Origin: Cordylochernes scorpioides
Lineage: Eukaryota > Arthropoda > Arachnida > Pseudoscorpiones > Chernetidae
Length of the DNA: 64,000 nucleotides
Reading direction: 5' to 3'
Assembly (NCBI GenBank): GCA_030710605.1
Contig: CP092864.1
Location: forward strand, 137,083,255-137,147,254
A program made the position numbers and the translations under genes. Of the stretch, positions 1 through 64,000 are shown one piece after another. Within the stretch, counting starts at the first letter, position 1. Each line of letters begins with the position of its first letter. Under the pieces are notes generated by a model, which searched no databases, was not told the origin of the DNA, and saw nothing but the letters and a program-made list of their open reading frames with translations.

Positions 1-346
1 TTTCACTTTAAGCATTTTAAAATCAATTTTTACCTTTTTTATATAATTTTTTTTATTCAATTTTTAAAACTTTCACACTCTCATTTATCAAATTTACTTT
101 AATTTTTAATCAGATTATAAATTTCAAGTTATTACTCTCAATTTTACTTAAAAAAAAAATTCGCCCATCACGCATTTTTACCAATTTACTAATCTTACAT
201 GTCTTTTTTAAATTCACATAAAATGGCATTATCCAGATCTACAACTTTAAAAAAATCGTTATTAATATTACTTTAAAAAAACTCTCATTATATCATAATT
301 TTAAACTTATTTTGTTCTTCCTTAAGATTTTATCTTTATACCTAAA
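1..346. other. AT-rich sequence without recognisable gene
   Basis: Low-complexity AT-rich DNA. I see no coding pattern, RNA gene or terminal repeat before the Helitron end at 347. Confidence 0.6.
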
Positions 347-492
347 CTAGCCGAATGACCCGGGCAACGCCCGGGTTTTACCCGATTAAATGCTTTTATT
401 CAAATACTATTCGTTACGATTATAAATTGGCGCCGTGGATGTCATTCTTGTATAATATATAAATGAGTTTTAAAAACTGTAAAAAAAAAATG

Positions 493-538
493 CAGGCGTC
501 CGTGGCAGGCGAGCATTCTACCACTGAACCATTGATGG
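493..538 (-). pseudogene. Truncated tRNA-Gly-like segment
   Basis: On the minus strand this matches the 5' half (D arm and anticodon arm) of the fuller tRNA-Gly copy at 685-754, then diverges before the T arm. Both are followed by the same ~110-bp spacer, so tRNA plus spacer was duplicated in tandem inside the Helitron. Confidence 0.65.
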
Positions 539-684
539 TTATGAGAAATGGCCATATTTGGGTATTTATTCCATTCACAAAGCAAACGGTGACAGAATTG
601 ATTAAGAATTGTTGCTTGATTATGACGCTGATAACTGTATATATTAATAATAATATAAATGTGTTTAAAAAATTGTACAAAAAT

Positions 685-754
685 GCTACGGCCGGGAATC
701 GAACCCGGGCCGCCCGCGTGGCAGGCGAGCATTCTACCACTGAACCACCGATGG
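685..754 (-). tRNA. tRNA-Gly(GCC)-like gene or pseudogene
   Basis: The minus strand reads GGTGGTTCAGTGGTAGAATG (D arm), an anticodon loop containing TGCCAC (GCC, glycine) and a GGGTTCGATTCCC T arm, as in animal tRNA-Gly. D, anticodon and T arms are intact, but the acceptor stem has about three mismatches (CCATCGG against CCGTAGC). It is therefore probably a captured, decaying copy. It lies inside a Helitron. Confidence 0.75.
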
Positions 755-862
755 TTATAGAAAATTGCCATATTTGGGTATTTATTCCATTCACAAAAGA
801 AAACGGTAACAGAATTAAGAATTGTTGCTTGATTATGACGCTGATAACTGTATATATTAATA

Positions 863-2490
863 CCAATATCTTAATCAATTCTTGAAATTTTCAAAAATAA
901 TTGTCATTTTCACCATTTTAAGTAAACGCCCCAATTCAAAATATTCTTGTCACTATCACGATATTGCACTTTTAAAAGAATCATTTTTTACTACCATAAT
1001 CAACGATTTAAAAAATATATTCAAATTTTAAATATAAATTAACATAGGTGAAACGCATTTTTTTAAATTGCAAAAATCGAAAGATACAATATCTTCAAAA
1101 ACACCACTAGGGAAACAACTATCTTTCCCAAAACAAGTTAAAAATAAAAATCCAATCAACTACCACGCCAGTAGCTAAATTAAGTCACAGCCTTCCCAAA
1201 CTATTACAATCGTTAAATTTCAACATAGCTACACTCCCTCGTACCTTCCTTTTACTTGCATATTTAATCAACCATACATCTCTCTCCACAAACGTTACAA
1301 CATTCCCACACATCACTATCTCCAATTGGCGACAATTATTAGTGCGCGATTTCACAAACAAATACAATTTCGAGCCCCACGAGCTCTATATCGTCACCAC
1401 AATAAAAATATTTTCACATTAAACGTACCATATCCACTAACAATTTAAAAATTATCGATACATTTTCGTACAACCACCACCCATGACTAGTAAATTTGTT
1501 ATTCATGGTGAAACAGGTTAGATTCTGTACAAAACAACGACTTCACGTGACACCTTTTCATTCACAGTTTTTCACTTCGTGTCACAGCGCCACACCACAA
1601 AACTTTTTCACTTTTCAGGCCAAATACGCCTTCACGCCTGTGACACATCTCACCCCAAAGCGTGTCCACGTCGAAAGTCGCACTTTCACTCACATCTAAA
1701 CCTGAAATCACTGAATAACATTTTTACTAAGTCCAAACTAACTTCGATACACAACCACTTACGAACACCGAGAAAAATATCTTTAAAATAGACCATAAAA
1801 TTGCCAACCTCGATAAAAGAAGAGAGAGAAAGTCAGTTTCAAGTAAATGACTAAAATAACAAACACCCCGACAATTTCAGTGAAAAACAGGAGGAGTGAC
1901 CCCCAGTAATAGGATTCCCCGAATCTATTTCAGTTACAATGCCCCGTTCTCCCTCCCTCACAAAGCTATCATCTTGACCGCTATTTTCATGATAGCCATT
2001 TTTTTAAACACATGTTTCACACTAATCATTTAGATTTCCTCGAGAATCTCACAAACTACTTAACCACACCACACATATCAAACATTTTACATGTTAATGG
2101 GGATCACAATACATAACATATTAGTAACCAATCCAACCAATAAATTGCGCTTCTGAAATTTCTATTTATACAACCGACACAGCGCATCACAATTTATTAT
2201 TGGTACAATACCATTAATTTTACATTCATATTTCACTGTGCTTCTTTAAAACCCAGCGTCTAAACAATTTCTATTATTCAACCACTAGAAAAAATGTACA
2301 GCTGCCAAACAGTTGTATGTCGCAATTATGCGATCACCAACGTGACCTCATTATTTATAAAAACTTTACAAAATCACTAATTAAAACAACTTGATTGAGT
2401 CTGATCTAGACTTTATAATGCGAAAGAGAAATCGTTCTCTACATATCACCTTTTTGTTTAACGAGAATATTGTTCAATTTTACACTATCG
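863..2490. other. No recognisable gene
   Basis: AT-rich sequence with short chance reading frames only. The C/A-rich stretch around 1500-1720 has no coding pattern I can defend, and I see no repeat shared with the rest of the window. Confidence 0.5.
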
Positions 2491-2565
2491 AAAAGATAGC
2501 GGTTGCCTGGCCGGCATTCATATTTATATAAAAATAGACACTTCGGCCAGTTGGAGTTTTTTATT

Positions 2566-2608
2566 TTCTCAACGTTTCAACAAAAATCTTTTGTCTTCGT
2601 CAGGAGAA
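2566..2608 (-). ncRNA. Hammerhead-like ribozyme motif, family A
   Basis: On the minus strand: stem I TTCTC, box CTGACGA, stem II of about 7 bp (GACAAAA with TTTTGTT), GAAA, palindromic ACGT as minimal stem III, triplet GTT, then closing stem I GAGAA. Stem III has no loop, so cleavage would need a dimer, as known for short-stem-III animal hammerheads. Confidence 0.65.
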
Positions 2609-3172
2609 GTAAATAAAAATAAACATTTGGCAAGGCGTTAAAAATTGTTCTGAGGTTTGCAAGGGCGTTCTCACGTGATTCTTCGAATTTAGTACAACAT
2701 CTAAAGCGCGAGTCAAAAACAAATATTAAACTCGTCAAAGACTATGATCTTGGAAATAAAAATATATAATAATAAAATTATAACAAATTAAGTAAAAATA
2801 AATAAATAAAGTAATATAATAATAATCACAAAGATTATTATATAGATTTATAACTATTATGTTCAATTTTTTATCTAGCTTATTAACTACTTTTTAAATT
2901 TAAAAATGAAGCATATTGTTGCGGAATATCTTCAAAAGTATTTATAGTTCTTTTCCCAAATTCTCGTGATACCCATCCCTCTAAAAATAATCTTTCCTTT
3001 TTAAATTTTATATTCCTATGAAATATCTCAATATCATAGTCTTTGACGAGTTTAATATTTGTTTTTGACTCGCGCTTTAGATGTTGTACTAAATTCGAAG
3101 AATCACGTGAGAACGCCCTTGCAAACCTCAGAACAATTTTTAACGCCTTGCCAAATGTTTATTTTTATTTAC

Positions 3173-3215
3173 TTCTCCTGACGAAGACAAAAGATTTTTG
3201 TTGAAACGTTGAGAA
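3173..3215 (+). ncRNA. Hammerhead-like ribozyme motif, family A
   Basis: Mirror-image partner of the motif at 2566-2608 with the same boxes: TTCTC, CTGACGA, stem II, GAAA, ACGT, GTT triplet, GAGAA. It forms a convergent pair within the large inverted repeat. Confidence 0.65.
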
Positions 3216-3259
3216 AATAAAAAACTCCAACTGGCCGAAGTGTCTATTTTTATATAAAT

Positions 3260-4439
3260 TTTACACTACTTAACATTTATCTAATCATTATAATAATCTT
3301 TAATTATATTCTAATTTTTGTATAAAATCTTGAATAATTATTTTTATTTTTACCTTTCAATTATATATTCAAATTTTTGATCCAACCTGATTTAAAAAAA
3401 ATACTTTAATCAAATTTACTTTTATTTTTCATGATATTATTTTAGTATTGCAAAACTTTTAATTGTTTCAAAAATAATTTTTAATTCATTATTATATCTT
3501 TTATAAATTACATGTTTGATTTTGTCCACTTACACTTTTTTTACCCGCAATCATATTTCTATCTTTTTATTCACTATATTTTATATTTGTTTAAATAGCT
3601 TTATTATATGACATTGTTTATCATCAACTATCGAGCATACAACAATCGTTTTCAACAATCATATTCTTTAACCAATTCCCTATACTTTATTATTACTATC
3701 TTTTTCAGCCATTACTTACTTCATTGTAGAAAAACGACAGCACTGCTTGGCATTTTTTTTTATTTCGTAATTTTAACAAACTCTTTGAACACAGTTCCCC
3801 AGATTTAAAAATCCCAACTTCTGGCCTGAACACGCTTCAAGAGTTAATTTCAATCATCCGCAGAGCACAATCACCAACGCATGCACAAAGCGTTCACTTT
3901 TTTCAACTTTCAACACTTTTTTATCAGCTCTAGCGGACCACAATCAACCTTTGATTTCATGTCAAGTCAGATCACATACTGTCGCTACAATTCTACTTAT
4001 CGCATGGCTCTACCACCCCTTTCAATCATATAAATAAGCAACTTTTCTTCAACAACTTTTAACCCAATAATCCTAAAATTGTGACAAAGCACTGTATATA
4101 GGATCGCAAGTGAAACATTGCCAAGGAAAGGGCTCAAGTCTATATTCTCGCTTTGCACCTGGATCTGATTATTTGGTTGCATGTGTAATGCTTACAATTG
4201 CATATTCTTCAACTACTAACCCTTTCCAACGCCCACCAATATTCTCAACAACCCCATATTGTATATAACTTATAACAAGATTTTCATGTTGTATAATAGA
4301 AACACATCTGTAAATGATTATACGCATGATTGACATGTGTCATTACGTCACCATATGTAATGTACTTTTTACAAACTGAGGATAAATAAATAAAACTCTG
4401 TAATAGATTAAGAGTTGAGCTGAAGCAAGATATAGAAGT
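3260..4439. other. No recognisable gene
   Basis: AT-rich DNA. Several short frames exist but none has a domain, a start context or a neighbour that would support it. Confidence 0.5.
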
Positions 4440-5029
4440 CAGAAACGTCTAAAATCGAGATAGATGGAAGTCACAAAACAACATCTAAAGATAGATTGGA
4501 AACTGTCAGGACGGCGCCAGTTTAGAATTTCACCAAACGATCCACACTCTTCGCATTTGCTGTAATGCAATACTTCTTTTCTCAGAAATGATATACAAGG
4601 CCCCCGTCTTAGCTAAAAATACAGTCAGTTCACCATCTGCGTGAGCCCTCGTCGGTTGTACCCCAGGTCCACCTCATCCACCATGTAGACCAGTAAGAAC
4701 TCTTCCATCTCCATCTTTCGCTCCTAGCTCAACTTTTATCTGTTCACGGAACTTTCTTTGTGCAACTGTGTTTTCGTTTTTTGTGTATGGACATTCCCAA
4801 GCTTTCCACTCTGCCTCGACCACGACTGCCTGTACTTTGTGAGAACTGTAAAAGGTCTTCCAAGGTGCAGAGAGGTACTGAAAAACTCCACATCCTGACT
4901 ATTCCTCTCGGTCAACACAGTTTAGCGAGAGTTGACAGGGACTCACACCACAGTTTAAGTCGACTGGATACCTCATCACATTTTTAGTCGACAGGATTCT
5001 ACAAGAGGCAACAGGACTTCATATTACAT
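4440..5029. other. Unclassified stretch of higher GC content
   Basis: Base composition is less AT-rich than the flanks, and the reading frames resemble decayed LINE sequence, but I cannot identify a domain. It precedes a LINE 3' end in the same orientation. Confidence 0.35.
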
Positions 5030-5362
5030 ATATATATATTCCTTCGGACATGTATAGGAGCTCCATTCAACCTATCACACAAGATACTAAAGGAAGACTT
5101 AAACCAACCCGATCTAAAAGATATGTATCAAATATATGTTAAGAAATTATACCTTTAACTACAAAATCCATCAAATCCAACTATACAAGACATTAATCAC
5201 AATAAAGAAGATATCAATTCAAGATTCCGACGACCTGAAGCTTAGTTAGGAGCTCCAACAGCTGCAAGGTCTGTCACCTCTACTCCACCAACTCACCATA
5301 TTTAAATAGCCAGGACAAGGTGACTCGACACCTGTAAATAGAGACGAAATAAAATAAATTAA
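5030..5362 (+). mobile_element. LINE 3'-terminal fragment
   Basis: This is the same sequence as the reverse complement of 35660-35945, including GTTAGGAGCTCCAACAGCTG and an AT-rich tail (AAATAAAATAAATTAAAT). Two copies ending at the same A-rich tail indicate a 5'-truncated non-LTR retrotransposon family. The remaining coding potential is interrupted by stops. Confidence 0.6.
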
Positions 5363-5600
5363 ATTTACTTTGGCCGGCTCAAATATTTCTGTGCATATGT
5401 AAATATGAAAAAATAATGGAAAAAAATAAAAATGTCAGGTTTTGATATTAAAAATAATAAAGGCATATCCTGATCAAAAGCACATGTAATTTTTAGATAG
5501 CAGAGCGTCATCTAGTGGAGCAAAAATAAACTAAACGTTTATTTAACTTGCTCCGTGATTTTTGGACAACCCAATTTCTTAATAAATCAAGAAAAGCCAT

Positions 5601-5640
5601 CCACGAACGCGTTTCGCGCTGTTAGAGCTCGTCAGCGTGG
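5601..5640 (-). ncRNA. Hammerhead-like ribozyme motif, family B
   Basis: Minus strand: CCACG, CTGACGA, short stem II with a TAACA loop, GAAA, palindromic ACGCGT, GTT triplet, CGTGG. Stem I (CCACG with CGTGG) is a perfect 5-bp helix. Confidence 0.65.
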
Positions 5641-5852
5641 AGTAGGCTGTACCACTGAGATAAAAAGCATTGTGTTTTTGGTCAGGATATGCCATTATTA
5701 TTTTTAATATCAGCATTTATTTTATATTTCTTTCTTTTGCTTTCTCATGTGTTAAGCATATTTACGCAAGTTGGCCTTAAATACCCAGTTCTTGGTGTCT
5801 CAAGAAGCTTCTGGGACCAAAAATTTTTTTGGTCGCAGTGGAACAGCCTTCT

Positions 5853-5892
5853 CCACGTTGACGAGCGCCAACAGTGCGAAACGCGTTCGTGG
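5853..5892 (+). ncRNA. Hammerhead-like motif, family B (core change)
   Basis: Same layout as 5601-5640: CCACG, stem II GCGC/GTGC with CAACA loop, GAAA, ACGCGT, CGTGG. The conserved box reads TTGACGA instead of CTGACGA, which should weaken or abolish activity. Confidence 0.55.
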
Positions 5893-6649
5893 ATGGCTTT
5901 CTTGATTTATCAAGAAATTGGGTTGCCGAATATCAGGGAACAGGTTAAATCAATGTTTAGTTGATTTCTGTTCCACTAGATGGCGCTCTGTCATCTGAAA
6001 AGCACATGTGCTCCTGGTCAGGATATGCCTTTTTTATTTTTAATATGTAAATATGTAATTTTTTATTTTCTTTATTTTTCACGCCTTCAACAGGTATTTC
6101 TTTTTAAATTATTTTATTAGCAAAATTATAGTTAATTTTAATTTTAATTTTAAGAGCACCAAAGAGTAGAATACCGTTTTGTTTCTGGAACAAAATTGTA
6201 AATCCAAGTTTCGTCACACCTGTAATAATATTAAAAACAGCCTTTGATAGCCTTTATAAAATTTTTATTAAAATTTTTGGCAACTATCGGCGCGGTGAAG
6301 GAACCAGGATGCTTCTGCGGAGGAGAAATTCAAGACTCGAAACATCTACTTCTGGAATGCCCGATTTTTCGGGATTATAGGGAAATAAAATTTGGTGGCA
6401 TCGGCAGCTACATGAATTCGTAGATGAGAAAAGAATATATAAAAATTGTAATCAATTTTGAAGATATATATACAACTATCTTTTGAACTGTGGGAAAGAG
6501 AGGGAAGGAAATTTTGAGAGAATTGCTTTTGTAAGTTTATCTTTTTTCTCCTTGTATATAGCCAATTTGTTATGATGTTAGAAATGTATTGAAGCAAATA
6601 TCCTGAGTTCGGGATAGCGTGTTATAGGATGTTAATAAAGTTGAAGTTA

Positions 6650-7060
6650 ATCTATTATGATGCATTAGCGCGCCATCTGTTATCAAAATTCGAAACTATT
6701 ATAGACGTGTATGATTCTTTTTTAAAATAAACAAAAAATAAACAGATGGCGCGCTAATGCACCCTATTATATATTTATAAATGTATACAATTCTGCTGTC
6801 CTCAAAGCTTATGTCCATAGTTCATCTAAAATATCCATTCAAAGAGTCTAGCATCAGTATCACTATATAAGGAAGTTCGAAAAATGCAATATAACAGCGG
6901 TATGGTAGATTAAACTGGCGAAACCGCAGGGAGGGTTCAACACTGATGAGCCAGGCCCTCCCATTAATTTTTCCATTGCAGTAAGGACAGTAGAAATTGT
7001 TTATTTTTAAAAAGAATCTTACGCGTCTATAATAGTTTCGAAAGTTAATCTATGTTGATT
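6650..7060. repeat. Interspersed repeat family R, two overlapping or inverted copies
   Basis: Contains the family signatures ATTCGAAACTATTATAG, GGCGCGCTAATGCA and GATGAGCCAGGCCCTCCC. Other copies lie at 9118-9232, 11705-11885, 21782-22015, 22680-22812, 62745-62960 and 63095-63225. It has no coding capacity; the class is unknown. Confidence 0.6.
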
Positions 7061-7621
7061 TTTGGTGTTTGCCAAGAAATTTCTTGAAAGAGTGAGAGAG
7101 AGAGGAAGCTGTGGAGAGTGAGAGATAATTAGTGTCTCGGCTCATTATCAATTTTTGCCACTAATTACTGGATGTAATTATCTAGGGCGACGCCAAGATG
7201 ACATTCCATTGCACATTTCAGAATTACTCTTCAAATACTCTTTCAACATCTTACAAAAGAATTGGATTGTTTTGTTCTTCCAGGGAACTATCGTAAAAAA
7301 GGTGCTAAGCTCTTACAATAGCTTAATACAATTGTAGAGTACAAATACTTGTCCATTACGTAAATGCTGAGTGTAATTTGATTTCTGTTTTAATCTCTTT
7401 TGTGAAAGAATTTCTTTGATGTTCTGATGGGATTTAGATGTTATTCAATTCTTGAAAGCTAAAATTGTTTAATTTCCACTTATATCTAATTAGAGAAATG
7501 TTTACTTTGGTGTTGTTTATCTAGTTACAAATGTGTCACAGGTGTGACATCAAATTTTGACAATTTGTATGTTGAAATGGTTAATTAGAAATCGAATAAA
7601 AATCAATAGATTATATTAATA

Positions 7622-7796
7622 CAGTAGAATCTCACTGTAAAGGACACCTAATTGCAGAGCCAAAGTGTCCTTTAGAGAGAGGTGTCCTCTTACCGGAAAG
7701 TTACTAAATTGTAAAAATTGTAATTTTGCAAATCAAAACTGTCCTTTATACAGAGGTGTTCTCTAGCGTGGGTGTCCTCTCATGGAGGTTCTACTG
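7622..7796. mobile_element. MITE with TA target duplication
   Basis: Ends CAGTAGAATCTCACTG and CATGGAGGTTCTACTG are imperfect terminal inverted repeats flanked by TA. A second copy is at 34868-35042. The size (175 bp) and TA duplication suggest a Tc1/mariner-type non-autonomous element. Confidence 0.8.
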
Positions 7797-7909
7797 TATT
7801 GGCAAGATTTCAATAAAATATGTTAATTGTCGTTGTCTAATGCAGATAATAAAAGTATTACTTATAGTGCTATAAATTGCAAATTATAACTCAATACTAT
7901 ATTTATATA

Positions 7910-8070
7910 CAGTTAAATCTGTCTATAGCGTCCCTTCTTGAGACTCACCAAAATAGGGCGCTATAGACAGGTCACTTTTAATGTAAATCGCATCGTAATA
8001 CGTATTTAAAATCGGGCGCTATAGAGAGGAAGGCGCTATTTAGAGGGGGCGCTATAGACAGGTTTAACTG
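7910..8070. mobile_element. MITE of the CAGTTAAACCTGTC family
   Basis: Terminal inverted repeats CAGTTAAATCTGTCTATAGC and GCTATAGACAGGTTTAACTG, flanked by TA. Further copies are at 51779-51937 and 57011-57187. Confidence 0.85.
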
Positions 8071-8354
8071 TATAACCTATTCAGATGCGGGTTTAACTAG
8101 AGCCTAGCGAATTCTAACTATGGTAGAATTTAAGTTCCCTCTGTAGAACTTAAAGATTTTAGTCAAATGGTTGCGTGAAACATAATACTAACTCTATTTT
8201 TGAAAATTCCATAAGATTTTCTCTAAAAAGTATATTGAATGGTCTACTTACTTATTTACAACATCAAATTAATAACATAAAGAAGAACAACAAACTTACA
8301 TATTTACCATTAGATAATAAAAGGCATATATTGGATTTAATAAAATATTTATTT

Positions 8355-8397
8355 TGCCAATATTTCGGCTGGCTGAACGCCAACATTTATCGAGGCA
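8355..8397 (-). ncRNA. Hammerhead-like motif, family C
   Basis: Minus strand: stem I TGCC, box TCGATAA, stem II with GTTCA loop and GCCAGC on its 3' side, GAAA, ATAT, then GGCA closing stem I. Compared with the canonical box, C3 is U and G8 is A, so the core pair would be U-A. Confidence 0.45.
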
Positions 8398-8486
8398 TTA
8401 CATTTTTGTATACACAAACTCAGCGCCGCATAGTGTCATAATATCACAGTTGAAATCAATTAAAATACAGAGTAGGTGGGAGAAAT

Positions 8487-8527
8487 TTGTGATAAAGGTT
8501 GGCGTTCAGCCAGCCGAAATATTGGCA
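8487..8527 (+). ncRNA. Hammerhead-like motif, family C (stem I lost)
   Basis: Partner of the motif at 8355: TGATAAAGGTTGGC, GTTCA loop, GCCAGCC, GAAATATT. Upstream TTTG cannot pair with GGCA, so this copy is probably inactive. Confidence 0.35.
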
Positions 8528-8626
8528 AAATAAATATTTTATTAAATCCAATATATGCCTTTTATTATCTAATGAATTAAGTATGGATTGCTCATTTTAA
8601 AAAATATTTACCATTGTAATCTTGAC

Positions 8627-8899
8627 TTACTGGTCAGTTCTGTGATCCTCGCAGATATGGTCCCCTGGTGTCCTGCAGCTTTTAAGCAGTCTTTCTATGG
8701 CTAGTAGCTCCTCGATAAAATGGTCGCCTGTCCTTGATCCATTCCTGTCTGTCAGGTCTTCTGTCATCTGCTCTAGGTCATCCTCCTGGATCTCTTCTAT
8801 GGTCGTCGTATCCCTGTGGTCCATGTCCGGTGTTCCACCTTCCTCGTCTTCACACGTCAGCTCCCTACATCGTTCCAACAATCGATCCATGGCTTCCAT
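8627..8899 (-). CDS. Acidic 90-residue ORF, candidate exon
   Basis: I do not recognise this protein. The ORF starts at an ATG and a second ATGG three codons later, and runs 90 codons before a TAA. It is strongly acidic (clusters such as CEDEEGG, IEEIQEDDLEQ), with Leu/Ile spacing suggesting amphipathic helices and no membrane segment. Base composition is near 50% GC against about 30% around it, which favours real coding sequence. The final codons overlap GACCAGTAAGTC, a strong splice-donor match, so the stop may lie in an intron and this could be a first coding exon. It could instead be a 5' ORF of the neighbouring family C retroelement. No second exon was identified. Confidence 0.4.
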   Translation of the reverse strand: MEAMDRLLERCRELTCEDEEGGTPDMDHRDTTTIEEIQEDDLEQMTEDLTDRNGSRTGDHFIEELLAIERLLKSCRTPGDHICEDHRTDQ

Positions 8900-9117
8900 T
8901 TCTTTATTTTTCTATGACTTGTCCTTAGGATTATGCTCAATTTCTTCTTGTTGCCAAGTAATCATCATCTACAATCCAACTTATCTAGATTATAATGTTT
9001 TGTGTGGAAGAGTAAATTAAGTAAACAGAGTTAAATTACAAAAATGTAAAAGAAAAAAAGAGTTTTTCAATATTTTCTGAATGGAATTCACAATGATGTG
9101 TTTTTTAGAATACTTAA

Positions 9118-9232
9118 TATCTAAATTCGAAACTATTATAGGCGTGTATGATTCTTTTTTTAAATAAACAATTTCTACTGTGCCCTTACTTTTGAATTTT
9201 GATAACAGATGGCGCGCTAATACATCATAATA
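9118..9232. repeat. Interspersed repeat family R copy
   Basis: Carries AATTCGAAACTATTATAG at one end and GATGGCGCGCTAATAC at the other. Confidence 0.55.
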
Positions 9233-9564
9233 CTTAATATCTGAAAAAATAGGCGAGGGCAAAAAATATACCGCGTATTATTGGAAAAATATGAGAAAAA
9301 GACATAGAGGTAAGACTAGTTTGAAAACTATGATTTTTTTTCCATTTTTCAAACTGATATAGAAGGCCTAAAATACAAAATACCAATCAAGATAATTGCA
9401 ATAAGTTTCTCTATGATCGTTTGGCATTTTATCTTATTGCAATTAAATCATTATTGATATATTGTTTTCAATTATTTTAAGATGCTGAAGTATAAAATAT
9501 TAAATGTTTTGGCTGTATATTGAACATATGTGAATATATATTTTTGAATCGGATATTATGATAG

Positions 9565-9795
9565 TTATTTTTTTTTTTGAATGAGTTTCTTTGGTTGAGC
9601 CTCCAGGTAATAAGGAGCTAACCCGTCGTAGTAAACAACGCAGACGAAGTGACGGAAGCGATTTCCATATGAGAAGACGTTGAGATTGATAAATAGGCTG
9701 CCTGGATACTTAACCTTGTCAGGCTGGTCAACATGTTCGTCTGCTTTTTGCCGCGTCTTCGTCTGCTTTACTATTGCTGCATCTCTTGGCTCCAT
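9565..9795 (-). CDS. 76-residue ORF at the edge of the 63-bp minisatellite
   Basis: I cannot identify this product. It begins MEPRDAAIVKQTKTRQKADE, a charged stretch resembling the minus-strand reading of the adjacent minisatellite. It then changes to a mixed segment with SYGNRFRHFVCVVYYDGL and ends in LIQKKK. The sequence is richer in GC than its surroundings. It may be the 3' end of a repeat-containing gene that reads leftwards through the array, or a relic of one. No splice structure could be fixed, and the array has frameshifts and stops. Confidence 0.25.
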   Translation of the reverse strand: MEPRDAAIVKQTKTRQKADEHVDQPDKVKYPGSLFINLNVFSYGNRFRHFVCVVYYDGLAPYYLEAQPKKLIQKKK

Positions 9796-9952
9796 CTGAT
9801 TTACGAATGTTGCTTTTTGGGCAACATTTTCTGTTTTACCGGTGCTGACGTTTTTGCTTCATCTGATTTACTGTTCGTAAAGTTAGAGGTTGCCTGGCCG
9901 GCATTCATATTTCTTCAAATAAAAGACACTTCGGCCAGTAAATCTTTTTTTT

Positions 9953-10000
9953 TTGTCTCGACGTTTCGACAAAAAGCTTTTGTCCTCGTCAGGAGAAAAT
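9953..10000 (-). ncRNA. Hammerhead-like ribozyme motif, family A'
   Basis: Minus strand: CTC, CTGACGA, GGACAAAAG/CTTTTTGTC stem II, GAAA, ACGT, canonical GTC triplet, GAG. Box, GAAA and triplet all match the hammerhead consensus. Confidence 0.7.
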
Positions 10001-10010
10001 TAATTTTTGT

Positions 10011-10056
10011 TTGCTCCTGACGAGGACAAAAGCTTTTTGTCGAAACGTCGAGACAA
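10011..10056 (+). ncRNA. Hammerhead-like ribozyme motif, family A'
   Basis: Mirror copy of 9953-10000: TTGCTC, CTGACGA, stem II, GAAACGTC, GAGACAA. Stem I is CTC/GAG plus TTG/CAA with one bulged A. Confidence 0.7.
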
Positions 10057-11704
10057 TAAAAAGATTTACTGGCCGAAGTGTCTTTTATTTGATTTACTGT
10101 TGTTGCTATTTGGCTTCATTTGATATGCCTATGTTGTTATTTTGCTTCATTTGTTTTATTTGTGTTGTCGTTTTGGCTTTATCTGATTTGACGTTGTTGT
10201 TTTTTGGGCTCATCTGTTTTACTGGTTTGCTGTTTTGGCTTTATCTGATTTATTGTTGTTATTTGGCTTCATTTGTTTTACTGGTGCTGCTGTTTTGGCT
10301 TCATCTGATTTACTCATGTTGTTATTTGGCTTCGTTTGTTTTACTGGTTCTGCAGTTTTGGCTACATCTGATTTACCGTTGTTGTTATTTGGCTTCATTT
10401 GTTTTACTGGTTATGCAGTTTTGGCTTTATCTGAATTACTGTTGTTGTTATTTGGCTTCGTTTGTTTTACTGGTTCTGCAGTTTTGGCTTCATCTGAATT
10501 ACTGTTGGTGTTATTTGGCTTAATTTGTTTTTACTGGTTATGCAGTTTTGGCTTCATCTGAATTACCGTTGTTGTTATTTGGCTTCATTTGTTTTACTGG
10601 CTCTGCAGTTTTGCCTTCGTTTGATTTAATGTTGTTTTTATTTGGCTTCATTTGTTTTACTGGTTCTGCAGTTTTAGCTTCATCTGATTTACTGTTGTTG
10701 TTATTTGACTTAATTTGTTTTTACTGGTTCTGCAGTTTTGGCTTCATCTGATTCACTGTTGTTTTTATTTGGCTTCATTTGTTTTACTGGTTCTGCAGTT
10801 TTAGCTACATCTGATTTACTGTTGTTGTTATTTGGCTTAATTTGTTTTTACTGGTTCTGCAGTTTTGGCTTCATCTGATTTACCGTTGTTGTTATTTGGC
10901 TTCATTTGATTTACTGTTGTTTTTATTTGGCTTCATTTGTTTTACTGGTTCTGCAGTTTTGGCTTCATTTGATTTACTGTTGTTGTTATTTGGCTTCATT
11001 TGTTTTACTGGTTCTGCAGTTTTGGCTTAATCTGATTTACTGTTGTTATTTGGCTTCATTTGTTTTACTGGTTCTGCAGTTTTGGCTTCATTTGATTTAC
11101 TGTTGTTGTTATTTGGCTTCATTTGTTTTACTGGTTCTGCAGTTTTGGCTTCATTTGATTTACTGTTGTTGTTATTTGGCTTCATTTGTTTTACTGATTC
11201 TGCAGTTTTTGCTTCATTTGATTTACTGTTGTTGTTATTTGCTTAATTTGTTTTTACTGGTTCTGCAGTTTTGGCTTAATCTGAATTACTGTTGTCGTTT
11301 TGGCTTCATTTGATATGCCTCTGTTGTTATTTGGCTTCATTTGTTTTATTGGTGTTGTCGTTTTGGCTTCATTTGATATGCCTCTGTTGTTATTTGTTTT
11401 ATTGGTGTTGTCGTTTTGGCTTCATCTGAGTTACATGTGCTGCATCTCTTAGCTTCATTTGATTTACTTCTGCTGTTTTTGGGCTTCATTTGTTTCACCC
11501 TTTCTTGGTGTTTAAGCCTGATATACTTTGTTTTTGCTGTTTTTTTACTTCATCTGTTTTACTGTTTTTGCGAAATTTGGCTTTGTGTGTTTTACCTTTT
11601 GATATATTGTAAAGTAAAATGTTAGAAGGGCCTGTATCATCAGTGATAAACTTTCACAGTTTTTAATCAACCAAACCGATTTTAAGAGATTTTTACTAAT
11701 GTAT

Positions 11705-11885
11705 TGCGTATTATAAACGGTATAGAAAATTAAATTGGCGAAACTACTTGGATGGTTCACTACTGATGAGCCAGGCCCTCTCAATAATTTTCATCGCAGT
11801 TAAGAACAGTAGGAGGCGTGTTTTTATTTGAAAAGAAAAATAGGGTTTTAATAGTTTCATTTCTTGAATATAGATGGCGCATTAT
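11705..11885. repeat. Interspersed repeat family R copy
   Basis: Contains GATGAGCCAGGCCCTCTC and ATAGATGGCGCATTATTG, typical of family R. Confidence 0.55.
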
Positions 11886-12145
11886 TGTTGGATCGTTTTT
11901 GAAGACAACTCTCAGATTTATAAAATTTATTTATTAAACTTTAAACCTTTTTAGATATAGAGAGAAACAAGTTAATTACATCGTATTTAAGGCAACAAAA
12001 AATCATCTAATTTACATACATCGTTCTAACCAGATTCAACTTGTGCAAAACAGACGACAAAGAAAATAAACAAATTAATGGTAGAGGGTAAGTTCCTATT
12101 TTTTACAAGCCTTCACACTCAAAGAATAATCATTTTCTTGCTTCA
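11886..12145 (-). repeat. Repeat S (also at 20950-21222, inverted)
   Basis: About 260 bp matching the reverse complement of 20950-21222, from the GAAGCAAGAAAATGATTATT end to GACAACTCTCAGATTTATAA. The 20.9-kb copy lies inside a SINE, so S is a mobile unit or part of one. Confidence 0.65.
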
Positions 12146-12166
12146 GTTATTGACTTATATATATAA

Positions 12167-12832
12167 CTAGCGGACGTACCCGGCTTCGCCCGAGGTTTTA
12201 CCCGAGTAAAGGTTTGTCTAGCGAACATTTGTTAAAACAATTCTCTAAAACTTATAAAAAATAATAGATAAATTTTGATAATTTGAAACTCGTAAATTTG
12301 AATCTCTCGATAAAGTGAACATTTTTCCCCGGTCCCTGTGTGCCGTGTCATCCTGAATTTTGTCTTTCCTAATTTTCTACATTAGAAAATCATAGTTTTA
12401 TCTAGTGAACATTTTTTCCCGGTCCCTTGAAAAATACTCGATAAGTTGAATAAAATCAATATTAATTGGTTCCCTCGGTAATTGGAAGTTAAAGGAATAG
12501 TATCTTCGCCTTGGAATTGTATCATTATTCTTGTCTCAAATAAATTGCCGTGTCATCCTGAGATAATCTTACTTTTGATGAATAATATTTAGGATAACAA
12601 ACTTAGTGATAAGAAAACTTGTTATCATCGTCACAATGGGGGCGCTGCTTGCGAGTTAAATCTACAAATCTGCAAATAACTCTAAGGATATTCAAGATAT
12701 TCATGAAATTATTTTTCAAAAACCTTCCCGGTGATATACCTAATAATATCCCAAGATTTCACGGCGATTGGATGTATGGTTTTTGAATCTATAGAGTACA
12801 GGCAGACAGACATTCAATTTTATATATATAGA
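12167..12832 (-). mobile_element. Non-autonomous Helitron with both ends
   Basis: On the minus strand the element begins TCTATATATATAAAA, followed by GAATGTCTGTCTGCCTG, and ends in a GC hairpin followed by CTAG. The 5' flank is A and the 3' flank T, the AT target expected of a Helitron. At 666 bp without a long ORF it is non-autonomous. Its 3' portion is shared with 27842-28072. Confidence 0.85.
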
Positions 12833-13189
12833 TTTCCGTTTAATATTCTATGGGACGAAGATCAATACCATACTTTTTCGAAATTCCAGTTTTAATCAGT
12901 TCTATTGTACTCTATTTAGTTCCAAACATGGTGTGAAGAAATGGGAAAAAGAGCATATGCAAATTGCTTTCTAACGAATGTTTATTGAAAATAAAGTGGC
13001 TAAAAGAATCACCAATAAAGAAGTTTAGAGATTTGCTAGAAACTTATGATTCTTGTTGAAAAAAAAAAACAGAATCAGAAAGGAAAGAGGGATAAACAGA
13101 CAATGATCAGGGGACGATTTAGTTTTACATAAAATAATTCTGTGAATAAATAATTATTCTCTATGCCAAAAAATAAGAGGTCGGTTGAC
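12833..13189. other. No recognisable gene
   Basis: AT-rich DNA with a short A-run. No domain or shared repeat was noticed. Confidence 0.45.
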
Positions 13190-13255
13190 GAGTGGGTGAC
13201 ATCATCGATTCCCGACAGCCATGAACCGGGATTGAATCCCGCGTTGACATTTTGT
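13190..13255 (+). repeat. Degenerate tRNA-like segment
   Basis: CGGGATTGAATCCCG resembles a T arm, and GTCGGTTGACGAGTGGGTGA could be an acceptor and D region, but the acceptor ends do not pair. It is probably a SINE head relic. Confidence 0.25.
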
Positions 13256-13261
13256 TTAATA

Positions 13262-13495
13262 TGTGAATAACCTTCAGATATTATTTATTTTATATGAAAA
13301 ATAGACACTTCGGCCAGTTGGAGTTTTTTTATTTTCTCAACGTTTCAACAAAAATATTTTGTCTTCGTCAGGAGAAGTAAATTAAAAAAAAGCATTTGGC
13401 AAGGCGTTAAAAATTGTTCTGTCTTCGTCAAACACCAACTGGCCGAAGTGTCTATTTTTCATATGAATATGAATGCCGGCCAGGCAACCTCTATC
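13262..13495. repeat. PLE-type remnant, family A
   Basis: Carries ACACTTCGGCCAGTTGGAG, a hammerhead-like motif, and the inverted outer edge AACTGGCCGAAGTGTC followed by GCCGGCCAGGCAACC. It is an internally deleted inverted repeat of the family at 2522-3259. Confidence 0.65.
13334..13376 (-). ncRNA. Hammerhead-like motif, family A
   Basis: Minus strand TTCTC, CTGACGA, stem II, GAAACGTT, GAGAA. One base in stem II differs from the 3173 copy. Confidence 0.6.
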
Positions 13496-14436
13496 TTTAC
13501 GATATTATTCATTGTTACAATTATGGTTACTCTTTTTGAGCGGTATCTAATAAAGTGATTTTGGAACAAGAACTATGCAAAAAAATGTTTTTCAATGACT
13601 CTCCACTCATTTTTCACCAGTTTTAGGAAGTACCAAAAGATGCAATTTTTGGTCGAGATGTGATCCAAAAACTCTATACAAACAAGTCTGAAGAGCTAAA
13701 GGAAGCGAGTATGCAATTTACATAACTAAAATAGATAGAAAAAAAAAGATAGAAGGGGAGGGGGGATGATCACGTTTGTTGGCAGACGCGCGTGAAAGTC
13801 TCTTGCATAACCTCAATAAATATCAAAAGATTAGCTTGATTTACACAACGTAGGCCTCTCTTCCACATTTTTTATCATCTTATAATCTCATAATTGATGC
13901 CTATAAATAAGAACTTGAGTAAAAGAATGTTTTTTTTTTTACCATGTTTAGTTTAGATTTGGAAAGTCTTCTGGTACAATTTGTGGCAGCTATGTTAAAG
14001 GTATTTTAACGATTTTTAAGTGTGATTACCTTTTGATATTTGAAAATATAACAATATATAAGTATTCACAATCTTTGTTCAAAACTCCGCCTTTGCTGGT
14101 CTCAAGCCTGGATGAAAAAGGAGTAAGGGGAGTAGTAACAAGCTTGCTAAAAAACCTGGGTTCAGCTGGCCCGGCTGATAGTACCCTGTAAGGACTCTAG
14201 GGATATAGGATGAGTCTGTACTCCATGTTAGGAGTGGCTGTACATGTCATATGTTCCTCATGTTAGAGGCGGCCATTTCTTTTGGGAGCTAAGTCAGCCT
14301 GTTACTGAGTAGTGCTCCCAGTCTTAATGACAAAGGTAGATGCATTCTACTCCACCCAATCATAGTAGTTATCAACTCTACAAGCTTGATACCCTAATAT
14401 GATTGAATGGAAAATAATAAATTTATTCAAAACTAA

Positions 14437-15171
14437 CAATGGGTGAACTTTCAAGCGAAAAAAAGTTATTTGACTGTCTTTTTAACGATAAAAAGAAACA
14501 AAAGAAAGATTCTATATGTGCTGTTTGAGAAAATATCCTCAAGAATCTTAGACAAAGAGGTTAGCATTCACAATTTATCAATAGACATAGTTTTAAACCC
14601 TCCCAACAAAGAATAACTAATGTACATCATAGAAACATCCTTCCTTATTCAGAAAGTAATGAGAAGATTTCACATTTTCTACGCAGACGAGGAATCCAAA
14701 CATATATCAGTAACCATCAATCCATTGTGGACAACTTCTTAGAAATCTTATAAATAAATCTGATAAACAGTTAAAACCCAATCTTCAAACCAATGCAGTT
14801 TACTCGATCCAATGCCAAGACTGCAATGCTACCTACATAGGTGAAACAGGAAGATCAATACAAATTACACTGAATGAACACAACAGAAATATCAGAACTA
14901 AAGACTCCATGATCTATCAACATATTGCTCAGACCGGTCATCAGTTCAACATAACAGAAACCAAATGCCACTACAAGAATATTAAGAAGAAATATCAACG
15001 GTTATTTTTAGAATCTCTCATTTCTAATGGATCGGCGTGGAACTGTGGAGTGTTCAAGAAAACTTTGTCTGGAAGAGGACTCTCTCAAGGTGGGGAAACA
15101 TTCCTTTCTGAAGAATTTGTACACATACACAACTATTATGAAAAAGGCATCTCCTTATCGTGCAACTGAAA
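14437..15171 (+). pseudogene. Penelope-like element C-terminus: GIY-YIG endonuclease
   Basis: The last ~145 codons (from about 14735, stop at 15169) are open and show the PLE endonuclease pattern: AVYSIQCQDCNATYIGETGR contains the GIY-like YSI, a C-x2-C pair, the YIG motif and the catalytic-type arginine. ITLNEHN, IYQHIAQTGHQF and QRLFLESLIS follow, in the order usual for the family. Upstream, in another frame, EKISHFLRRRGI resembles the linker between reverse transcriptase and endonuclease, so at least one frameshift lies near 14730. The reverse transcriptase itself is missing. In intact PLEs this enzyme nicks target DNA for target-primed reverse transcription. Confidence 0.8.
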
Positions 15172-15395
15172 GTTGCTGATGGCTTGCGCCATCTATCGGA
15201 ATAAATATCAACTATTCTCGTTGATTTTTAATTATTCCAGAATTGGCCAAATACACATTCTTGATTAATCAAGAAAAGCTAACCACGGACGCGTTTTTGA
15301 AAATCAACGAGAATAGTTTATATTTATTCCGATAGATGACGCAAGCCATCAGAAACTTTCTGTTGCACGATAAGGAGATGCCTTTTTCATAATTT
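15155..15395. repeat. Hairpin after the PLE endonuclease
   Basis: About 85-bp arms (15155-15240 and 15296-15390) pair through GATGGCTTGCGCCATCTATC and its inverted counterpart. The centre holds a broken family B hammerhead-like motif (CCACGGACGCGTTTTTGAAAA): the box is lost. The same arm sequence follows the motif at 63635. Confidence 0.7.
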
Positions 15396-15539
15396 ATGCA
15401 TCTTATCCCAGTACAATATCACATTTGTACTATTTTTTCATACACAACTATATATATTCCCCTACATTTTATCTATCCTTTATTTACTATCTTATTATAT
15501 ATTTTTCCAACTCTATAACAATTGATTAGAAGAATCAAT

Positions 15540-16550
15540 ATAATTGTTTGTCAATTGTGTCTAATGGATATAGTAGTATAAACAGCAAGATAGATTCACA
15601 ATACCTTAGATGTCTTAGAAGAAACAATAGATTAATTTTATTAATTCTAGTTCTGTTAAAAATGTCGTCTCCTCTTCTTTCTTATCTCCACTCAATCATA
15701 TCAGGGTATCAAGTCTGTAGAGCTTGTTGATGGTGTCTGCTGGGGATGAGTAGAGCTCATCAAAGGAGATTTGACAACCATAATGACTGGGTGAAGTAGA
15801 ATGTGTCTGCCTTTGTCATTAAGACTGGGAGCACTACTCAGTAGAAGGCCACTGACTTAGCTCTAATATGTAATATCTGCCTCTGACATGAGGAACAGAC
15901 GCCTTAATATTTATAAATAGACATTGTTTGAAGTTTATATGTTAATTTTGTAATTATTCTTATTTTTTAATTCATAGAAGCATTTTTCTGGCAGACATAT
16001 TCATTTTTTTATCATCATCATTTTAAAATTTATTATTGTTTTTTTTTCCTTTGTTAGTTATCAAATCAAAAATGTAATTGTAGTTTCTTTTTTTGTTACT
16101 TTTTAAGCAATAAAATATATAGAACTAAGGTGTAATATTCAATTCAAGCATATGGAACCAACATCGATTCATTTTTGAAACAAAACAAAATCATAAGCTT
16201 ATACAACTTTCACTTTTTCATATAGACTTATTCCTCATAAAACTCAATAATAAAGTAAAACGCAAATATGTAAATAGATTTCATATTTTAAAATAATTTT
16301 AAAAAATTGTCAATTTTAATTTGAATATCAATTGTAAATATATCCAAGCCAGCTCGCGCGTGTATATTTGTAAACACTTTTTGTAAAAAACAGTCAATGC
16401 TTTAATTAAGCCTGTTGAGGAGCGATTACCTATTGAAAGCTAGCATTTTAAATTAGAAAGAAACTCATTGTGAGAAATATTTTTAGTTTTAAACGCTTTT
16501 CAAATTTAATTTGCATCATGGTAAATATGTAAATATAGAGCTATAATTAT
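15540..16550 (+). mobile_element. 3' region of the Penelope-like element
   Basis: Non-coding sequence downstream of the endonuclease, shared with the second PLE copy (28230-28287 plus 32830-33080) and, as a tandem expansion, with the 123-bp array at 39986-40840. It ends with a hammerhead-like motif of family E. Confidence 0.6.
16405..16450 (+). ncRNA. Hammerhead-like motif, family E
   Basis: CCTGTTGA, stem II with ACC/GG pairs, GAAA, AGCT palindrome, then AGCATTTTAAAT. The same motif sits at 33000-33043 in the second copy of this PLE. Stem I is weak (GC/GC plus AT pairs). Confidence 0.35.
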
Positions 16551-16622
16551 TTTGATATAATATTATATTAAAGGCTTATTTTGAATTTAAAATAAAATAA
16601 AACATTTTATTTAATACAAAAT

Positions 16623-16663
16623 GCCAATATTCAAATAGGCTATAAGCCTAACTTCGTCAGGGC
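16623..16663 (-). ncRNA. Hammerhead-like motif, family C
   Basis: Minus strand: GCC, intact CTGACGA, strong stem II (TAGGCT/AGCCTA), GAAT in place of GAAA, ATATT, GGC. It links family C to the canonical box. Confidence 0.45.
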
Positions 16664-17035
16664 TTTTCTTGGTTTCAAACTGTTTTGATTCATCACGCGA
16701 TGCCTTCAAGCGAAGATAGGTAAAATATTCACAACTATGGGGCTAAAATATTTAAATATATATATACACAAATATAAATAAACTATACAAATTTAATAAT
16801 AATTTATATGAGTCCTAATAAATATAATAAAATGATGTTAAATAGATTGAAACTGTAAATATAACGGAGGTTATATACATAGGTTATTGATATTCTGTTG
16901 TCATCTTTAATAAGTTGTATAAAACACTTCGAATCTGCTCATTGTTCATACATGAATATCATTCCTTTGTACTCAGTGTTAGTTTATATGAAATTTTCCA
17001 TTAGTATTCTAAGCATAGCAAGTTATTACCAAATA

Positions 17036-17638
17036 CACCCATGGGTAAAACTTGAAGAAGTGGAAAGTCTTTGTCACCGGTCGTCTGTTTATTTATTTAT
17101 TTATTTTTTCGTTGAAGGAGAGAAAAAGGCAATTTTTTTCACAATTGGTTATCTCGTGTGTTTTCAATAAAGGCCACTGTAATATCTTTCAGAGTTATTG
17201 TCTGAATCCCGATATACATGCTAAAAGGTACAACTTCCTCAAGGTTTGTCCATGAGTGTATCTTTCAGAGTTATTGTATGAATCACGATATACATGCTAA
17301 AAGCTACAACTTCCTTAAGTTTTGTCCATGAGTGTATCTTTCAGAGTTATTGTCTGAACACCGATATACATGCTAAAAGGTACAACTTCCTTGAGTTTTG
17401 TCCATGAGTGTATCTTTCAGAGTTATTGTCTGAACACCGATATACATGCTAAAAGGTACAACTTCCTTAAGTTTTGTCCATGAGTGTATCTTTCAGAGTT
17501 ATTGTCTGAACACCGATATACATGCTAAAAGGTACAACTTCCTTAAGTTTTATCCATGAGTGTATCTTTCAAAGTTATTGTTTGAATCCCGATATACATG
17601 CTAAAAGGTACAACTTCCTTAAGTTTTATCCATGGGTG
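17036..17638. mobile_element. MITE with tandemly expanded end (76-bp units)
   Basis: Flanked by TA, with terminal inverted repeats CACCCATGGGTAAAAC and TTTTATCCATGGGTG. The right-hand 76 bp, from TCTTTCAGAG to CATGAGTGTA, is repeated about six times. The compact, unexpanded form is at 44655-44847; another expanded copy is at 42605-43106. Short reading frames in the array are not genes. Confidence 0.85.
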
Positions 17639-18194
17639 TATATAATTGATGATGAACTGGCATATTTATGGATTGTTCACGGATGTGTATGCTCGATGCA
17701 TATAAAATATGCATTTTTAAATAGTTCTAGTCTTTTCATAGATTATATATGAATAGATCCTTAAATACATTTACCAAAGAATGCTTAAAAATGCTGTAAA
17801 TATGAGCAATACAGCCCAATGCAATTTTAAAGCAGACTGGCAGATCAAACTGAGAAAACTGGAAGACCATTTTTGCATATACACACCAGGAAGTTTTATG
17901 CATTCATTCAGCTATCCAATAAATCACGTGGTAAATTGATGCTATGGTGGATCAGTAAAATGGCTGCGGTTTGGACGAAAAGGAACAAAATCCAATTGGT
18001 TTCACCGCCCACGTTCACATAATTCCTTCCGCAGACTTCCAATTTTGTGAAGATTCCTTGATGGCAGCGTAGGTTGGTGGATGGAATAGTTTGTTTCTTC
18101 AGATAACCTCATCCTGGACAGGATTGATGGTCCTTCTTCCTATTTGGTGAAGATTTAGAGATGCTAACGTTGGTTAGTGGACAGTTTCTCTGTT
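17639..18194. other. No recognisable gene
   Basis: Mixed-composition DNA. The phrase CATCCTGGACAGGATTGATG at about 18110 recurs at 18560, probably a local duplication of LINE-related sequence. Confidence 0.4.
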
Positions 18195-18214
18195 TGCAAT
18201 ATGGGTTTAACTTT

Positions 18215-18480
18215 GAAGTATTCTCCGTCAACAGATTGGTTATGAATACAATTCGCCATATGTTCTAATGGCAAAAGTAGCTAAAATCAAACCCAATGCA
18301 TTAGCTTTTCACAAATTCCGGAAAAACAGCACTGACAATAGACGTAATACAGATGATGGATTCAACTTGAAGAAAGGTCGATGTTAATCTCCACTTTCTG
18401 TAGATAACTGTTATGTTTACTTCTGTTTACCCATCTGGGAGAATTCTGTATGGGACGCGTGTCTTTAATAAAGACTTTTT
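18215..18480 (+). mobile_element. LINE 3' end
   Basis: Nearly the same sequence as 60170-60430, ending in GTGTCTTTAATAAAGAC and a T/TTG-rich tail. Two 5'-truncated copies with a shared 3' end fit a non-LTR retrotransposon. Confidence 0.65.
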
Positions 18481-18599
18481 TGTTGTTGCTTTTGGATGGA
18501 CTTTGAAGTTTAATCAGAAAAAAAAGTTTTGTTTTTCAAAACTTCAGATAACCTCAGTTACATCCTGGACAGGATTAATGGTTGTCCTTCCTTTTTAGA

Positions 18600-18960
18600 A
18601 ATGTAGCTAGTGGACAGTTTCTATGCTTTCAATAGGGATGATTGTCTTTGAGGTTTTATCAGATAGAATCTCTCTTTCTCTGGGCTTTTGTCTGAGAGGA
18701 TTCCAGCAAACCGCATCTAAAATATCAATTTTTTGTTACATGTTTTAATTTGCATTTACCTATTTTACATTTTACATTTTGTCTGAATATCTTTCTTGTC
18801 ATTGCTTTTGGATGTTAACGAAGAAGAAATTAACTCAGAATTCTATCGTCAGATATGAGATAGACAGTTTCTATGCTTTTAATAGAGATTGTCTTTGAGG
18901 TTTTATCAGATAGAATCTCTCTTTTTCTGGGATTATGTCTGAATGTCTGATCTTATTATT
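18600..18960. repeat. Direct duplication about 246 bp apart
   Basis: CAGTTTCTATGCTTTCAATA ... TTTGAGGTTTTATCAGATAG occurs at about 18613-18700 and again at 18860-18950. Confidence 0.6.
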
Positions 18961-20107
18961 GCGTCTTGGATGTTAGCGGAGAAGAACTTAAATTGACAGT
19001 CTATCGTCTTATCTGAGATATCTGGGAGACTATGCAAGCTTCTGTAAGAAATATGAATATTTGTATATCATTAGGGAATATACACACATACAGATTTATT
19101 AAGACCACACGTCTTATACAGATTCACCACAGGAAGAAAGGAAGCATAGATAGAGCTCCTATACTCCAGGTAGCGTAGCACCCAACACCAGCCTCCAGGT
19201 CCGACATATGTTCAGTGACCAAACCGTGTCAAGGTTAGCGTATCATTAAACAGGCTAGTGTGGAATCAACCGCGTTCTAGTCTTCGCTTTCCTCATCCAA
19301 ATGGACCACGACATTCAGCGATTCTATTAGTCTCCTCTGAACGGTGACTCATTAAGGAATATAATTAATAATATAAGGTATATAATATAATAAGGAATTT
19401 AAAAAAAGTTATATACAAAAATACAGTGAAACCTCTAATAAGCGACCTATCTGGTGATCTACCCTCTATCAGAATGACCACTTTGGTGAAATCAAAACTG
19501 ATTAGCCCTGATTTAATACCACCTCTAAGAAACGACCATCTTCGTAAAGACCAGGAATGTCTATGCTTCTTGTTTGAACCATTATGGATGGGTTTTCCTT
19601 TTTAAGATCTTAAAGATACTGTATCAATGATTCGTTCTTCTTTGTCTTTTCTGATCTTTTATCTTCCTGACTTTATTTAATCCTACTTATCATCGATTAA
19701 TCTTAATCCATTAAGATCCATTGATTAGAACTTCTTGGAATTCTTTCATTCCGACATCGCTTATCTTCTGTTCTATAATACGTAAAAAGGATTTATTTCT
19801 TTTTTAAAACAATGGATTCTTCTTGGGGGCATTTAGGTGGCTTTTATATGAAGATAGTGTTAAGGGAGACTTAGAAAGAAGCAATCTTATCAGTTCTTCT
19901 TTGAACTAATTGAAGTTTATGGAAAATTCTTAATCATTATAGAACGTTTGATAATTTTTAAATAAATTTTATGTTTTTATTTTGATACATATTATGGCGA
20001 AGAAATAATTTATATTTTATTATTTAATTATTCAATGAAAATACTCAACAGATTATATATTACTATTTTTTGAAAATAAAGCATTCCGTAAATAATTCTT
20101 TAATTAA
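18961..20107. other. No recognisable gene; one MITE-like end
   Basis: At 19424 ACAGTGAAACCTCTAATAAG resembles a Tc1/mariner MITE terminus, but I found no matching opposite end. The rest is AT-rich and featureless. Confidence 0.4.
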
Positions 20108-20142
20108 AAAGGCCTATATTGGATAAAAAATATCATTTATTT

Positions 20143-20185
20143 TACCAATATTTCAGTTGGCTGAACGCCAACCTTTATCAAGGTA
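20143..20185 (-). ncRNA. Hammerhead-like motif, family C (U3-A8)
   Basis: Minus strand: TACC, TTGATAA, stem II GTTGGC/GCCAAC with GTTCA loop, GAAA, ATAT, GGTA. Stem I TACC/GGTA replaces TGCC/GGCA of the 8.4-kb copy on both sides. Confidence 0.5.
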
Positions 20186-20284
20186 CTATAACATTTTATT
20201 GTGTGTCTCACATTATAATTGTAGCAAAGTATTTATTTGAAATGAAGGCGATAAAAACGTGGTGATTTTCTTTTAATGGTAAAA

Positions 20285-20320
20285 AACAAGCTTTCAGGCA
20301 AGAATGCCCTTCTTCAGGTT
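20285..20320 (-). ncRNA. Hammerhead-like motif, family D
   Basis: Minus strand: AAC, CTGAAGA, stem II AGG(G)CA/TGCCT, GAAA, AGCT, GTT. Stem I AAC/GTT differs from CTC/GAG of other family D copies yet still pairs. Confidence 0.5.
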
Positions 20321-20611
20321 ACAACTTGGCAATATTTTAAAACTATGGACATGAAAGATAGCCAAATACAGTAGGTAAATAGTTCAGCTGGGGGGATTGG
20401 CGAGGTAAAACACGGAGTATTGGGGTATTTATTATTTTACACTAGTATTAACAGAGTATCATTTTTTATGTTTATATTTTACTACTCTGTAAACTTCCCT
20501 CATTTCTTATCTTTTGTTTATCCTTCATAGTTGGTTCTTGCCTTAAATAAATTTCTATCTCATCCTGAAGTTTTTGTCTTCCCTAATTTTCCACGTGGCA
20601 ATATGTTATAA

Positions 20612-20654
20612 TACCTTGATAAAAGTTGGCGTTCAGCCAACTGAAATATTGGTA
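20612..20654 (+). ncRNA. Hammerhead-like motif, family C (U3-A8)
   Basis: Partner of 20143-20185: TACC, TTGATAA, stem II, GAAATATT, GGTA. Confidence 0.5.
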
Positions 20655-20864
20655 AAATAAATGATATTTTGATCCAATATATGCCATTTTAGTTAAAGAT
20701 ATATTACTTTGTATTTGTAAAATCATCATATATGTTGCCTAGCTTGCTTGTTCAATATTCTCTAGCTGTAGATAGTTTGGTTGACAATTGTCGACTGGTC
20801 GTACTGACGTCATCAATAAATACTTTGACATCTTAAGATATTCCAAGACTTGATTTCTACGCTA

Positions 20865-21370
20865 CAATATTATCGAGGCCTAGTGGACATGGCATCTGCC
20901 CGGTAAGCGGAACACTGTGGGTTCGATTCCCATCCCTGGATATTATTTTTCCGTGAAGCAAGAAAATGATTATTCTTTGAGTGTGAAACATGTAAAAAAT
21001 AGGAACTTGCCCTCTATTATTAATTTGTTTATTTTTGCTTTGTCGTCTGTTTTGCATAAGTTGAATCTGGTTAGAACGATGTATGAAAATTAGAATATTC
21101 TTTTGTTGCCTTAAATACAAGGTAATTAACTTGTTAATCTCTATATATATCTAAAAATGTTTAAAGTTTAATAAATTAATTTTATAAATCTGAGAGTTGT
21201 CTTCAAAAACGATACAACATTCCGTTCATCATTACTCTTCACAATTCATCCTTTCATACTTCATCCCTAAGGATAGAAATTGTCGTTATTTCTCCTTAAA
21301 ATAAATTACGATTTTTCTTTCAAAAGAAACATTTGCGGTAAAATTGTCAAACGTCGTTCTACCACAACTC
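20865..21370 (+). mobile_element. tRNA-derived SINE split by repeat S
   Basis: The head at about 20878-20940 (GTGGACATGGCATCTGCCCG, GGGTTCGATTCCCATCCCTG) matches the SINE at 38673. The SINE body resumes at 21228 with TTCCGTTCATCATTACTC. Between them lies repeat S (20950-21222), which therefore inserted into the SINE. The element has no protein. Confidence 0.75.
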
Positions 21371-21507
21371 TTATCAAAAATGATCTCTCTGCAAATATTA
21401 CTATAATGCTACAAGGTTGTCCCAAAAGTTCGTAAAAACTTGCAAAAAATTGAAATACCAATATTATTCACCGTTATGTATAATGTATTTGTATTATGTA
21501 TAAAGTA

Positions 21508-21775
21508 CACTTATCCCCCGATTTACACGGTAGATACGTTCCTGAGAAAAACGTGTAAATCGAGGGATAGGTGTATATTAAACTGTCAAATCTGAATAGG
21601 TGTTCGCCCCCTCATGAATCAGAGCCTCCCAATATTCTTTTCAACATAGGTAGTATAGAGTAGAATATCGCGTTTTAGTATAGTGCGATAAAAACAACAA
21701 AAAAAAACTTATTTGGAAAACCGTGTAAAAGCGAAAACGTGTAAAACAAGTACCGTGTAAATCGGGGGATAGGTG
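21508..21775. mobile_element. MITE with TA target duplication
   Basis: Inverted ends CACTTATCCCCCGATTTACA and TGTAAATCGGGGGATAGGTG, flanked by TA, with ATTGTATTATGTA repeated on both sides. Confidence 0.8.
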
Positions 21776-21781
21776 TAATTG

Positions 21782-22015
21782 TATTATGTATTAGCGTGTC
21801 ATCTATTATGAATATTCGAAACTATTATAGACACGTATGATTCTTTTTAAAAATTAAACAATTTCTACTGCTCTACTATTTCTGTAATGGAAAAATTCAC
21901 CACTGATGAGACAGGCCCACCCATTAATTTTTCCATTACAGTAAGGGCAGTAGAAATTGTTTGATTTTTAAAAAGAATCATACGCGTCTATAATAGTTTC
22001 GAATATTAAAAAAAA
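21782..22015. repeat. Interspersed repeat family R, inverted arrangement
   Basis: ATTCGAAACTATTATAGAC near the left and GTCTATAATAGTTTCGAAT at the right form ~60-bp inverted arms. The centre carries CACTGATGAGACAGGCCCAC. Confidence 0.65.
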
Positions 22016-22111
22016 TTGTAATATGTATTATTATGTATTCGCCGTAAATATATTATTTGCTAAGTATTAAGAAAAGGTTTTAAGAAAAACACAAACTTTT
22101 GGGACAACCTT

Positions 22112-22589
22112 ATAAAAAAATTTATATACGTTTTGGAAAATGCAAACAAAAGGCTAACCTGTATACCATGTTTTCGGGCTATATGACCCACTACATCTCT
22201 GAAGGCATTATTGTTAACGAGGAACAGAATAAGATCTTAAAGAACATTATCCAAGTCTACGTGAACCCAGTTCAGCTAATCAGAATAATGTCCAAGAAAA
22301 AATATATAGCGATAGAATTGAATTTTTTTTTTCCTTTTTTTCCATGAAAATGATGTATGGCGAGTCCTTACAGGACGGAAATGTCCTAATAAAGCTGTCG
22401 TTGTTTTCGGGCTATTGGCCTTCATCAGTACAGGGAAGTAAAGTTCTTTACAAGGGTTATAAACATTATGCATCGTCCTGATGTATAATTAAAGGGAGAG
22501 GTGTCCCTCTATGTACATGAATATCATAGGATGTTATAAAATCGAAGACGTCACTGTTTTCATTAATTTTTTAATTAACATCTTCAATT
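22112..22589. other. Unclassified; one possible hammerhead-like relic
   Basis: Contains a short open frame (22099-22347) without recognisable domain. A minus-strand motif at 22398-22435 has CTGATGA, GGC/GCC stem II and GAAA but no closing stem I. Confidence 0.35.
22398..22435 (-). ncRNA. Hammerhead-like relic, CTGATGA type
   Basis: CTGATGA, AGGC-CAATA-GCCC and GAAA in order; the sequence after GAAA (ACAACGAC) lacks a palindrome and I see no matching stem I. Confidence 0.25.
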
Positions 22590-22631
22590 TATATGAAAAA
22601 TAAACACCTCGGCCAGTTAGAGTTTTTTATT

Positions 22632-22674
22632 TTCTCAACGTTTCGACAAAAATCTTTTGTCTTCGTCAGGAGAA
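22632..22674 (-). ncRNA. Hammerhead-like motif, family A
   Basis: Minus strand TTCTC, CTGACGA, stem II ending TTTGTC, GAAACGTT, GAGAA; all core positions are intact. Confidence 0.6.
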
Positions 22675-22852
22675 GTAAATAAGCCAGGCCCACCTATTAA
22701 TTTTTCCATTGCAGTAAGGACAGTGGAAATTGTTTTTTTTTTTTAAGAATCATACGCATCTGTAATAATTTCGAATATTATAAAGTAATTGTATTATGTA
22801 TTTGCCGTAAATATATTATTTTCCAAGTAATAAGAAAAACACAATTATTTAC

Positions 22853-22892
22853 TTCTCCTGACGGAGCAAAATATTTTTGTCGAAACGTTGAG
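22853..22892 (+). ncRNA. Hammerhead-like motif, family A (decayed)
   Basis: TTCTC and GAGAA still pair and GAAACGTT is present, but the box reads CTGACGG and stem II has lost bases. Confidence 0.45.
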
Positions 22893-22965
22893 AAAAAATA
22901 AAAAACTCTAACTGGCCGAAATGTCTATTTTCATAGAAATATTAATGCCGGCCAGGCAACCTCTA

Positions 22966-23500
22966 TCTTAAAGTAAACACAAACTCCAAACAAAATGTCA
23001 ACAAAGCTTCAATGAAAATTATAAGAATTTAAACGAATCACTAATAACTAACTAAATTCTAATTATGTAAATTATCATATTATCTGGGCGTATTATTCCT
23101 ACCACTAGCTCTAATTAGAGATTAGAAAAGAAAATTAACTATAAATAATAGTTAGTTGTTGATGGAAGTTTCATGCACAAGTAACTATCAATTATAACTA
23201 CCAATCACTTCATCATCTTTTTTTTTATATGTTCGAGAGAATTAAAACGTAAAAATCGGCAGACGATAATGTTTGATTATATACTTAGCAGACGACATTT
23301 TTAAAATAAAGAACAAATGGCTATTGGTCGAAGCATATTATTTATTTTTGATGAAAGCTTTCGACATTTTATTATCATTTACAAAGCACGCGATATCCGT
23401 CTTGGATATTTGCATGCATACACAAGTTTGGGAGCTTATTTACAGTAATTATTAATATGATTTTAGTTATTATATAATAGAAATTATTAACATATTTGTC
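22966..23500. other. No recognisable gene
   Basis: AT-rich DNA that probably includes the unrecognised 3' untranslated end of the minus-strand LINE beginning at 23615. Confidence 0.4.
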
Positions 23501-23614
23501 AGTTAGTTAACGATTTAATTACCCTATAATGAATATTAGTGAACATCACAGATAAGAACAGAAATTTAGAGCTATTTACAGCATATAACTATATATCAGT
23601 TATTACAGCCCAGG

Positions 23615-25540
23615 CTATCTATTACTAAAAAACATTCTACAAAATCTATTAAAATTTATATACATATATCTATTATTAACTATTTGATTTAGACAATTTA
23701 TATTTATTTGATTTTTGACTCTCAAGTCCTCTACAAGTCGACAGTCCGTTAGAATATGTACAGGATTTTCTTCTTCTGCACCACATGAGCATTTAGGCGA
23801 ATCCGTCTTTCTGACTTTGTACAAATATGATCTAAAGTTACCGTGTCCAGTAAAAAATTGGACACTGTAAAAATTTGGCTTGACATATTTGGGTATTTGG
23901 GAGTCAGTGAAGAAGGACTTGAAAATGGTATTAGTCTTCTCATAGTATTTCTGCATTTTTTCCCTTATATAATTAGAAATTATATTCTTACTTGAAGAGT
24001 CAAATCGGTTGTAATTTATTTCGGTTTTCAACATGTTAGATTCAATATAATCAGTAAGTTTGGGGACTTGTGCAAGTATGTGTGTACAGTCCGATGATGT
24101 TGTACTGTAGGCCTGTATACAATGTTTTAATATTTTATATTGAAGAGAATTTAGTTTGTCCTTAGACTTTTTGTTTATGAATGGATACCATACTGAATAA
24201 CCATAAGTAATTGTACTTCGATATAATGTCTTATACAATATCAGTCTTCGTCTAAAGTCTAGACCCCATGCTTTCTTTGTCAGGCCAAATAGGTATCCAC
24301 TAGCTCTAGTTACTTTTATGATCATTTCATTAACGTGAGGCGTAAAGTCCAGTTTGCTTCTGACTCGGTGATTTTTAATAGTCACTCCTAGGATCTTAAG
24401 TTCTTCAACCGGTTTAATTAACTTGCTACCTGAGACTATTATATCGCTATTGCATTTATATAAATATAATATTTTTGTTTTTTCATCTGACAATTTTAAT
24501 TTACGACTTTCACACCACTTATTGATTTTTCTTAATACATTATCTATTGTCTTTCTTAGTTGTTCAGGAGTTTTATTCCAACATATTAACGTAATATCAT
24601 CTGCATATCCTATTGTTTCACAATTATCATCCAGACTATTATTCAGTATCTCATTAATAAGAATATTCCATAATGTGGGAGACAGTGGTCCTCCCTGTGG
24701 ACATCCTTTACTTAGTTTCTTATTAATTTCAGTTGAGGAAAATCTAAATCTTATTCTTCTATTATCAAAGTATGATTGTAGAAGTTTTATCGTTGAAGCC
24801 TGCACACCATCTTCATCTAGTCTTTTCATCAAGGCCGGCCACCATGCATTATCAAACGCTGCACTAATATCCACTGCAATTATTGCTGCATATTCTCTTG
24901 TTTTATGTTCTAACGCAATTTTTATTATTTCAGTTAGTGCAGTAATAGTAGATTTCGATCTTCTAAAGCCATGTTGTCGATCACTTAGTAAATTAAAATC
25001 TTCATAATATTTTATTATTCTATTATTAATTATTTTTTCAAATATTTTAGAAATGTTGGAATTAAGACATAAAGGTCTATAATTTTTATAGTTATTAAAA
25101 TCTGTTTTTTCCAGGTTTCGGAATAATTATTGCCTCTGCTCTTTTCCATTCAGCAGGATAGTATTGTAGGTCCAAACATTTTTGAAATAGTTTCACCAAT
25201 ATAGGAGCTATAAATTGTTTAGTGTGCCTTATCATGTTGTTAGAGATGTTGTCTATTCCGGGAGATTTCTTTGGATTTAATTTGTCAATTAAGTCGTTAA
25301 CTTCAGTAATCATAACCATCGGTTTTTCTTTATTGAGTAGTTTTAAATTATAATTTCTTATACTTTTATGGATGTTTGTATCTTCTTCACATTTATCATC
25401 TGGAAATAAGTTATTCAATAATTCCTCACCCTTCTGCAAACATTCCATATCAGTATTACCCTCCAAAATTTGCATATTTCTCTTCCGATTAGATCCACTT
25501 TTGATGTTTTTATACACCTTATATACATGCTTCTCTTCAA
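23615..25540 (-). pseudogene. LINE reverse transcriptase, R1/Jockey-like, frameshifted
   Basis: Reading leftwards: LNPKKSPGIDNISNNMI and IIIPKPGK (RT block 1-2), NYRPLCLNSNISKIFEKII, QHGFRRSKST, DISAAFDNAWWP (catalytic Asp), KGCPQGGPLSPTLWN, then IGYADDITLI (YADD catalytic pair), followed by a thumb region and a C-terminal CSCGAEEENPVHILTDC zinc knuckle. The order and AFDNAWWP suit the R1/Jockey group. One extra A in an A-run near 25105 shifts the frame; otherwise the RT is uninterrupted. The endonuclease and ORF1 are missing: the copy is 5'-truncated just before a mariner begins at 25583. Confidence 0.9.
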
Positions 25541-26539
25541 CAGGTTATAGAAATATAATTGAGATATACAGAGTATTATATACAACGTGTGATCAATAAT
25601 TTCCAGGAATGAGACTGGATTACGTAAAATATTCAAAATAATGAAATAATTTTATAAGGACCTTATGGATAAAATATTTATCAACACGTAGAGAAAAAAA
25701 ATGATCACACAGACGCACGCGCTCACGTTTTTTCGAATTTATAATCTCGAACATTTTCTAACTTCAGTATGGACTGTATTGAAAAACAGCGAGTCTTCAT
25801 AGAGTTTTGCTTTAAATTAGGGAAAACAGCTTCCGAATCATTTCAAATGTTGAAGCAGGCTTTTAAAGAAGGTGCCCTATCACAATCGAGGACATTTGAA
25901 TGATTTTCACGATTTAAAGCTGGTCAAACAAGCGTCAAGGATGATCTACACACTGGCAGACCTTTATCGATAAGAAACCCCGAAAACGCACTCAAAATCA
26001 AGTCATAGATCAAAGAAAAACAAGAATAACTATAGAGAGCTATCAGAAGACTTGGATATCTCTTTTGGAACATGCCAAACCATCATAAAGAATGATCTGC
26101 ATCTTAAACGATCCCTGGCTAAATTTGTCCCACATCTCTTAACGAATAAGCAGAAAGAGCATCGCAAAGAAACGTGAAAAACATGGTCGAAATGTTTAAT
26201 TCTGATCCCCATTGGCTCAAAAATGTTATCACGGGAGATGAAACATGGGTGTGCGGATATGATCCCGAGACTAAGAGGCAATCAAGCCAGTGGCTAGAGC
26301 CTGGAGAACAAAGATTGAAGAAAGCAAGGATGATCAAATCGAAGCTTAAGTGTCTTCCTATCACTTTCTTTGATGTAAAGGGATTGGTGCACTATGAATT
26401 CGTGCCCGAGGGTCAGACCATTAAACAACATTACTATCTTGATGTATTGCGACGTTTAAGGGAGGCTGTGCGTCAGAAACGACCCGAAAAATGGCATCAG
26501 AAAAATTGGCTCTTGCATCATGACAACGCACGGCCACAT

Positions 26540-26990
26540 CAGTGTTGGGCATTAAAAAATTATTTTTCAATTAAATTGAAGTGCAATTAACAATTAATTA
26601 ATTGTTAATTAGAAAAGTGCAATTAACAATTGATTAATTGTTAATTGTGAAAATTAGAATTAACAATTGATCAATTGTTAATCTTTAATAAATCATTTTA
26701 ATTAATATTTGCCCAACACTGCCTGAGATAAAAAGTGTTTTTATTAAATACAACACACCTTTACCATCGTCAGCTGCAGTTGAACGCCTTTTTTCTTTTG
26801 CGACAATGACAAATCTGCCAAAGAGTCACAAATTGTCGGACAGCATGTTCGAGAAGAGAGTGGTACTGAAATGCAGTGTTGGGCATTAAAAAAAATATTT
26901 TTCAATTAAATTGAAGTGCAATTAACAATTAATTAATTGTTTATTGTTAATCTTTAATAAATCATTTTAATTAATATTTGTCCAACACTG
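26540..26990 (+). mobile_element. hAT derivative with 8-bp target duplication
   Basis: Ends CAGTGTTGGGC and TCCAACACTG, flanked by direct GGCCACAT (26532-26539 and 26991-26998), the 8-bp duplication typical of hAT. It consists of two similar end modules (26540-26721 and 26874-26990), each bounded by CAGTG...CACTG, surrounding about 150 bp of coding relic. Left-module palindromes such as ATTAACAATTAATTAATTG are notable. Confidence 0.85.
26730..26873 (+). pseudogene. hAT transposase C-terminal dimerisation fragment
   Basis: The plus strand reads NTPLPSSAAVERLFSFA, the hallmark hAT C-terminal dimerisation motif, followed by LSDSMFEKRVVLK. Only about 45 codons remain, with no catalytic region. 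It lies between the two end modules of the derivative. Confidence 0.85.
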
Positions 26991-27364
26991 GGCCACATAC
27001 GGCCGTCACTGTACAACTCTATTTGGCTAAACACGGAATTGCTTTACTACCCCAGCCACCCTATTCTCCTGAACTTGCTCCCAACGACTTTTTCCTTTAG
27101 CCTAAAATTAAAAAGGTCTTAAAAGGACGTCGATTTGACTCAATACCTGAAATAAAGGAGAATACGAAAAATATTTTGAAAAGCCTGAAAGATGAGGATT
27201 TTCAGATGTGTTTTGATATCTGGAAAAAAAAGATAGAACAAGTGTATAGATAGTGACGGTGATTATTTTGAGAAATTATAAATACAAATTTATTATACTT
27301 TTGTATTTCTTTAAATATTTAGCATTCCTGGAAATTATTGATCACACTATGTATATACAGATTG

Positions 27365-27660
27365 TAACACAATATAATGCGGCTATGCTTATAGAACGAC
27401 CTTTAACAAGTTTTATCGCGAATTTTTCTTTTTACAGAACGAAAAATCGTAATTTTCATTATTTAAGGAGAAATAACGACTATGGAATGGGAATCTCATC
27501 CCTGGACACTCTTATTTTTCCGTTCATCATTACTCTTCGCAATTCATCCTTTCATACTTCATCTCTAAGGATAGAAATAGTCGTTATTTCTGCTTAAAAT
27601 AACGATTTTTCGTTCAAAAGAAACATTTGAGGTAAAACTTGTTAAAAGTCGTTTTATATA
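27365..27660. mobile_element. SINE bodies in inverted arrangement
   Basis: 27500-27660 matches the SINE body (TTCCGTTCATCATTACTC, ATTTTTCGTTCAAAAGAAAC). 27365-27485 carries the same body in reverse orientation. The tRNA head is reduced to CATCCCTGGACAC. Confidence 0.65.
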
Positions 27661-27841
27661 CAGCTTGTGTTGAAGAGACCTTCCCGAAAGCTTGAATTTC
27701 TTATAGTAATAAAAGATCAGCTTTGTTTAACCATCAATTGTTCTTTTCTTTAAGAATTACTTGACGACTATTCCTTGTTTATATGTTAAGACAATTCGCT
27801 AGACATTAGCTGAATACAGTTATTCACAAATGTTCGTTTGT

Positions 27842-28072
27842 AGCAAGATACTATTCCTTCAACTTCAAATTACCAAGTGGACCAATTAATATTGATTTTA
27901 TTCAACTTATCGAGTATTTTTCTAGAGACCGGGAACATTTTCAAATTATCGAGAGTATAGACAAGTATAGATTCAGTAGGGATTGGATGTTTGCTAAAAT
28001 TGTTTTAAAAAATGTTCATTAGGCAAACTTTTACTCAGGTAAAACCCGGGCGAAGCCGGGTACATTCGCTAG
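27842..28072 (+). mobile_element. Helitron 3' end (5'-truncated)
   Basis: Ends ACCCGGGCGAAGCCGGGTAC, then ATTCG, then CTAG with a T flank: GC hairpin plus CTAG. About 230 bp matches the reverse complement of the 3' part of the Helitron at 12167-12832. Confidence 0.8.
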
Positions 28073-28134
28073 TTATTTATAAAATAATAACGCGCCATCT
28101 ATTCTTGTAGTGGAATTTGGCCTCGGTTATGTTG

Positions 28135-28287
28135 AAATGATTCATTATAACAGAAACCAAATGCCACAACAAGAATATTAAGAACAAATATCAACGGTTA
28201 CTTTTAGAATCTCTCATTTCTAATTAATATAACAGCATAAACAGGAAGATACCATCACAATACCTTAGAAATCTTAGAAGAAATCAA
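28135..28287 (+). mobile_element. Penelope-like fragment, left of Copia
   Basis: CAGAAACCAAATGCCACAAC and TTTTAGAATCTCTCATTTC match the endonuclease region at 14957-15030. It then jumps to sequence matching 15565-15625, so it is an internally deleted PLE copy. It continues at 32830 on the other side of the Copia element. Confidence 0.75.
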
Positions 28288-28568
28288 TGTTGGAAAAAAA
28301 AGAAGAATAGTAAATCAATGATCTTGAAATACTTTTAGACTGACAACACTGTAATATAAAAACTAGAACAAAGGAGTGTTGGTTTTGTTTACAAAATTAG
28401 TAATTGTAATGTAAATTGTTAAATGTTCTTTTCTCTCTCTCTTTGAAAATAATAAATTTAAAATACTTTCTTAAAAGGTAAAATCGCCTAATTCTTTAAA
28501 ACCACTTCAGCTGTAAGTAAACTTGTTATTTGTTGTTTCATTGTCTGAACCATAAGAGATTCCCAACA
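28288..28568 (+). repeat. Copia 5' LTR
   Basis: Begins TGTTGGAAAA and ends TTCCCAACA, giving the usual TG...CA edges with short inverted CCAACA. It carries the element's promoter and polyadenylation signals by family precedent; AATAATAAATTT lies at about 28448. Confidence 0.95.
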
Positions 28569-28581
28569 TGGTAGCAGAGCG
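28569..28581 (+). promoter_or_regulatory. Primer-binding site for initiator tRNA-Met
   Basis: TGGTAGCAGAGCG directly follows the 5' LTR and complements the 3' end of initiator tRNA-Met, the usual Copia primer. Confidence 0.85.
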
Positions 28582-28636
28582 TGGTTCTTTTTGAATCGCG
28601 ATAAAATATATATATAAAATATAAATAAAAACAAAA

Positions 28637-30631
28637 ATGGCTGTCAGCGAAGATATCGCAAATATTGTGAAGCTTAAAAATCCAGAAAATTTTGATTTAT
28701 GGAATTTTCAGATAACAATTATTTTCAAGGCAAATGGCCTTCTAGATGTTGTAAATGGAAAATCGTTGTTTGAAGATTTGAAAGATGAAACTGGAAAAGA
28801 TAAATGGAGCCTAAAAGACGCCAAAGCACAAAAATACATAATGTTAACCATTGAAAAGAATGTTTTAACACACATTCTAAATTGCAAAACTTCAAAAGAA
28901 ATGTATGAAAAACTAGTAGCCATTTATCAAAGAGAAGATGAGCAATTAAAATGCAAATTACTACAAGAATTTCATGGATTCAAATTTGACAAAAATACAG
29001 ATATGGCAACAAATATAAGCAGAATGCAAAATTTAGTATTCAAACTAAATAATGTAAAACAAGAAATTGAGGAAAGCTTTGTAATTTCTAAAATATTGAG
29101 CATTTTGCCAGACTACTTTAATTACTTCAGCACAGCATGGGACTCGACACCAAAAAGTGAGAAAACGTTAACAAACTTAATATCAAGACTATCACTTGAA
29201 GAAACTAAACAAAAAGTAAAGCCTGAAGAGGGAATAGCCATGAGTGCTACTAAAGTAAAGCAGTGCTTTAACTGCAAAAAGAGCGGGCACTTAGCAAAAT
29301 ATTGTAGACTAAATAAAAAATGGTGTACCATCTGTAAAAAGACAAATCATACTCAAGACCAATGCTTCTTTAAGAAATCTCAAAATAAATTCCAGGAAAA
29401 TATTCTTTGCCGAATTTGTAAAAAGACAAATCATAAAGAAAAGGATTGCTTTTTCAGAAACAAAAATGAAGAAAAATTGTCCTTTTTTGCAGGAGAGACT
29501 TTAAAATGTAAAAATGAGGAATTGCTAGAATTCATTGTAGACAGTGGCTCAACAAGCCATATGATAAATAGTAAAAGGTTTTTACTAGATGAAGTAGATT
29601 GCAACTCAAAAATATCAATAGCAAAAAAGGAAGAAACTCTAATAGCAAAATCAGTCGGAAAAATTCAAGGGAAAAAATGTGATCTCAAGGAGGTGATGTT
29701 TGTACCAAACTTGACAAATAATTTACTATCGGTAAGTGCCATTACCAGAAATAAAGACAAAGTCGTCTTTGAAGATGAAAAGGTATTTGTCGTAAAAAAT
29801 GGAAAAAAAGTTTTAGAAGGAGAAAAACAGGAAAATGGACTCTATACAATAAATATAGAAACAGAAAACCCCGAAATTGAAGAATCTCACCTAACAGCTA
29901 CCCAAAATGAAGAAATGCTAAAATGGCACAGAAAAATGGGTCACATAAGTTTTTCAAGCTTAAAACAATTAAAATCTATGGTAAATGGAATAAACATAGA
30001 AAAAATAAGTCAAGATGAAATTTGTGAAACATGCATTAAAGCTAAACAGGTAAGAAAGTCATTCAATTCCATTAGAACAAAATCAAAAAGGCCTTTAGAA
30101 ATAATCCATACAGATGTATGTGGACCTTTAGATCCCACTACCCATGACAACAAAAACTATTTTCTAACATTTCTTGATGACTACACACATTTTTGTCATG
30201 TGTATTTGTTACAAAATAAATATGAAGTAAAAGGATATCTAAAAGAATTTATTACAGAAGCAGAAAACCAAATGAATCTAAAAGTTTCAAAAATAAGATG
30301 TGACAATGGCGGAGAATATGTAAATGAAGATATAAAATCCTGGTGCAAAGCTAAAGGAATCATTATGGATCTCACCATACCTCACTCACCTCAGCTAAAC
30401 GGCAAAGCCGAAAGATTAAATAGAACCCTGATGGAGAAAACTAGAGCTCTTTTGATTGATTCTGGTGTAGAAAAATACATGTGGGGAGAAGCCGTAAGGG
30501 TTTCAGCCTATTTGCTGAACCGAAGCCCTGCTCGAAAATTAGAGAAAACCCCTGCAGAACTTTGGTTCAAAAAAGACCAAATTTGTCAAACTTACAACTT
30601 TTTGGTTGTGAAGCTTATGTCAAAACCCTAA
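28637..30631 (+). CDS. Copia gag-protease-integrase
   Basis: A 664-codon frame from an ATG 55 bases after the primer site. Residues 1-200 are a gag of the UBN2/DUF4219 type (NFDLWNFQITIIFKANGLLD). There are then three CCHC knuckles rather than the usual one: CFNCKKSGHLAKYC, CTICKKTNHTQDQC, CRICKKTNHKEKDC. FIVDSGSTSHM is the aspartic protease active site. HRKMGH with CETC is the integrase zinc-binding region, and IHTDVCGPL, FLDDYTHF and GKAERLNRT carry the catalytic D, D and E. Near 30575 one surplus A in an A-run shifts the frame, so the last ~18 codons are not native. Confidence 0.93.
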   Translation: MAVSEDIANIVKLKNPENFDLWNFQITIIFKANGLLDVVNGKSLFEDLKDETGKDKWSLKDAKAQKYIMLTIEKNVLTHILNCKTSKEMYEKLVAIYQREDEQLKCKLLQEFHGFKFDKNTDMATNISRMQNLVFKLNNVKQEIEESFVISKILSILPDYFNYFSTAWDSTPKSEKTLTNLISRLSLEETKQKVKPEEGIAMSATKVKQCFNCKKSGHLAKYCRLNKKWCTICKKTNHTQDQCFFKKSQNKFQENILCRICKKTNHKEKDCFFRNKNEEKLSFFAGETLKCKNEELLEFIVDSGSTSHMINSKRFLLDEVDCNSKISIAKKEETLIAKSVGKIQGKKCDLKEVMFVPNLTNNLLSVSAITRNKDKVVFEDEKVFVVKNGKKVLEGEKQENGLYTINIETENPEIEESHLTATQNEEMLKWHRKMGHISFSSLKQLKSMVNGINIEKISQDEICETCIKAKQVRKSFNSIRTKSKRPLEIIHTDVCGPLDPTTHDNKNYFLTFLDDYTHFCHVYLLQNKYEVKGYLKEFITEAENQMNLKVSKIRCDNGGEYVNEDIKSWCKAKGIIMDLTIPHSPQLNGKAERLNRTLMEKTRALLIDSGVEKYMWGEAVRVSAYLLNRSPARKLEKTPAELWFKKDQICQTYNFLVVKLMSKP

Positions 30632-32490
30632 AACACATAAAGAAATTGGAAGACATAAGTAAAAAATATACCTTTATAGGTTATGCACCAAATGGTTATC
30701 GCCTTTGGGATGAACAAAGCAAACGAATCTTTACAGCTAGAGATGTATTTTTTTTAGATAAAGGATGTATAAATAAAGAAGAAAAAATACCTATTGTCGA
30801 ACCAGAAGAAGAATCTGAAGACCAACTAGAATTAAATGTAGAACCAAGTCTACCAGAAGTCTCTGAAGACAAAGAAGATATCCCTACAAAACCAAGTACT
30901 TCAAAATATAATCTTAGACCAAGAAGTAGTTTACAAACACCATCAAGATATGAAGACTTCTATTTAGAACGGGATGGAACAACAGAATCAGCTCTTCTAA
31001 CTTACTCGGAAGCTATATCTGGTCCAAATCAAGAAAAATAGAAAAAGGCAATAAAAGAAGAAAAAGAGTCTCTTGCCAAAAATGAAGTTTGGGAAATAGT
31101 AAAAGAAAATGAAGCGTCAAACAAGAAGATTCTGACCTCTAAATGGCTCTTTAAAGTGAAAGAAGATGGCCGCTACATAGCAAGACTAGTTGTAAGAGGC
31201 TTTGAACAAGAAGCAGGCATTGATTATGATGAGACATTCAGTCCAGTTATAAGCACTGTCTCTTTAAGGATATACTTTGCTCTAATGGCTAAGAGAAGGT
31301 TTGTTTTTAAAACATTTGACATAAAAACAGCTTTTCTATATGGGTTTTTGGATGAAGAAATATATGTTCAATTGCCAGAAGGTTATAAAGGGAATATATG
31401 TAGGTTAAGAAAGGCATTGTATGGTTTAAAGCAAGCCCCATTAAAATGGAAGGAAAGATTAAAAACCTTTCTCAAATCCCAAGATTTCATACAACTAAAA
31501 TCAGAGCCATGTCTTTTTAAAACCAACAAAGGAAATATGTACCTTGCAATATATGTAGATGATGGTATCTTAATGGGAGATAATGAAGAAGAATTAAATA
31601 ATATTTTAGAAAAACTATGCCAAGAGTTTGAAGTTAAAATAAACAATGATCCAAGAACTTTTTTGGGAATAAATTTGTGTTTTGAGGAAAAAAAAAATTC
31701 ACTTTCATAAGAAAATTATGCAAAATCAGTTCTTGAAAGATATAATATGCAAAACTCAAAACCAGTACCCACTCCCATTACAGATGTAGCAAAAGAAGTA
31801 GACAAAAACTTAGAAATATCAAATGATAACAAATTTCCCTACAGACAAGCAATTGGAAGCCTTTTATATTTGACAAACAAAACTAGACCAGACATGACCT
31901 TTGCCACAAATTTTGAAAGCAGGTCAATGCATGATCCTACAACTCAAGATATTATAAACATCAAAAGAACCCTAAGATATTTAAATCACACCACCAATTT
32001 AGGCATATCATATGATGGAGAGATGCCATTTGAATTAAATGTGTATTGTGATTCTGACTTTGATGGAGATATTAAAACTAGAAAAAGTACCATAGGATAT
32101 GTGGTTTACTTATGTGGAGGTCCTATAAGTTGGTGCTCCAGAAAGCAACCTGTAATTGCCCTTTCCAGCACTGAAGCAGAGTTCATTGCTGCAGCAGATG
32201 CATGCAAAGAAGTGTCATACATAAGATCCCTATTAGAAGAATTAATTACTGATAATTTTGATATAAATCTCTATGTTGATAACCAAAGCACTATAAAAAT
32301 TATAAAATCAAGCCAATTCACCACTAAAACTAAACATATTGAAGTCAAATGTCATTTTGTGAAAGATCAAGCTCAAAAGTTTAACCTGATATATTGTCCA
32401 ACAGAACACCAAATTGCAGACATCCTAACAAAACCTCTAGCCAGACCAAAGTTTGACAAATTCAAATCCCTTCTTATGACAACCATTTAA
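30577..32490 (+). pseudogene. Copia integrase end, reverse transcriptase and RNase H
   Basis: Continues the polyprotein in the next frame. FGCEAYVK and GYAPNGYRLWDEQSKR are the integrase C-terminal region. WLFKVKEDGRY, GIDYDETFSPVIS, KTAFLYG and YVDDGILMG are reverse transcriptase motifs with the YVDD catalytic pair. YCDSDFDGD, STEAEFIAAADA, LYVDNQS and THIEVKCHFVKD-type motifs (here KTKHIEVKCHFVKD) are RNase H. Two in-frame stops interrupt it, TAG at 31039 and TAA at 31708. Both look like single substitutions, because the frame and homology continue past them. Confidence 0.93.
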
Positions 32491-32548
32491 AACATAAGTC
32501 AAGTGAAGAAACTGTTGAATGTGATAAGATCACTGATTTAAGAGGGAA

Positions 32549-32829
32549 TTTTGGAAAAAAAAGAAGAATAGTAAATCAATGATCTTGAAATACGTTTAGA
32601 CTGACAACACTGTTATATAAAAACTAGAACAAAGGAGTGTTGGTTTTGTTTACAAAATTAGTAATTGTAATGTAAATTGTTAAATTTTCTTTTCTCTCTC
32701 TCTTTGAAAATAATAAATTTAAAATACTTTCTTAAAAGGTAAAATCGCCTAATTCTTTAAAACCACTTCAGCTGTAAGTAAACTTGTTATTTGTTGTTTC
32801 ATTGTCTGAACCATAAGAGATTCCCAACA
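32549..32829 (+). repeat. Copia 3' LTR
   Basis: Same length as the 5' LTR, ending TTCCCAACA. The first bases read TTTTGG instead of TGTTGG, so the terminal TG is lost. Confidence 0.93.
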
Positions 32830-33080
32830 ATCAATAGATCAATTTTATAGGTTCTGATTGCCCTAAAAACGTAAATAGACATATTCCATAACATTGTTAA
32901 ATTACATTTCCATTTTAAAATTTCAGTTGTAAATACCCACGCTGCGTGCGTATGTATTTGTAAATATTCCTTGTAAGATATAGTTGATGTTTTTTTATTA
33001 AGCCTGTTGAAGATCGATTATCGCTTGAAAGCTAGCATTTTAAAATAAAAAGAAACTCATTGTAGGAACATATTTTTGTA
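32830..33080 (+). mobile_element. Penelope-like fragment, right of Copia
   Basis: Continues the PLE interrupted at 28287: ATCAATAGATCAATTTTATA parallels 15625, and GAAAGCTAGCATTTTAAAAT parallels 16433. It contains the family E hammerhead-like motif. Confidence 0.7.
33000..33043 (+). ncRNA. Hammerhead-like motif, family E
   Basis: GCCTGTTGA, stem II region, GAAA, AGCT, AGCATTTT. Same position relative to PLE sequence as the motif at 16405. Confidence 0.35.
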
Positions 33081-34129
33081 TTTTAAATGTTTATAATTAT
33101 AAAAGCAATAATTATAAAACTAATAAATCATAGATGTCAAAATTTATCAAGAATTCGTATTGTCCTTGTGTCTTGTTGTCACCGAATCTAACGAAAAGGG
33201 ATCGTCTGTGGAAAAATGATAAAAATAGAACGTGATATGAGAGCAGACGAGACCACGGTGTCGCCATTTATGAAAGATTTTGGCGGGAAGTTGTCCAGAC
33301 GACTAATGGAGGTTGTCGTCTGCGGGATTTACGAGCAAAGTTTTGACTTTCTTGTCAGACGATGTTGTCATTTATTTATTCTGGGCCTCGCGCCTGCGCA
33401 GAATAGAAATTAACGTTGTTCGTCTGGTTTCTTCGTGCTTGCTTGCATGTGCGACCTTGTCTTTTTACCTCACCCAAGAATGTTGACTGTGAGAATTTTT
33501 TTATACCGCTCTGATGATTTGTTTTTTTTTTTTTTTTATGAATGATTTAATATTTATTTTCTTCTTTTAACTTCTACTCAAACCTTGTAATTTATCAATA
33601 GTATATGTAAAATAGTTTCTCTGAGTTTAGTGTTGTTTTTTAACGCAAGCATTCCTTGTGTGGGGATATCGCATCTGATTTGAGATGATAATAAATAATA
33701 AAAATATTGAATGAAAGCTTATTTGCATATTATAATTATCGTTTGATATTGAATAAATCACATCTCAAGCATTTGCATTTTTATTCCCGATGTTTGGGAC
33801 ACTCAATATCGTCCCCCTTTCAATAAAATTGTAAGTATATTGTTTATAGGTTAAATATATATAGATAAATGATTTTATTTATGCAAATATCATTCAAACG
33901 TTTGATTAGAAATATTAAATTTGTCTTTTATTTAAATTCAAATTCTTTTTGTTTATTCAATTCAGTTTCTTAACTGATTGATATATTTGTTGATAATTTT
34001 TCACATATCACTGTCTTCTGCTGTCTTTTTTTAGATTTACAACAACAAAAATTTTGAAATATATTAAAATTAAGTTTTAAAACTTTCTCTGGCCAAGTTG
34101 TCTTTTAAGAAATAATTTCTGCGTGTGTA
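33081..34129. other. No recognisable gene; short GC-richer island
   Basis: 33170-33430 is less AT-rich (GACGAGACCACGGTGTCGCC, GGGCCTCGCGCCTGCGCAG) and could be a gene promoter or 5' end, but no ORF with a recognisable product follows. The remainder is AT-rich with a T18 run at about 33520. Confidence 0.35.
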
Positions 34130-34490
34130 GACATGTGGTGCATTTACAGTAAAAGCAGTCTCTAACTACTCACTATGATTATCATAGGTGAGTGGAAGGA
34201 TAGGCTAAACCGTTGGTTTTCGACCGCTACGACCCGGGTTCGATTCCCGCATTGGGCACTTTTTTCTGATTAAGAAAAAAAAAATGCTCCAATGACCCCC
34301 GATTCTTGCAAAAGTCCAAGTGCAAGTAAAAAAACGGGGCTCTGGCACATTTGTAAGTGTAAAGTCGAACGGATTTTTCACATGGGTAGACATGTGGTGC
34401 ACTTACAGTAAAAGCAGTCGCCTCCCTCTACCCACCATCATTATCATGGCCTGTACCACGTGTACTAGGGATAAGCAAAAAAGAAAAAGA
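34130..34490 (+). mobile_element. tRNA-derived SINE, second family
   Basis: CCCGGGTTCGATTCCCGC at about 34230 is a T arm with B box. The following body (ATGCTCCAATGACCCC, GGGGCTCTGGCACATTTGTA, GACATGTGGTGCACTTACAG) recurs in reverse at 58795-59005. A partial body copy precedes it at 34130-34195. The acceptor stem is not conserved. Confidence 0.7.
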
Positions 34491-34867
34491 TTATCATAGC
34501 TTATGTGTATCTTGGGTGTACTAGGGATGATAATAATGAACATTCTGTCTGAGGTAATGACCTATTTATTGGAGAAAGGTCAAGGTATGAAGACAAAGGA
34601 GGGAAAAGATGACTCAGCAATTTGAAACAATTAAAGTTTTCTCGAGACCCCGGATATGGCAAACAATTCTGAGATGTAGAGCGAGTCAGTCTGTGTTTGA
34701 AAAGATGACATCTTCGAGTGTTTCCAACAATGGAGAACCGATTCTCTTTGTTTCATCCCTTCAACACAGGACTAAATGGATAGCTGTCTGTTCTATGAAC
34801 GAATCCTAGATGTAAAAACAAAATATCAAACAAAAATCATCTTCAGAGAGATATTTATAACCCAGTA

Positions 34868-35042
34868 TAGTAGAACCTCCCTGTAAAGGACACCTAATTG
34901 CAAAGCCAAAATGTCATTTAGGGAGAGGTGTCCCCTTACCGGAGAGTTGCTAAATAGGAAAAATGGTAATTTTGGGAATGAAAACTGTCCTTTGTAGAGA
35001 GGTGTCTTCTAGCGGGGTGTCCGCTAAAGAGAGTTTCTACTG
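34868..35042. mobile_element. MITE with TA target duplication
   Basis: Second copy of the family at 7622-7796 (TAGTAGAACCTCCCTG ... TTTCTACTG, TA flanks). Confidence 0.8.
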
Positions 35043-35660
35043 TAGTAGTAACATAAAGGTAACCCAGGCTTCTAGAGCGTATCCATAGATTGCCAACTAC
35101 CCAGACTGTCCTGTAGTTTAGGAGTATGTCTTGGTAGCCTTAGTGAACCAGTTCACCAAGTGTTTCCAGGCCGGTTTGTTTCTTGGTAGATTCAATAAGG
35201 CAGTGTGTCATAGAATGGGGACAGTCCAAGAAGTGTGGCCATCTGGAATCGCTGTAGTTGGAATGCTGGGCAGCTGAGATCCAGGTTCCTGGAGCGCAGA
35301 ACGCCAACTACCCGGGGAGTCCAGCTCACCAGTATGGACTAGTGGTAAGCACTTTTACTCGCGTCCTGATTGGTGAGTTGAACCAGTTGACCAGGAAGTT
35401 CCATGCTGACTCTGGCCATGGATGTTGAGGTGGGTCAGTCCAAGCAGCTGTTTGCTTCCTATGTCTCAGAAATGCTGGACAGCTGAAGATATCTGTCAAC
35501 TGTCTGTGGCTCTTCTGAACAGTGAGGGCAGATAGGGTATGTTTCGGGATGCACACGTGTAATGTCTGTCAGTACATGGCCATGGCCCGTGAGGATGATG
35601 GTGGGGGCCTCTCCATGGCGGATTTTTGGTAGAAATTTGAGGAGATGGCTTGGAGTGGCA
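35043..35660 (-). pseudogene. LINE C-terminal fragment (RNase H / zinc knuckle)
   Basis: On the minus strand, HGHVLTDITRVHPETYPICPHC then SEEPQTVDRYLQ resembles the RNase H end and the C-x2-C knuckle of arthropod APE-type LINEs. Frames shift afterwards. A 110-bp segment at its 3' end (GGTAACCCAGGCTTCTAGAG) recurs at 35948-36057 with a GTAGTAGTA edge, probably the 3' tail of two copies. Confidence 0.6.
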
Positions 35661-35945
35661 GCAATTTTATCTATTTATTTCGTTTCAGTTTACAGGTGTT
35701 ACATTCGAGTCCCCTTGTCCTGACTACATGGCGAGTTGGTGAAGTAGAGACCCCAGACCTTGCAGCTGTTGGAGCTCCTAACTAATCGTCAGAGCCGGGT
35801 CGTCGGAAACTGGGATTGATATCTATTTTATTTTGAAGAATATCTTATATAGTTGGATTAGATGAATTTCCAGTTGAAGGTAAAATTTCTTAAACCGAAA
35901 TTTAGTAGATATCTTCTAGATCGGGTTGTGGAAGCAATTACAGCT
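35660..35945 (-). mobile_element. LINE 3'-terminal fragment
   Basis: Reverse-complement counterpart of 5030-5362 with the same AT-rich tail (TTTATCTATTTATTTCGTTT on the plus strand). The tail lies inside the neighbouring LINE remnant, indicating one LINE inserted into another. Confidence 0.6.
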
Positions 35946-36202
35946 AGAGTAGTAGTAGTAATATAAAGGTAACCCAGGTTCCTGGAGCGTATCCATAGAT
36001 CGCCAACTACCCGGTCTGTCCTGTGGTTTAGGAGTCTGTCTTGGTAGCCTTAGTAAATACAGCTAGATAATATTGAACAACTAAGCTATAGAACATATAC
36101 GATGATTTCATAAATACAGATTAATATTCAGTGCTGTGAATATTATTGATTAAATACATTATAATTTAATAATAAAATAAATTATTTCTTTTCCACAATA
36201 CA

Positions 36203-36239
36203 CTCCTGTAGAAGGGTTTGTTATACCCAAAAGCTTGAA
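36203..36239 (+). ncRNA. Hammerhead-like relic, family D
   Basis: CTCCTGTAGAAGGGTTTGTT then ATACCCAAAAGCTTGAA: stem II (GGGT/ACCC) is kept, but GAAA has become AAAA and stem I is broken. Confidence 0.35.
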
Positions 36240-36258
36240 AAGAATATAAATAATACTT

Positions 36259-36480
36259 GTGGTATGCAACACTAAATATGTAAATTTACTCAAGGTAACG
36301 CACTATGTAAAAATCTCAGTACGAAGGGATAATGATGGACAATGTGGTCAAAATATAAACTTACCATCTGGGAATATATCTGGTAACCAAAAAAGACTGC
36401 TATGTATCATTCTGGCTCTATTATTTATCTCAGGCATTGAACAAAACCCAGGCCCCCAACCAAAAGGCAAACTACATTGA
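36259..36480 (+). CDS. LINE leader peptide with 2A-like motif
   Basis: A 73-codon frame. After a basic stretch, the hydrophobic segment RLLCIILALLFIS is followed at once by GIEQNPGP, the core of 2A ribosome-skipping peptides (consensus D-V/I-E-x-N-P-G-P; here the first position is Gly). 2A-like sequences at ORF N-termini are known in APE-type LINEs, where the hydrophobic part can act as a signal sequence. The frame ends at TGA 14 residues later. ORF1 lies in another frame, and a one-base change in the C5 run at 36453 would account for the switch, so this may have been one protein. Confidence 0.6.
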   Translation: MVCNTKYVNLLKVTHYVKISVRRDNDGQCGQNINLPSGNISGNQKRLLCIILALLFISGIEQNPGPQPKGKLH

Positions 36481-37184
36481 CTGCGCCAGTACACTCAGGA
36501 GAGAGAGAATCAATAGATGGCGAGCTAAAAATGCTAATCTTAAACATGGCGGCGGAAATAAAGAGTCTAGGAGAGAGAATTGACATCAGACTTACCAAAA
36601 TAGAGACTCGAATGGACGATTGGGATATGCGATTCTGCAATATAGAGGAGAAGCTAACTAAATGTATAGAGTCTCAACAGGCTACCGAAAAATTGGCTTC
36701 ATGTAATTCGTTAAAGGTAAATGAACTGGAGGCTAGAGTCGAATTTTTTGAGACGAGACTGCGTGAGCCCAATCTAGTGTTCTATGGTATTGAGAGGGAG
36801 GGTGACGAAAACCAGGCAGATTGTAAATTAAAGATTCAAAACGTAATTAGAGATAAAATGGAAATCGGAGATGATTTAAAAATAACAAAATGTCACCGAC
36901 TTTCACGCGGATCCAATGCACCAGTTCTTGTTGTGGTGCCTGATTATGCTGATAGAGCAAAAATATTTAAAAATGCCTACAAACTCAGAGATACTAAAAT
37001 TTCGATAAGTAAAGATTATAGTAAAAATGTTAGAGAACAACGGCGCATCCTAATTGAAAAAAGGAAAGAATTGGGTGAAAGGGGAATAAAATCGAAGTTG
37101 AGAGATAACAAGCTTTTTGTAAATGATAAAGTCTGTAAAGTGATGAATGGCCAAGTTGTTGATAGCACAGGAGCTGCTATATAG
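36441..37184 (+). CDS. LINE ORF1 protein (L1-ORF1-like RRM)
   Basis: The open frame begins after a TGA at 36438; the first ATG is 36531. An N-terminal heptad-rich stretch (LGERIDIRLTKIETRMDDWD, then VNELEARVEFFETRL) predicts a coiled coil, as in trimeric LINE ORF1 proteins. REPNLVFYGIEREGDENQ through CHRLSRGSNAPVLVVVPDYA fits the RRM-like RNA-binding domain. The C-terminus is basic (IEKRKELGERGIKSKLRDNK). Expected role: RNA binding and chaperoning. It ends in TAG followed by CAA CAA, and the same frame stays open into the endonuclease. Confidence 0.75.
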   Translation, partial: TKPRPPTKRQTTLTAPVHSGERESIDGELKMLILNMAAEIKSLGERIDIRLTKIETRMDDWDMRFCNIEEKLTKCIESQQATEKLASCNSLKVNELEARVEFFETRLREPNLVFYGIEREGDENQADCKLKIQNVIRDKMEIGDDLKITKCHRLSRGSNAPVLVVVPDYADRAKIFKNAYKLRDTKISISKDYSKNVREQRRILIEKRKELGERGIKSKLRDNKLFVNDKVCKVMNGQVVDSTGAAI

Positions 37185-37841
37185 CAACAACCTCGTAGAA
37201 ACAATTGTGTAAATAGAAGAAATACGACATCAAAATCACAAATTAATTCTCCACCCAACAATCAAATAACGGAAAGTTACTTCGACACAAATACATGTAA
37301 ATTCGATTTTCAAGACGCTGACAATGCAATTTTTTCTGAAAATTCGCGAGACATCGCGGAAAAAATAATATATTGGAATATAAATGGTTTCTATAGGATT
37401 CTTTCGATATTTCCACTCCTCGAGCACATAAAGAATTACGAAATTTTTGCTCTACTTGAAACATGGTGCCTGAACAGGACTAACATAACACTAAAAGATT
37501 ATCATATTATCGAATTACCTGCCACCAAAGAAACTGGAAGGGGAAGAGGGTCAGGGGGTATGATTGTCGATTTTAGGGAAGACGGGCAATATAGATTAGA
37601 CAATTCAGAAAAGGATGGCACTTGGTTATCTATTTTCTTATCAACAAACACAAGAGCCCTCCAACATGTTATCTGTTTGATATTTGTATACCTTCCTCCA
37701 AACCAGATACAGCTGCATAACTTAGATAAACTGTCTACATATATTCAAAAGCAAATAGCAGATGGAAATTTTTTAGAGAAAACCACACCAAGATGCTCTG
37801 CGGTGAGGACCCGATTTGTACCTCCTGTAATTCAAAACTAA
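37185..37841 (+). pseudogene. LINE APE endonuclease (N-terminal part) fused to a C-terminal relic
   Basis: In the same frame as ORF1, separated only by the UAG at 37182. A linker rich in Asn/Arg/Ser is followed by IIYWNINGF, FALLETWC (catalytic Glu), GRGRGSGGMIVDF and FVYLPPNQ, the first half of an APE-like endonuclease. At about 37770 it jumps to KTTPRCSAVRTRF, which in another frame reads CGEDPICTSCNSKL, the C-terminal zinc knuckle. The second half of the endonuclease and the whole RT are deleted. Confidence 0.7.
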
Positions 37842-38536
37842 AAAAAAAATGAAATCACTCACTATATTTTTGATTGCTATGCTCTGAAAGAAGAACCCTT
37901 ATGCTCAAAACTGGGCAACTCTGTGCTTCACTTCCATCAATAATTGACAATATGACCCAGAATAAGTATATTGCTACGGCGTTTTATGGTTTCCACAAGT
38001 CCATATCTCAGAAGAAGGCCAAGTGACATTCACTCCTCACTTTCTTACTGCTACTCTTTTTGTGTTGTTTTTCTTGCTTCTCTCTTTCTCTTTCTTGTTT
38101 TTTTTCCTTTTCTTCTGTATATATCGCTATTTCCTTTGTCTCACTGCTTTGTTCTTATGCATACCTCTGGTGAATCCTGTATAGGGTCAGTGACCCTGAA
38201 TAAAGGCTTTTGTTGTTGTTGTTGAAAAGAATATAAAATAAAATAAGAAACTCATCTTTGAAGCCGTTTTGTTTATTATTTTTATAGCTATCATAGTCAA
38301 TAGATTTAAATCTCCTGGATATCAATCAAATAATTGCTACAGGTTTCTGGAGATGTGTTTATCTTTATCTTTATTGAATGTAATCTCGAGTTTTCAGGCA
38401 TCTCTGCCCTTCTACATGAGTACATATACAATAGAAACATATAATGTTATGTGAAAAAATAGTACAAATGTGATATTGTACTGGGATAAGGTGCCTTTTC
38501 CATAATACAATGTTATGTGCTTTATTTTTATTAAAC

Positions 38537-38580
38537 GTAATCTCGAGCTTTCGGACATCTGTGCCCTTCTACAGGAGTAC
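38537..38580 (-). ncRNA. Hammerhead-like motif, family D
   Basis: Minus strand: GTACTC, CTGTAGA, stem II GG(G)CA/TG(T)CC, GAAA, AGCT, CTC triplet, GAG(AT)TAC. Stem I is CTC/GAG plus GTA/TAC. Confidence 0.5.
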
Positions 38581-38672
38581 ATATACAATAGAAACATATA
38601 ATGTTATATAAAAAAATAAAACAAATTTGATAAAAAAAATAATACAATATTAGTTACGAACGGAGAAATATC

Positions 38673-38960
38673 GTCCAGGATAGCCTAGTGGACATGGCAC
38701 CTGCCCGGTAAGCAGAAGGTTGTGGGTTCGATTCCCGCTCCTGGACACTTTTATTTTTCCGTTCGCCATTACTCTTCATATTTTTCACCCTCAATACGTC
38801 ATCCATTCATATATAGACCATCACTCTTCATATATTCAACCTTTTCATACGTCATCCAAAAGTTAGAAATATTAAATTATTTCTCTTTGAAATTAAAAAT
38901 GAGTTTTCATAAATAAAAAGAAACTTATGCGGTTAAACTGGTTGTATAGCTTTATAATTA
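38673..38960 (+). mobile_element. tRNA-derived SINE, first family, fullest head
   Basis: The head (38673-38747) starts GTCCAGGATAGCCTAGTGG and ends GTTCGATTCCCGCTCCTGGA; the outer 8 bases pair perfectly (GTCCAGGA/TCCTGGAC). A and B box promoter sequences are present. The anticodon loop CCGGTAA would give GGT (Thr-like) but lacks the invariant U33, so this is a SINE head rather than a working tRNA. The body (ATTTTTCCGTTCGCCATTAC) is shared with 41055, 21228 and 27500. Confidence 0.75.
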
Positions 38961-39086
38961 TACGCCGCAGTCATTTATAAGTTATATGCTTTATCTTTAT
39001 TAAACGTAATATAAAGCTTTCGGACATCTCTGCCCTGCTACAGGAGTACATAGAAACATATAAAATGTTATGTTATATGTTTCTAT

Positions 39087-39130
39087 TTACTTCTGTAGAA
39101 GGGCAGAGAAGACCGAAAGCTCGAGATTAC
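39087..39130 (+). ncRNA. Hammerhead-like motif, family D
   Basis: TTACTT, CTGTAGA, stem II region, CCGAAA, AGCTC, GAGATTAC. The stem I base change C to T leaves a G-U pair. Confidence 0.45.
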
Positions 39131-39511
39131 GTTTAATAAAGAAACGCATCTATAGGAGTACATAGGAACATATAAAATGTTATGTAGAGAATAACTTTTT
39201 GATTACCATTACTATATTGCAATAATATAAAATAACAAAAAAGAGATTCTTGAATTATTTTATATTATCGCAATATATAAAATGTTATGTTATGTTTCTA
39301 CTTAATCCTGTAGAAGAGCAAAGATTCCCGAAAGCTTGAATTACGTTTAATGAAGAAACGCATCTATAGGAGTACATAGAAACATATAAATGTTATGTGG
39401 AGAACAACTTTTTGATTACCATTACTATGATAATATAAAAGAACAAAAAAGATATTCTTGAATTATTTTATATTATCGCAATATATATAAAATGTTATGT
39501 TATGTTTCTAT

Positions 39512-39554
39512 GTACTCCTGTAGAAGAGCAAAGATTCCCGAAAGCTTGAATTAC
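39512..39554 (+). ncRNA. Hammerhead-like motif, family D
   Basis: GTACTC, CTGTAGA, AGAGCAAAGATTCCC, GAAAGCTT, GAATTAC. Stem I is weakened (GAA for GAG). Confidence 0.4.
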
Positions 39555-39985
39555 GTTTAATGAAGATAAATAAACTCATCTCCAGAAACCTGTAGCATTT
39601 GTTTGATAGCTATCTTAGTATTTATATAAGGTCTCAGTTCTCTTCCACTAGCGCTAGCTCTCCGTCATTATTGACATCTACAGTCGACGGTAGTTACAAC
39701 CAAACATCTACCCAATCACCACATCTATAAACTCTCCAACAAGCTGATGCTAACTTCCAACCATCGTAAAAACAAAGGCAAACAACCCGGACATGGATAA
39801 ACGACAAAGCCATGTTCTTTACATTAGTCTCAACTTTTTTTTTTATCTTCCCTTTACTCAATAACTTCTCTAAATCTCACACGATCCGCATTCCTTTCAG
39901 CTAAAACATATGTTTAAATATCATTTATATCACTTTTCAAAGTACTAACTGCAATTCTCAACTTGCAATCCCAAAATACATTATT

Positions 39986-40840
39986 GACTGTATTAACTCA
40001 TCCATTGATGAGCTCTACTCATACCCATCAGACACCATCAACAAGCTTTACAAGCTTGATACCCTAATATGATTGAGTGGAGATAAGAAAGAAGAAGACG
40101 ACATCATTGACTGTATTGACTCATCCATTGATGAGCTCTACTCATACCCATCAGACACCATCAACAAGCTTTACAAGCTTGATACCCTAATATGATTGAG
40201 TGGAGATAAGAAAGAAGAAGACGACATCATTGACTGTATTGACTCATCCATTGATGAGCTCTACTCATACCCATCAGACACCATCAACAAGCTTTACAAG
40301 CTTGATACCCTAATATGATTGAGTGGAGATAAGAAAGAAGAAGACGACATCATTGACTGTATTAACTCATCCATTGATGAGCTCTACTCATACCCATCAG
40401 ACACCATCAACAAGCTTTACAAGCTTGATACCCTAATATGATTGAGTGGAGATAAGAAAGAAGAAGACGACATCATTGACTGTATTGACTCATCCATTGA
40501 TAAGCTCTACTCATCCTCAGCAGACACCATCAACAAGCTTTACAGGCTTTATACCCTGATATGATTGAGTGGAGATAAGAAAGAAGAAGACGACATCATT
40601 GACTGTATTGACTCATCCATTGATAAGCTCTACTCATCCCCAGCAGACACCATTAACAAGCTTTACAAGCTTGATACCCTGATATGATTGAATGAAGATA
40701 AGAAAGAAGAAGAAGACATCATTGACTGTATTGACTCATCCATTGATAAGCTCTACTCATCCCCAGCAGACACCATTAACAAGCTTTACAAGCTTGATAC
40801 CTTGATATGATTAAGTGGAGATAAGAAAGAACAAAAATAC
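39986..40840 (+). repeat. 123-bp tandem array (about 7 units)
   Basis: Units start GACTGTATTGACTCATCC at 39986, 40109, 40232, 40355, 40478, 40601 and 40724, exactly 123 bp apart. The unit is recognisable as a piece of PLE 3' sequence: AAGCTTGATACCCTAATATG also occurs at 14384, and inverted at 15690. The three later units share GATAAGCTCTACTCATCC variants. A frame reading SSIDELYSYPSDTINKLYK has one TGA per unit, so it is not coding. Confidence 0.9.
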
Positions 40841-40872
40841 TTCTCAATGTACTAATCATAAATCAAAATAAA

Positions 40873-41770
40873 TATAAGGTTGTTCCAAAAGTTCGTGTTT
40901 TTCATAATACTTGGCGAATAATATTTTTACGGCGAATACATAATAATACATAATACAGTTACTTCATACATAATACAAATATGAAATCTTTGTGATTATT
41001 ATCATTATAATATTTTTTTAAAATTATAATTTTATAGAGAAATAGAGATTTTATAGAGTAGTGGACATGGCATCTGCCCGGTAAGCGGAACACTGTGGGT
41101 TCGATTCCCATCCCTGGACACTTTTATTTTTCCGTTCATCATTACTCTTCACAATTCATCCTTTCATACTTCATCCCTAAGGTTAGAAATAAACGTTATT
41201 TCTCCCCTTAAAATGAATTGCGATTTTTCGTTCAAAAGAAAAACATGCGGGATAATTTTCAAATGTCGTTCCACAATTATAAGCCGCATTATATTGTATT
41301 ATAATTATATATTTATTTACAAGAGATCATAGTCTTTGACGAGTTAAATATTTGTTTTTGACTCGTGCTTTAAATGTTGTACTAAATTCGAAAAATCGCA
41401 CGAGAACGCCCTTGAAACCTCAGACCCAAAAGTTCGTGTTTTTCCTAAAAAGTTGTTTTTATTATTACTTGGTGAATAATAATATTGCCATGGGAAAAAT
41501 TAGGGAAGACAAAATTTAGGATGACACAGCAATTTATTTAAGGCAAGGACAAAACTATGAATGATAAACAAAAGATAAGCAATGAGGGAAGTTTACGGAA
41601 TAGCAAAATATAAACATAAAAAATGATACTCTGTTAATAAAATAATAAATAACTTGCTACAATATTATTACGCCGAATTCATAATAATACAATTACTTTA
41701 TAAATAATAGAAAGATATTATGGTATTTCAATTTTTTGCAAGTGTTTAAGAACTTTTAACACAACCTGGT
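40873..41770. mobile_element. MITE-like element enclosing a SINE and other repeats
   Basis: Outer ends AAGGTTGTTCCAAAAGTTCG and CTTTTAACACAACCT resemble the termini of 21411-22111. Inside are a SINE (41055-41290), a fragment of the family A arm (41328-41426) and sequence shared with 20420-20610. Confidence 0.55.
41055..41290 (+). mobile_element. tRNA-derived SINE, first family
   Basis: Head TAGTGGACATGGCATCTGCC ... GGGTTCGATTCCCATCCCTG and body TTTTTCCGTTCATCATTACT. The first bases of the tRNA head are missing. Confidence 0.75.
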
Positions 41771-41871
41771 AATATTAGCTTATTATTGATTATAGTAGTG
41801 GGATTGTTGAGAAAAAGGTGTATTCATCTTATGGTATTGTAAAATGCTTTGTATTTATTATTTATGTAAAA

Positions 41872-42303
41872 CTAGCCGAATGACCCGGGCAACGCCCGTG
41901 TTTTACCCGATTGAATGTTTTTATTCAAATACTATTTGTTACAATTATAAATTGGCGCCTTAAATAAATGCATATATTAGTTAATAACTATAGCCTATGT
42001 GCTTTATCTGTCTATGTACTGTTGGCTTCCGTAGGCGTCTCTTACTGGGAAAAAGAAAGAGAGGATTCCATTTAGTTATTAACTAATATATGTATTTATT
42101 TAAGGAGCGACCCGCTCCAACACAATAGTTACAAAAACCAAAAAGCGAGTGGGGGGGGGGGGGGGGTCAAAGTCAAAAACAAAGTGTCTCGCGTAGTGGT
42201 GGCGTGATCGTAGCCAAACAATAGTAGAGCGCCATTCCAAAAAAAAAAGCAAACGGTGACAGAGATGAAGACATGACGCATGACGCTCGTAACTGTATAT
42301 AGA
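41872..42303 (-). mobile_element. Non-autonomous Helitron, copy 2
   Basis: Minus strand: starts TCTATATACAGTTACGAGCG and ends in a GGGC-GTT-GCCC hairpin followed by CTAG and a T flank. It is colinear with 61218-61638 in opposite orientation. It contains a 144-bp inverted-repeat insertion (41960-42103) and a run of 18 G at 42151. Confidence 0.85.
41960..42103. mobile_element. Small inverted-repeat element inside the Helitron
   Basis: Bounded by TTAA on both sides with ~28-bp inverted ends (AAATAAATGCATATATTAGT ...). Absent at the equivalent site of Helitron copy 1 (GGCGCC followed by GTGG at 435), present in the 61-kb copy. Confidence 0.75.
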
Positions 42304-42604
42304 ATATTAGGCAGTCGGCAACACTGTACCTTTTCTTTTGGTAATTTTGCATAAGATATTTTATGTTTATAAATTATGGTTAACCATGTCGTAATTAAAT
42401 TAAATATTAAAACACAAAGTATTGTGACTATCCCTTATTTCTAAATAGGAACCGTTACAGGTATTATGTGCAAAGTTATATTTTAAAAGAGTTGCTTAAA
42501 CAAAATATAGGATTATTTATCTCAATACATAAAATATTTTGTTTTTACGCTTGCTTTTTTTCTTAGGTTTTATTGTGTTTTGTATATAGCTTTCTTGTTA
42601 TATA

Positions 42605-43106
42605 CAGTCATGGACAAAACGTATGAATGTTGAAAGTCTTTGATGTCGTCTGCCCTCTATTTTTTTGGAGGAAACAGAGGTTGTTCGCACTTGGTTATCT
42701 CGTGTGTCTTCAATAAAGGTCAATGTAATATCTTTCAGAGTTGTTGTCTGAATCCCGATATACATGCTAAAAGGTACAAATTCCTTAAATTTTGTCCATG
42801 AGGGTATCTTTCAGAGGTATTGTCTGAATCCCGATACATGCTAAAAGGTACAACTTCCTTAAGTTTTGTCCGTGAGTGTATCTTTCAGAGTTATTGTCTG
42901 AATCCCGATATACATGCTGAAAGGTACAACTTCCTTAAGTTTTGTCCGTTAGTGTATCTTTCAGAGTTATTGTCTGAATCCCGATATACATGCTGAAAGG
43001 TACAACTTCCTTAAGTTTTGTCCATGAGTGTATCTTTCAGAGTTATTGTCTGAATCCCGATATACATGCTGAAAGGTACAACTTCCTTAAGTTTTGTCCA
43101 TGAGTG
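42605..43106. mobile_element. MITE with tandemly expanded end (76-bp units)
   Basis: Same family as 17036-17638. It is TA-flanked, starts CAGTCATGGACAAAAC and ends TTTTGTCCATGAGTG. The right-end unit is repeated five times with 76-bp spacing (one 74). Confidence 0.85.
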
Positions 43107-43230
43107 TAGATATAATATTCGTTTATATTATTGATTATAGTTGAGCTTTTTAAAAAAGGTTTATTTACCCTATGGTAACAATAGTAAAATGGTACTTTAA
43201 AAATAGTTGTTAAGACAAAATATATGACTA

Positions 43231-44575
43231 CAAGGTGTGTCCAATAAATAATGAGACTTGTCAAAAATAAAGAAAAAATAGAATGATTAAAAAATTTTTA
43301 ATAGTATTTTTCAAAATAGTCCCCTCCCGCATCTATGCATAATTTCCATCTCTTCTCCCGTGATTTAAAACATTTAGAAAAGGCGTATTTCGGGATGTTC
43401 TTCAAGACCTTTTTCGAATCCGCTATGATGGACACTCTAGTGTCAAACCTCCTTCCTTTTAGAGCCATTTTGAGTTTTGGAAAGAGAAAAACATCATTTG
43501 GAGCTAGGTCTGAAGAATAGGAAGATTGTTGAAGTATTTGGATGCCATGTTTAGCCAAATAAGTCAGTACAGATGTAGCAGTGTGTGGTGGTGCATTATC
43601 ATGATGGATAATCCAATTTTTGGAACTCCACATTTCACTACTTTTCAGACGAATTGATTCACGTACTCGTCTCATAATGTTTTAATACGAGTAAGACTCC
43701 TTATTGATTGTTTGACCTTCCTCTAGATATTCATAATGCACAATTCCCTTTATATCAAAGAACGTGACCAATAAGACTTTGTTTTTTGACTTGCAAAGTC
43801 GGGATTTCTTTGTTCTTGGTTCATCTTTTCCTTTCCACTCCATGGATTGGCGTTTTGTTTCCGGGTCATACCCGTAAACCCATGTTTCGTCTCCAGTTAT
43901 TACTTTTTCCTTCCAATTAGGGTTTTCTTCCACCATTTCAAGCATTTTTTTTTTTTTTTTTGGCAACTTCAACGCGATTCTCCTTTTTTTGGATTGTGAG
44001 CATTTTAGGGACAAATTTTGAAGGTGTCTTCTTTAACTGCAAGTCTTCTTTAATTATTGATCCAATTAATGATTGTGATATCCCTGTTTCTACTCAATGT
44101 CCCGTAACCCTATTCGTGAATTTTCTTTTATCAAATTTGAAATTTGGCTCACCTTTTCAGGGTTCCTGTTCAATATTGGACGTCCAACACGCTTCTTATC
44201 TTTCACCGATTCCATTCCATTTTTAAATCGTGAAAACCATCTAAATGTGGCGTACTTATTTACATTTTCATTTCCAAATGCCAATTTCAACAAATCTAAA
44301 GTTTTTGAAGCCGATCTCCCAATTTTGTAGCAAAATTTAATACAAATTCGTTGTTCGAATTTTTTATCCATTACAAATTAGAAGTTGTTATGCAAGGCGT
44401 TCTTTTTACAAGCTTACAATTTATCGACTGCGCGCGCAATCACGTGATGTGATATACCGCAGTGTAGCTGAAGCTTTCTATTTTTTTTTTAATAGACTTA
44501 AAATATATATATATATATATCATTTCATTTTTTCTTTGTTTTTGACCGGTCTCATTATTTATTGGACACACCTTG
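43231..44575 (-). mobile_element. mariner element
   Basis: Inverted ends CAAGGTGTGTCCAATAAATA and TATTTATTGGACACACCTTG, flanked by TA (43229-43230 and 44576-44577). 1345 bp, the usual size of an intact-length mariner. Confidence 0.93.
43298..44371 (-). pseudogene. mariner transposase (frameshifted)
   Basis: The start is MDKKFEQRICIKFCYKIGRS with YATFRWFSRFKNGMESVKDK as the second helix-turn-helix region. TGDETWVYGYDPETKRQS, HHDNAPPHTA and SSDLAPNDVFLFPKLK carry the three Asp of the DD34D triad. The protein ends GGDYFEKYY. It is broken into three pieces: an A-run after about 44020 (KKKKK) and a stop near 43680 (SYSY then a new frame) interrupt it. Length matches the ~345-residue family norm. 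Confidence 0.9.
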
Positions 44576-44654
44576 TATATATATTAATAACATCTTTTTG
44601 TGTTTTTGCTTTTTGTTTGTTTTTAATTTTATGGTGTTTTGTGTATATTATGTA

Positions 44655-44847
44655 CACTCATGGACAAAACTTAAGAAAGTTGTACCTTTCAGCATTTATA
44701 TCGGGACTCAGACAATAACTCTGAAAGATATTACAGTAACCTTTATTGTGGAGACACACGAGATAACCAAGTATGAACAAAATTGCCTCAGTCTCCTAAG
44801 AAATGGACAACCGGCAAAAATATGAAACTTCCTTTTGTCTATGAGTG
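44655..44847. mobile_element. Compact MITE (unexpanded form of the 76-bp-unit family)
   Basis: TA-flanked; ends CACTCATGGACAAAACTT and TTTTGTCTATGAGTG. The ~75 bp at the left end (through TCTGAAAGATA) is the unit repeated in tandem at 17036-17638 and 42605-43106. Confidence 0.85.
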
Positions 44848-44929
44848 TATATGACAGTTTTAGTAAAAATTTTAAGTGTAAAACGGGGCAACAAAATCAG
44901 GAATTGACGTTCCATGCTACTGCGTCCGA

Positions 44930-45090
44930 CAGACAAAGCACCTCAGTTGGCCGGTATTGTGATCAGGGTGCATGAACCGATCTGTTCCACGGACAAAACA
45001 TCACCACCACCCCAGTTGGCCGGTATTGTGATCAGGGTGCATGGACCGATCTGATCTGGTCCATGGACAAGACACCACCACCAAGTGTGT
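44930..45090. repeat. Direct duplication of a ~70-bp segment
   Basis: CAGTTGGCCGGTATTGTGAT followed by CAGGGTGCAT occurs at 44943 and 45003. A related inverted copy is at 59190-59270. Confidence 0.65.
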
Positions 45091-45286
45091 AAAAAAGTAC
45101 GTATACATGCTCTTCCGAAAAAAAAAAAATCAAAATAACCCATTTTTTTTCAAAGAAATTCAAGATACAATTACAGATTTATTCTAAAACTTCGTTAACT
45201 ATCTATTCACACATCTAATAATAATGATAATAATAAAAGAGAGAATAGCAAAATCCCATAAATCATGCAATTAAAAGCAGGTATTC

Positions 45287-45511
45287 TTATATATATAAAT
45301 CTCTAACCATCCCTTTCGTCTGGCTATATATTGTACGGCGATGAATGGTCAAAAGAGCTGTTAAAATTCCATGAATACAAAATTTACCTTTAGAAGAACA
45401 ATCAGAATATCTCTTATGGAAATGAGGTGGTGTGCCGCGCCCTCTTGTGCCGGAAAAATGTACTATATCATTTCCGGCATATGTTTTGTTAGCTTTTGTC
45501 CATGAGGCCAT
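45287..45511 (-). CDS. Unrecognised 74-codon ORF, GC-richer
   Basis: Begins MASWTKANKTYAGNDIVHFS. Composition is less AT-rich than the flanks. It could be the tail of a LINE RNase H region, but I see no decisive motif, and it may be chance. Confidence 0.2.
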   Translation of the reverse strand: MASWTKANKTYAGNDIVHFSGTRGRGTPPHFHKRYSDCSSKGKFCIHGILTALLTIHRRTIYSQTKGMVRDLYI

Positions 45512-45903
45512 TCTTTTGACATGGATGTTCTGTAGCTCTCCTTGGATCGTTCTTATGCAAATATTTCACAGTATTGTTGCTTTAATAGCGTTATTTATTA
45601 TTTTTTTTTTTTTTCAAATGAAATTTTCATAGGGACTAAATGTGTTTTTGTGTTCGTCTGCAATGATAATATGTAATGCTGTTAACATTTTAGCTATGCA
45701 AATTGTAGATGGTTATAAAGAAATTTAAACATATTCTATAGTGCCATCTAGATTTCGAAAATGAAAACATTTCGACATTATCGTAAAGATAGAGGTTGCC
45801 TTGCTGGCATTCATAGTTCTTAAGATACTTCGGTCAGTAAATCTTTTTATATCTATTATAAGAAACTTATCTTTGAAGCTGTTTTGTTTACATATGTTTC
45901 TCT

Positions 45904-45947
45904 GTACTCCTGTTGAAGAGCAGAGATGCCTGAAAGCTCGAGATTAC
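45904..45947 (+). ncRNA. Hammerhead-like motif, family D
   Basis: GTACTC, CTGTTGA, stem II AG(A)GCA/TGCCT, GAAA, AGCT, CTC triplet, GAGATTAC. Stem I CTC/GAG plus GTA/TAC is intact. Confidence 0.5.
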
Positions 45948-46339
45948 GTTTAATAAAGATAAAAGACACTCATCTCCAGAAACCTGTAGCATTTGTTTGA
46001 TCAAGGAGATTTAAATCAATTGATATTTGATGATGGTTGATGTAATTTTAGCACCTTTGCTGTACTCGTGTTTTGAAAATAGATACATGCACCAGTGGAA
46101 TAGTCTGTGATAGTTAGTGTCTGGTTAGTTATTCACAGGGTGTTAACTATTTAGAAGTAGTTAGTGAGAGAGGAGGAGGAAACAGGAAGAGTCGGCATGT
46201 TTACCAGATCTCACCCCCCGCTAGAGTTCGCAGATAACGTCCCTTTTCAATCATCCATCTTCTCCCCACCATTGTCCATTGTTTCAGCCCTTTTATTGGC
46301 TCTTTCACGGCTGGGCTTGGTTTCGATTTCTGCCGAGCG

Positions 46340-48120
46340 ACAGGAAGGTCAAAGACCGCGTGAGGTCATCATAAACAGTGCACGCTATTGGCTGTTAGTT
46401 CTGATCGTAACGATGATATCTATCTGAATTTGTACATCATTGGTTGTTGTTATCGTTTATCATTGTAAACATTGAAAGTCATTGGTTAATAACGGTGATC
46501 GCTTGGGTGATGTCATTGTAAACATTGTATTCCATTGGCTGATAGAAATGATCAGATCGATAATGTGATTGTTAACATTGTATGTTATTGGTTGCTAGCA
46601 GTGATTCCATTGATTATGTCATTGTAAACATAGTATGTTATTGGTTGCTAGCAGTGATTCCATTGATGATGATATTGTAAACATTGTACGTTATTGGTTG
46701 CTAGCTATGATTCTATTAGTGATGTAATTGTAAACATTGTATGTTATTGGTTGCTATCAGTGATTCCATTGATGATGTTATTGTCAACATTGTACGTTAT
46801 TGGTTGCTATCTATGATTCCATTGATGATGTTATTATAAACATTGAACGTTATTTGTTGCTAGCTATGATTCCATTAGTGATGTTATTGTAAACATTGTA
46901 TGTTATTGATTGCTAGCTATGATTCCATTAGTGATGTTATTGTAAACATTGTACGTTATTGGCTGCTAGCTATGATTCTATTAGTGATGTTATTGTAAAC
47001 ATTGTATTTTATTGGTTGCTAGCTATTATTCCATTGATGATGTTATTGTAAACATTGTACGTTATTGGTTGCTAAAAGTGATTCCATTGATGATGTCACT
47101 GTAAACATTGTATGTTTTTGGCTGCTAGCAATGATTCCATTGATGATGTCATTGTAAACATTGTATGTTATTGGTTGCTAGCAGTGATTCCATTGATTAT
47201 GTCATTGTAAATGTTGTAGGTTATTGGTTACTAGCAATGATTCCATTGATGTCATTGTAAACATTGTATGTTATTGGTTGCTAGCAGTGATTCCATTGAT
47301 GATGATATTATAAACATTGTACGTTATTGGTTGCTAGCTATGATTCTATTAGTGATGTAATTGTAAACATTGTATGTTATTGGTTGCTATCAGTGATTCC
47401 ATTGATGATGTTATTGTCAACATTGTACGTTATTGGTTGCTATCTATGATTCCATTGATGATGTTATTATAAACATTGAACGTTATTTGTTGCTAGCTAT
47501 GATTCCATTAGTGATGTTATTGTAAACATTGTATGTTATTGATTGCTAGCTATGATTCCATTAGTGATGTTATTGTAAACATTGTACGTTATTGGTTGCT
47601 AGCTATGATTCTATTAGTGATGTTATTGTAAACATTGTATTTTATTGGTTGCTAGCTATTATTCCATTGATGATGTTATTGTAAACATTGTACGTTATTG
47701 GTTGCTAAAAGTGATTCCATTGATGATGTCACTGTAAACAGTGTATGTTTTTGGCTGCTAGCAATGATTCCATTGATGATGTCATTGTAAACATTGTATG
47801 TTATTGGTTGCTAGCAGTGATTCCATTGATTATGTCATTGTAAGTGTTGTAGGTTATTGGTTACTAGCAATGATTCCATTGATGTCATTGTAAACATTGT
47901 ATGTTATTGGTTGCTAGCAGTGATTCCATTGATGATGATATTGTAAACATTGTACGTTATTGGTTGCTAGCTATGATTCTATTAGTGATGTAATTGTAAA
48001 CATTGTATGTTATTGGTTGCTAGCTATGATTCCATTGATGATGTTATTATAAACATTGAACGTTATTGGTTGCTAGCTATGATTCCATTAGTGATGTTAT
48101 TGTAAACATTGTACGTTATA
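46340..48120. repeat. 53-bp satellite with 633-bp higher-order periodicity
   Basis: About 33 units of roughly 53 bp (ATGTTATTGGTTGCTAGCAG TGATTCCATTGATGATGTTA TTGTAAACATTGT). Distinct variants recur in the same order every 633 bp: GATGATGATATT appears at 46668, 47301 and 47934. This gives a 12-unit higher-order repeat, 2.3 copies long. The first units (46340-46560) are diverged. Each unit has ATTGG, an inverted CCAAT box. Confidence 0.9.
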
Positions 48121-48221
48121 ACAAAACTTGGGTTTGTGAAGCTTTTATTGAAGTAATTTAAAGATCTTAAATATATTTTAGGTATCCCAATTCATACACA
48201 ATTCCAACCCCGACCAGTAAG

Positions 48222-49378
48222 TTATAAGAGATAATCCTTGAGAAGATATACAAGGTATGTCCCATAAGTTCCCGGACTGGGTCCATAAAAAAAAAGGTGA
48301 GATTTTTTTAAAATTTTTTTATTAAAACTTTTCAAAGTAATCCCCCCTTGCTTCAACGCACTAGCGCCATCGTTTCTCCCAATTGTCGAAACATTTTTAT
48401 AGGCCTCTTTTGGAATGCTCTTCAATGCCAGCAGCGATTTTTCTATTATGTCTTCCCTGGTGTCAAAATGTCTTCCTTTTAGAACTGCTTTGAGTTTGGG
48501 GAACAGGAAAAAGTCATTTGGTGCGATGTCTGGGGAATAGGGTGGTTGAGGTAGGATTTCTGTCCCGTTTTTCGCCAAAAAACTCGTCACCAAGTGCGCT
48601 GTGTGAGGGCGGGCATTGTCATGGTGTAGGATCCAGTCACCATTAGTCCATTTTTCTGGCCTTTTTTTTTTCGAATCGCTTCCCTTAGACGGCGAAGAAT
48701 GCTCAAATACATTTCCTTAATAACTGTTTGGCCTGCAGGAAGATACTCGTGATGAACAATGCCCTTGTTATCCAAAAAAGCGACCAGCAACACCTTGTTT
48801 CTGGATTTCAATATCCTGGATTTTTTGGGTCTAGGATCACCCTGACCTCTCCACTCGGCAGATTGACGCTTGGTTTCAGGGTCATAGCCATAGACCCATG
48901 TCTCGTCGCCTGTGATTATCTTGTCTTTCCATTCCGGATCCGTTCTTGTCATTTCCAGCATGTCCTCACAGGTTGCAAGCCGACACAGTTTTTGCTCATT
49001 AGTGAGGAACCTTGGGATGAATTTTGCAGGAGTCTTTTTGAACCTCAAATCTTCGGTTACGATCCTTCCAATCGTTGTTTTAGAGATGCCTGTGTCTTGC
49101 TCTAGCTCCAGCAAAGTGGTTCGAGGATTTTCTTTTATCAAATCGGTTATTTTTTGCACATTTTCATCAGTCCTTTGAAATGTTGGGCGTCCTTGACGAG
49201 GATCATCTTCAATGGAAATTCTACCAGCTTTAAATCTAGAATGCCATTCAAAAACAGTTGTTCTCTTTGGGGCGTTATTGGGGAATGCTTTATTAAGCAT
49301 TTCAAAAGTGTCGGTTGCTGATATTTGAAGTTTCACACAAAATTCTTTGCAAATCCTCTGCTTCAATTTTTGTTCCAT
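48222..49378 (-). pseudogene. mariner transposase, one frameshift
   Basis: Starts MEQKLKQRICKEFCVKLQIS. RTTVFEWHSRFKAGRISIED and DTGISKTTIGRIV are the paired helix-turn-helix domains. TGDETWVYGYDPETKRQS gives the first Asp, and HHDNARPHTAH and SPDIAPNDFFLFPKLK the second and third (DD34D). A surplus base in an 11-base A-run near 48660 separates the first ~265 codons from the last third. The original stop also seems lost: the frame runs through the left inverted repeat and 9 codons beyond. Codons upstream of 49378 are open but are not transposase. Confidence 0.92.
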
Positions 49379-49573
49379 CGTAAAATCGCCGCAGCGCAAG
49401 GTGTAACCTTTAAATAAATTAGAATAACTTTGGCGCACGCGCACGTACCGCCTCGATATTGGTACCACCGTGTTGCCAGATATTTTTTCTATAATAAACT
49501 GTCAAATTTATTTACATTTTTCATTTATTTATTTTTTATGGACCCAGTCCGGGAACTTATGGGACATACCTTG
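48251..49573 (-). mobile_element. mariner element
   Basis: Perfect ~40-bp inverted ends (CAAGGTATGTCCCATAAGTT at the left, its complement at the right), flanked by TA. 1323 bp, the best preserved mariner in the window. Confidence 0.95.
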
Positions 49574-49708
49574 TATAATGAGAAAAAATGGGGCAAAGTT
49601 GAATTTTTTTTTTAAATTGTAAAATAGTTTCACTAGCTCTCAAATCTTTTGGTCCCCTTCGTTTGGTGTAAAATTACAATGAACGCTGTGATGAATTTTT
49701 TTACATTC

Positions 49709-49860
49709 ATATGGAAAAAAACTTAAGGAAGTTGTACCTTTTAGCATGTATATCGGGATTCAGACAATAACTCTGGTGATATTACAGTGACCCTTATTGA
49801 GGACACACGAGATAACCAAGTGTGAACAATATTGCCTCTTTTTTTCTATCCATGATATGC
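49709..49860. mobile_element. Decayed copy of the 76-bp-unit MITE
   Basis: AACTTAAGGAAGTTGTACCT and ATATCGGGATTCAGACAATA match 44655-44847. The ends are degenerate. Confidence 0.65.
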
Positions 49861-50265
49861 CATTTTTTAAAGTTGAATGTTGAATCTTAAGGATTGCGAT
49901 ATATTTAGAATAGTTTATAAAATCAAGAATACTCTATGCCGAAATGTATACATAAAATATATTCTGAAGTCTTCAAAAAACATAGAAAAATAATCATCTA
50001 TTAAATCTACCAAGAGATGATAACCTAATCTGTAGGACTTTTGTATGTGAGCAAGCAATGATGGTAAAAATGTAATGAACCGCGCATGCGCGATTAAATA
50101 ATAGCTGGGGGGTAGAAGACCAATGAAAAACGCAGATACAAAATAAACATATTAAAGTTAAATATATTTTTGCAATATATACACGGGTAAATGCAAATAT
50201 ATTTTCAGTTATAGATTAATCTGTCTCTCTTAAAGAGCAAAATATTAAAAATAAAGAATGCATAT
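49861..50265. other. No recognisable gene
   Basis: AT-rich sequence, nothing identified. Confidence 0.45.
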
Positions 50266-50269
50266 CCTG

Positions 50270-50470
50270 ACCAGGAGCAAATATGCTTTTTAGATGGCAG
50301 AGCCCCATATAGTGGAACAGAAATCATATAAACATTGATTTAGCCTGTTCCCTGATATTTTGCTAACTCATTTTCTTGATAAATCAAGAAAAGCCATTCA
50401 CGAACGCGTTTTGCGCTGTTGGCCCCTCGTCAACGTAGAGCAAGCTGTACCACTGTGGCCAAAAATATTT
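50270..50470. repeat. PLE-type arm, family B, with broken hammerhead-like motif
   Basis: Runs from GCATATCCTGACCAGGAGC to a minus-strand motif at 50400-50441 (TTGACGA, CAACA loop, CAAA for GAAA, ACGCGT). Two core positions are changed. Confidence 0.6.
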
Positions 50471-50929
50471 TTGATACCAGAAAAAAATATAAATTATAAT
50501 AAGAAAAATAATCTCTTATAATTTAATTTAAAAAAAAACGATTAAAAAGTTTATCTTGAAACTAGAAAAACAGACATTGGGGCAGACAAGGGAGAAGGTG
50601 GTGGTGAAAAGAAGGTACCATTCCCCAACAAAGACATGAACCATAAAAAAATAAAGGACAGTGACATGGGCGAAGAAATATTTCCAATTAAAAAGAAAGA
50701 GGTAGAAATGATAACTCCACACCGCTCAATTTATGGCCTTGATCTGAAGAGGTAAAAAAAAAGCGAGGAAATGGTGACCTTCCTTTGTAATCTACCCTTT
50801 GACCCAGTCTTCTTTTTTTATTTCTTTCTTTTCAGGAGTTGTGACCGTGTGGCGCCATCAGCAAATATTGCTTGTGGAATTTGCTGAGTCTCTAATTGTT
50901 CCTTCACGTGTTCTTCTGGAAATTTTAGT

Positions 50930-52145
50930 GTGTTTGACTTCTTGACTATTCACAGATTGTGTCGTATTTGTTTCACGTTTTTTTTTTTTAGTTTGACTTT
51001 TATATATACTAAATTACTGTATTGTATGCATTTTTCTGTTCTTTCTTTTTAATTATTTGTCACACTCGGTTGTCTATTATTGTTGTAAAGTTTATCTTTT
51101 GATTTATTGCATATCCTTTTATTTTGCATATCAATAATTGCATATCATATCCTTTTATTTTGTAGTTTGACTTTTGACTTTCACAGATACTGAATTGTTC
51201 TGTTTTCTCATATGCATTATCTTTTTTTTTTTAATTTTTAAATCTATCTTTCACTCTTGATGTATTTTATTGTTGTGTAAAGTTTAACTTTTTATTAATT
51301 TAAATATTCTCATATAATTTTATTTTAGTTTGATTTTTAACATTCACAAATACTGAATTACTGTATTGTCGTATGCATTATATTGTTATTTATTTTATAA
51401 TCTTTCACTCTTGATGTATTTTATTGTTGCAAAGTTTACCTATTTATTATTTGCATATATTCCCATCTCCTTTTATTCTAGTTTGAATTTTGACTTTCAA
51501 AGATACTGTATTATCGTATGCAATTCTAATGTTATTTATTTGACATATTAATATGTCTATTATTGTTGTAAAGTTTACCTTTTGATTAATTGTATATTGT
51601 TTTCATATAATTTTATTTCATAGTTTGACTTTTGACTTTCACAGATACTCTGAATTATATACTGTATTTTCATTTGAATTCTTATTATCTTTTTTTAATT
51701 CACTCTCTCTCTCTTGATTATTACAGATTGAGATGTATTTCATTGTTGTAAAGTTTATCTTTTGGTTAATTGTTTATACAGTTAAACCTGTCTTTAGCGC
51801 TCCCTCTTGGGACTCACCAAAATAGGGTGTTATTGAGAGGGGGTGCTATAGACAGGTCACTTTTAATGTAAATCGCATCGTACTACGTTTTTAAAATCGG
51901 GCGGTATTTAGAGGGGCGCTATAGACATGCTTAACTGTATTACCATGTCCATTTATTTTAGTTTGAATTTTGACTTTCACAGGTACTGAATTATATACTG
52001 TATTTTTGTGTAAGAAATTCTTGTGCTACGCATCCTTAACTATTATAGATTAAGATGTCTTTTATTGGTGTAAAGGTCACATTGTATATCAATTGTATAT
52101 ATTTCTGTAGTCTTTTTTATTTTTGTTTGATTCTCACTGATATAA
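50930..52145. repeat. Diverged tandem repeat of ~150-bp units
   Basis: The phrase TTTGACTTTCACAGATACTG followed by TATTGTTGTAAAGTTTA recurs about eight times (near 50990, 51170, 51330, 51480, 51625 and 51965, among others). A MITE (51779-51937) has inserted into it. Confidence 0.65.
51779..51937. mobile_element. MITE of the CAGTTAAACCTGTC family
   Basis: Ends CAGTTAAACCTGTCTTTAGC and TATAGACATGCTTAACTG, TA-flanked. Confidence 0.8.
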
Positions 52146-52339
52146 ACTGATGATAATTACGGATAAAATATTAATAATAACGAATAATACTTTCTATGTA
52201 TCACCATCTTCTTTGAGTGGCCATATTCTTGAGCCAATCAAAATGCTTCTGTACCGATTTAATCCCTGCCCAGAAGTCCTCCTCTACGTGGCGAGCGGGA
52301 GAATCAGCACAAGTAAGGGACTGCCCTTTAGTACGGTGT

Positions 52340-52620
52340 CGTGAGCCGCTACAGTAACCGTGAACAGGGAACTCTGAATGTTACTGCATCCGAGGAAGCC
52401 GTAACCAGTGGGAAATATGCTACGAGTACTCTGAACATCTTACAATTAAACATGAATGGAACTCAGAAGAAAATGGGAGAGCTGAGTAGACTGCTGTATG
52501 AACATTTTTTGGACAAGACAATAAGAGACAATCTCCTGGAAAGGTGTTTGGGCTATGGTCTACCATTGGAAGTATTTATATTAAATTATGCTGAACTAAA
52601 CTAAAGCATGAGGCTGGCTT
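52340..52620 (+). pseudogene. LINE APE endonuclease N-terminal fragment
   Basis: LNILQLNMNGTQKKMGELSR is the characteristic start of an APE-type LINE endonuclease. After about 55 codons it jumps to KTIRDNLLERCLGYGLPLEV and ends at YAELN, which looks like a different part of the element. It is an internally deleted copy. Confidence 0.65.
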
Positions 52621-52808
52621 TATCTCAATGAACAAAATTCTGTTCCAAGAGGCCTCCTGAGAAATCGAGAAATGGGTATTTAAGGCCAAATTTGCCTTAA
52701 TACGCTGTTCATGTGAAAAAGTAGGTTTCTTTTCTCACCCTTGTATATGTATTATTTGATTTTGAATGAATCAATAAGGAATCAAGGGTTTCTCTTCTTA
52801 TTTCTTTT

Positions 52809-52852
52809 ATTTCTCGAGCTTTCGGTCTAACATGCTCTTCAACACGGAGATC
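52809..52852 (-). ncRNA. Hammerhead-like motif, family D with inserted G
   Basis: Minus strand: ATCTC, CGTGTTGAAGAGC, stem II region, CCGAAA, AGCTC, GAGAAAT. Relative to the 45.9-kb copy the box carries one extra G (CTCCGTGTTGA). Stem I TCTC/GAGA pairs. Confidence 0.4.
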
Positions 52853-52914
52853 CTGAAGTACCGCTTTTATCCAAATATAACACGCCCTATAATTGGCTAG
52901 AAGTTGTACTTCTG

Positions 52915-52955
52915 AATCTCCGTGTTGAAGAGCATCTTAGACCGAAAGCTCGAAA
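52915..52955 (+). ncRNA. Hammerhead-like motif, family D with inserted G
   Basis: Inverted partner of 52809-52852: ATCTC, CGTGTTGAAGAGC, CCGAAAGCTC, GAAAAAT. One stem I position is mismatched. Confidence 0.4.
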
Positions 52956-53039
52956 AATAAAAGAAATAAGAAACCAAACCCTTGATTCCTTATTGATTTA
53001 TTCAAAGTGTAAAAATCAGGGAAGAATCTTTATTATATT

Positions 53040-53582
53040 TATGTCAACAACAACAAAAGCCTTTATTAAGACAATATTGTCTTACAAGGGGATTCCCCTA
53101 AAAGGTTACATATGTACATGAGTGAGGAGGAAAAGCAATTTAGAGGGGAGGGGGAGCAATCAGTCGTTGCCTGTGGAGTTGAGCATTTCTTCCCTCATTT
53201 TATCAATCGCCTTGATAAATTTTAAATATTTATAAACAAATGTTTTATCTAGCAGGAGAGTAGTAAAAATTTTATATACATGTTGTTCATTATAGTGAGT
53301 TAGCCACGAAATCTCGTGAATTTCCGGTCTTTTTTTCCTGTAGAAATGGGAAATGGAATAGATAATGGACCAAATTGTCTTGGATGACAGCATTGCAGAA
53401 GTAGCAATTTAAAGGGTAGCTATTCCAAAATCCCATGATATCCTCGGAGAAAAGTAGCCATAGAATCCTTTGACGGACTATAAATAGTTTAATATTCAAA
53501 GGGAGGTTTGATAGTAAGTAGTCCTCCGTCATAAAGGAGCTACTTAGAGATTGGTAGTATATAAAATGAGTTATTATGTTAA
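53040..53582 (-). pseudogene. LINE C-terminus and 3' end
   Basis: On the minus strand, NCYFCNAVIQDNLVHYLFHF is a C-x2-C...H...-type zinc knuckle at the end of an RT polyprotein. After a frameshift, LTHYNEQHVYKIFTTLLLDK and the stop follow. The 3' end has an AAGACAATATTGTCTT hairpin, then AATAAAGGC and (TTG)n. The 5' side is cut by the MITE at 53585. Confidence 0.75.
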
Positions 53583-53584
53583 TA

Positions 53585-53738
53585 TAGTCGAACTCGGATA
53601 ATTCAAAGTCCAAGGGACCAAAAATATATATAATTATCCAAAAATTCGAATTAAAAAGGGAAATTCTATTTATAGGAAATTCTAGGGACCAAGATAAATA
53701 TTCGAATTGAAGATGTTTGAATTATCCAAGTTCTACTG
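53585..53738. mobile_element. MITE with TA target duplication
   Basis: Ends TAGTCGAACTCGGATAATTC and GAATTATCCAAGTTCTACTG are inverted repeats flanked by TA. It is inserted in LINE sequence. Confidence 0.75.
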
Positions 53739-53926
53739 TATATTTATATCCATATATTGGCATTTTGTATTGAATAAAATGTTTTGCTTTTTTTTTTAAT
53801 CCAAAATATGCCTTTTAATTAAAAATTTCATATGGATTGCTCTATATTCAAGATATATCTAAATATGAAAAAAACAATAGAAAAAAAAAAAAACGGTCAG
53901 GTGTTGATATTAAAAATAAGAAAGGC

Positions 53927-54175
53927 ATATCCTGACCAGGAGCACATGTGCTTTTGAGAAGGCAGAGCGCCATCTGGTGGAACAGAAATCAACTAAATAT
54001 TGATTCAACCTGATCCCTGATATTTGGCCAACCCAATTTCTTGATAAATCATCAGAAATTGGGTTGGCCAAATATCAGGGAACAGGCTGAATCAATGTTT
54101 AGTTGATTTCTGTTCCACCAGATGGCGCTCTGCCTTCTGTAAAGCACATGTGCTCCTGGTCAGGATATGCCTTTT
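53927..54175. repeat. Long near-perfect hairpin, PLE family B
   Basis: About 120-bp arms centred near 54047 (GAAATTGGGTTGGCC on the right, its complement on the left) with a loop of only a few bases. The outer ends carry AGGCATATCCTGACCAGGAG. The hammerhead-like centre of the family is deleted. Confidence 0.85.
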
Positions 54176-54179
54176 TTAA

Positions 54180-55595
54180 ATTTTTAATATCCATATATAT
54201 AACGGCCTAAATCTGTTTTATTATGTGGGGGCTAAAAATCTACAGATATTAATGATTGATAATGATGCTAAGTTTTATAACTCAGTAACTTGCTGGTTCA
54301 GGGAAATGATGTGACAGCGAGACACTGAAACTTCGTGAGGGTAATAAAAATTTGGTTGATGTAGCCATGTATTTTCCCAAGCAAACTTCCAACCAACATT
54401 TAATTTTCAAAACCTAAGGAGAATTTTATTTATATAAAATAATTTAAAATTATATGCTACAATTTTAAAAACTTGAATCCATCCTTTTAGCGATCCGATG
54501 TCACCCTTTTTAATGAAAAAGTTGTTTTTTATTCAAGTATGCATATTATCAAAAGTGTTTTTCTTTAAAAGGGCGATAAAGGTTCGCCAAAACGGTGTTA
54601 AATAATGTTTTATATTATTGTAGTAAACTATTTCATAAAATGTATTCTTATAGAGAATTTCATAAAATGTAACGATAAGAAACCTTAATTTTCAACATGG
54701 CTGTTTTTTAGTAATTAAAGAAGAATGGGAAATGGAATCTGCTCATTAGCCAATGTGAAAAACCATTACAAAATTGCTTCATAACAATAATAATAAAATC
54801 TAGGTTTAGGGTAGTATTATTACTGAATAACAAAGATTCAAGATATCTATAATATCTCGAAATAACCAACGCCGGTGGTCCACCATCTTGGTCAATGGTC
54901 AGATTTAAATAAAGAATCATAGAACAAGAAAGGTCAAGAAAGTTAAGAACCTCTGTGATAATAAATTGCCATCTTTTTTTTTCTTTCTCTTCAGGAATGG
55001 GACCATACTGTCCGCCTTTTCAGTGAAATGATTAAAATAATAATCTTCCACAGCAGCCGACTCTGTGAGAACTGGTTGGTAATGGGAGGACGCCATTTTG
55101 AAGGCTACAAGAAAAAAAAATCAATGCAGCAGACACTATTCCCCCACTTTTTATTTATTATTACATAATCCCCTCCCTCACCTTTATCTCGACTACAGGG
55201 GTCGTCTGCTGGCTTTAATCTTCTGCTAGATGAAAGTGAACGTGTTCTTTTGGCTTCGTCACGGTTCGTCTGCTTCTCATTTTTGTTCTTTCTTTCTTCG
55301 AATTCCTAGCAGTTATGGCTTTTGTTGTCTTTCGAAATTGTTTGGAATGATTAATAGAGCTGATAATAAGAAAAGGTACCGTATATTATTTTTAAGAAAC
55401 TGCTAAAAAAGTAATATATACCTGGTCTTTCTTGGAGTTGGTCATTCATTGGAGGTAGAATTAATTAAATTCTAAATATTTTTTACCATGTTAAAAATGG
55501 TCGCTTATCGACTTTTCTGTATATATTCTGAATAGATTAAATGATAAAATATTATAAACAAATGAATATCTTGGATCAATCGTATTTATTAGAAC
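54180..55595. other. No recognisable gene
   Basis: AT-rich DNA. Pyrimidine tracts ending in TTCAG (54979-54994, and similarly 50815-50835) look like splice acceptors, but I find no recognisable exon after them. 55000-55330 is somewhat GC-richer. Confidence 0.35.
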
Positions 55596-55597
55596 AA

Positions 55598-55641
55598 ATT
55601 TCGATATTTCGACGAGGCTGTTCGCCTATCTTCTAGGAAAT
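55598..55641 (-). ncRNA. Hammerhead-like motif, family G
   Basis: Minus strand: ATTTC, CTAGAAGA, AGGC-GAACA-GCCT stem II, GAAA, ATAT, C, GAAAT. Stem I ATTTC/GAAAT is perfect. It lies about 200 bp downstream of a PLE endonuclease in the same orientation. The box is non-canonical. Confidence 0.4.
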
Positions 55642-55841
55642 CAAACACCTTGTAAGCTTATTATCCGCGTTATGCGTGAGAAGTGTTGTTTTATATAACA
55701 TATGTTGGTGTGACCAAACCATTTAAATTGAATTACTGTATCTTCAGGAATAAAATGCTAAATATATTTTTGACTATTTTTGTTTTAACTGTAGGTATGA
55801 TTGTGGTATTTCTATCTTCCTATTGATGCTATTTTTATCTT

Positions 55842-56830
55842 CTATAGATGCCCAGCTCTCCAGAAATAATCTTGTGTGTTTATCCTGTACATTGCTGTAT
55901 AAACTATTGCATTATCAAAATATGGTATGTGCCCTTGCTTAATTGCTTGGTCTACAAGTAATGACAAAGGGCTATGATTTCTGAAAGCTGTCTTGTGTTG
56001 ATTAAGTCTCTCTATTAGGGTTTTCCAGTTTCGCAAATGTAAGAGGATGTGCAAGATTTGCATGGGATACGGTATATAAGATTTGATTGGGTTTCTTGTT
56101 TTGGGTTTCGTTTATTTATAGAGTGACGGAGAAGGTTTTTTTAGATTTTTTTGTGTAGATTGTGGTATCTAATATTGATATGGCGACGAAGAACGCGATC
56201 TACGTATTCTTTGTAGATCACGAACGGTGTCGCTGGAGACCCGCTGGCGATACTCCACCAAACTCTGTAGCAGTGGCTGAGGCGCCATATTCATTGTACA
56301 TAGTATGATGCATATATATATAATCATCTTTTTTAAAATAGTACAGACTGTGTACTTTGCATGTATTGACAAGATGTCAATAAAATTATTTTAATTGTCA
56401 ATTGTCTAATATTGATATCGAATCTTTTGAGGGATCTGGCTATTCTTTCGATTCCATAACCGTAGGGAAATATGCAGGTTGAATTCTGGCCTTGACTATT
56501 GTTTGTTGATGGGTTTATATTTCTATAAATATGCCTTTTGATGAATTGTTTGGGATATTCGTTTAATTGCAATTCCTTCAATAATTATTTTCTTTATTTT
56601 CAATGTTATCTCTATTTTGAGAACAATGGGATTCTTTTTGATAATGTTTTTATTACCGATATTTTATGGTTTATGGGGCCAAATGATTTGAAATTGAGGT
56701 ATGATCCTGTGTGGGTTGATTTTTAGTATATATCTGTTTTTATGTTATTGTTGGTCTTTGTCAGTTTTATATCTAAAAGAAAGATAGAGTCCCATTTTCT
56801 TCTGACGGATTCAGCTTGTTTCAGATAATA
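55842..56830 (-). pseudogene. Penelope-like element: RT end, linker and GIY-YIG endonuclease
   Basis: Reading leftwards from 56830: KWDSIFLLDIKLTKTNNNI and STHTGSYLNF are the late RT blocks of PLEs. LQLNEYPKQFIKRHIY and YGIERIARSLKRFDIN are the linker. YRIPCKSCTSSYICETGK is the endonuclease start, with YIG changed to YIC. LIERLNQHKTAFRNHSPLS and AIKQGHIPYFDNA follow in another frame. There are several stops in the RT part, a frameshift at the GIY-YIG motif, and an insertion at 56182-56404. Confidence 0.8.
56182..56404 (+). mobile_element. Short retrocopy-like insertion in the PLE, 14-bp target duplication
   Basis: Flanked by direct TCTAATATTGATAT at 56168-56181 and 56405-56418. Removing it rejoins the PLE linker in one frame. 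The insert starts GC-rich (GGCGACGAAGAACGCGATCT) with a plus-strand frame ATKNAIYVFFVDHERCRWRP and, about 20 codons on, a stop. It then runs into AT-rich sequence with AATAAA at 56382. It looks like the 3' end of an mRNA or LINE inserted by target-primed reverse transcription. Source unknown. Confidence 0.6.
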
Positions 56831-56867
56831 AAACAAACGCCCAAGGATGAGTATATTTTATTAAATA

Positions 56868-56907
56868 TTTTTCGAGCTTTCGGGATAACGCCCTTCTACA
56901 GGAAAAA
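56868..56907 (-). ncRNA. Hammerhead-like motif, family D
   Basis: Minus strand: TTTTTC, CTGTAGA, stem II GGG/CCC, GAAA, AGCT, CTC triplet, GAAAAA. Stem I TTTTTC/GAAAAA is a 6-bp helix different in sequence from other family D copies. Confidence 0.5.
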
Positions 56908-57010
56908 ATTGATACAAAATGAAACTTAACTATACTCTGGCAAGTTATATGTACATTATAAAATTTACCTAATATCAGCTGTGTTTTTAACCTATTTTAG
57001 AATTGATATA

Positions 57011-57187
57011 CAGTTAAACCTGTCTATAGCGCCCCCTCTAAATAGCGCCTCCCTCTCTATAGCGCCCGATTTTAAATACGTAGTACGATGCGATTTACAT
57101 TAAAAGTGACCTGTCTATAGCACCCCCTCTCTATAGCACCCTATTTTTGTGAGTCCCAAGAGGGGGAGCTATAGACAGGTTTAACTG
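57011..57187. mobile_element. MITE of the CAGTTAAACCTGTC family
   Basis: Ends CAGTTAAACCTGTCTATAGC and GCTATAGACAGGTTTAACTG are perfect inverted repeats, TA-flanked. Confidence 0.9.
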
Positions 57188-57189
57188 TA

Positions 57190-57730
57190 TTATATTTACA
57201 TACTAGAGCCAATTTGGTATATAACATAGGTAAATTAGGAGCAAATAGTGAACTAGGGCTTTTTTATAATATTATGTTAAATTTCCGAAATATGTGTGTT
57301 TAAACTGTTGAAGTCGCCACATTTATCACTCATCTAAGAAGACAATCCTGTGTCATCCTGTCGTACGTATTGCTTTAGCTCATGTCAGTACCGTAGACTC
57401 AATGGCAGTGTTCTTAACGGACATGTGGGTGCAGGTCACTAACAGCCAATCGATAAAAAATGGGTACATCAAGTGAGTTCTGCACATGCTGCAAAATGAA
57501 GGCAAAAGTGGCTTATGGGGCTAAACCGCGAGTAGGTGGATCATTCGTTTTACGTTTCAATTTCAATTCAACGTCGTCATTCTGGTCGCACCGCTAACTT
57601 TCAAACTTGTCACATTTCTATGTTCCAACAGCCGGTGTACCGTGGATGATGTATCTAGGGGCGTATCGGCAACGATTAGACGTATGGCCCCAACCGGCCT
57701 TTCTCTCAGTCAATTTGAACAATGCTCAAG
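57190..57730. other. Unclassified, GC-richer towards the right
   Basis: 57350-57720 has near-balanced composition but only short frames. It adjoins the 75-bp minisatellite and could be the non-repetitive part of the same locus. Confidence 0.35.
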
Positions 57731-57734
57731 TCTG

Positions 57735-58425
57735 AAATGGTCGTAAAAGTTCACACAACTTCAGACTCCCAGAAATACCAAGAACAGGTATCACTTAACA
57801 AGAATATGGTGAAAATACCAAATTCTTAAATGGTCGAAGCATCAACACGATTCTTGATTCCTAGAGATTCCAATAAAATACTTAGAATGTGGTAAACAAT
57901 ATCAAACTCGGAAATAGTCGAAAAGGTCTTCAAAAATCTAGACTCCCAGAAATACCAAGATCACAAGAATATGGTGAACAATGTTGGAATGGTACAAAAG
58001 ATCCACACAACTCTAGACTCCCAGAAATACCAAGATCACAAGAATATGGTGAACAATGCTGGAATGGCACAAAAAGTCCACCCAACGCCAGACTCGCAGA
58101 AATACCAAGATCACAAGAATACGGTGAACAATGCTGGAATGGTACAAAAGATCCACACAACTCCAGACTCCCAGAAATACTAAGATCACAAGAATGTGGT
58201 GAACAATGCTGGTAGGATTCACACAACTCAGACTCCCAGAAATACCAAGATCACAAGAATATGGCGAACAATGCTGGAATGGTACAAAAGGTCCACACAA
58301 CTCAAGACTCAAGATCACAAGAATATGGTGAACAATGCTGGAAAGATCCACACAACTCCAGACTCCCAGGAATACCAAGATCACAAGAATATGGTGAACA
58401 ATGCTGGAATGGTCCGCAGAAGTAT
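57735..58425 (+). repeat. 75-bp minisatellite (about 8 units)
   Basis: Units carry CAGACTCCCAGAAATACCAA followed by GATCACAAGAATATGGTGAA. 75 is divisible by three, so one frame reads SRLPEIPRSQEYGEQCWNGT repeatedly for four units. Deletions (near 58210 and 58310) then break the frame. Coding is unlikely. Confidence 0.85.
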
Positions 58426-58794
58426 TTGCCGACCAGAATGTGGGGAACCAGTTCTTCTTGCAGGAGAATCCGTCTCTTTTGTCTGCAGGCTGGCCCCACT
58501 ATCCCAATTTCCTCCCCAGATTTGGGTCCTTTTTAAAACACTCTCCCTCTTTAATATCTTGTTTTCTTCTCACTTTGTCTGGAGACCGTAACACTTCGCG
58601 CCTAATTGTTCTGTAGAATTCTTCAAAACATCTTTTTTATCCTTACAAGAAAGAAAGAGAACAATTAGCGAATTTTTAAAGAGCACCTAGACAAAGAACT
58701 GGCATCCTGTATTTGAAAAGGCATAACTGTTTTCTTACATGTGTAGATATTGTAATTGCAAAGATATAACTGTTTTATACATATGGTATTTTTG
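58426..58794. other. No recognisable gene
   Basis: Unique-looking sequence; short frames only. Confidence 0.4.
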
Positions 58795-59005
58795 CTTATC
58801 CCAAGTACACGTGGTACAGGCCATGATAATCATGGTGGGTAGAAGTTGGCGACTGCTTCAACTGTAAGTGCACCACATGTCTACACATGTGAAAACAGTT
58901 CGACTTTGCACTTACAAATGTACCAGAGCGGCGTTTGGTTACTTGCATTCGCTGGTGGGGTTGGACTTCGGCATTAAAAGGGAGCCATTGGAGCATTTTT
59001 TTGTT
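58795..59005 (-). mobile_element. SINE body, second family
   Basis: Reverse-orientation counterpart of 34270-34480 (CTGTAAGTGCACCACATGTC, TTTGCACTTACAAATGTACC). The tRNA head is absent. Confidence 0.7.
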
Positions 59006-59269
59006 GTTGTAATAAACGTGCCATCTAGGAATGATATTTAGAAGTTTTTCCCCAAAATTCTGAGAAATAGTTAGTAAAAATGACTAATATCATTAATAAT
59101 GGATGTTTAGAAGTTTTTCCAAGCCGATATGCAATTTATAGATTTCCTCTCGATTTATAATGGTGTCCATTTCCATTCCGTGTCCATGGTGATGGTTGTC
59201 TTGTCCATGGAGCAGATCAGATCGGTCCGTTCACCCTGATCACAATACCGCCAACTGAGGTGCCTTGTC

Positions 59270-59705
59270 CTTATGGATGTTCTCTTCTGGATTGATGTCT
59301 GCCATATAGAGGGCTGCAAGAATGGCCAGGTATATATAGTCCGGAGTGAGTTGGGTGTTGTGACAGTTATTGCAGTTCCTGTAGGATCTAGTCATGTCTG
59401 GGGTTATCTTCATTCCTTTAAAATGTCCTCTTCTGGATTGATGTCCGCCATATAGAGGACTGCAAGGATGGCCAGGTATATATGGTCCGGAGTGAGTTAG
59501 GTGTTATGACAGTTATTGCAGTTCCTGTAGGATCTAGTCATGTCTGGGGTTATCTTCATTCCTTTAAAATGTCCTCTTCTGGATTGATGTCCGCCATATA
59601 GAGGACTGCAAGGATGGCCAGGTATATATGGTCCGGAGTGAGTTGGGTATTGTGACAGTTATTGCAGTTCCTGTAGGATCTAGTCATGTCTGGGTTTATC
59701 ACCCG
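59270..59705 (-). repeat. 146-bp tandem triplication of a LINE C-terminus
   Basis: Copies start at 59285, 59431 and 59577 (TTCTGGATTGATGTC), exactly 146 bp apart. On the minus strand each reads CNNCHNTQLTPDHI, a LINE C-terminal zinc knuckle, then MADINPEEDI and a stop. 146 is not divisible by three. Confidence 0.85.
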
Positions 59706-59879
59706 ACTTAAATATGATGTTTGGTTTACTACAATTGAAGATGGAAGTTTTGGAATGATTGAAGATTTCAGGGGTGGTCAGACCCTATAATTATTGAGAT
59801 GACCACCTCGGTGTGGGTGGGTGGATATTTTCTTTAGTTATTTATCAAGAAACAAACGACACCACTCTATTCAAGTGAT

Positions 59880-59985
59880 TTCTTTAATTATTCCTGAATT
59901 GGCCAAATACCCATTCTTGATTAAATAAAGAAAATCTAACCATGTACGCGTTTCGTGTTGTTGGTCCTCATCAGTGTAGTGAATG
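59880..59985 (-). repeat. PLE-type arm, family B
   Basis: Contains ATTGGCCAAATACCCATTCT as at 15245 and a hammerhead-like motif at 59941-59980. Confidence 0.6.
59941..59980 (-). ncRNA. Hammerhead-like motif, family B (stem I decayed)
   Basis: Minus strand: CTGATGA, stem II with CAACAA, GAAA, ACGCGT, GTA triplet. The core is perfect, but stem I (CTACA against CATGG) has two mismatches next to the core. Confidence 0.5.
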
Positions 59986-60440
59986 TTGATTCAAGTGTCT
60001 GTTCAAGAGACGAAACTAGTTTATCGCGATTCCTTTTTATTTTATAAATATAAAGTTTATGACTATCTATCTAAGAATTTAAAGCGCACTATGTTTAATA
60101 GCGAATTTAACCCCCACTTTCTACGCTACATGTTTAATTGTCCGGCACGGGGAGAGGAGAGAGATATTCTCCGTCAAAAGATTGTCATGCAAATAATTCG
60201 CCATATGTTCTAATGACAAAAGTAGTGAAAAGAAAACCAAATTCATTAGCTTTTCACAAATTCTGGAAAACAACACTGACAATAGACGTAACACAGATGA
60301 TGGATCCAACTTGAAGAAAGGTCGATGTTAATCTCTACTTTCTGTAGATAACTGTTATGTTTAAATCTGTTTACCCATCTGGGAGAATTCTGAATGGGAC
60401 GTGTGTCTTTAATAAAGACCTTTTATTGTTGGATTAACTC
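59986..60440 (+). pseudogene. LINE 3' end with C-terminal coding relic
   Basis: A frame ending HFLRYMFNCPARGEERDILR then IIRHMF is followed by non-coding sequence matching 18215-18480 and the tail GTCTTTAATAAAGACC/TTATTGTTGG. Confidence 0.65.
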
Positions 60441-60448
60441 TTTGAAAT

Positions 60449-60800
60449 TTGTTGTTGTTGTCATGTTCAATGAAGAGCCTCAGATGTCTCCTACATTTAT
60501 ATCACAGCAATGTCCTCTATCTTGGGTATGTATACTGTATTGTTGTTGTCATGTCCAATGAAGAGCCTCAGATGTCTCCTACATTTATATCACAGCAATG
60601 TCCTCTATCTTGGGTATGTATACTGTATTGTTGTTGTCATGTTCAATGAAGAGCCTCAGATGTCTCCTACATTTATATCACAGCAATGTCCTCTATCTTG
60701 GGTATGTATACTGTATTGTTGTTGTCATGTCCAATGAAGAGCCACAGATGTCTTCATACATCTCTATCACAGCAATGTCCACTATCTTGGGTGTGTAAAG
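60449..60800 (-). repeat. 88-bp tandem array (4 units)
   Basis: TCATGTTCAATGAAGAGCCT and variants at 60461, 60549, 60637 and 60725, 88 bp apart. The unit derives from the end of the LINE fragment that follows. Confidence 0.9.
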
Positions 60801-60960
60801 CTGTTGTTCGGGGTACATGTCAATTTTATGCAAGGCTGCGGCCATTGCTGGACATATGTGGATAGGTGTTAGTTCCACACCAGGACAGCTGTTACATGTC
60901 ATGTAGGTTCTTGTGCCATCTGAATGTATTTTCATTACTTTATAGTCTTTCATTCTGAGT
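60770..60960 (-). pseudogene. LINE C-terminal fragment
   Basis: Minus strand TYMTCNSCPGVELTPIHICP is a C-x2-C...H...C knuckle, then AMAAALHKIDMYPEQQLYTP and KIVDIAVIEMYEDI, as in arthropod LINE C-termini. The array at 60449 is a tandem expansion just past its end. Confidence 0.7.
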
Positions 60961-61217
60961 CTTGTGATTGTTTTGTTAATAATGGTTTATATTGTAAATT
61001 GTATATTTTGTATGATGAGGTATCGTGATGACACCCTGGGTATCCTGGCGTCTGCCAAGATACATATTTACAAGTAGGCTTAGAACTGTGGAGTGTCAAA
61101 GTGTCAAATTATTTTGACAAACATAAAGAGTTTTAAGCTTCTCAGTGTTTAGAGGGAATAATATTGTTTATTTGTTAAGTGGACCGATCTCCCACGTCAT
61201 TGGAGGAATGTGGTCAT
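60961..61217. other. No recognisable gene
   Basis: Short intergenic stretch without identified features. Confidence 0.4.
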
Positions 61218-61638
61218 TCTATATACAGTTACGAGCGTCATGCGTTCTTAATCAATTCTTCAGTTTTCATCTCTGTCACCGTTTGCTTTTTTTTTTTTGG
61301 AATGGCGCTCTCCTATTGGTTGGCTACAATCACGCTACCTTTGCCCCCCCCCCCCCCCCACTCGCTTTTTCGTTTTTGTAACTATTGTGTTGGAGCTGGT
61401 CGCTCCTTAAATAAATGCATATATTAGTTAATAACCAAATGGAATCCTCTCTTTCTTTTTCCCAGTAAGAGACGCCTACGGAAGCCAACAGTACATAGAC
61501 AGATAAAGCACATAGGCTATAGTTATTAACTAACATATGCATTTATTTAAGGCGCCAATTTATAATTGTAACAAATAGTATTTGAATCAAAACATTCAAT
61601 CGGGTAAAACACGGGCGTTGCCCGGGTCATTCGGCTAG
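61218..61638 (+). mobile_element. Non-autonomous Helitron, copy 3
   Basis: Starts TCTATATACAGTTACGAGCG and ends ACGGGCGTTGCCCGGGTC, then ATTCGG, then CTAG with a T flank. Colinear with copy 2 in opposite orientation, including a C18 run at about 61343 and the inverted-repeat insertion at 61407-61550. Confidence 0.85.
61407..61550. mobile_element. Small inverted-repeat element inside the Helitron
   Basis: Same 144-bp element as 41960-42103, bounded by TTAA. Confidence 0.75.
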
Positions 61639-62204
61639 TGTTTGTATATAAGGAGGACCATAGGTATGTGGGATCTCGGTTCCAGGGGTGAGTTGTGTGG
61701 AGACGTTGAGAGCATTCTCTGTGTCCGTGTTTGGTAGTCTCTTGACATTCCCGTGTAACCCCGGTCCTCTCCCTATCAACGCTGTAATAAAAGATAAGAA
61801 CTGTTTTATATATATCAAATTGTGAGTTTTTATTTACGCTCTTTTTTGTTGTTGTTGTAGGCCCTAGTAAATTGCACTTTGTGTGTTAACTCGTAAAAGT
61901 TAACTTGTGTTGCAAGAAGACCCCTTCCTTTTCTTGAGGAGGACTTTCTCAAGCCTGAGTAGCTTTTCCTTCATTTGTAATTGCTGTATATATTTTTTTC
62001 TTTTAAAACATTTTCTTGTAACTTTTTACTCAGTGTCAATCAAGATGTTTTGATTGTCAATAGAATTGCCTAACTATCATGTAAATATTTATAATTTTCA
62101 GTTTTTATATCTTAATGGCTTATTATCTAGAGGTATGTGTTGGTATGAAGCAATCTATAGGAACACCATTCATACCAACAAGGTCGCTAAGGATTTGTTA
62201 GATT
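61639..62204. other. No recognisable gene
   Basis: GC-richer at 61660-61790 but without a supported ORF. A (TTG)n-like stretch at 61846 may be an old LINE tail. Confidence 0.35.
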
Positions 62205-62440
62205 ATATAGTACTGTGTTGTTGTTGTTTATTCCTCAAGTCGTTTAAACGATCCCCATCAAGTTCCATTGTATCAGCTTTTCTATTATAGTCCTGGGGTT
62301 TTCCCAGAAGTCTTTTTTGGAGGATTTGATACAATTCAATAGATGTTCAAGACTGGCTGGTTGGGTACGTATTTGGGGTATTTCAGGAATGTATCGTATA
62401 GTGTGTGTTTCCCTGCGTATATACACATTTGTAAACATGA
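62205..62440 (-). pseudogene. LINE C-terminus and (ACA)n tail
   Basis: Minus strand TQPASLEHLLNCIKSSKKDF then LIQWNLMGIV and stop matches the end of R1/Jockey-like LINE polyproteins (H...C knuckle). 25-90 bases later comes GAGGAATAAACAACAACAAC, the 3' tail. Confidence 0.65.
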
Positions 62441-62744
62441 ATGATGATGATTGATGATGATTGATAATGATTTCGAATATTTCCTAGCAGCCCTCAACCA
62501 CAGTCTCTTAAAAATATTTTAATTCAGAACTCTAAAATTTACATTTCGTTTTTTTTTTAAAGGCCCCTCTCTAATGGAATTAGTTGAGAACCTATCATTA
62601 GAGGCCTCCTAAAAGATGGTAATTCAGGTATTTTTGCTGGAGGTGGTCTTTTATTGTGAAAGTTTGGTTAGATTACAGGTTAGGTATTTTTTTTTTAATT
62701 TAATTTATACGTTGTCCCAAAATTTAGTAAACATATTATGAAAG
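62441..62744. other. No recognisable gene
   Basis: AT-rich with TGATGATGATTGATGA microsatellite-like sequence at about 62440. Confidence 0.45.
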
Positions 62745-63225
62745 CAGAATGATCCAATACAATATTAGAGCTCTAAAGAAGCAGTCTGGTAGATTAAATT
62801 GGCGAAAACGCTGGGAGGGTAAACCACTGATGAGTCAAGCCCTCTCAATATATTTTTCATCACAATAAGGACAGTAGAAGTTTGATTTATTTGTGAAAAG
62901 TAACATTCGCGTCTTAATGTCTTCATTCGTTATATATAGATGGTGTGTTATTGCTTTGTATTAATTTATTCCTAACTTGTTATTATTGTGTTTCGGAAGA
63001 GTATTAATATTTAAATATAATTCTACTCTCCTAAAAGCGTATGTTCATAGTTTGCTTAAATATAATTTCTAAGATTCCACCATTCAGTGTAGCATATAAA
63101 AGCAGAATGATCCAATACAGTATTAGAGCACTAAAAAAGCGGTCTGGTTAGATTAAATTGGCGAAACCGCTGGGAGAGTTCACTTCTGATGAGCAAAGCC
63201 CTCCCAATATTTTGTTTGACAATAG
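62745..63225. repeat. Interspersed repeat family R, two direct copies
   Basis: GATCCAATACAATATTAGAG and TAAATTGGCGAAAACGCTGG occur at 62750-62960 and again at 63105-63225 (ATTGGCGAAACCGCTGGGAG). Confidence 0.65.
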
Positions 63226-63290
63226 TTATTGTATGAATCCCGATATACATGCTAAAAGGTACAACTTCCTTAAGTTTTATTCATAAGTGT
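63222..63290. repeat. Single 76-bp MITE-end unit
   Basis: AGTTATTGTATGAATCCCGA ... TTCATAAGTGTA matches the tandem unit of 17036-17638 and follows family R sequence directly. Confidence 0.7.
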
Positions 63291-63630
63291 ACTTTAAAGC
63301 TACTGTGACCAAAATAAAGTTAATTGTCGCGTCTGATATAACTGCAGCAAACAGACAAATCGTTTATGCACCGTGAAAATATTCCAGAAGCAGTTCGCCA
63401 TCAAAAAACAAGATTTTGTGATAGAAAGAATAAAAGAAGAATAACGATAGAAGAAATATTAGAAATATAATGGTACATTCAGCGAATAGGTGTGAGAGAA
63501 AGTATAAGAAATGGTAGTAATAGTAAATAAATTAGAATTCGCGTTCTCATGCAATTCTGGCCTTAACTACCCGTTTCATGATTTTTCAGGATGCTTGAAT
63601 AACCAATTTTTTGGTCGTTGAGGTAGAGCT
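63291..63630. other. No recognisable gene
   Basis: AT-rich sequence; nothing identified. Confidence 0.4.
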
Positions 63631-63634
63631 TGCA

Positions 63635-63675
63635 CCACGCCTGACGAGAGCCAACAGCCCGAAACGCGTACGTGG
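63635..63675 (+). ncRNA. Hammerhead-like ribozyme motif, family B
   Basis: CCACG, one extra C, CTGACGA, stem II with CAACA loop, GAAA, ACGCGT, GTA triplet, CGTGG. Stem I CCACG/CGTGG is perfect. Followed at 63755 by the arm sequence GATAGATGACGCAAGCCATC shared with the PLE at 15155-15395. Confidence 0.6.
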
Positions 63676-64000
63676 TTAGCCTTTAATGATTAATCAAGAA
63701 TGGCTATTTGGTTAATTATTGAATTATTGAAAATCGATTAATAAGTTAATATTTATTTCGATAGATGACGCAAGCCATCAATAACTTTCAGTTGCACGAT
63801 AAGGAGATGCTTTTTTTTTTCACAGTAAAGAAATAGTTACCATGTTCCCAGCTGTAAAGGTAAACCATCATAAAACCAACAAGGAAAGTTAATCTAGACA
63901 ACTAATCTTACAAATGGGAGTGAATCTTCTTTGTTCAGTTCCATTATGTCAAGTCGTGTGTTTGTTCTGTTCGCAAGGTGTAATCTTCGACGTCGTGGAA
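63676..64000. other. PLE-type arm, then unassigned window edge
   Basis: 63676-63815 is the arm sequence that also follows the PLE at 14437-15171 (TTGCACGATAAGGAGATGC). 63816-64000 has no recognised feature. Confidence 0.5.

Follow-up and report, generated by a model that had tools for sequence, protein, structure and literature searches.

Minimal hammerhead-like motifs with a U3-A8 core at the ends of a probable Penelope-like element family of Cordylochernes scorpioides

The motifs of family C in a 64,000-nucleotide stretch of the Cordylochernes scorpioides genome (contig CP092864.1; hereafter the window) are very probably minimal type I hammerheads within the pseudo-LTRs of a family of Penelope-like elements (PLEs), for which self-cleavage is predicted from sequence. 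The core consensus of hammerheads comprises a CUGANGA box, a GAAA and pairing of positions 3 and 8. Family C motifs mostly lack the strict CUGANGA box (C3, U4 and G8); they are placed among hammerheads by their architecture, and their catalysis is a prediction only. The U3-A8 pair that replaces C3-G8 is known to work elsewhere. Thus, the finding is real but is mostly a further example of a published swap: the ends of this PLE family are minimal and hammerhead-like, of the dimer type, and carry an already-known core variant. A first-pass annotation of this DNA had offered two readings, a diverged ribozyme class or a structured RNA of PLE ends. The second is upheld, as a hammerhead architecture with U3-A8 in place of C3-G8 is found at PLE-type ends, whereas a separate class is not supported, both minimal PLE hammerheads and U3-A8 cores having been published. 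A swap of the core pair across a family of more than 70,000 genomic places constitutes a natural test of the ribozyme activity that a Penelope-like element needs.

Two C1 motifs with the U3-A8 core, located by reading the sequence and by motif scan, form an inverted pair at positions 20143–20185 (minus strand, left arm) and 20612–20654 (plus strand, right arm) of the window. Both follow the order TACC, TTGATAA, stem II, GAAA, TATT and GGTA, and they lie in pseudo-LTR arms delimited by nhmmer at 20098–20205 (minus) and 20592–20698 (plus). The C2b motif at 8355–8397 (minus), also in a left arm, closes stem I with TGCC/GGCA, and its box, TCGATAA, contains U3 and A8 plus a change of U4 to C. The C3 motif at 16623–16663 (minus) has GCC/GGC in stem I and a CTGACGA box with C3-G8, and carries GAAT instead of the GAAA of the other copies. 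The first-pass annotation had listed these four copies with the same stem I closures. It had also placed U3-A8 in the 20-kb copies; their TTGATAA box is confirmed, but the pair is not restricted to them, as it is also present in the 8355 copy. A fifth family C copy in the window (8490–8571, plus) is the truncated inverted partner of the 8355 arm. In this copy, ATTT faces GGCA in stem I and the box is GTGATAA; the 5′ strand of stem I and position 3 are thus mismatched, and both stem I and the 3/8 pair are gone. A partial C3 arm at 53754–53823 (plus) is devoid of the 5′ half of the motif. Family C motifs contain one additional A between the box and stem II, and this extra A after A9 also occurs in two other families of the genome, A and D.

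For a wider comparison, 148 cores were aligned from the window, 20 fetched 10-kb loci and 80 tail-sampled stretches of 370 bases; removal of six rows of one duplicated block (L009, L012 and L013) left 142. The 10-kb loci were picked by a family 28-mer and are, hence, a non-random sample that holds family C copies, while the tail-sampled stretches, from the first 9 Mb of the contig labelled C1, were chosen regardless of the motif. The box is TTGATAA in 88 of the 142 cores, TCGATAA in 19 and CTGACGA in 2. Positions 3 and 8 are U-A in 130 of 141 cores, C-G in 2, U-G in 1, C-A in 1 and in other states in 7, and stem I pair 2/42 is A-T in 89 of 141, G-C in 31 and otherwise in 21. The three inner pairs of stem I are paired in 88–93% of the 142 cores and those of stem II in 90–100%; the fourth, outermost stem I pair (1/43) is paired in 54.8% of 126. 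A35-T38 is found in 133/142 cores and a T at position 39 in 138/142.

The motif, therefore, has the three-way junction of a hammerhead, with stems I and II in the conserved order. Positions 3 and 8 pair, U3-A8 being accepted as a natural variant in PMC3088659, and GAAA is present with A15.1-U16.1 and H17, although window copy 16623 has GAAT. Stem III is palindromic, ATAT in family C, as in dimer-type motifs, and a 4-nt palindrome in this region is expected if two copies pair as a double hammerhead. Minimum free energy folds of C1, C2a and C2b arms yield stems I and II. An alternative hairpin, ACCTT-GATA-AAGGT, was rejected: it reaches −10.4 kcal/mol (with a shortened stem II) compared to −14.3 kcal/mol for stems I and II in C1, and its T6-A11 pair is absent in the 20 cores with C6, its other pairs being retained in 88–97%.

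The family 28-mer, GTTGGCGTTCAGCCAACTGAAATATTGG, occurs with up to 3 mismatches at 71,634 places (35,842 + 35,792) in the 2.62-Gb source genome of 24 contigs, compared to 0 for the reversed control. A 23-mer from the tail of the element (see below), TATGGATTGCTCTATTTTCAAAA, has 17,508 exact genomic places, with 0 for its control. A descriptor that requires a palindromic stem III and leaves positions 3, 4, 7 and 8 free gave 66 hits in the window and the 20 loci, versus a mean of 2.4 and a maximum of 5 in 40 dinucleotide shuffles; eight or nine of these hits look like chance. The genome count with its zero control and the excess over shuffles rule out a chance origin of the motifs. As the 20 loci were preselected for family C, the window itself and the genome-wide count are the fairer evidence in this respect. 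Rfam returned no hammerhead match for the window copies of family C up to E = 10, and its HH9 model scored 22.6 and 21.4 bits on family B, against a cut-off of 52. An exact search in viral contigs gave 0 hits.

Family C is accompanied in this DNA by other hammerhead-like families, in which the fold is the same but carries C3-G8. A scan without the palindrome condition recovered families A, B and C and a motif at 20285 in the window, with GAAACGTT, GAAACGCGTT, GAAATATT and GAAAGCTT in these four families; the palindrome is ACGT, AGCT or ACGCGT in the window families other than C. Among the 66 descriptor hits, family A has CTGACGA with ACGT; family B has CTGACGA, TTGACGA or CTGATGA with ACGCGT; family D has CTGAAGA or CTGATGA with mostly ACGT; the 20285–20320 copy has CTGAAGA with AGCT; and family C has mostly TTGATAA with ATAT. 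Positions 3 and 8 of the hits are U-A in 33, C-G in 22, U-G in 3 and other in 8. The descriptor imposed stems I, II and III, so that their pairing in the hits is not independent evidence. The 3/8 pair was no search condition, and it is paired in all 18 hand-picked representatives (17 of the 66 hits and L043), which was reached in 13 of 5000 re-dealings, although with several representatives per family the 18 are not independent. The first pair of stem II gave no signal in these 18 (1908 of 5000 re-dealings).

Family C divides into subfamilies C1 (A-T in stem I), C2 (G-C, with U4C added in C2b) and C3 (CTGACGA), the last represented by two good copies (L043 and window 16623) and a weak one (L023). 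A tree of the 142 arms was computed from an alignment from which the stem I columns and positions 3 and 8 had been removed. On this tree, whose bootstrap had not settled and most of whose forks are unresolved, the A-T/G-C state of stem I pair 2/42 changes twice and the U-A/C-G state of 3/8 once. One branch, with support of 100/98, splits off 36 rows, namely 29 of the 31 G-C rows and 7 rows in neither state. With so few changes, the apparent covariation goes back to a small number of old splits between subfamilies and not to compensation that recurred. That the double changes show recurrent compensation is, thus, not supported, and the ancestral subfamily split that the first-pass annotation had itself named as the refuting explanation largely accounts for them. 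Compensation inside subfamilies was rejected as well, since the 21 other states of pair 2/42 include no new double Watson-Crick change. The lesson for method is that, among repeat copies, double changes count as tree events, not as sequences.

Comparisons between subfamilies also bear on the fold. Majority arms of C1 and C2a differ at 5 of 43 motif columns versus 22 of 67 columns outside the motif, and those of C1 and C3 at 12 of 43 versus 23 of 67. Between C1 and C3, both members of pairs 2/42, 5/10 (positions 3/8) and 16/28 are replaced with pairing kept, while pair 14/30 becomes U.U; the remaining four changes (1, 9, 22 and 23) are at free positions. G5, A6, A9, G12, A13, A14, A15.1 and U16.1 are unchanged in both comparisons. 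The 8 changed paired columns between C1 and C3 make up 4 full pairs (P = 0.001 when C3 is represented by the majority of its three rows; slid registers give 0–1), and the same test with L043 alone as C3 gives P = 0.015. These whole-pair changes favor a constraint on folding, with few C3 copies behind them. Selection on folding, as proposed in the first-pass annotation, thus receives moderate support from this comparison, not from repeated compensation.

Relatives of the motif have been described. PLEs carry minimal type I hammerheads, usually without helix III and possibly cutting as dimers (PMC6155905, PMC7761336). Family C resembles these (Cervera & De la Pena 2014; Lunse, Weinberg & Breaker 2017) in its pseudo-LTR location, a missing or minimal stem III with a palindrome suited to dimers, the G5/A6/A9/GAAA core and inverted one-tail pLTR pairs as in PMC3846280. 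It differs from them in the U-A at 3/8, U4C in one branch and the extra A after A9. Perreault et al. 2011 (PMC3088659) report that several natural hammerheads show covariation of C3-G8 to U3-A8, that ribozymes with covarying 3/8 nucleotides had proved active in vitro and that a U4C variant has activity sufficient for viroid infectivity. The compensated change in family C is identical, but here U3-A8 is the common state and resides in a retrotransposon with more than 70,000 places; the word Penelope is absent from the main text of PMC3088659. Metazoan retrozymes (PMC7229834) are likewise non-autonomous animal elements with type I hammerheads, for which mobilization by PLEs has been suggested. 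However, they are tandem direct repeats with canonical hammerheads, whereas family C consists mostly of inverted pairs or single arms with a minimal stem III.

The anatomy of the elements was derived with an nhmmer profile from the four window copies, which gave 66 hits in the window and the 20 10-kb loci. The arms are ∼110 nt long, and 46 of the 59 hits scoring at least 40 form minus/plus inverted pairs, the other 13 being single. With 36 pairs called in the 80 tail-sampled stretches and 21 from the window and 10-kb loci, 57 inverted pairs were compared. The gap between the arms is 0–130 nt in 45 of them, negative (overlapping arms) in 9 and larger in 3. The outer end of the arm is almost fixed, near CCAATATATGCCTTTTTAATTAAA, and inner ends differ between copies. 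One arm extends ∼30 nt further, to ATGGATTGCTCTATTTTCAAAA. Exactly one such tail is present in 49 of the 57 pairs (the 36 from tail-sampled stretches having one by construction), two in 1 and none in 3, with 4 unjudgeable; two of the three tail-less pairs, both in L015, show a right tail in another tail test. A looser test (5 errors) found two tails in 6 of 23 pairs, and the second tails read as chance matches, the extra matches being poor. At least 8 nt are common to both flanks in 37 of 56 elements, compared to a mean of 7.5 with re-dealt flanks, and exactly 12 nt in 14 of 56. In the 20-kb pair, the core of the tail is on the left arm only (20072–20089, ACGGAATGCTTTATTTTC on the minus strand), and candidate target-site duplications, ATATATTACT, are located at 20055–20064 and 20699–20708. 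The 8-kb insertion has a candidate duplication, ATATTTACCATT, at 8300–8311 and 8604–8615.

As described in PMC3846280, rotifer PLE inserts have inverted pseudo-LTRs, an optional 31-bp tail on one inverted pLTR, and target duplications of 8–10 bp in some copies and none in others. The inverted arms, single tail and short target duplications of family C thus match the published PLE pseudo-LTR layout. The 386-nt spacer of the 20-kb pair (20206–20591) contains a motif of another family with the canonical core CTGAAGA and GAAAGCTT (20285–20320, minus). The outer flanking repeat suggests that the pair is one insertion, and the spacer motif may represent a template-jump chimera or a nested insertion. 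A GIY-YIG endonuclease fragment at 14714–15169 of the window (Pfam, 17.9 bits, under the 22.6 cut-off) is followed by inverted arms at 15135–15231 and 15297–15393; a search of solved structures with this fragment gave 0 matches. Its tblastn matches fall in 2 of the 20 10-kb loci (L019 and L023), and this GIY-YIG search yielded neither a complete C element nor a family C copy with a reverse transcriptase. The L023 frame, with a GIY-YIG domain of 24.4 bits versus the 22.6 cut-off, is not arranged as a component of a C element.

We propose a mechanism in which the element protein would cut both strands of an AT-rich target and RNA copying would begin at either of two sites located downstream of the motif; this would leave the arms in inverted orientation, with a tail on one of them. 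Cleavage by the hammerhead, after AUAUU, would occur once two copies come together, or with the help of the element protein. The founders of C1 and C2 would have carried the pair-preserving U3-A8 for C3-G8; in one C2 branch, U4C is present as well. For the anole PLE, PMC11167929 describes reverse transcription from two internal sites, cutting and extension of both target strands, and a tail equal to the stretch between the two start sites. In the same source, cleavage by the anole hammerhead under the assay used required the element protein, and C3G/G8C double mutants partly restored the hammerhead; hammerhead mutants were without effect on insertion, and none of the RNA-seq reads terminated at the cleavage site.

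Among the 80 tail-sampled copies, 49 have a tailed arm that extends at least to the start of the box. In 10 others the arm begins inside the motif but still upstream of the cleavage point (L087, at the least, being an alignment artefact), in 11 it begins downstream of that point, and in 10 it is undetected. Since an arm that runs through the predicted cleavage site implies a template uncut at the motif, 49 of the 80 insertions, and up to 59, derive from uncut templates, in line with what was seen in vitro for the anole element. Arm ends were also examined for a peak at the predicted site, such as cleavage in vivo would leave: arms that start within 2 nt of the site account for 5 of 179 hits at four loci (L048 with both arms, L051, L075 and L085, the last with a poor alignment), and a cluster of arm ends at −5 is artefactual, being produced by the inverted outer end of the arm itself. 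It is conceivable, although we give the idea little weight, that the U3-A8 core of C1 and C2 (with U4C too in one branch) is a tuned-down, protein- or dimer-dependent ribozyme whose weak cutting spares RNA for insertion and thereby contributed to the spread of this PLE lineage to more than 70,000 places in the genome.

The uncut templates also bear on whether the motif is a hammerhead relic, in which catalysis was lost before the expansion of C1 and C2 and the stems are kept by descent. A relic could explain the departures from CUGANGA (U3, A8, and U4C in C2b), the 49 of 80 arms copied from uncut templates and the decay of single copies, of which the 21 of 141 informative cores with neither A-T nor G-C at pair 2/42 are an expression. 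However, motif columns differ less than those outside between C1 and C2a (5/43 versus 22/67), the residues from G5 to U16.1 listed above are without change, C1–C3 changes come as whole pairs, and U3-A8 cores of other hammerheads are active in vitro in the account of PMC3088659. We consider a relic possible but, with perhaps a minority of the weight, not the expected explanation.

It appears rather unlikely that the fold is retained as a signal through which the PLE protein binds or primes, with cleavage incidental. Such a signal would be compatible with family C arms that extend across the cleavage site and with the anole PLE, whose hammerhead needed the protein for cutting and whose hammerhead mutants spared insertion. 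Against it, PMC11167929 reports that the anole ribozyme, which is cut at +26, begins upstream of the ORF, yet RNA from ORF +20, lacking the box and most of the ribozyme, is still active; it also cites its authors' earlier work on self-cleavage of a PLE hammerhead at 3–25 mM Mg2+. Moreover, the catalytic residues conserved across the families here would be unnecessary for mere binding. Finally, DNA transposons with terminal inverted repeats (foldback or MITE type), whose ends fold by accident, would produce short inverted pairs, target duplications and very high copy numbers, but this highly improbable origin is rejected because family C elements do not have two equivalent ends with an interior constant or deleted from a parent, and their tail, usually at one end only, together with variable inner and nearly fixed outer ends, fits target-primed copying, not cut and paste.

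Several further features were observed in the same DNA. A family A insertion of PLE type at 2488–3260 has 231-nt arms that are 100% complementary, a flanking repeat, TTACACTA, and a left tail, and it looks recent. Rfam matches to MIR7504 and MIR1919 at 9926–10081 and 15157–15371, with low E-values but below gathering, are located on inverted repeats and probably reflect inverted PLE ends, not microRNA genes. In L009, a 1286-residue open frame (903–4763, minus strand) occupies the spacer of a family C inverted pair; in our own reading, made without a family search, it resembles a Ty3-type polyprotein. Another family C element (L016, 5050–5430), with flanks ACATTATTGACT, sits within sequence resembling the 123-bp tandem repeat of the window (39978–40831). 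Additional tandem arrays in the window have units of 53 bp (46462–48119, ∼31 copies), 63 bp (10109–11396) and 146 bp (59277–59700).
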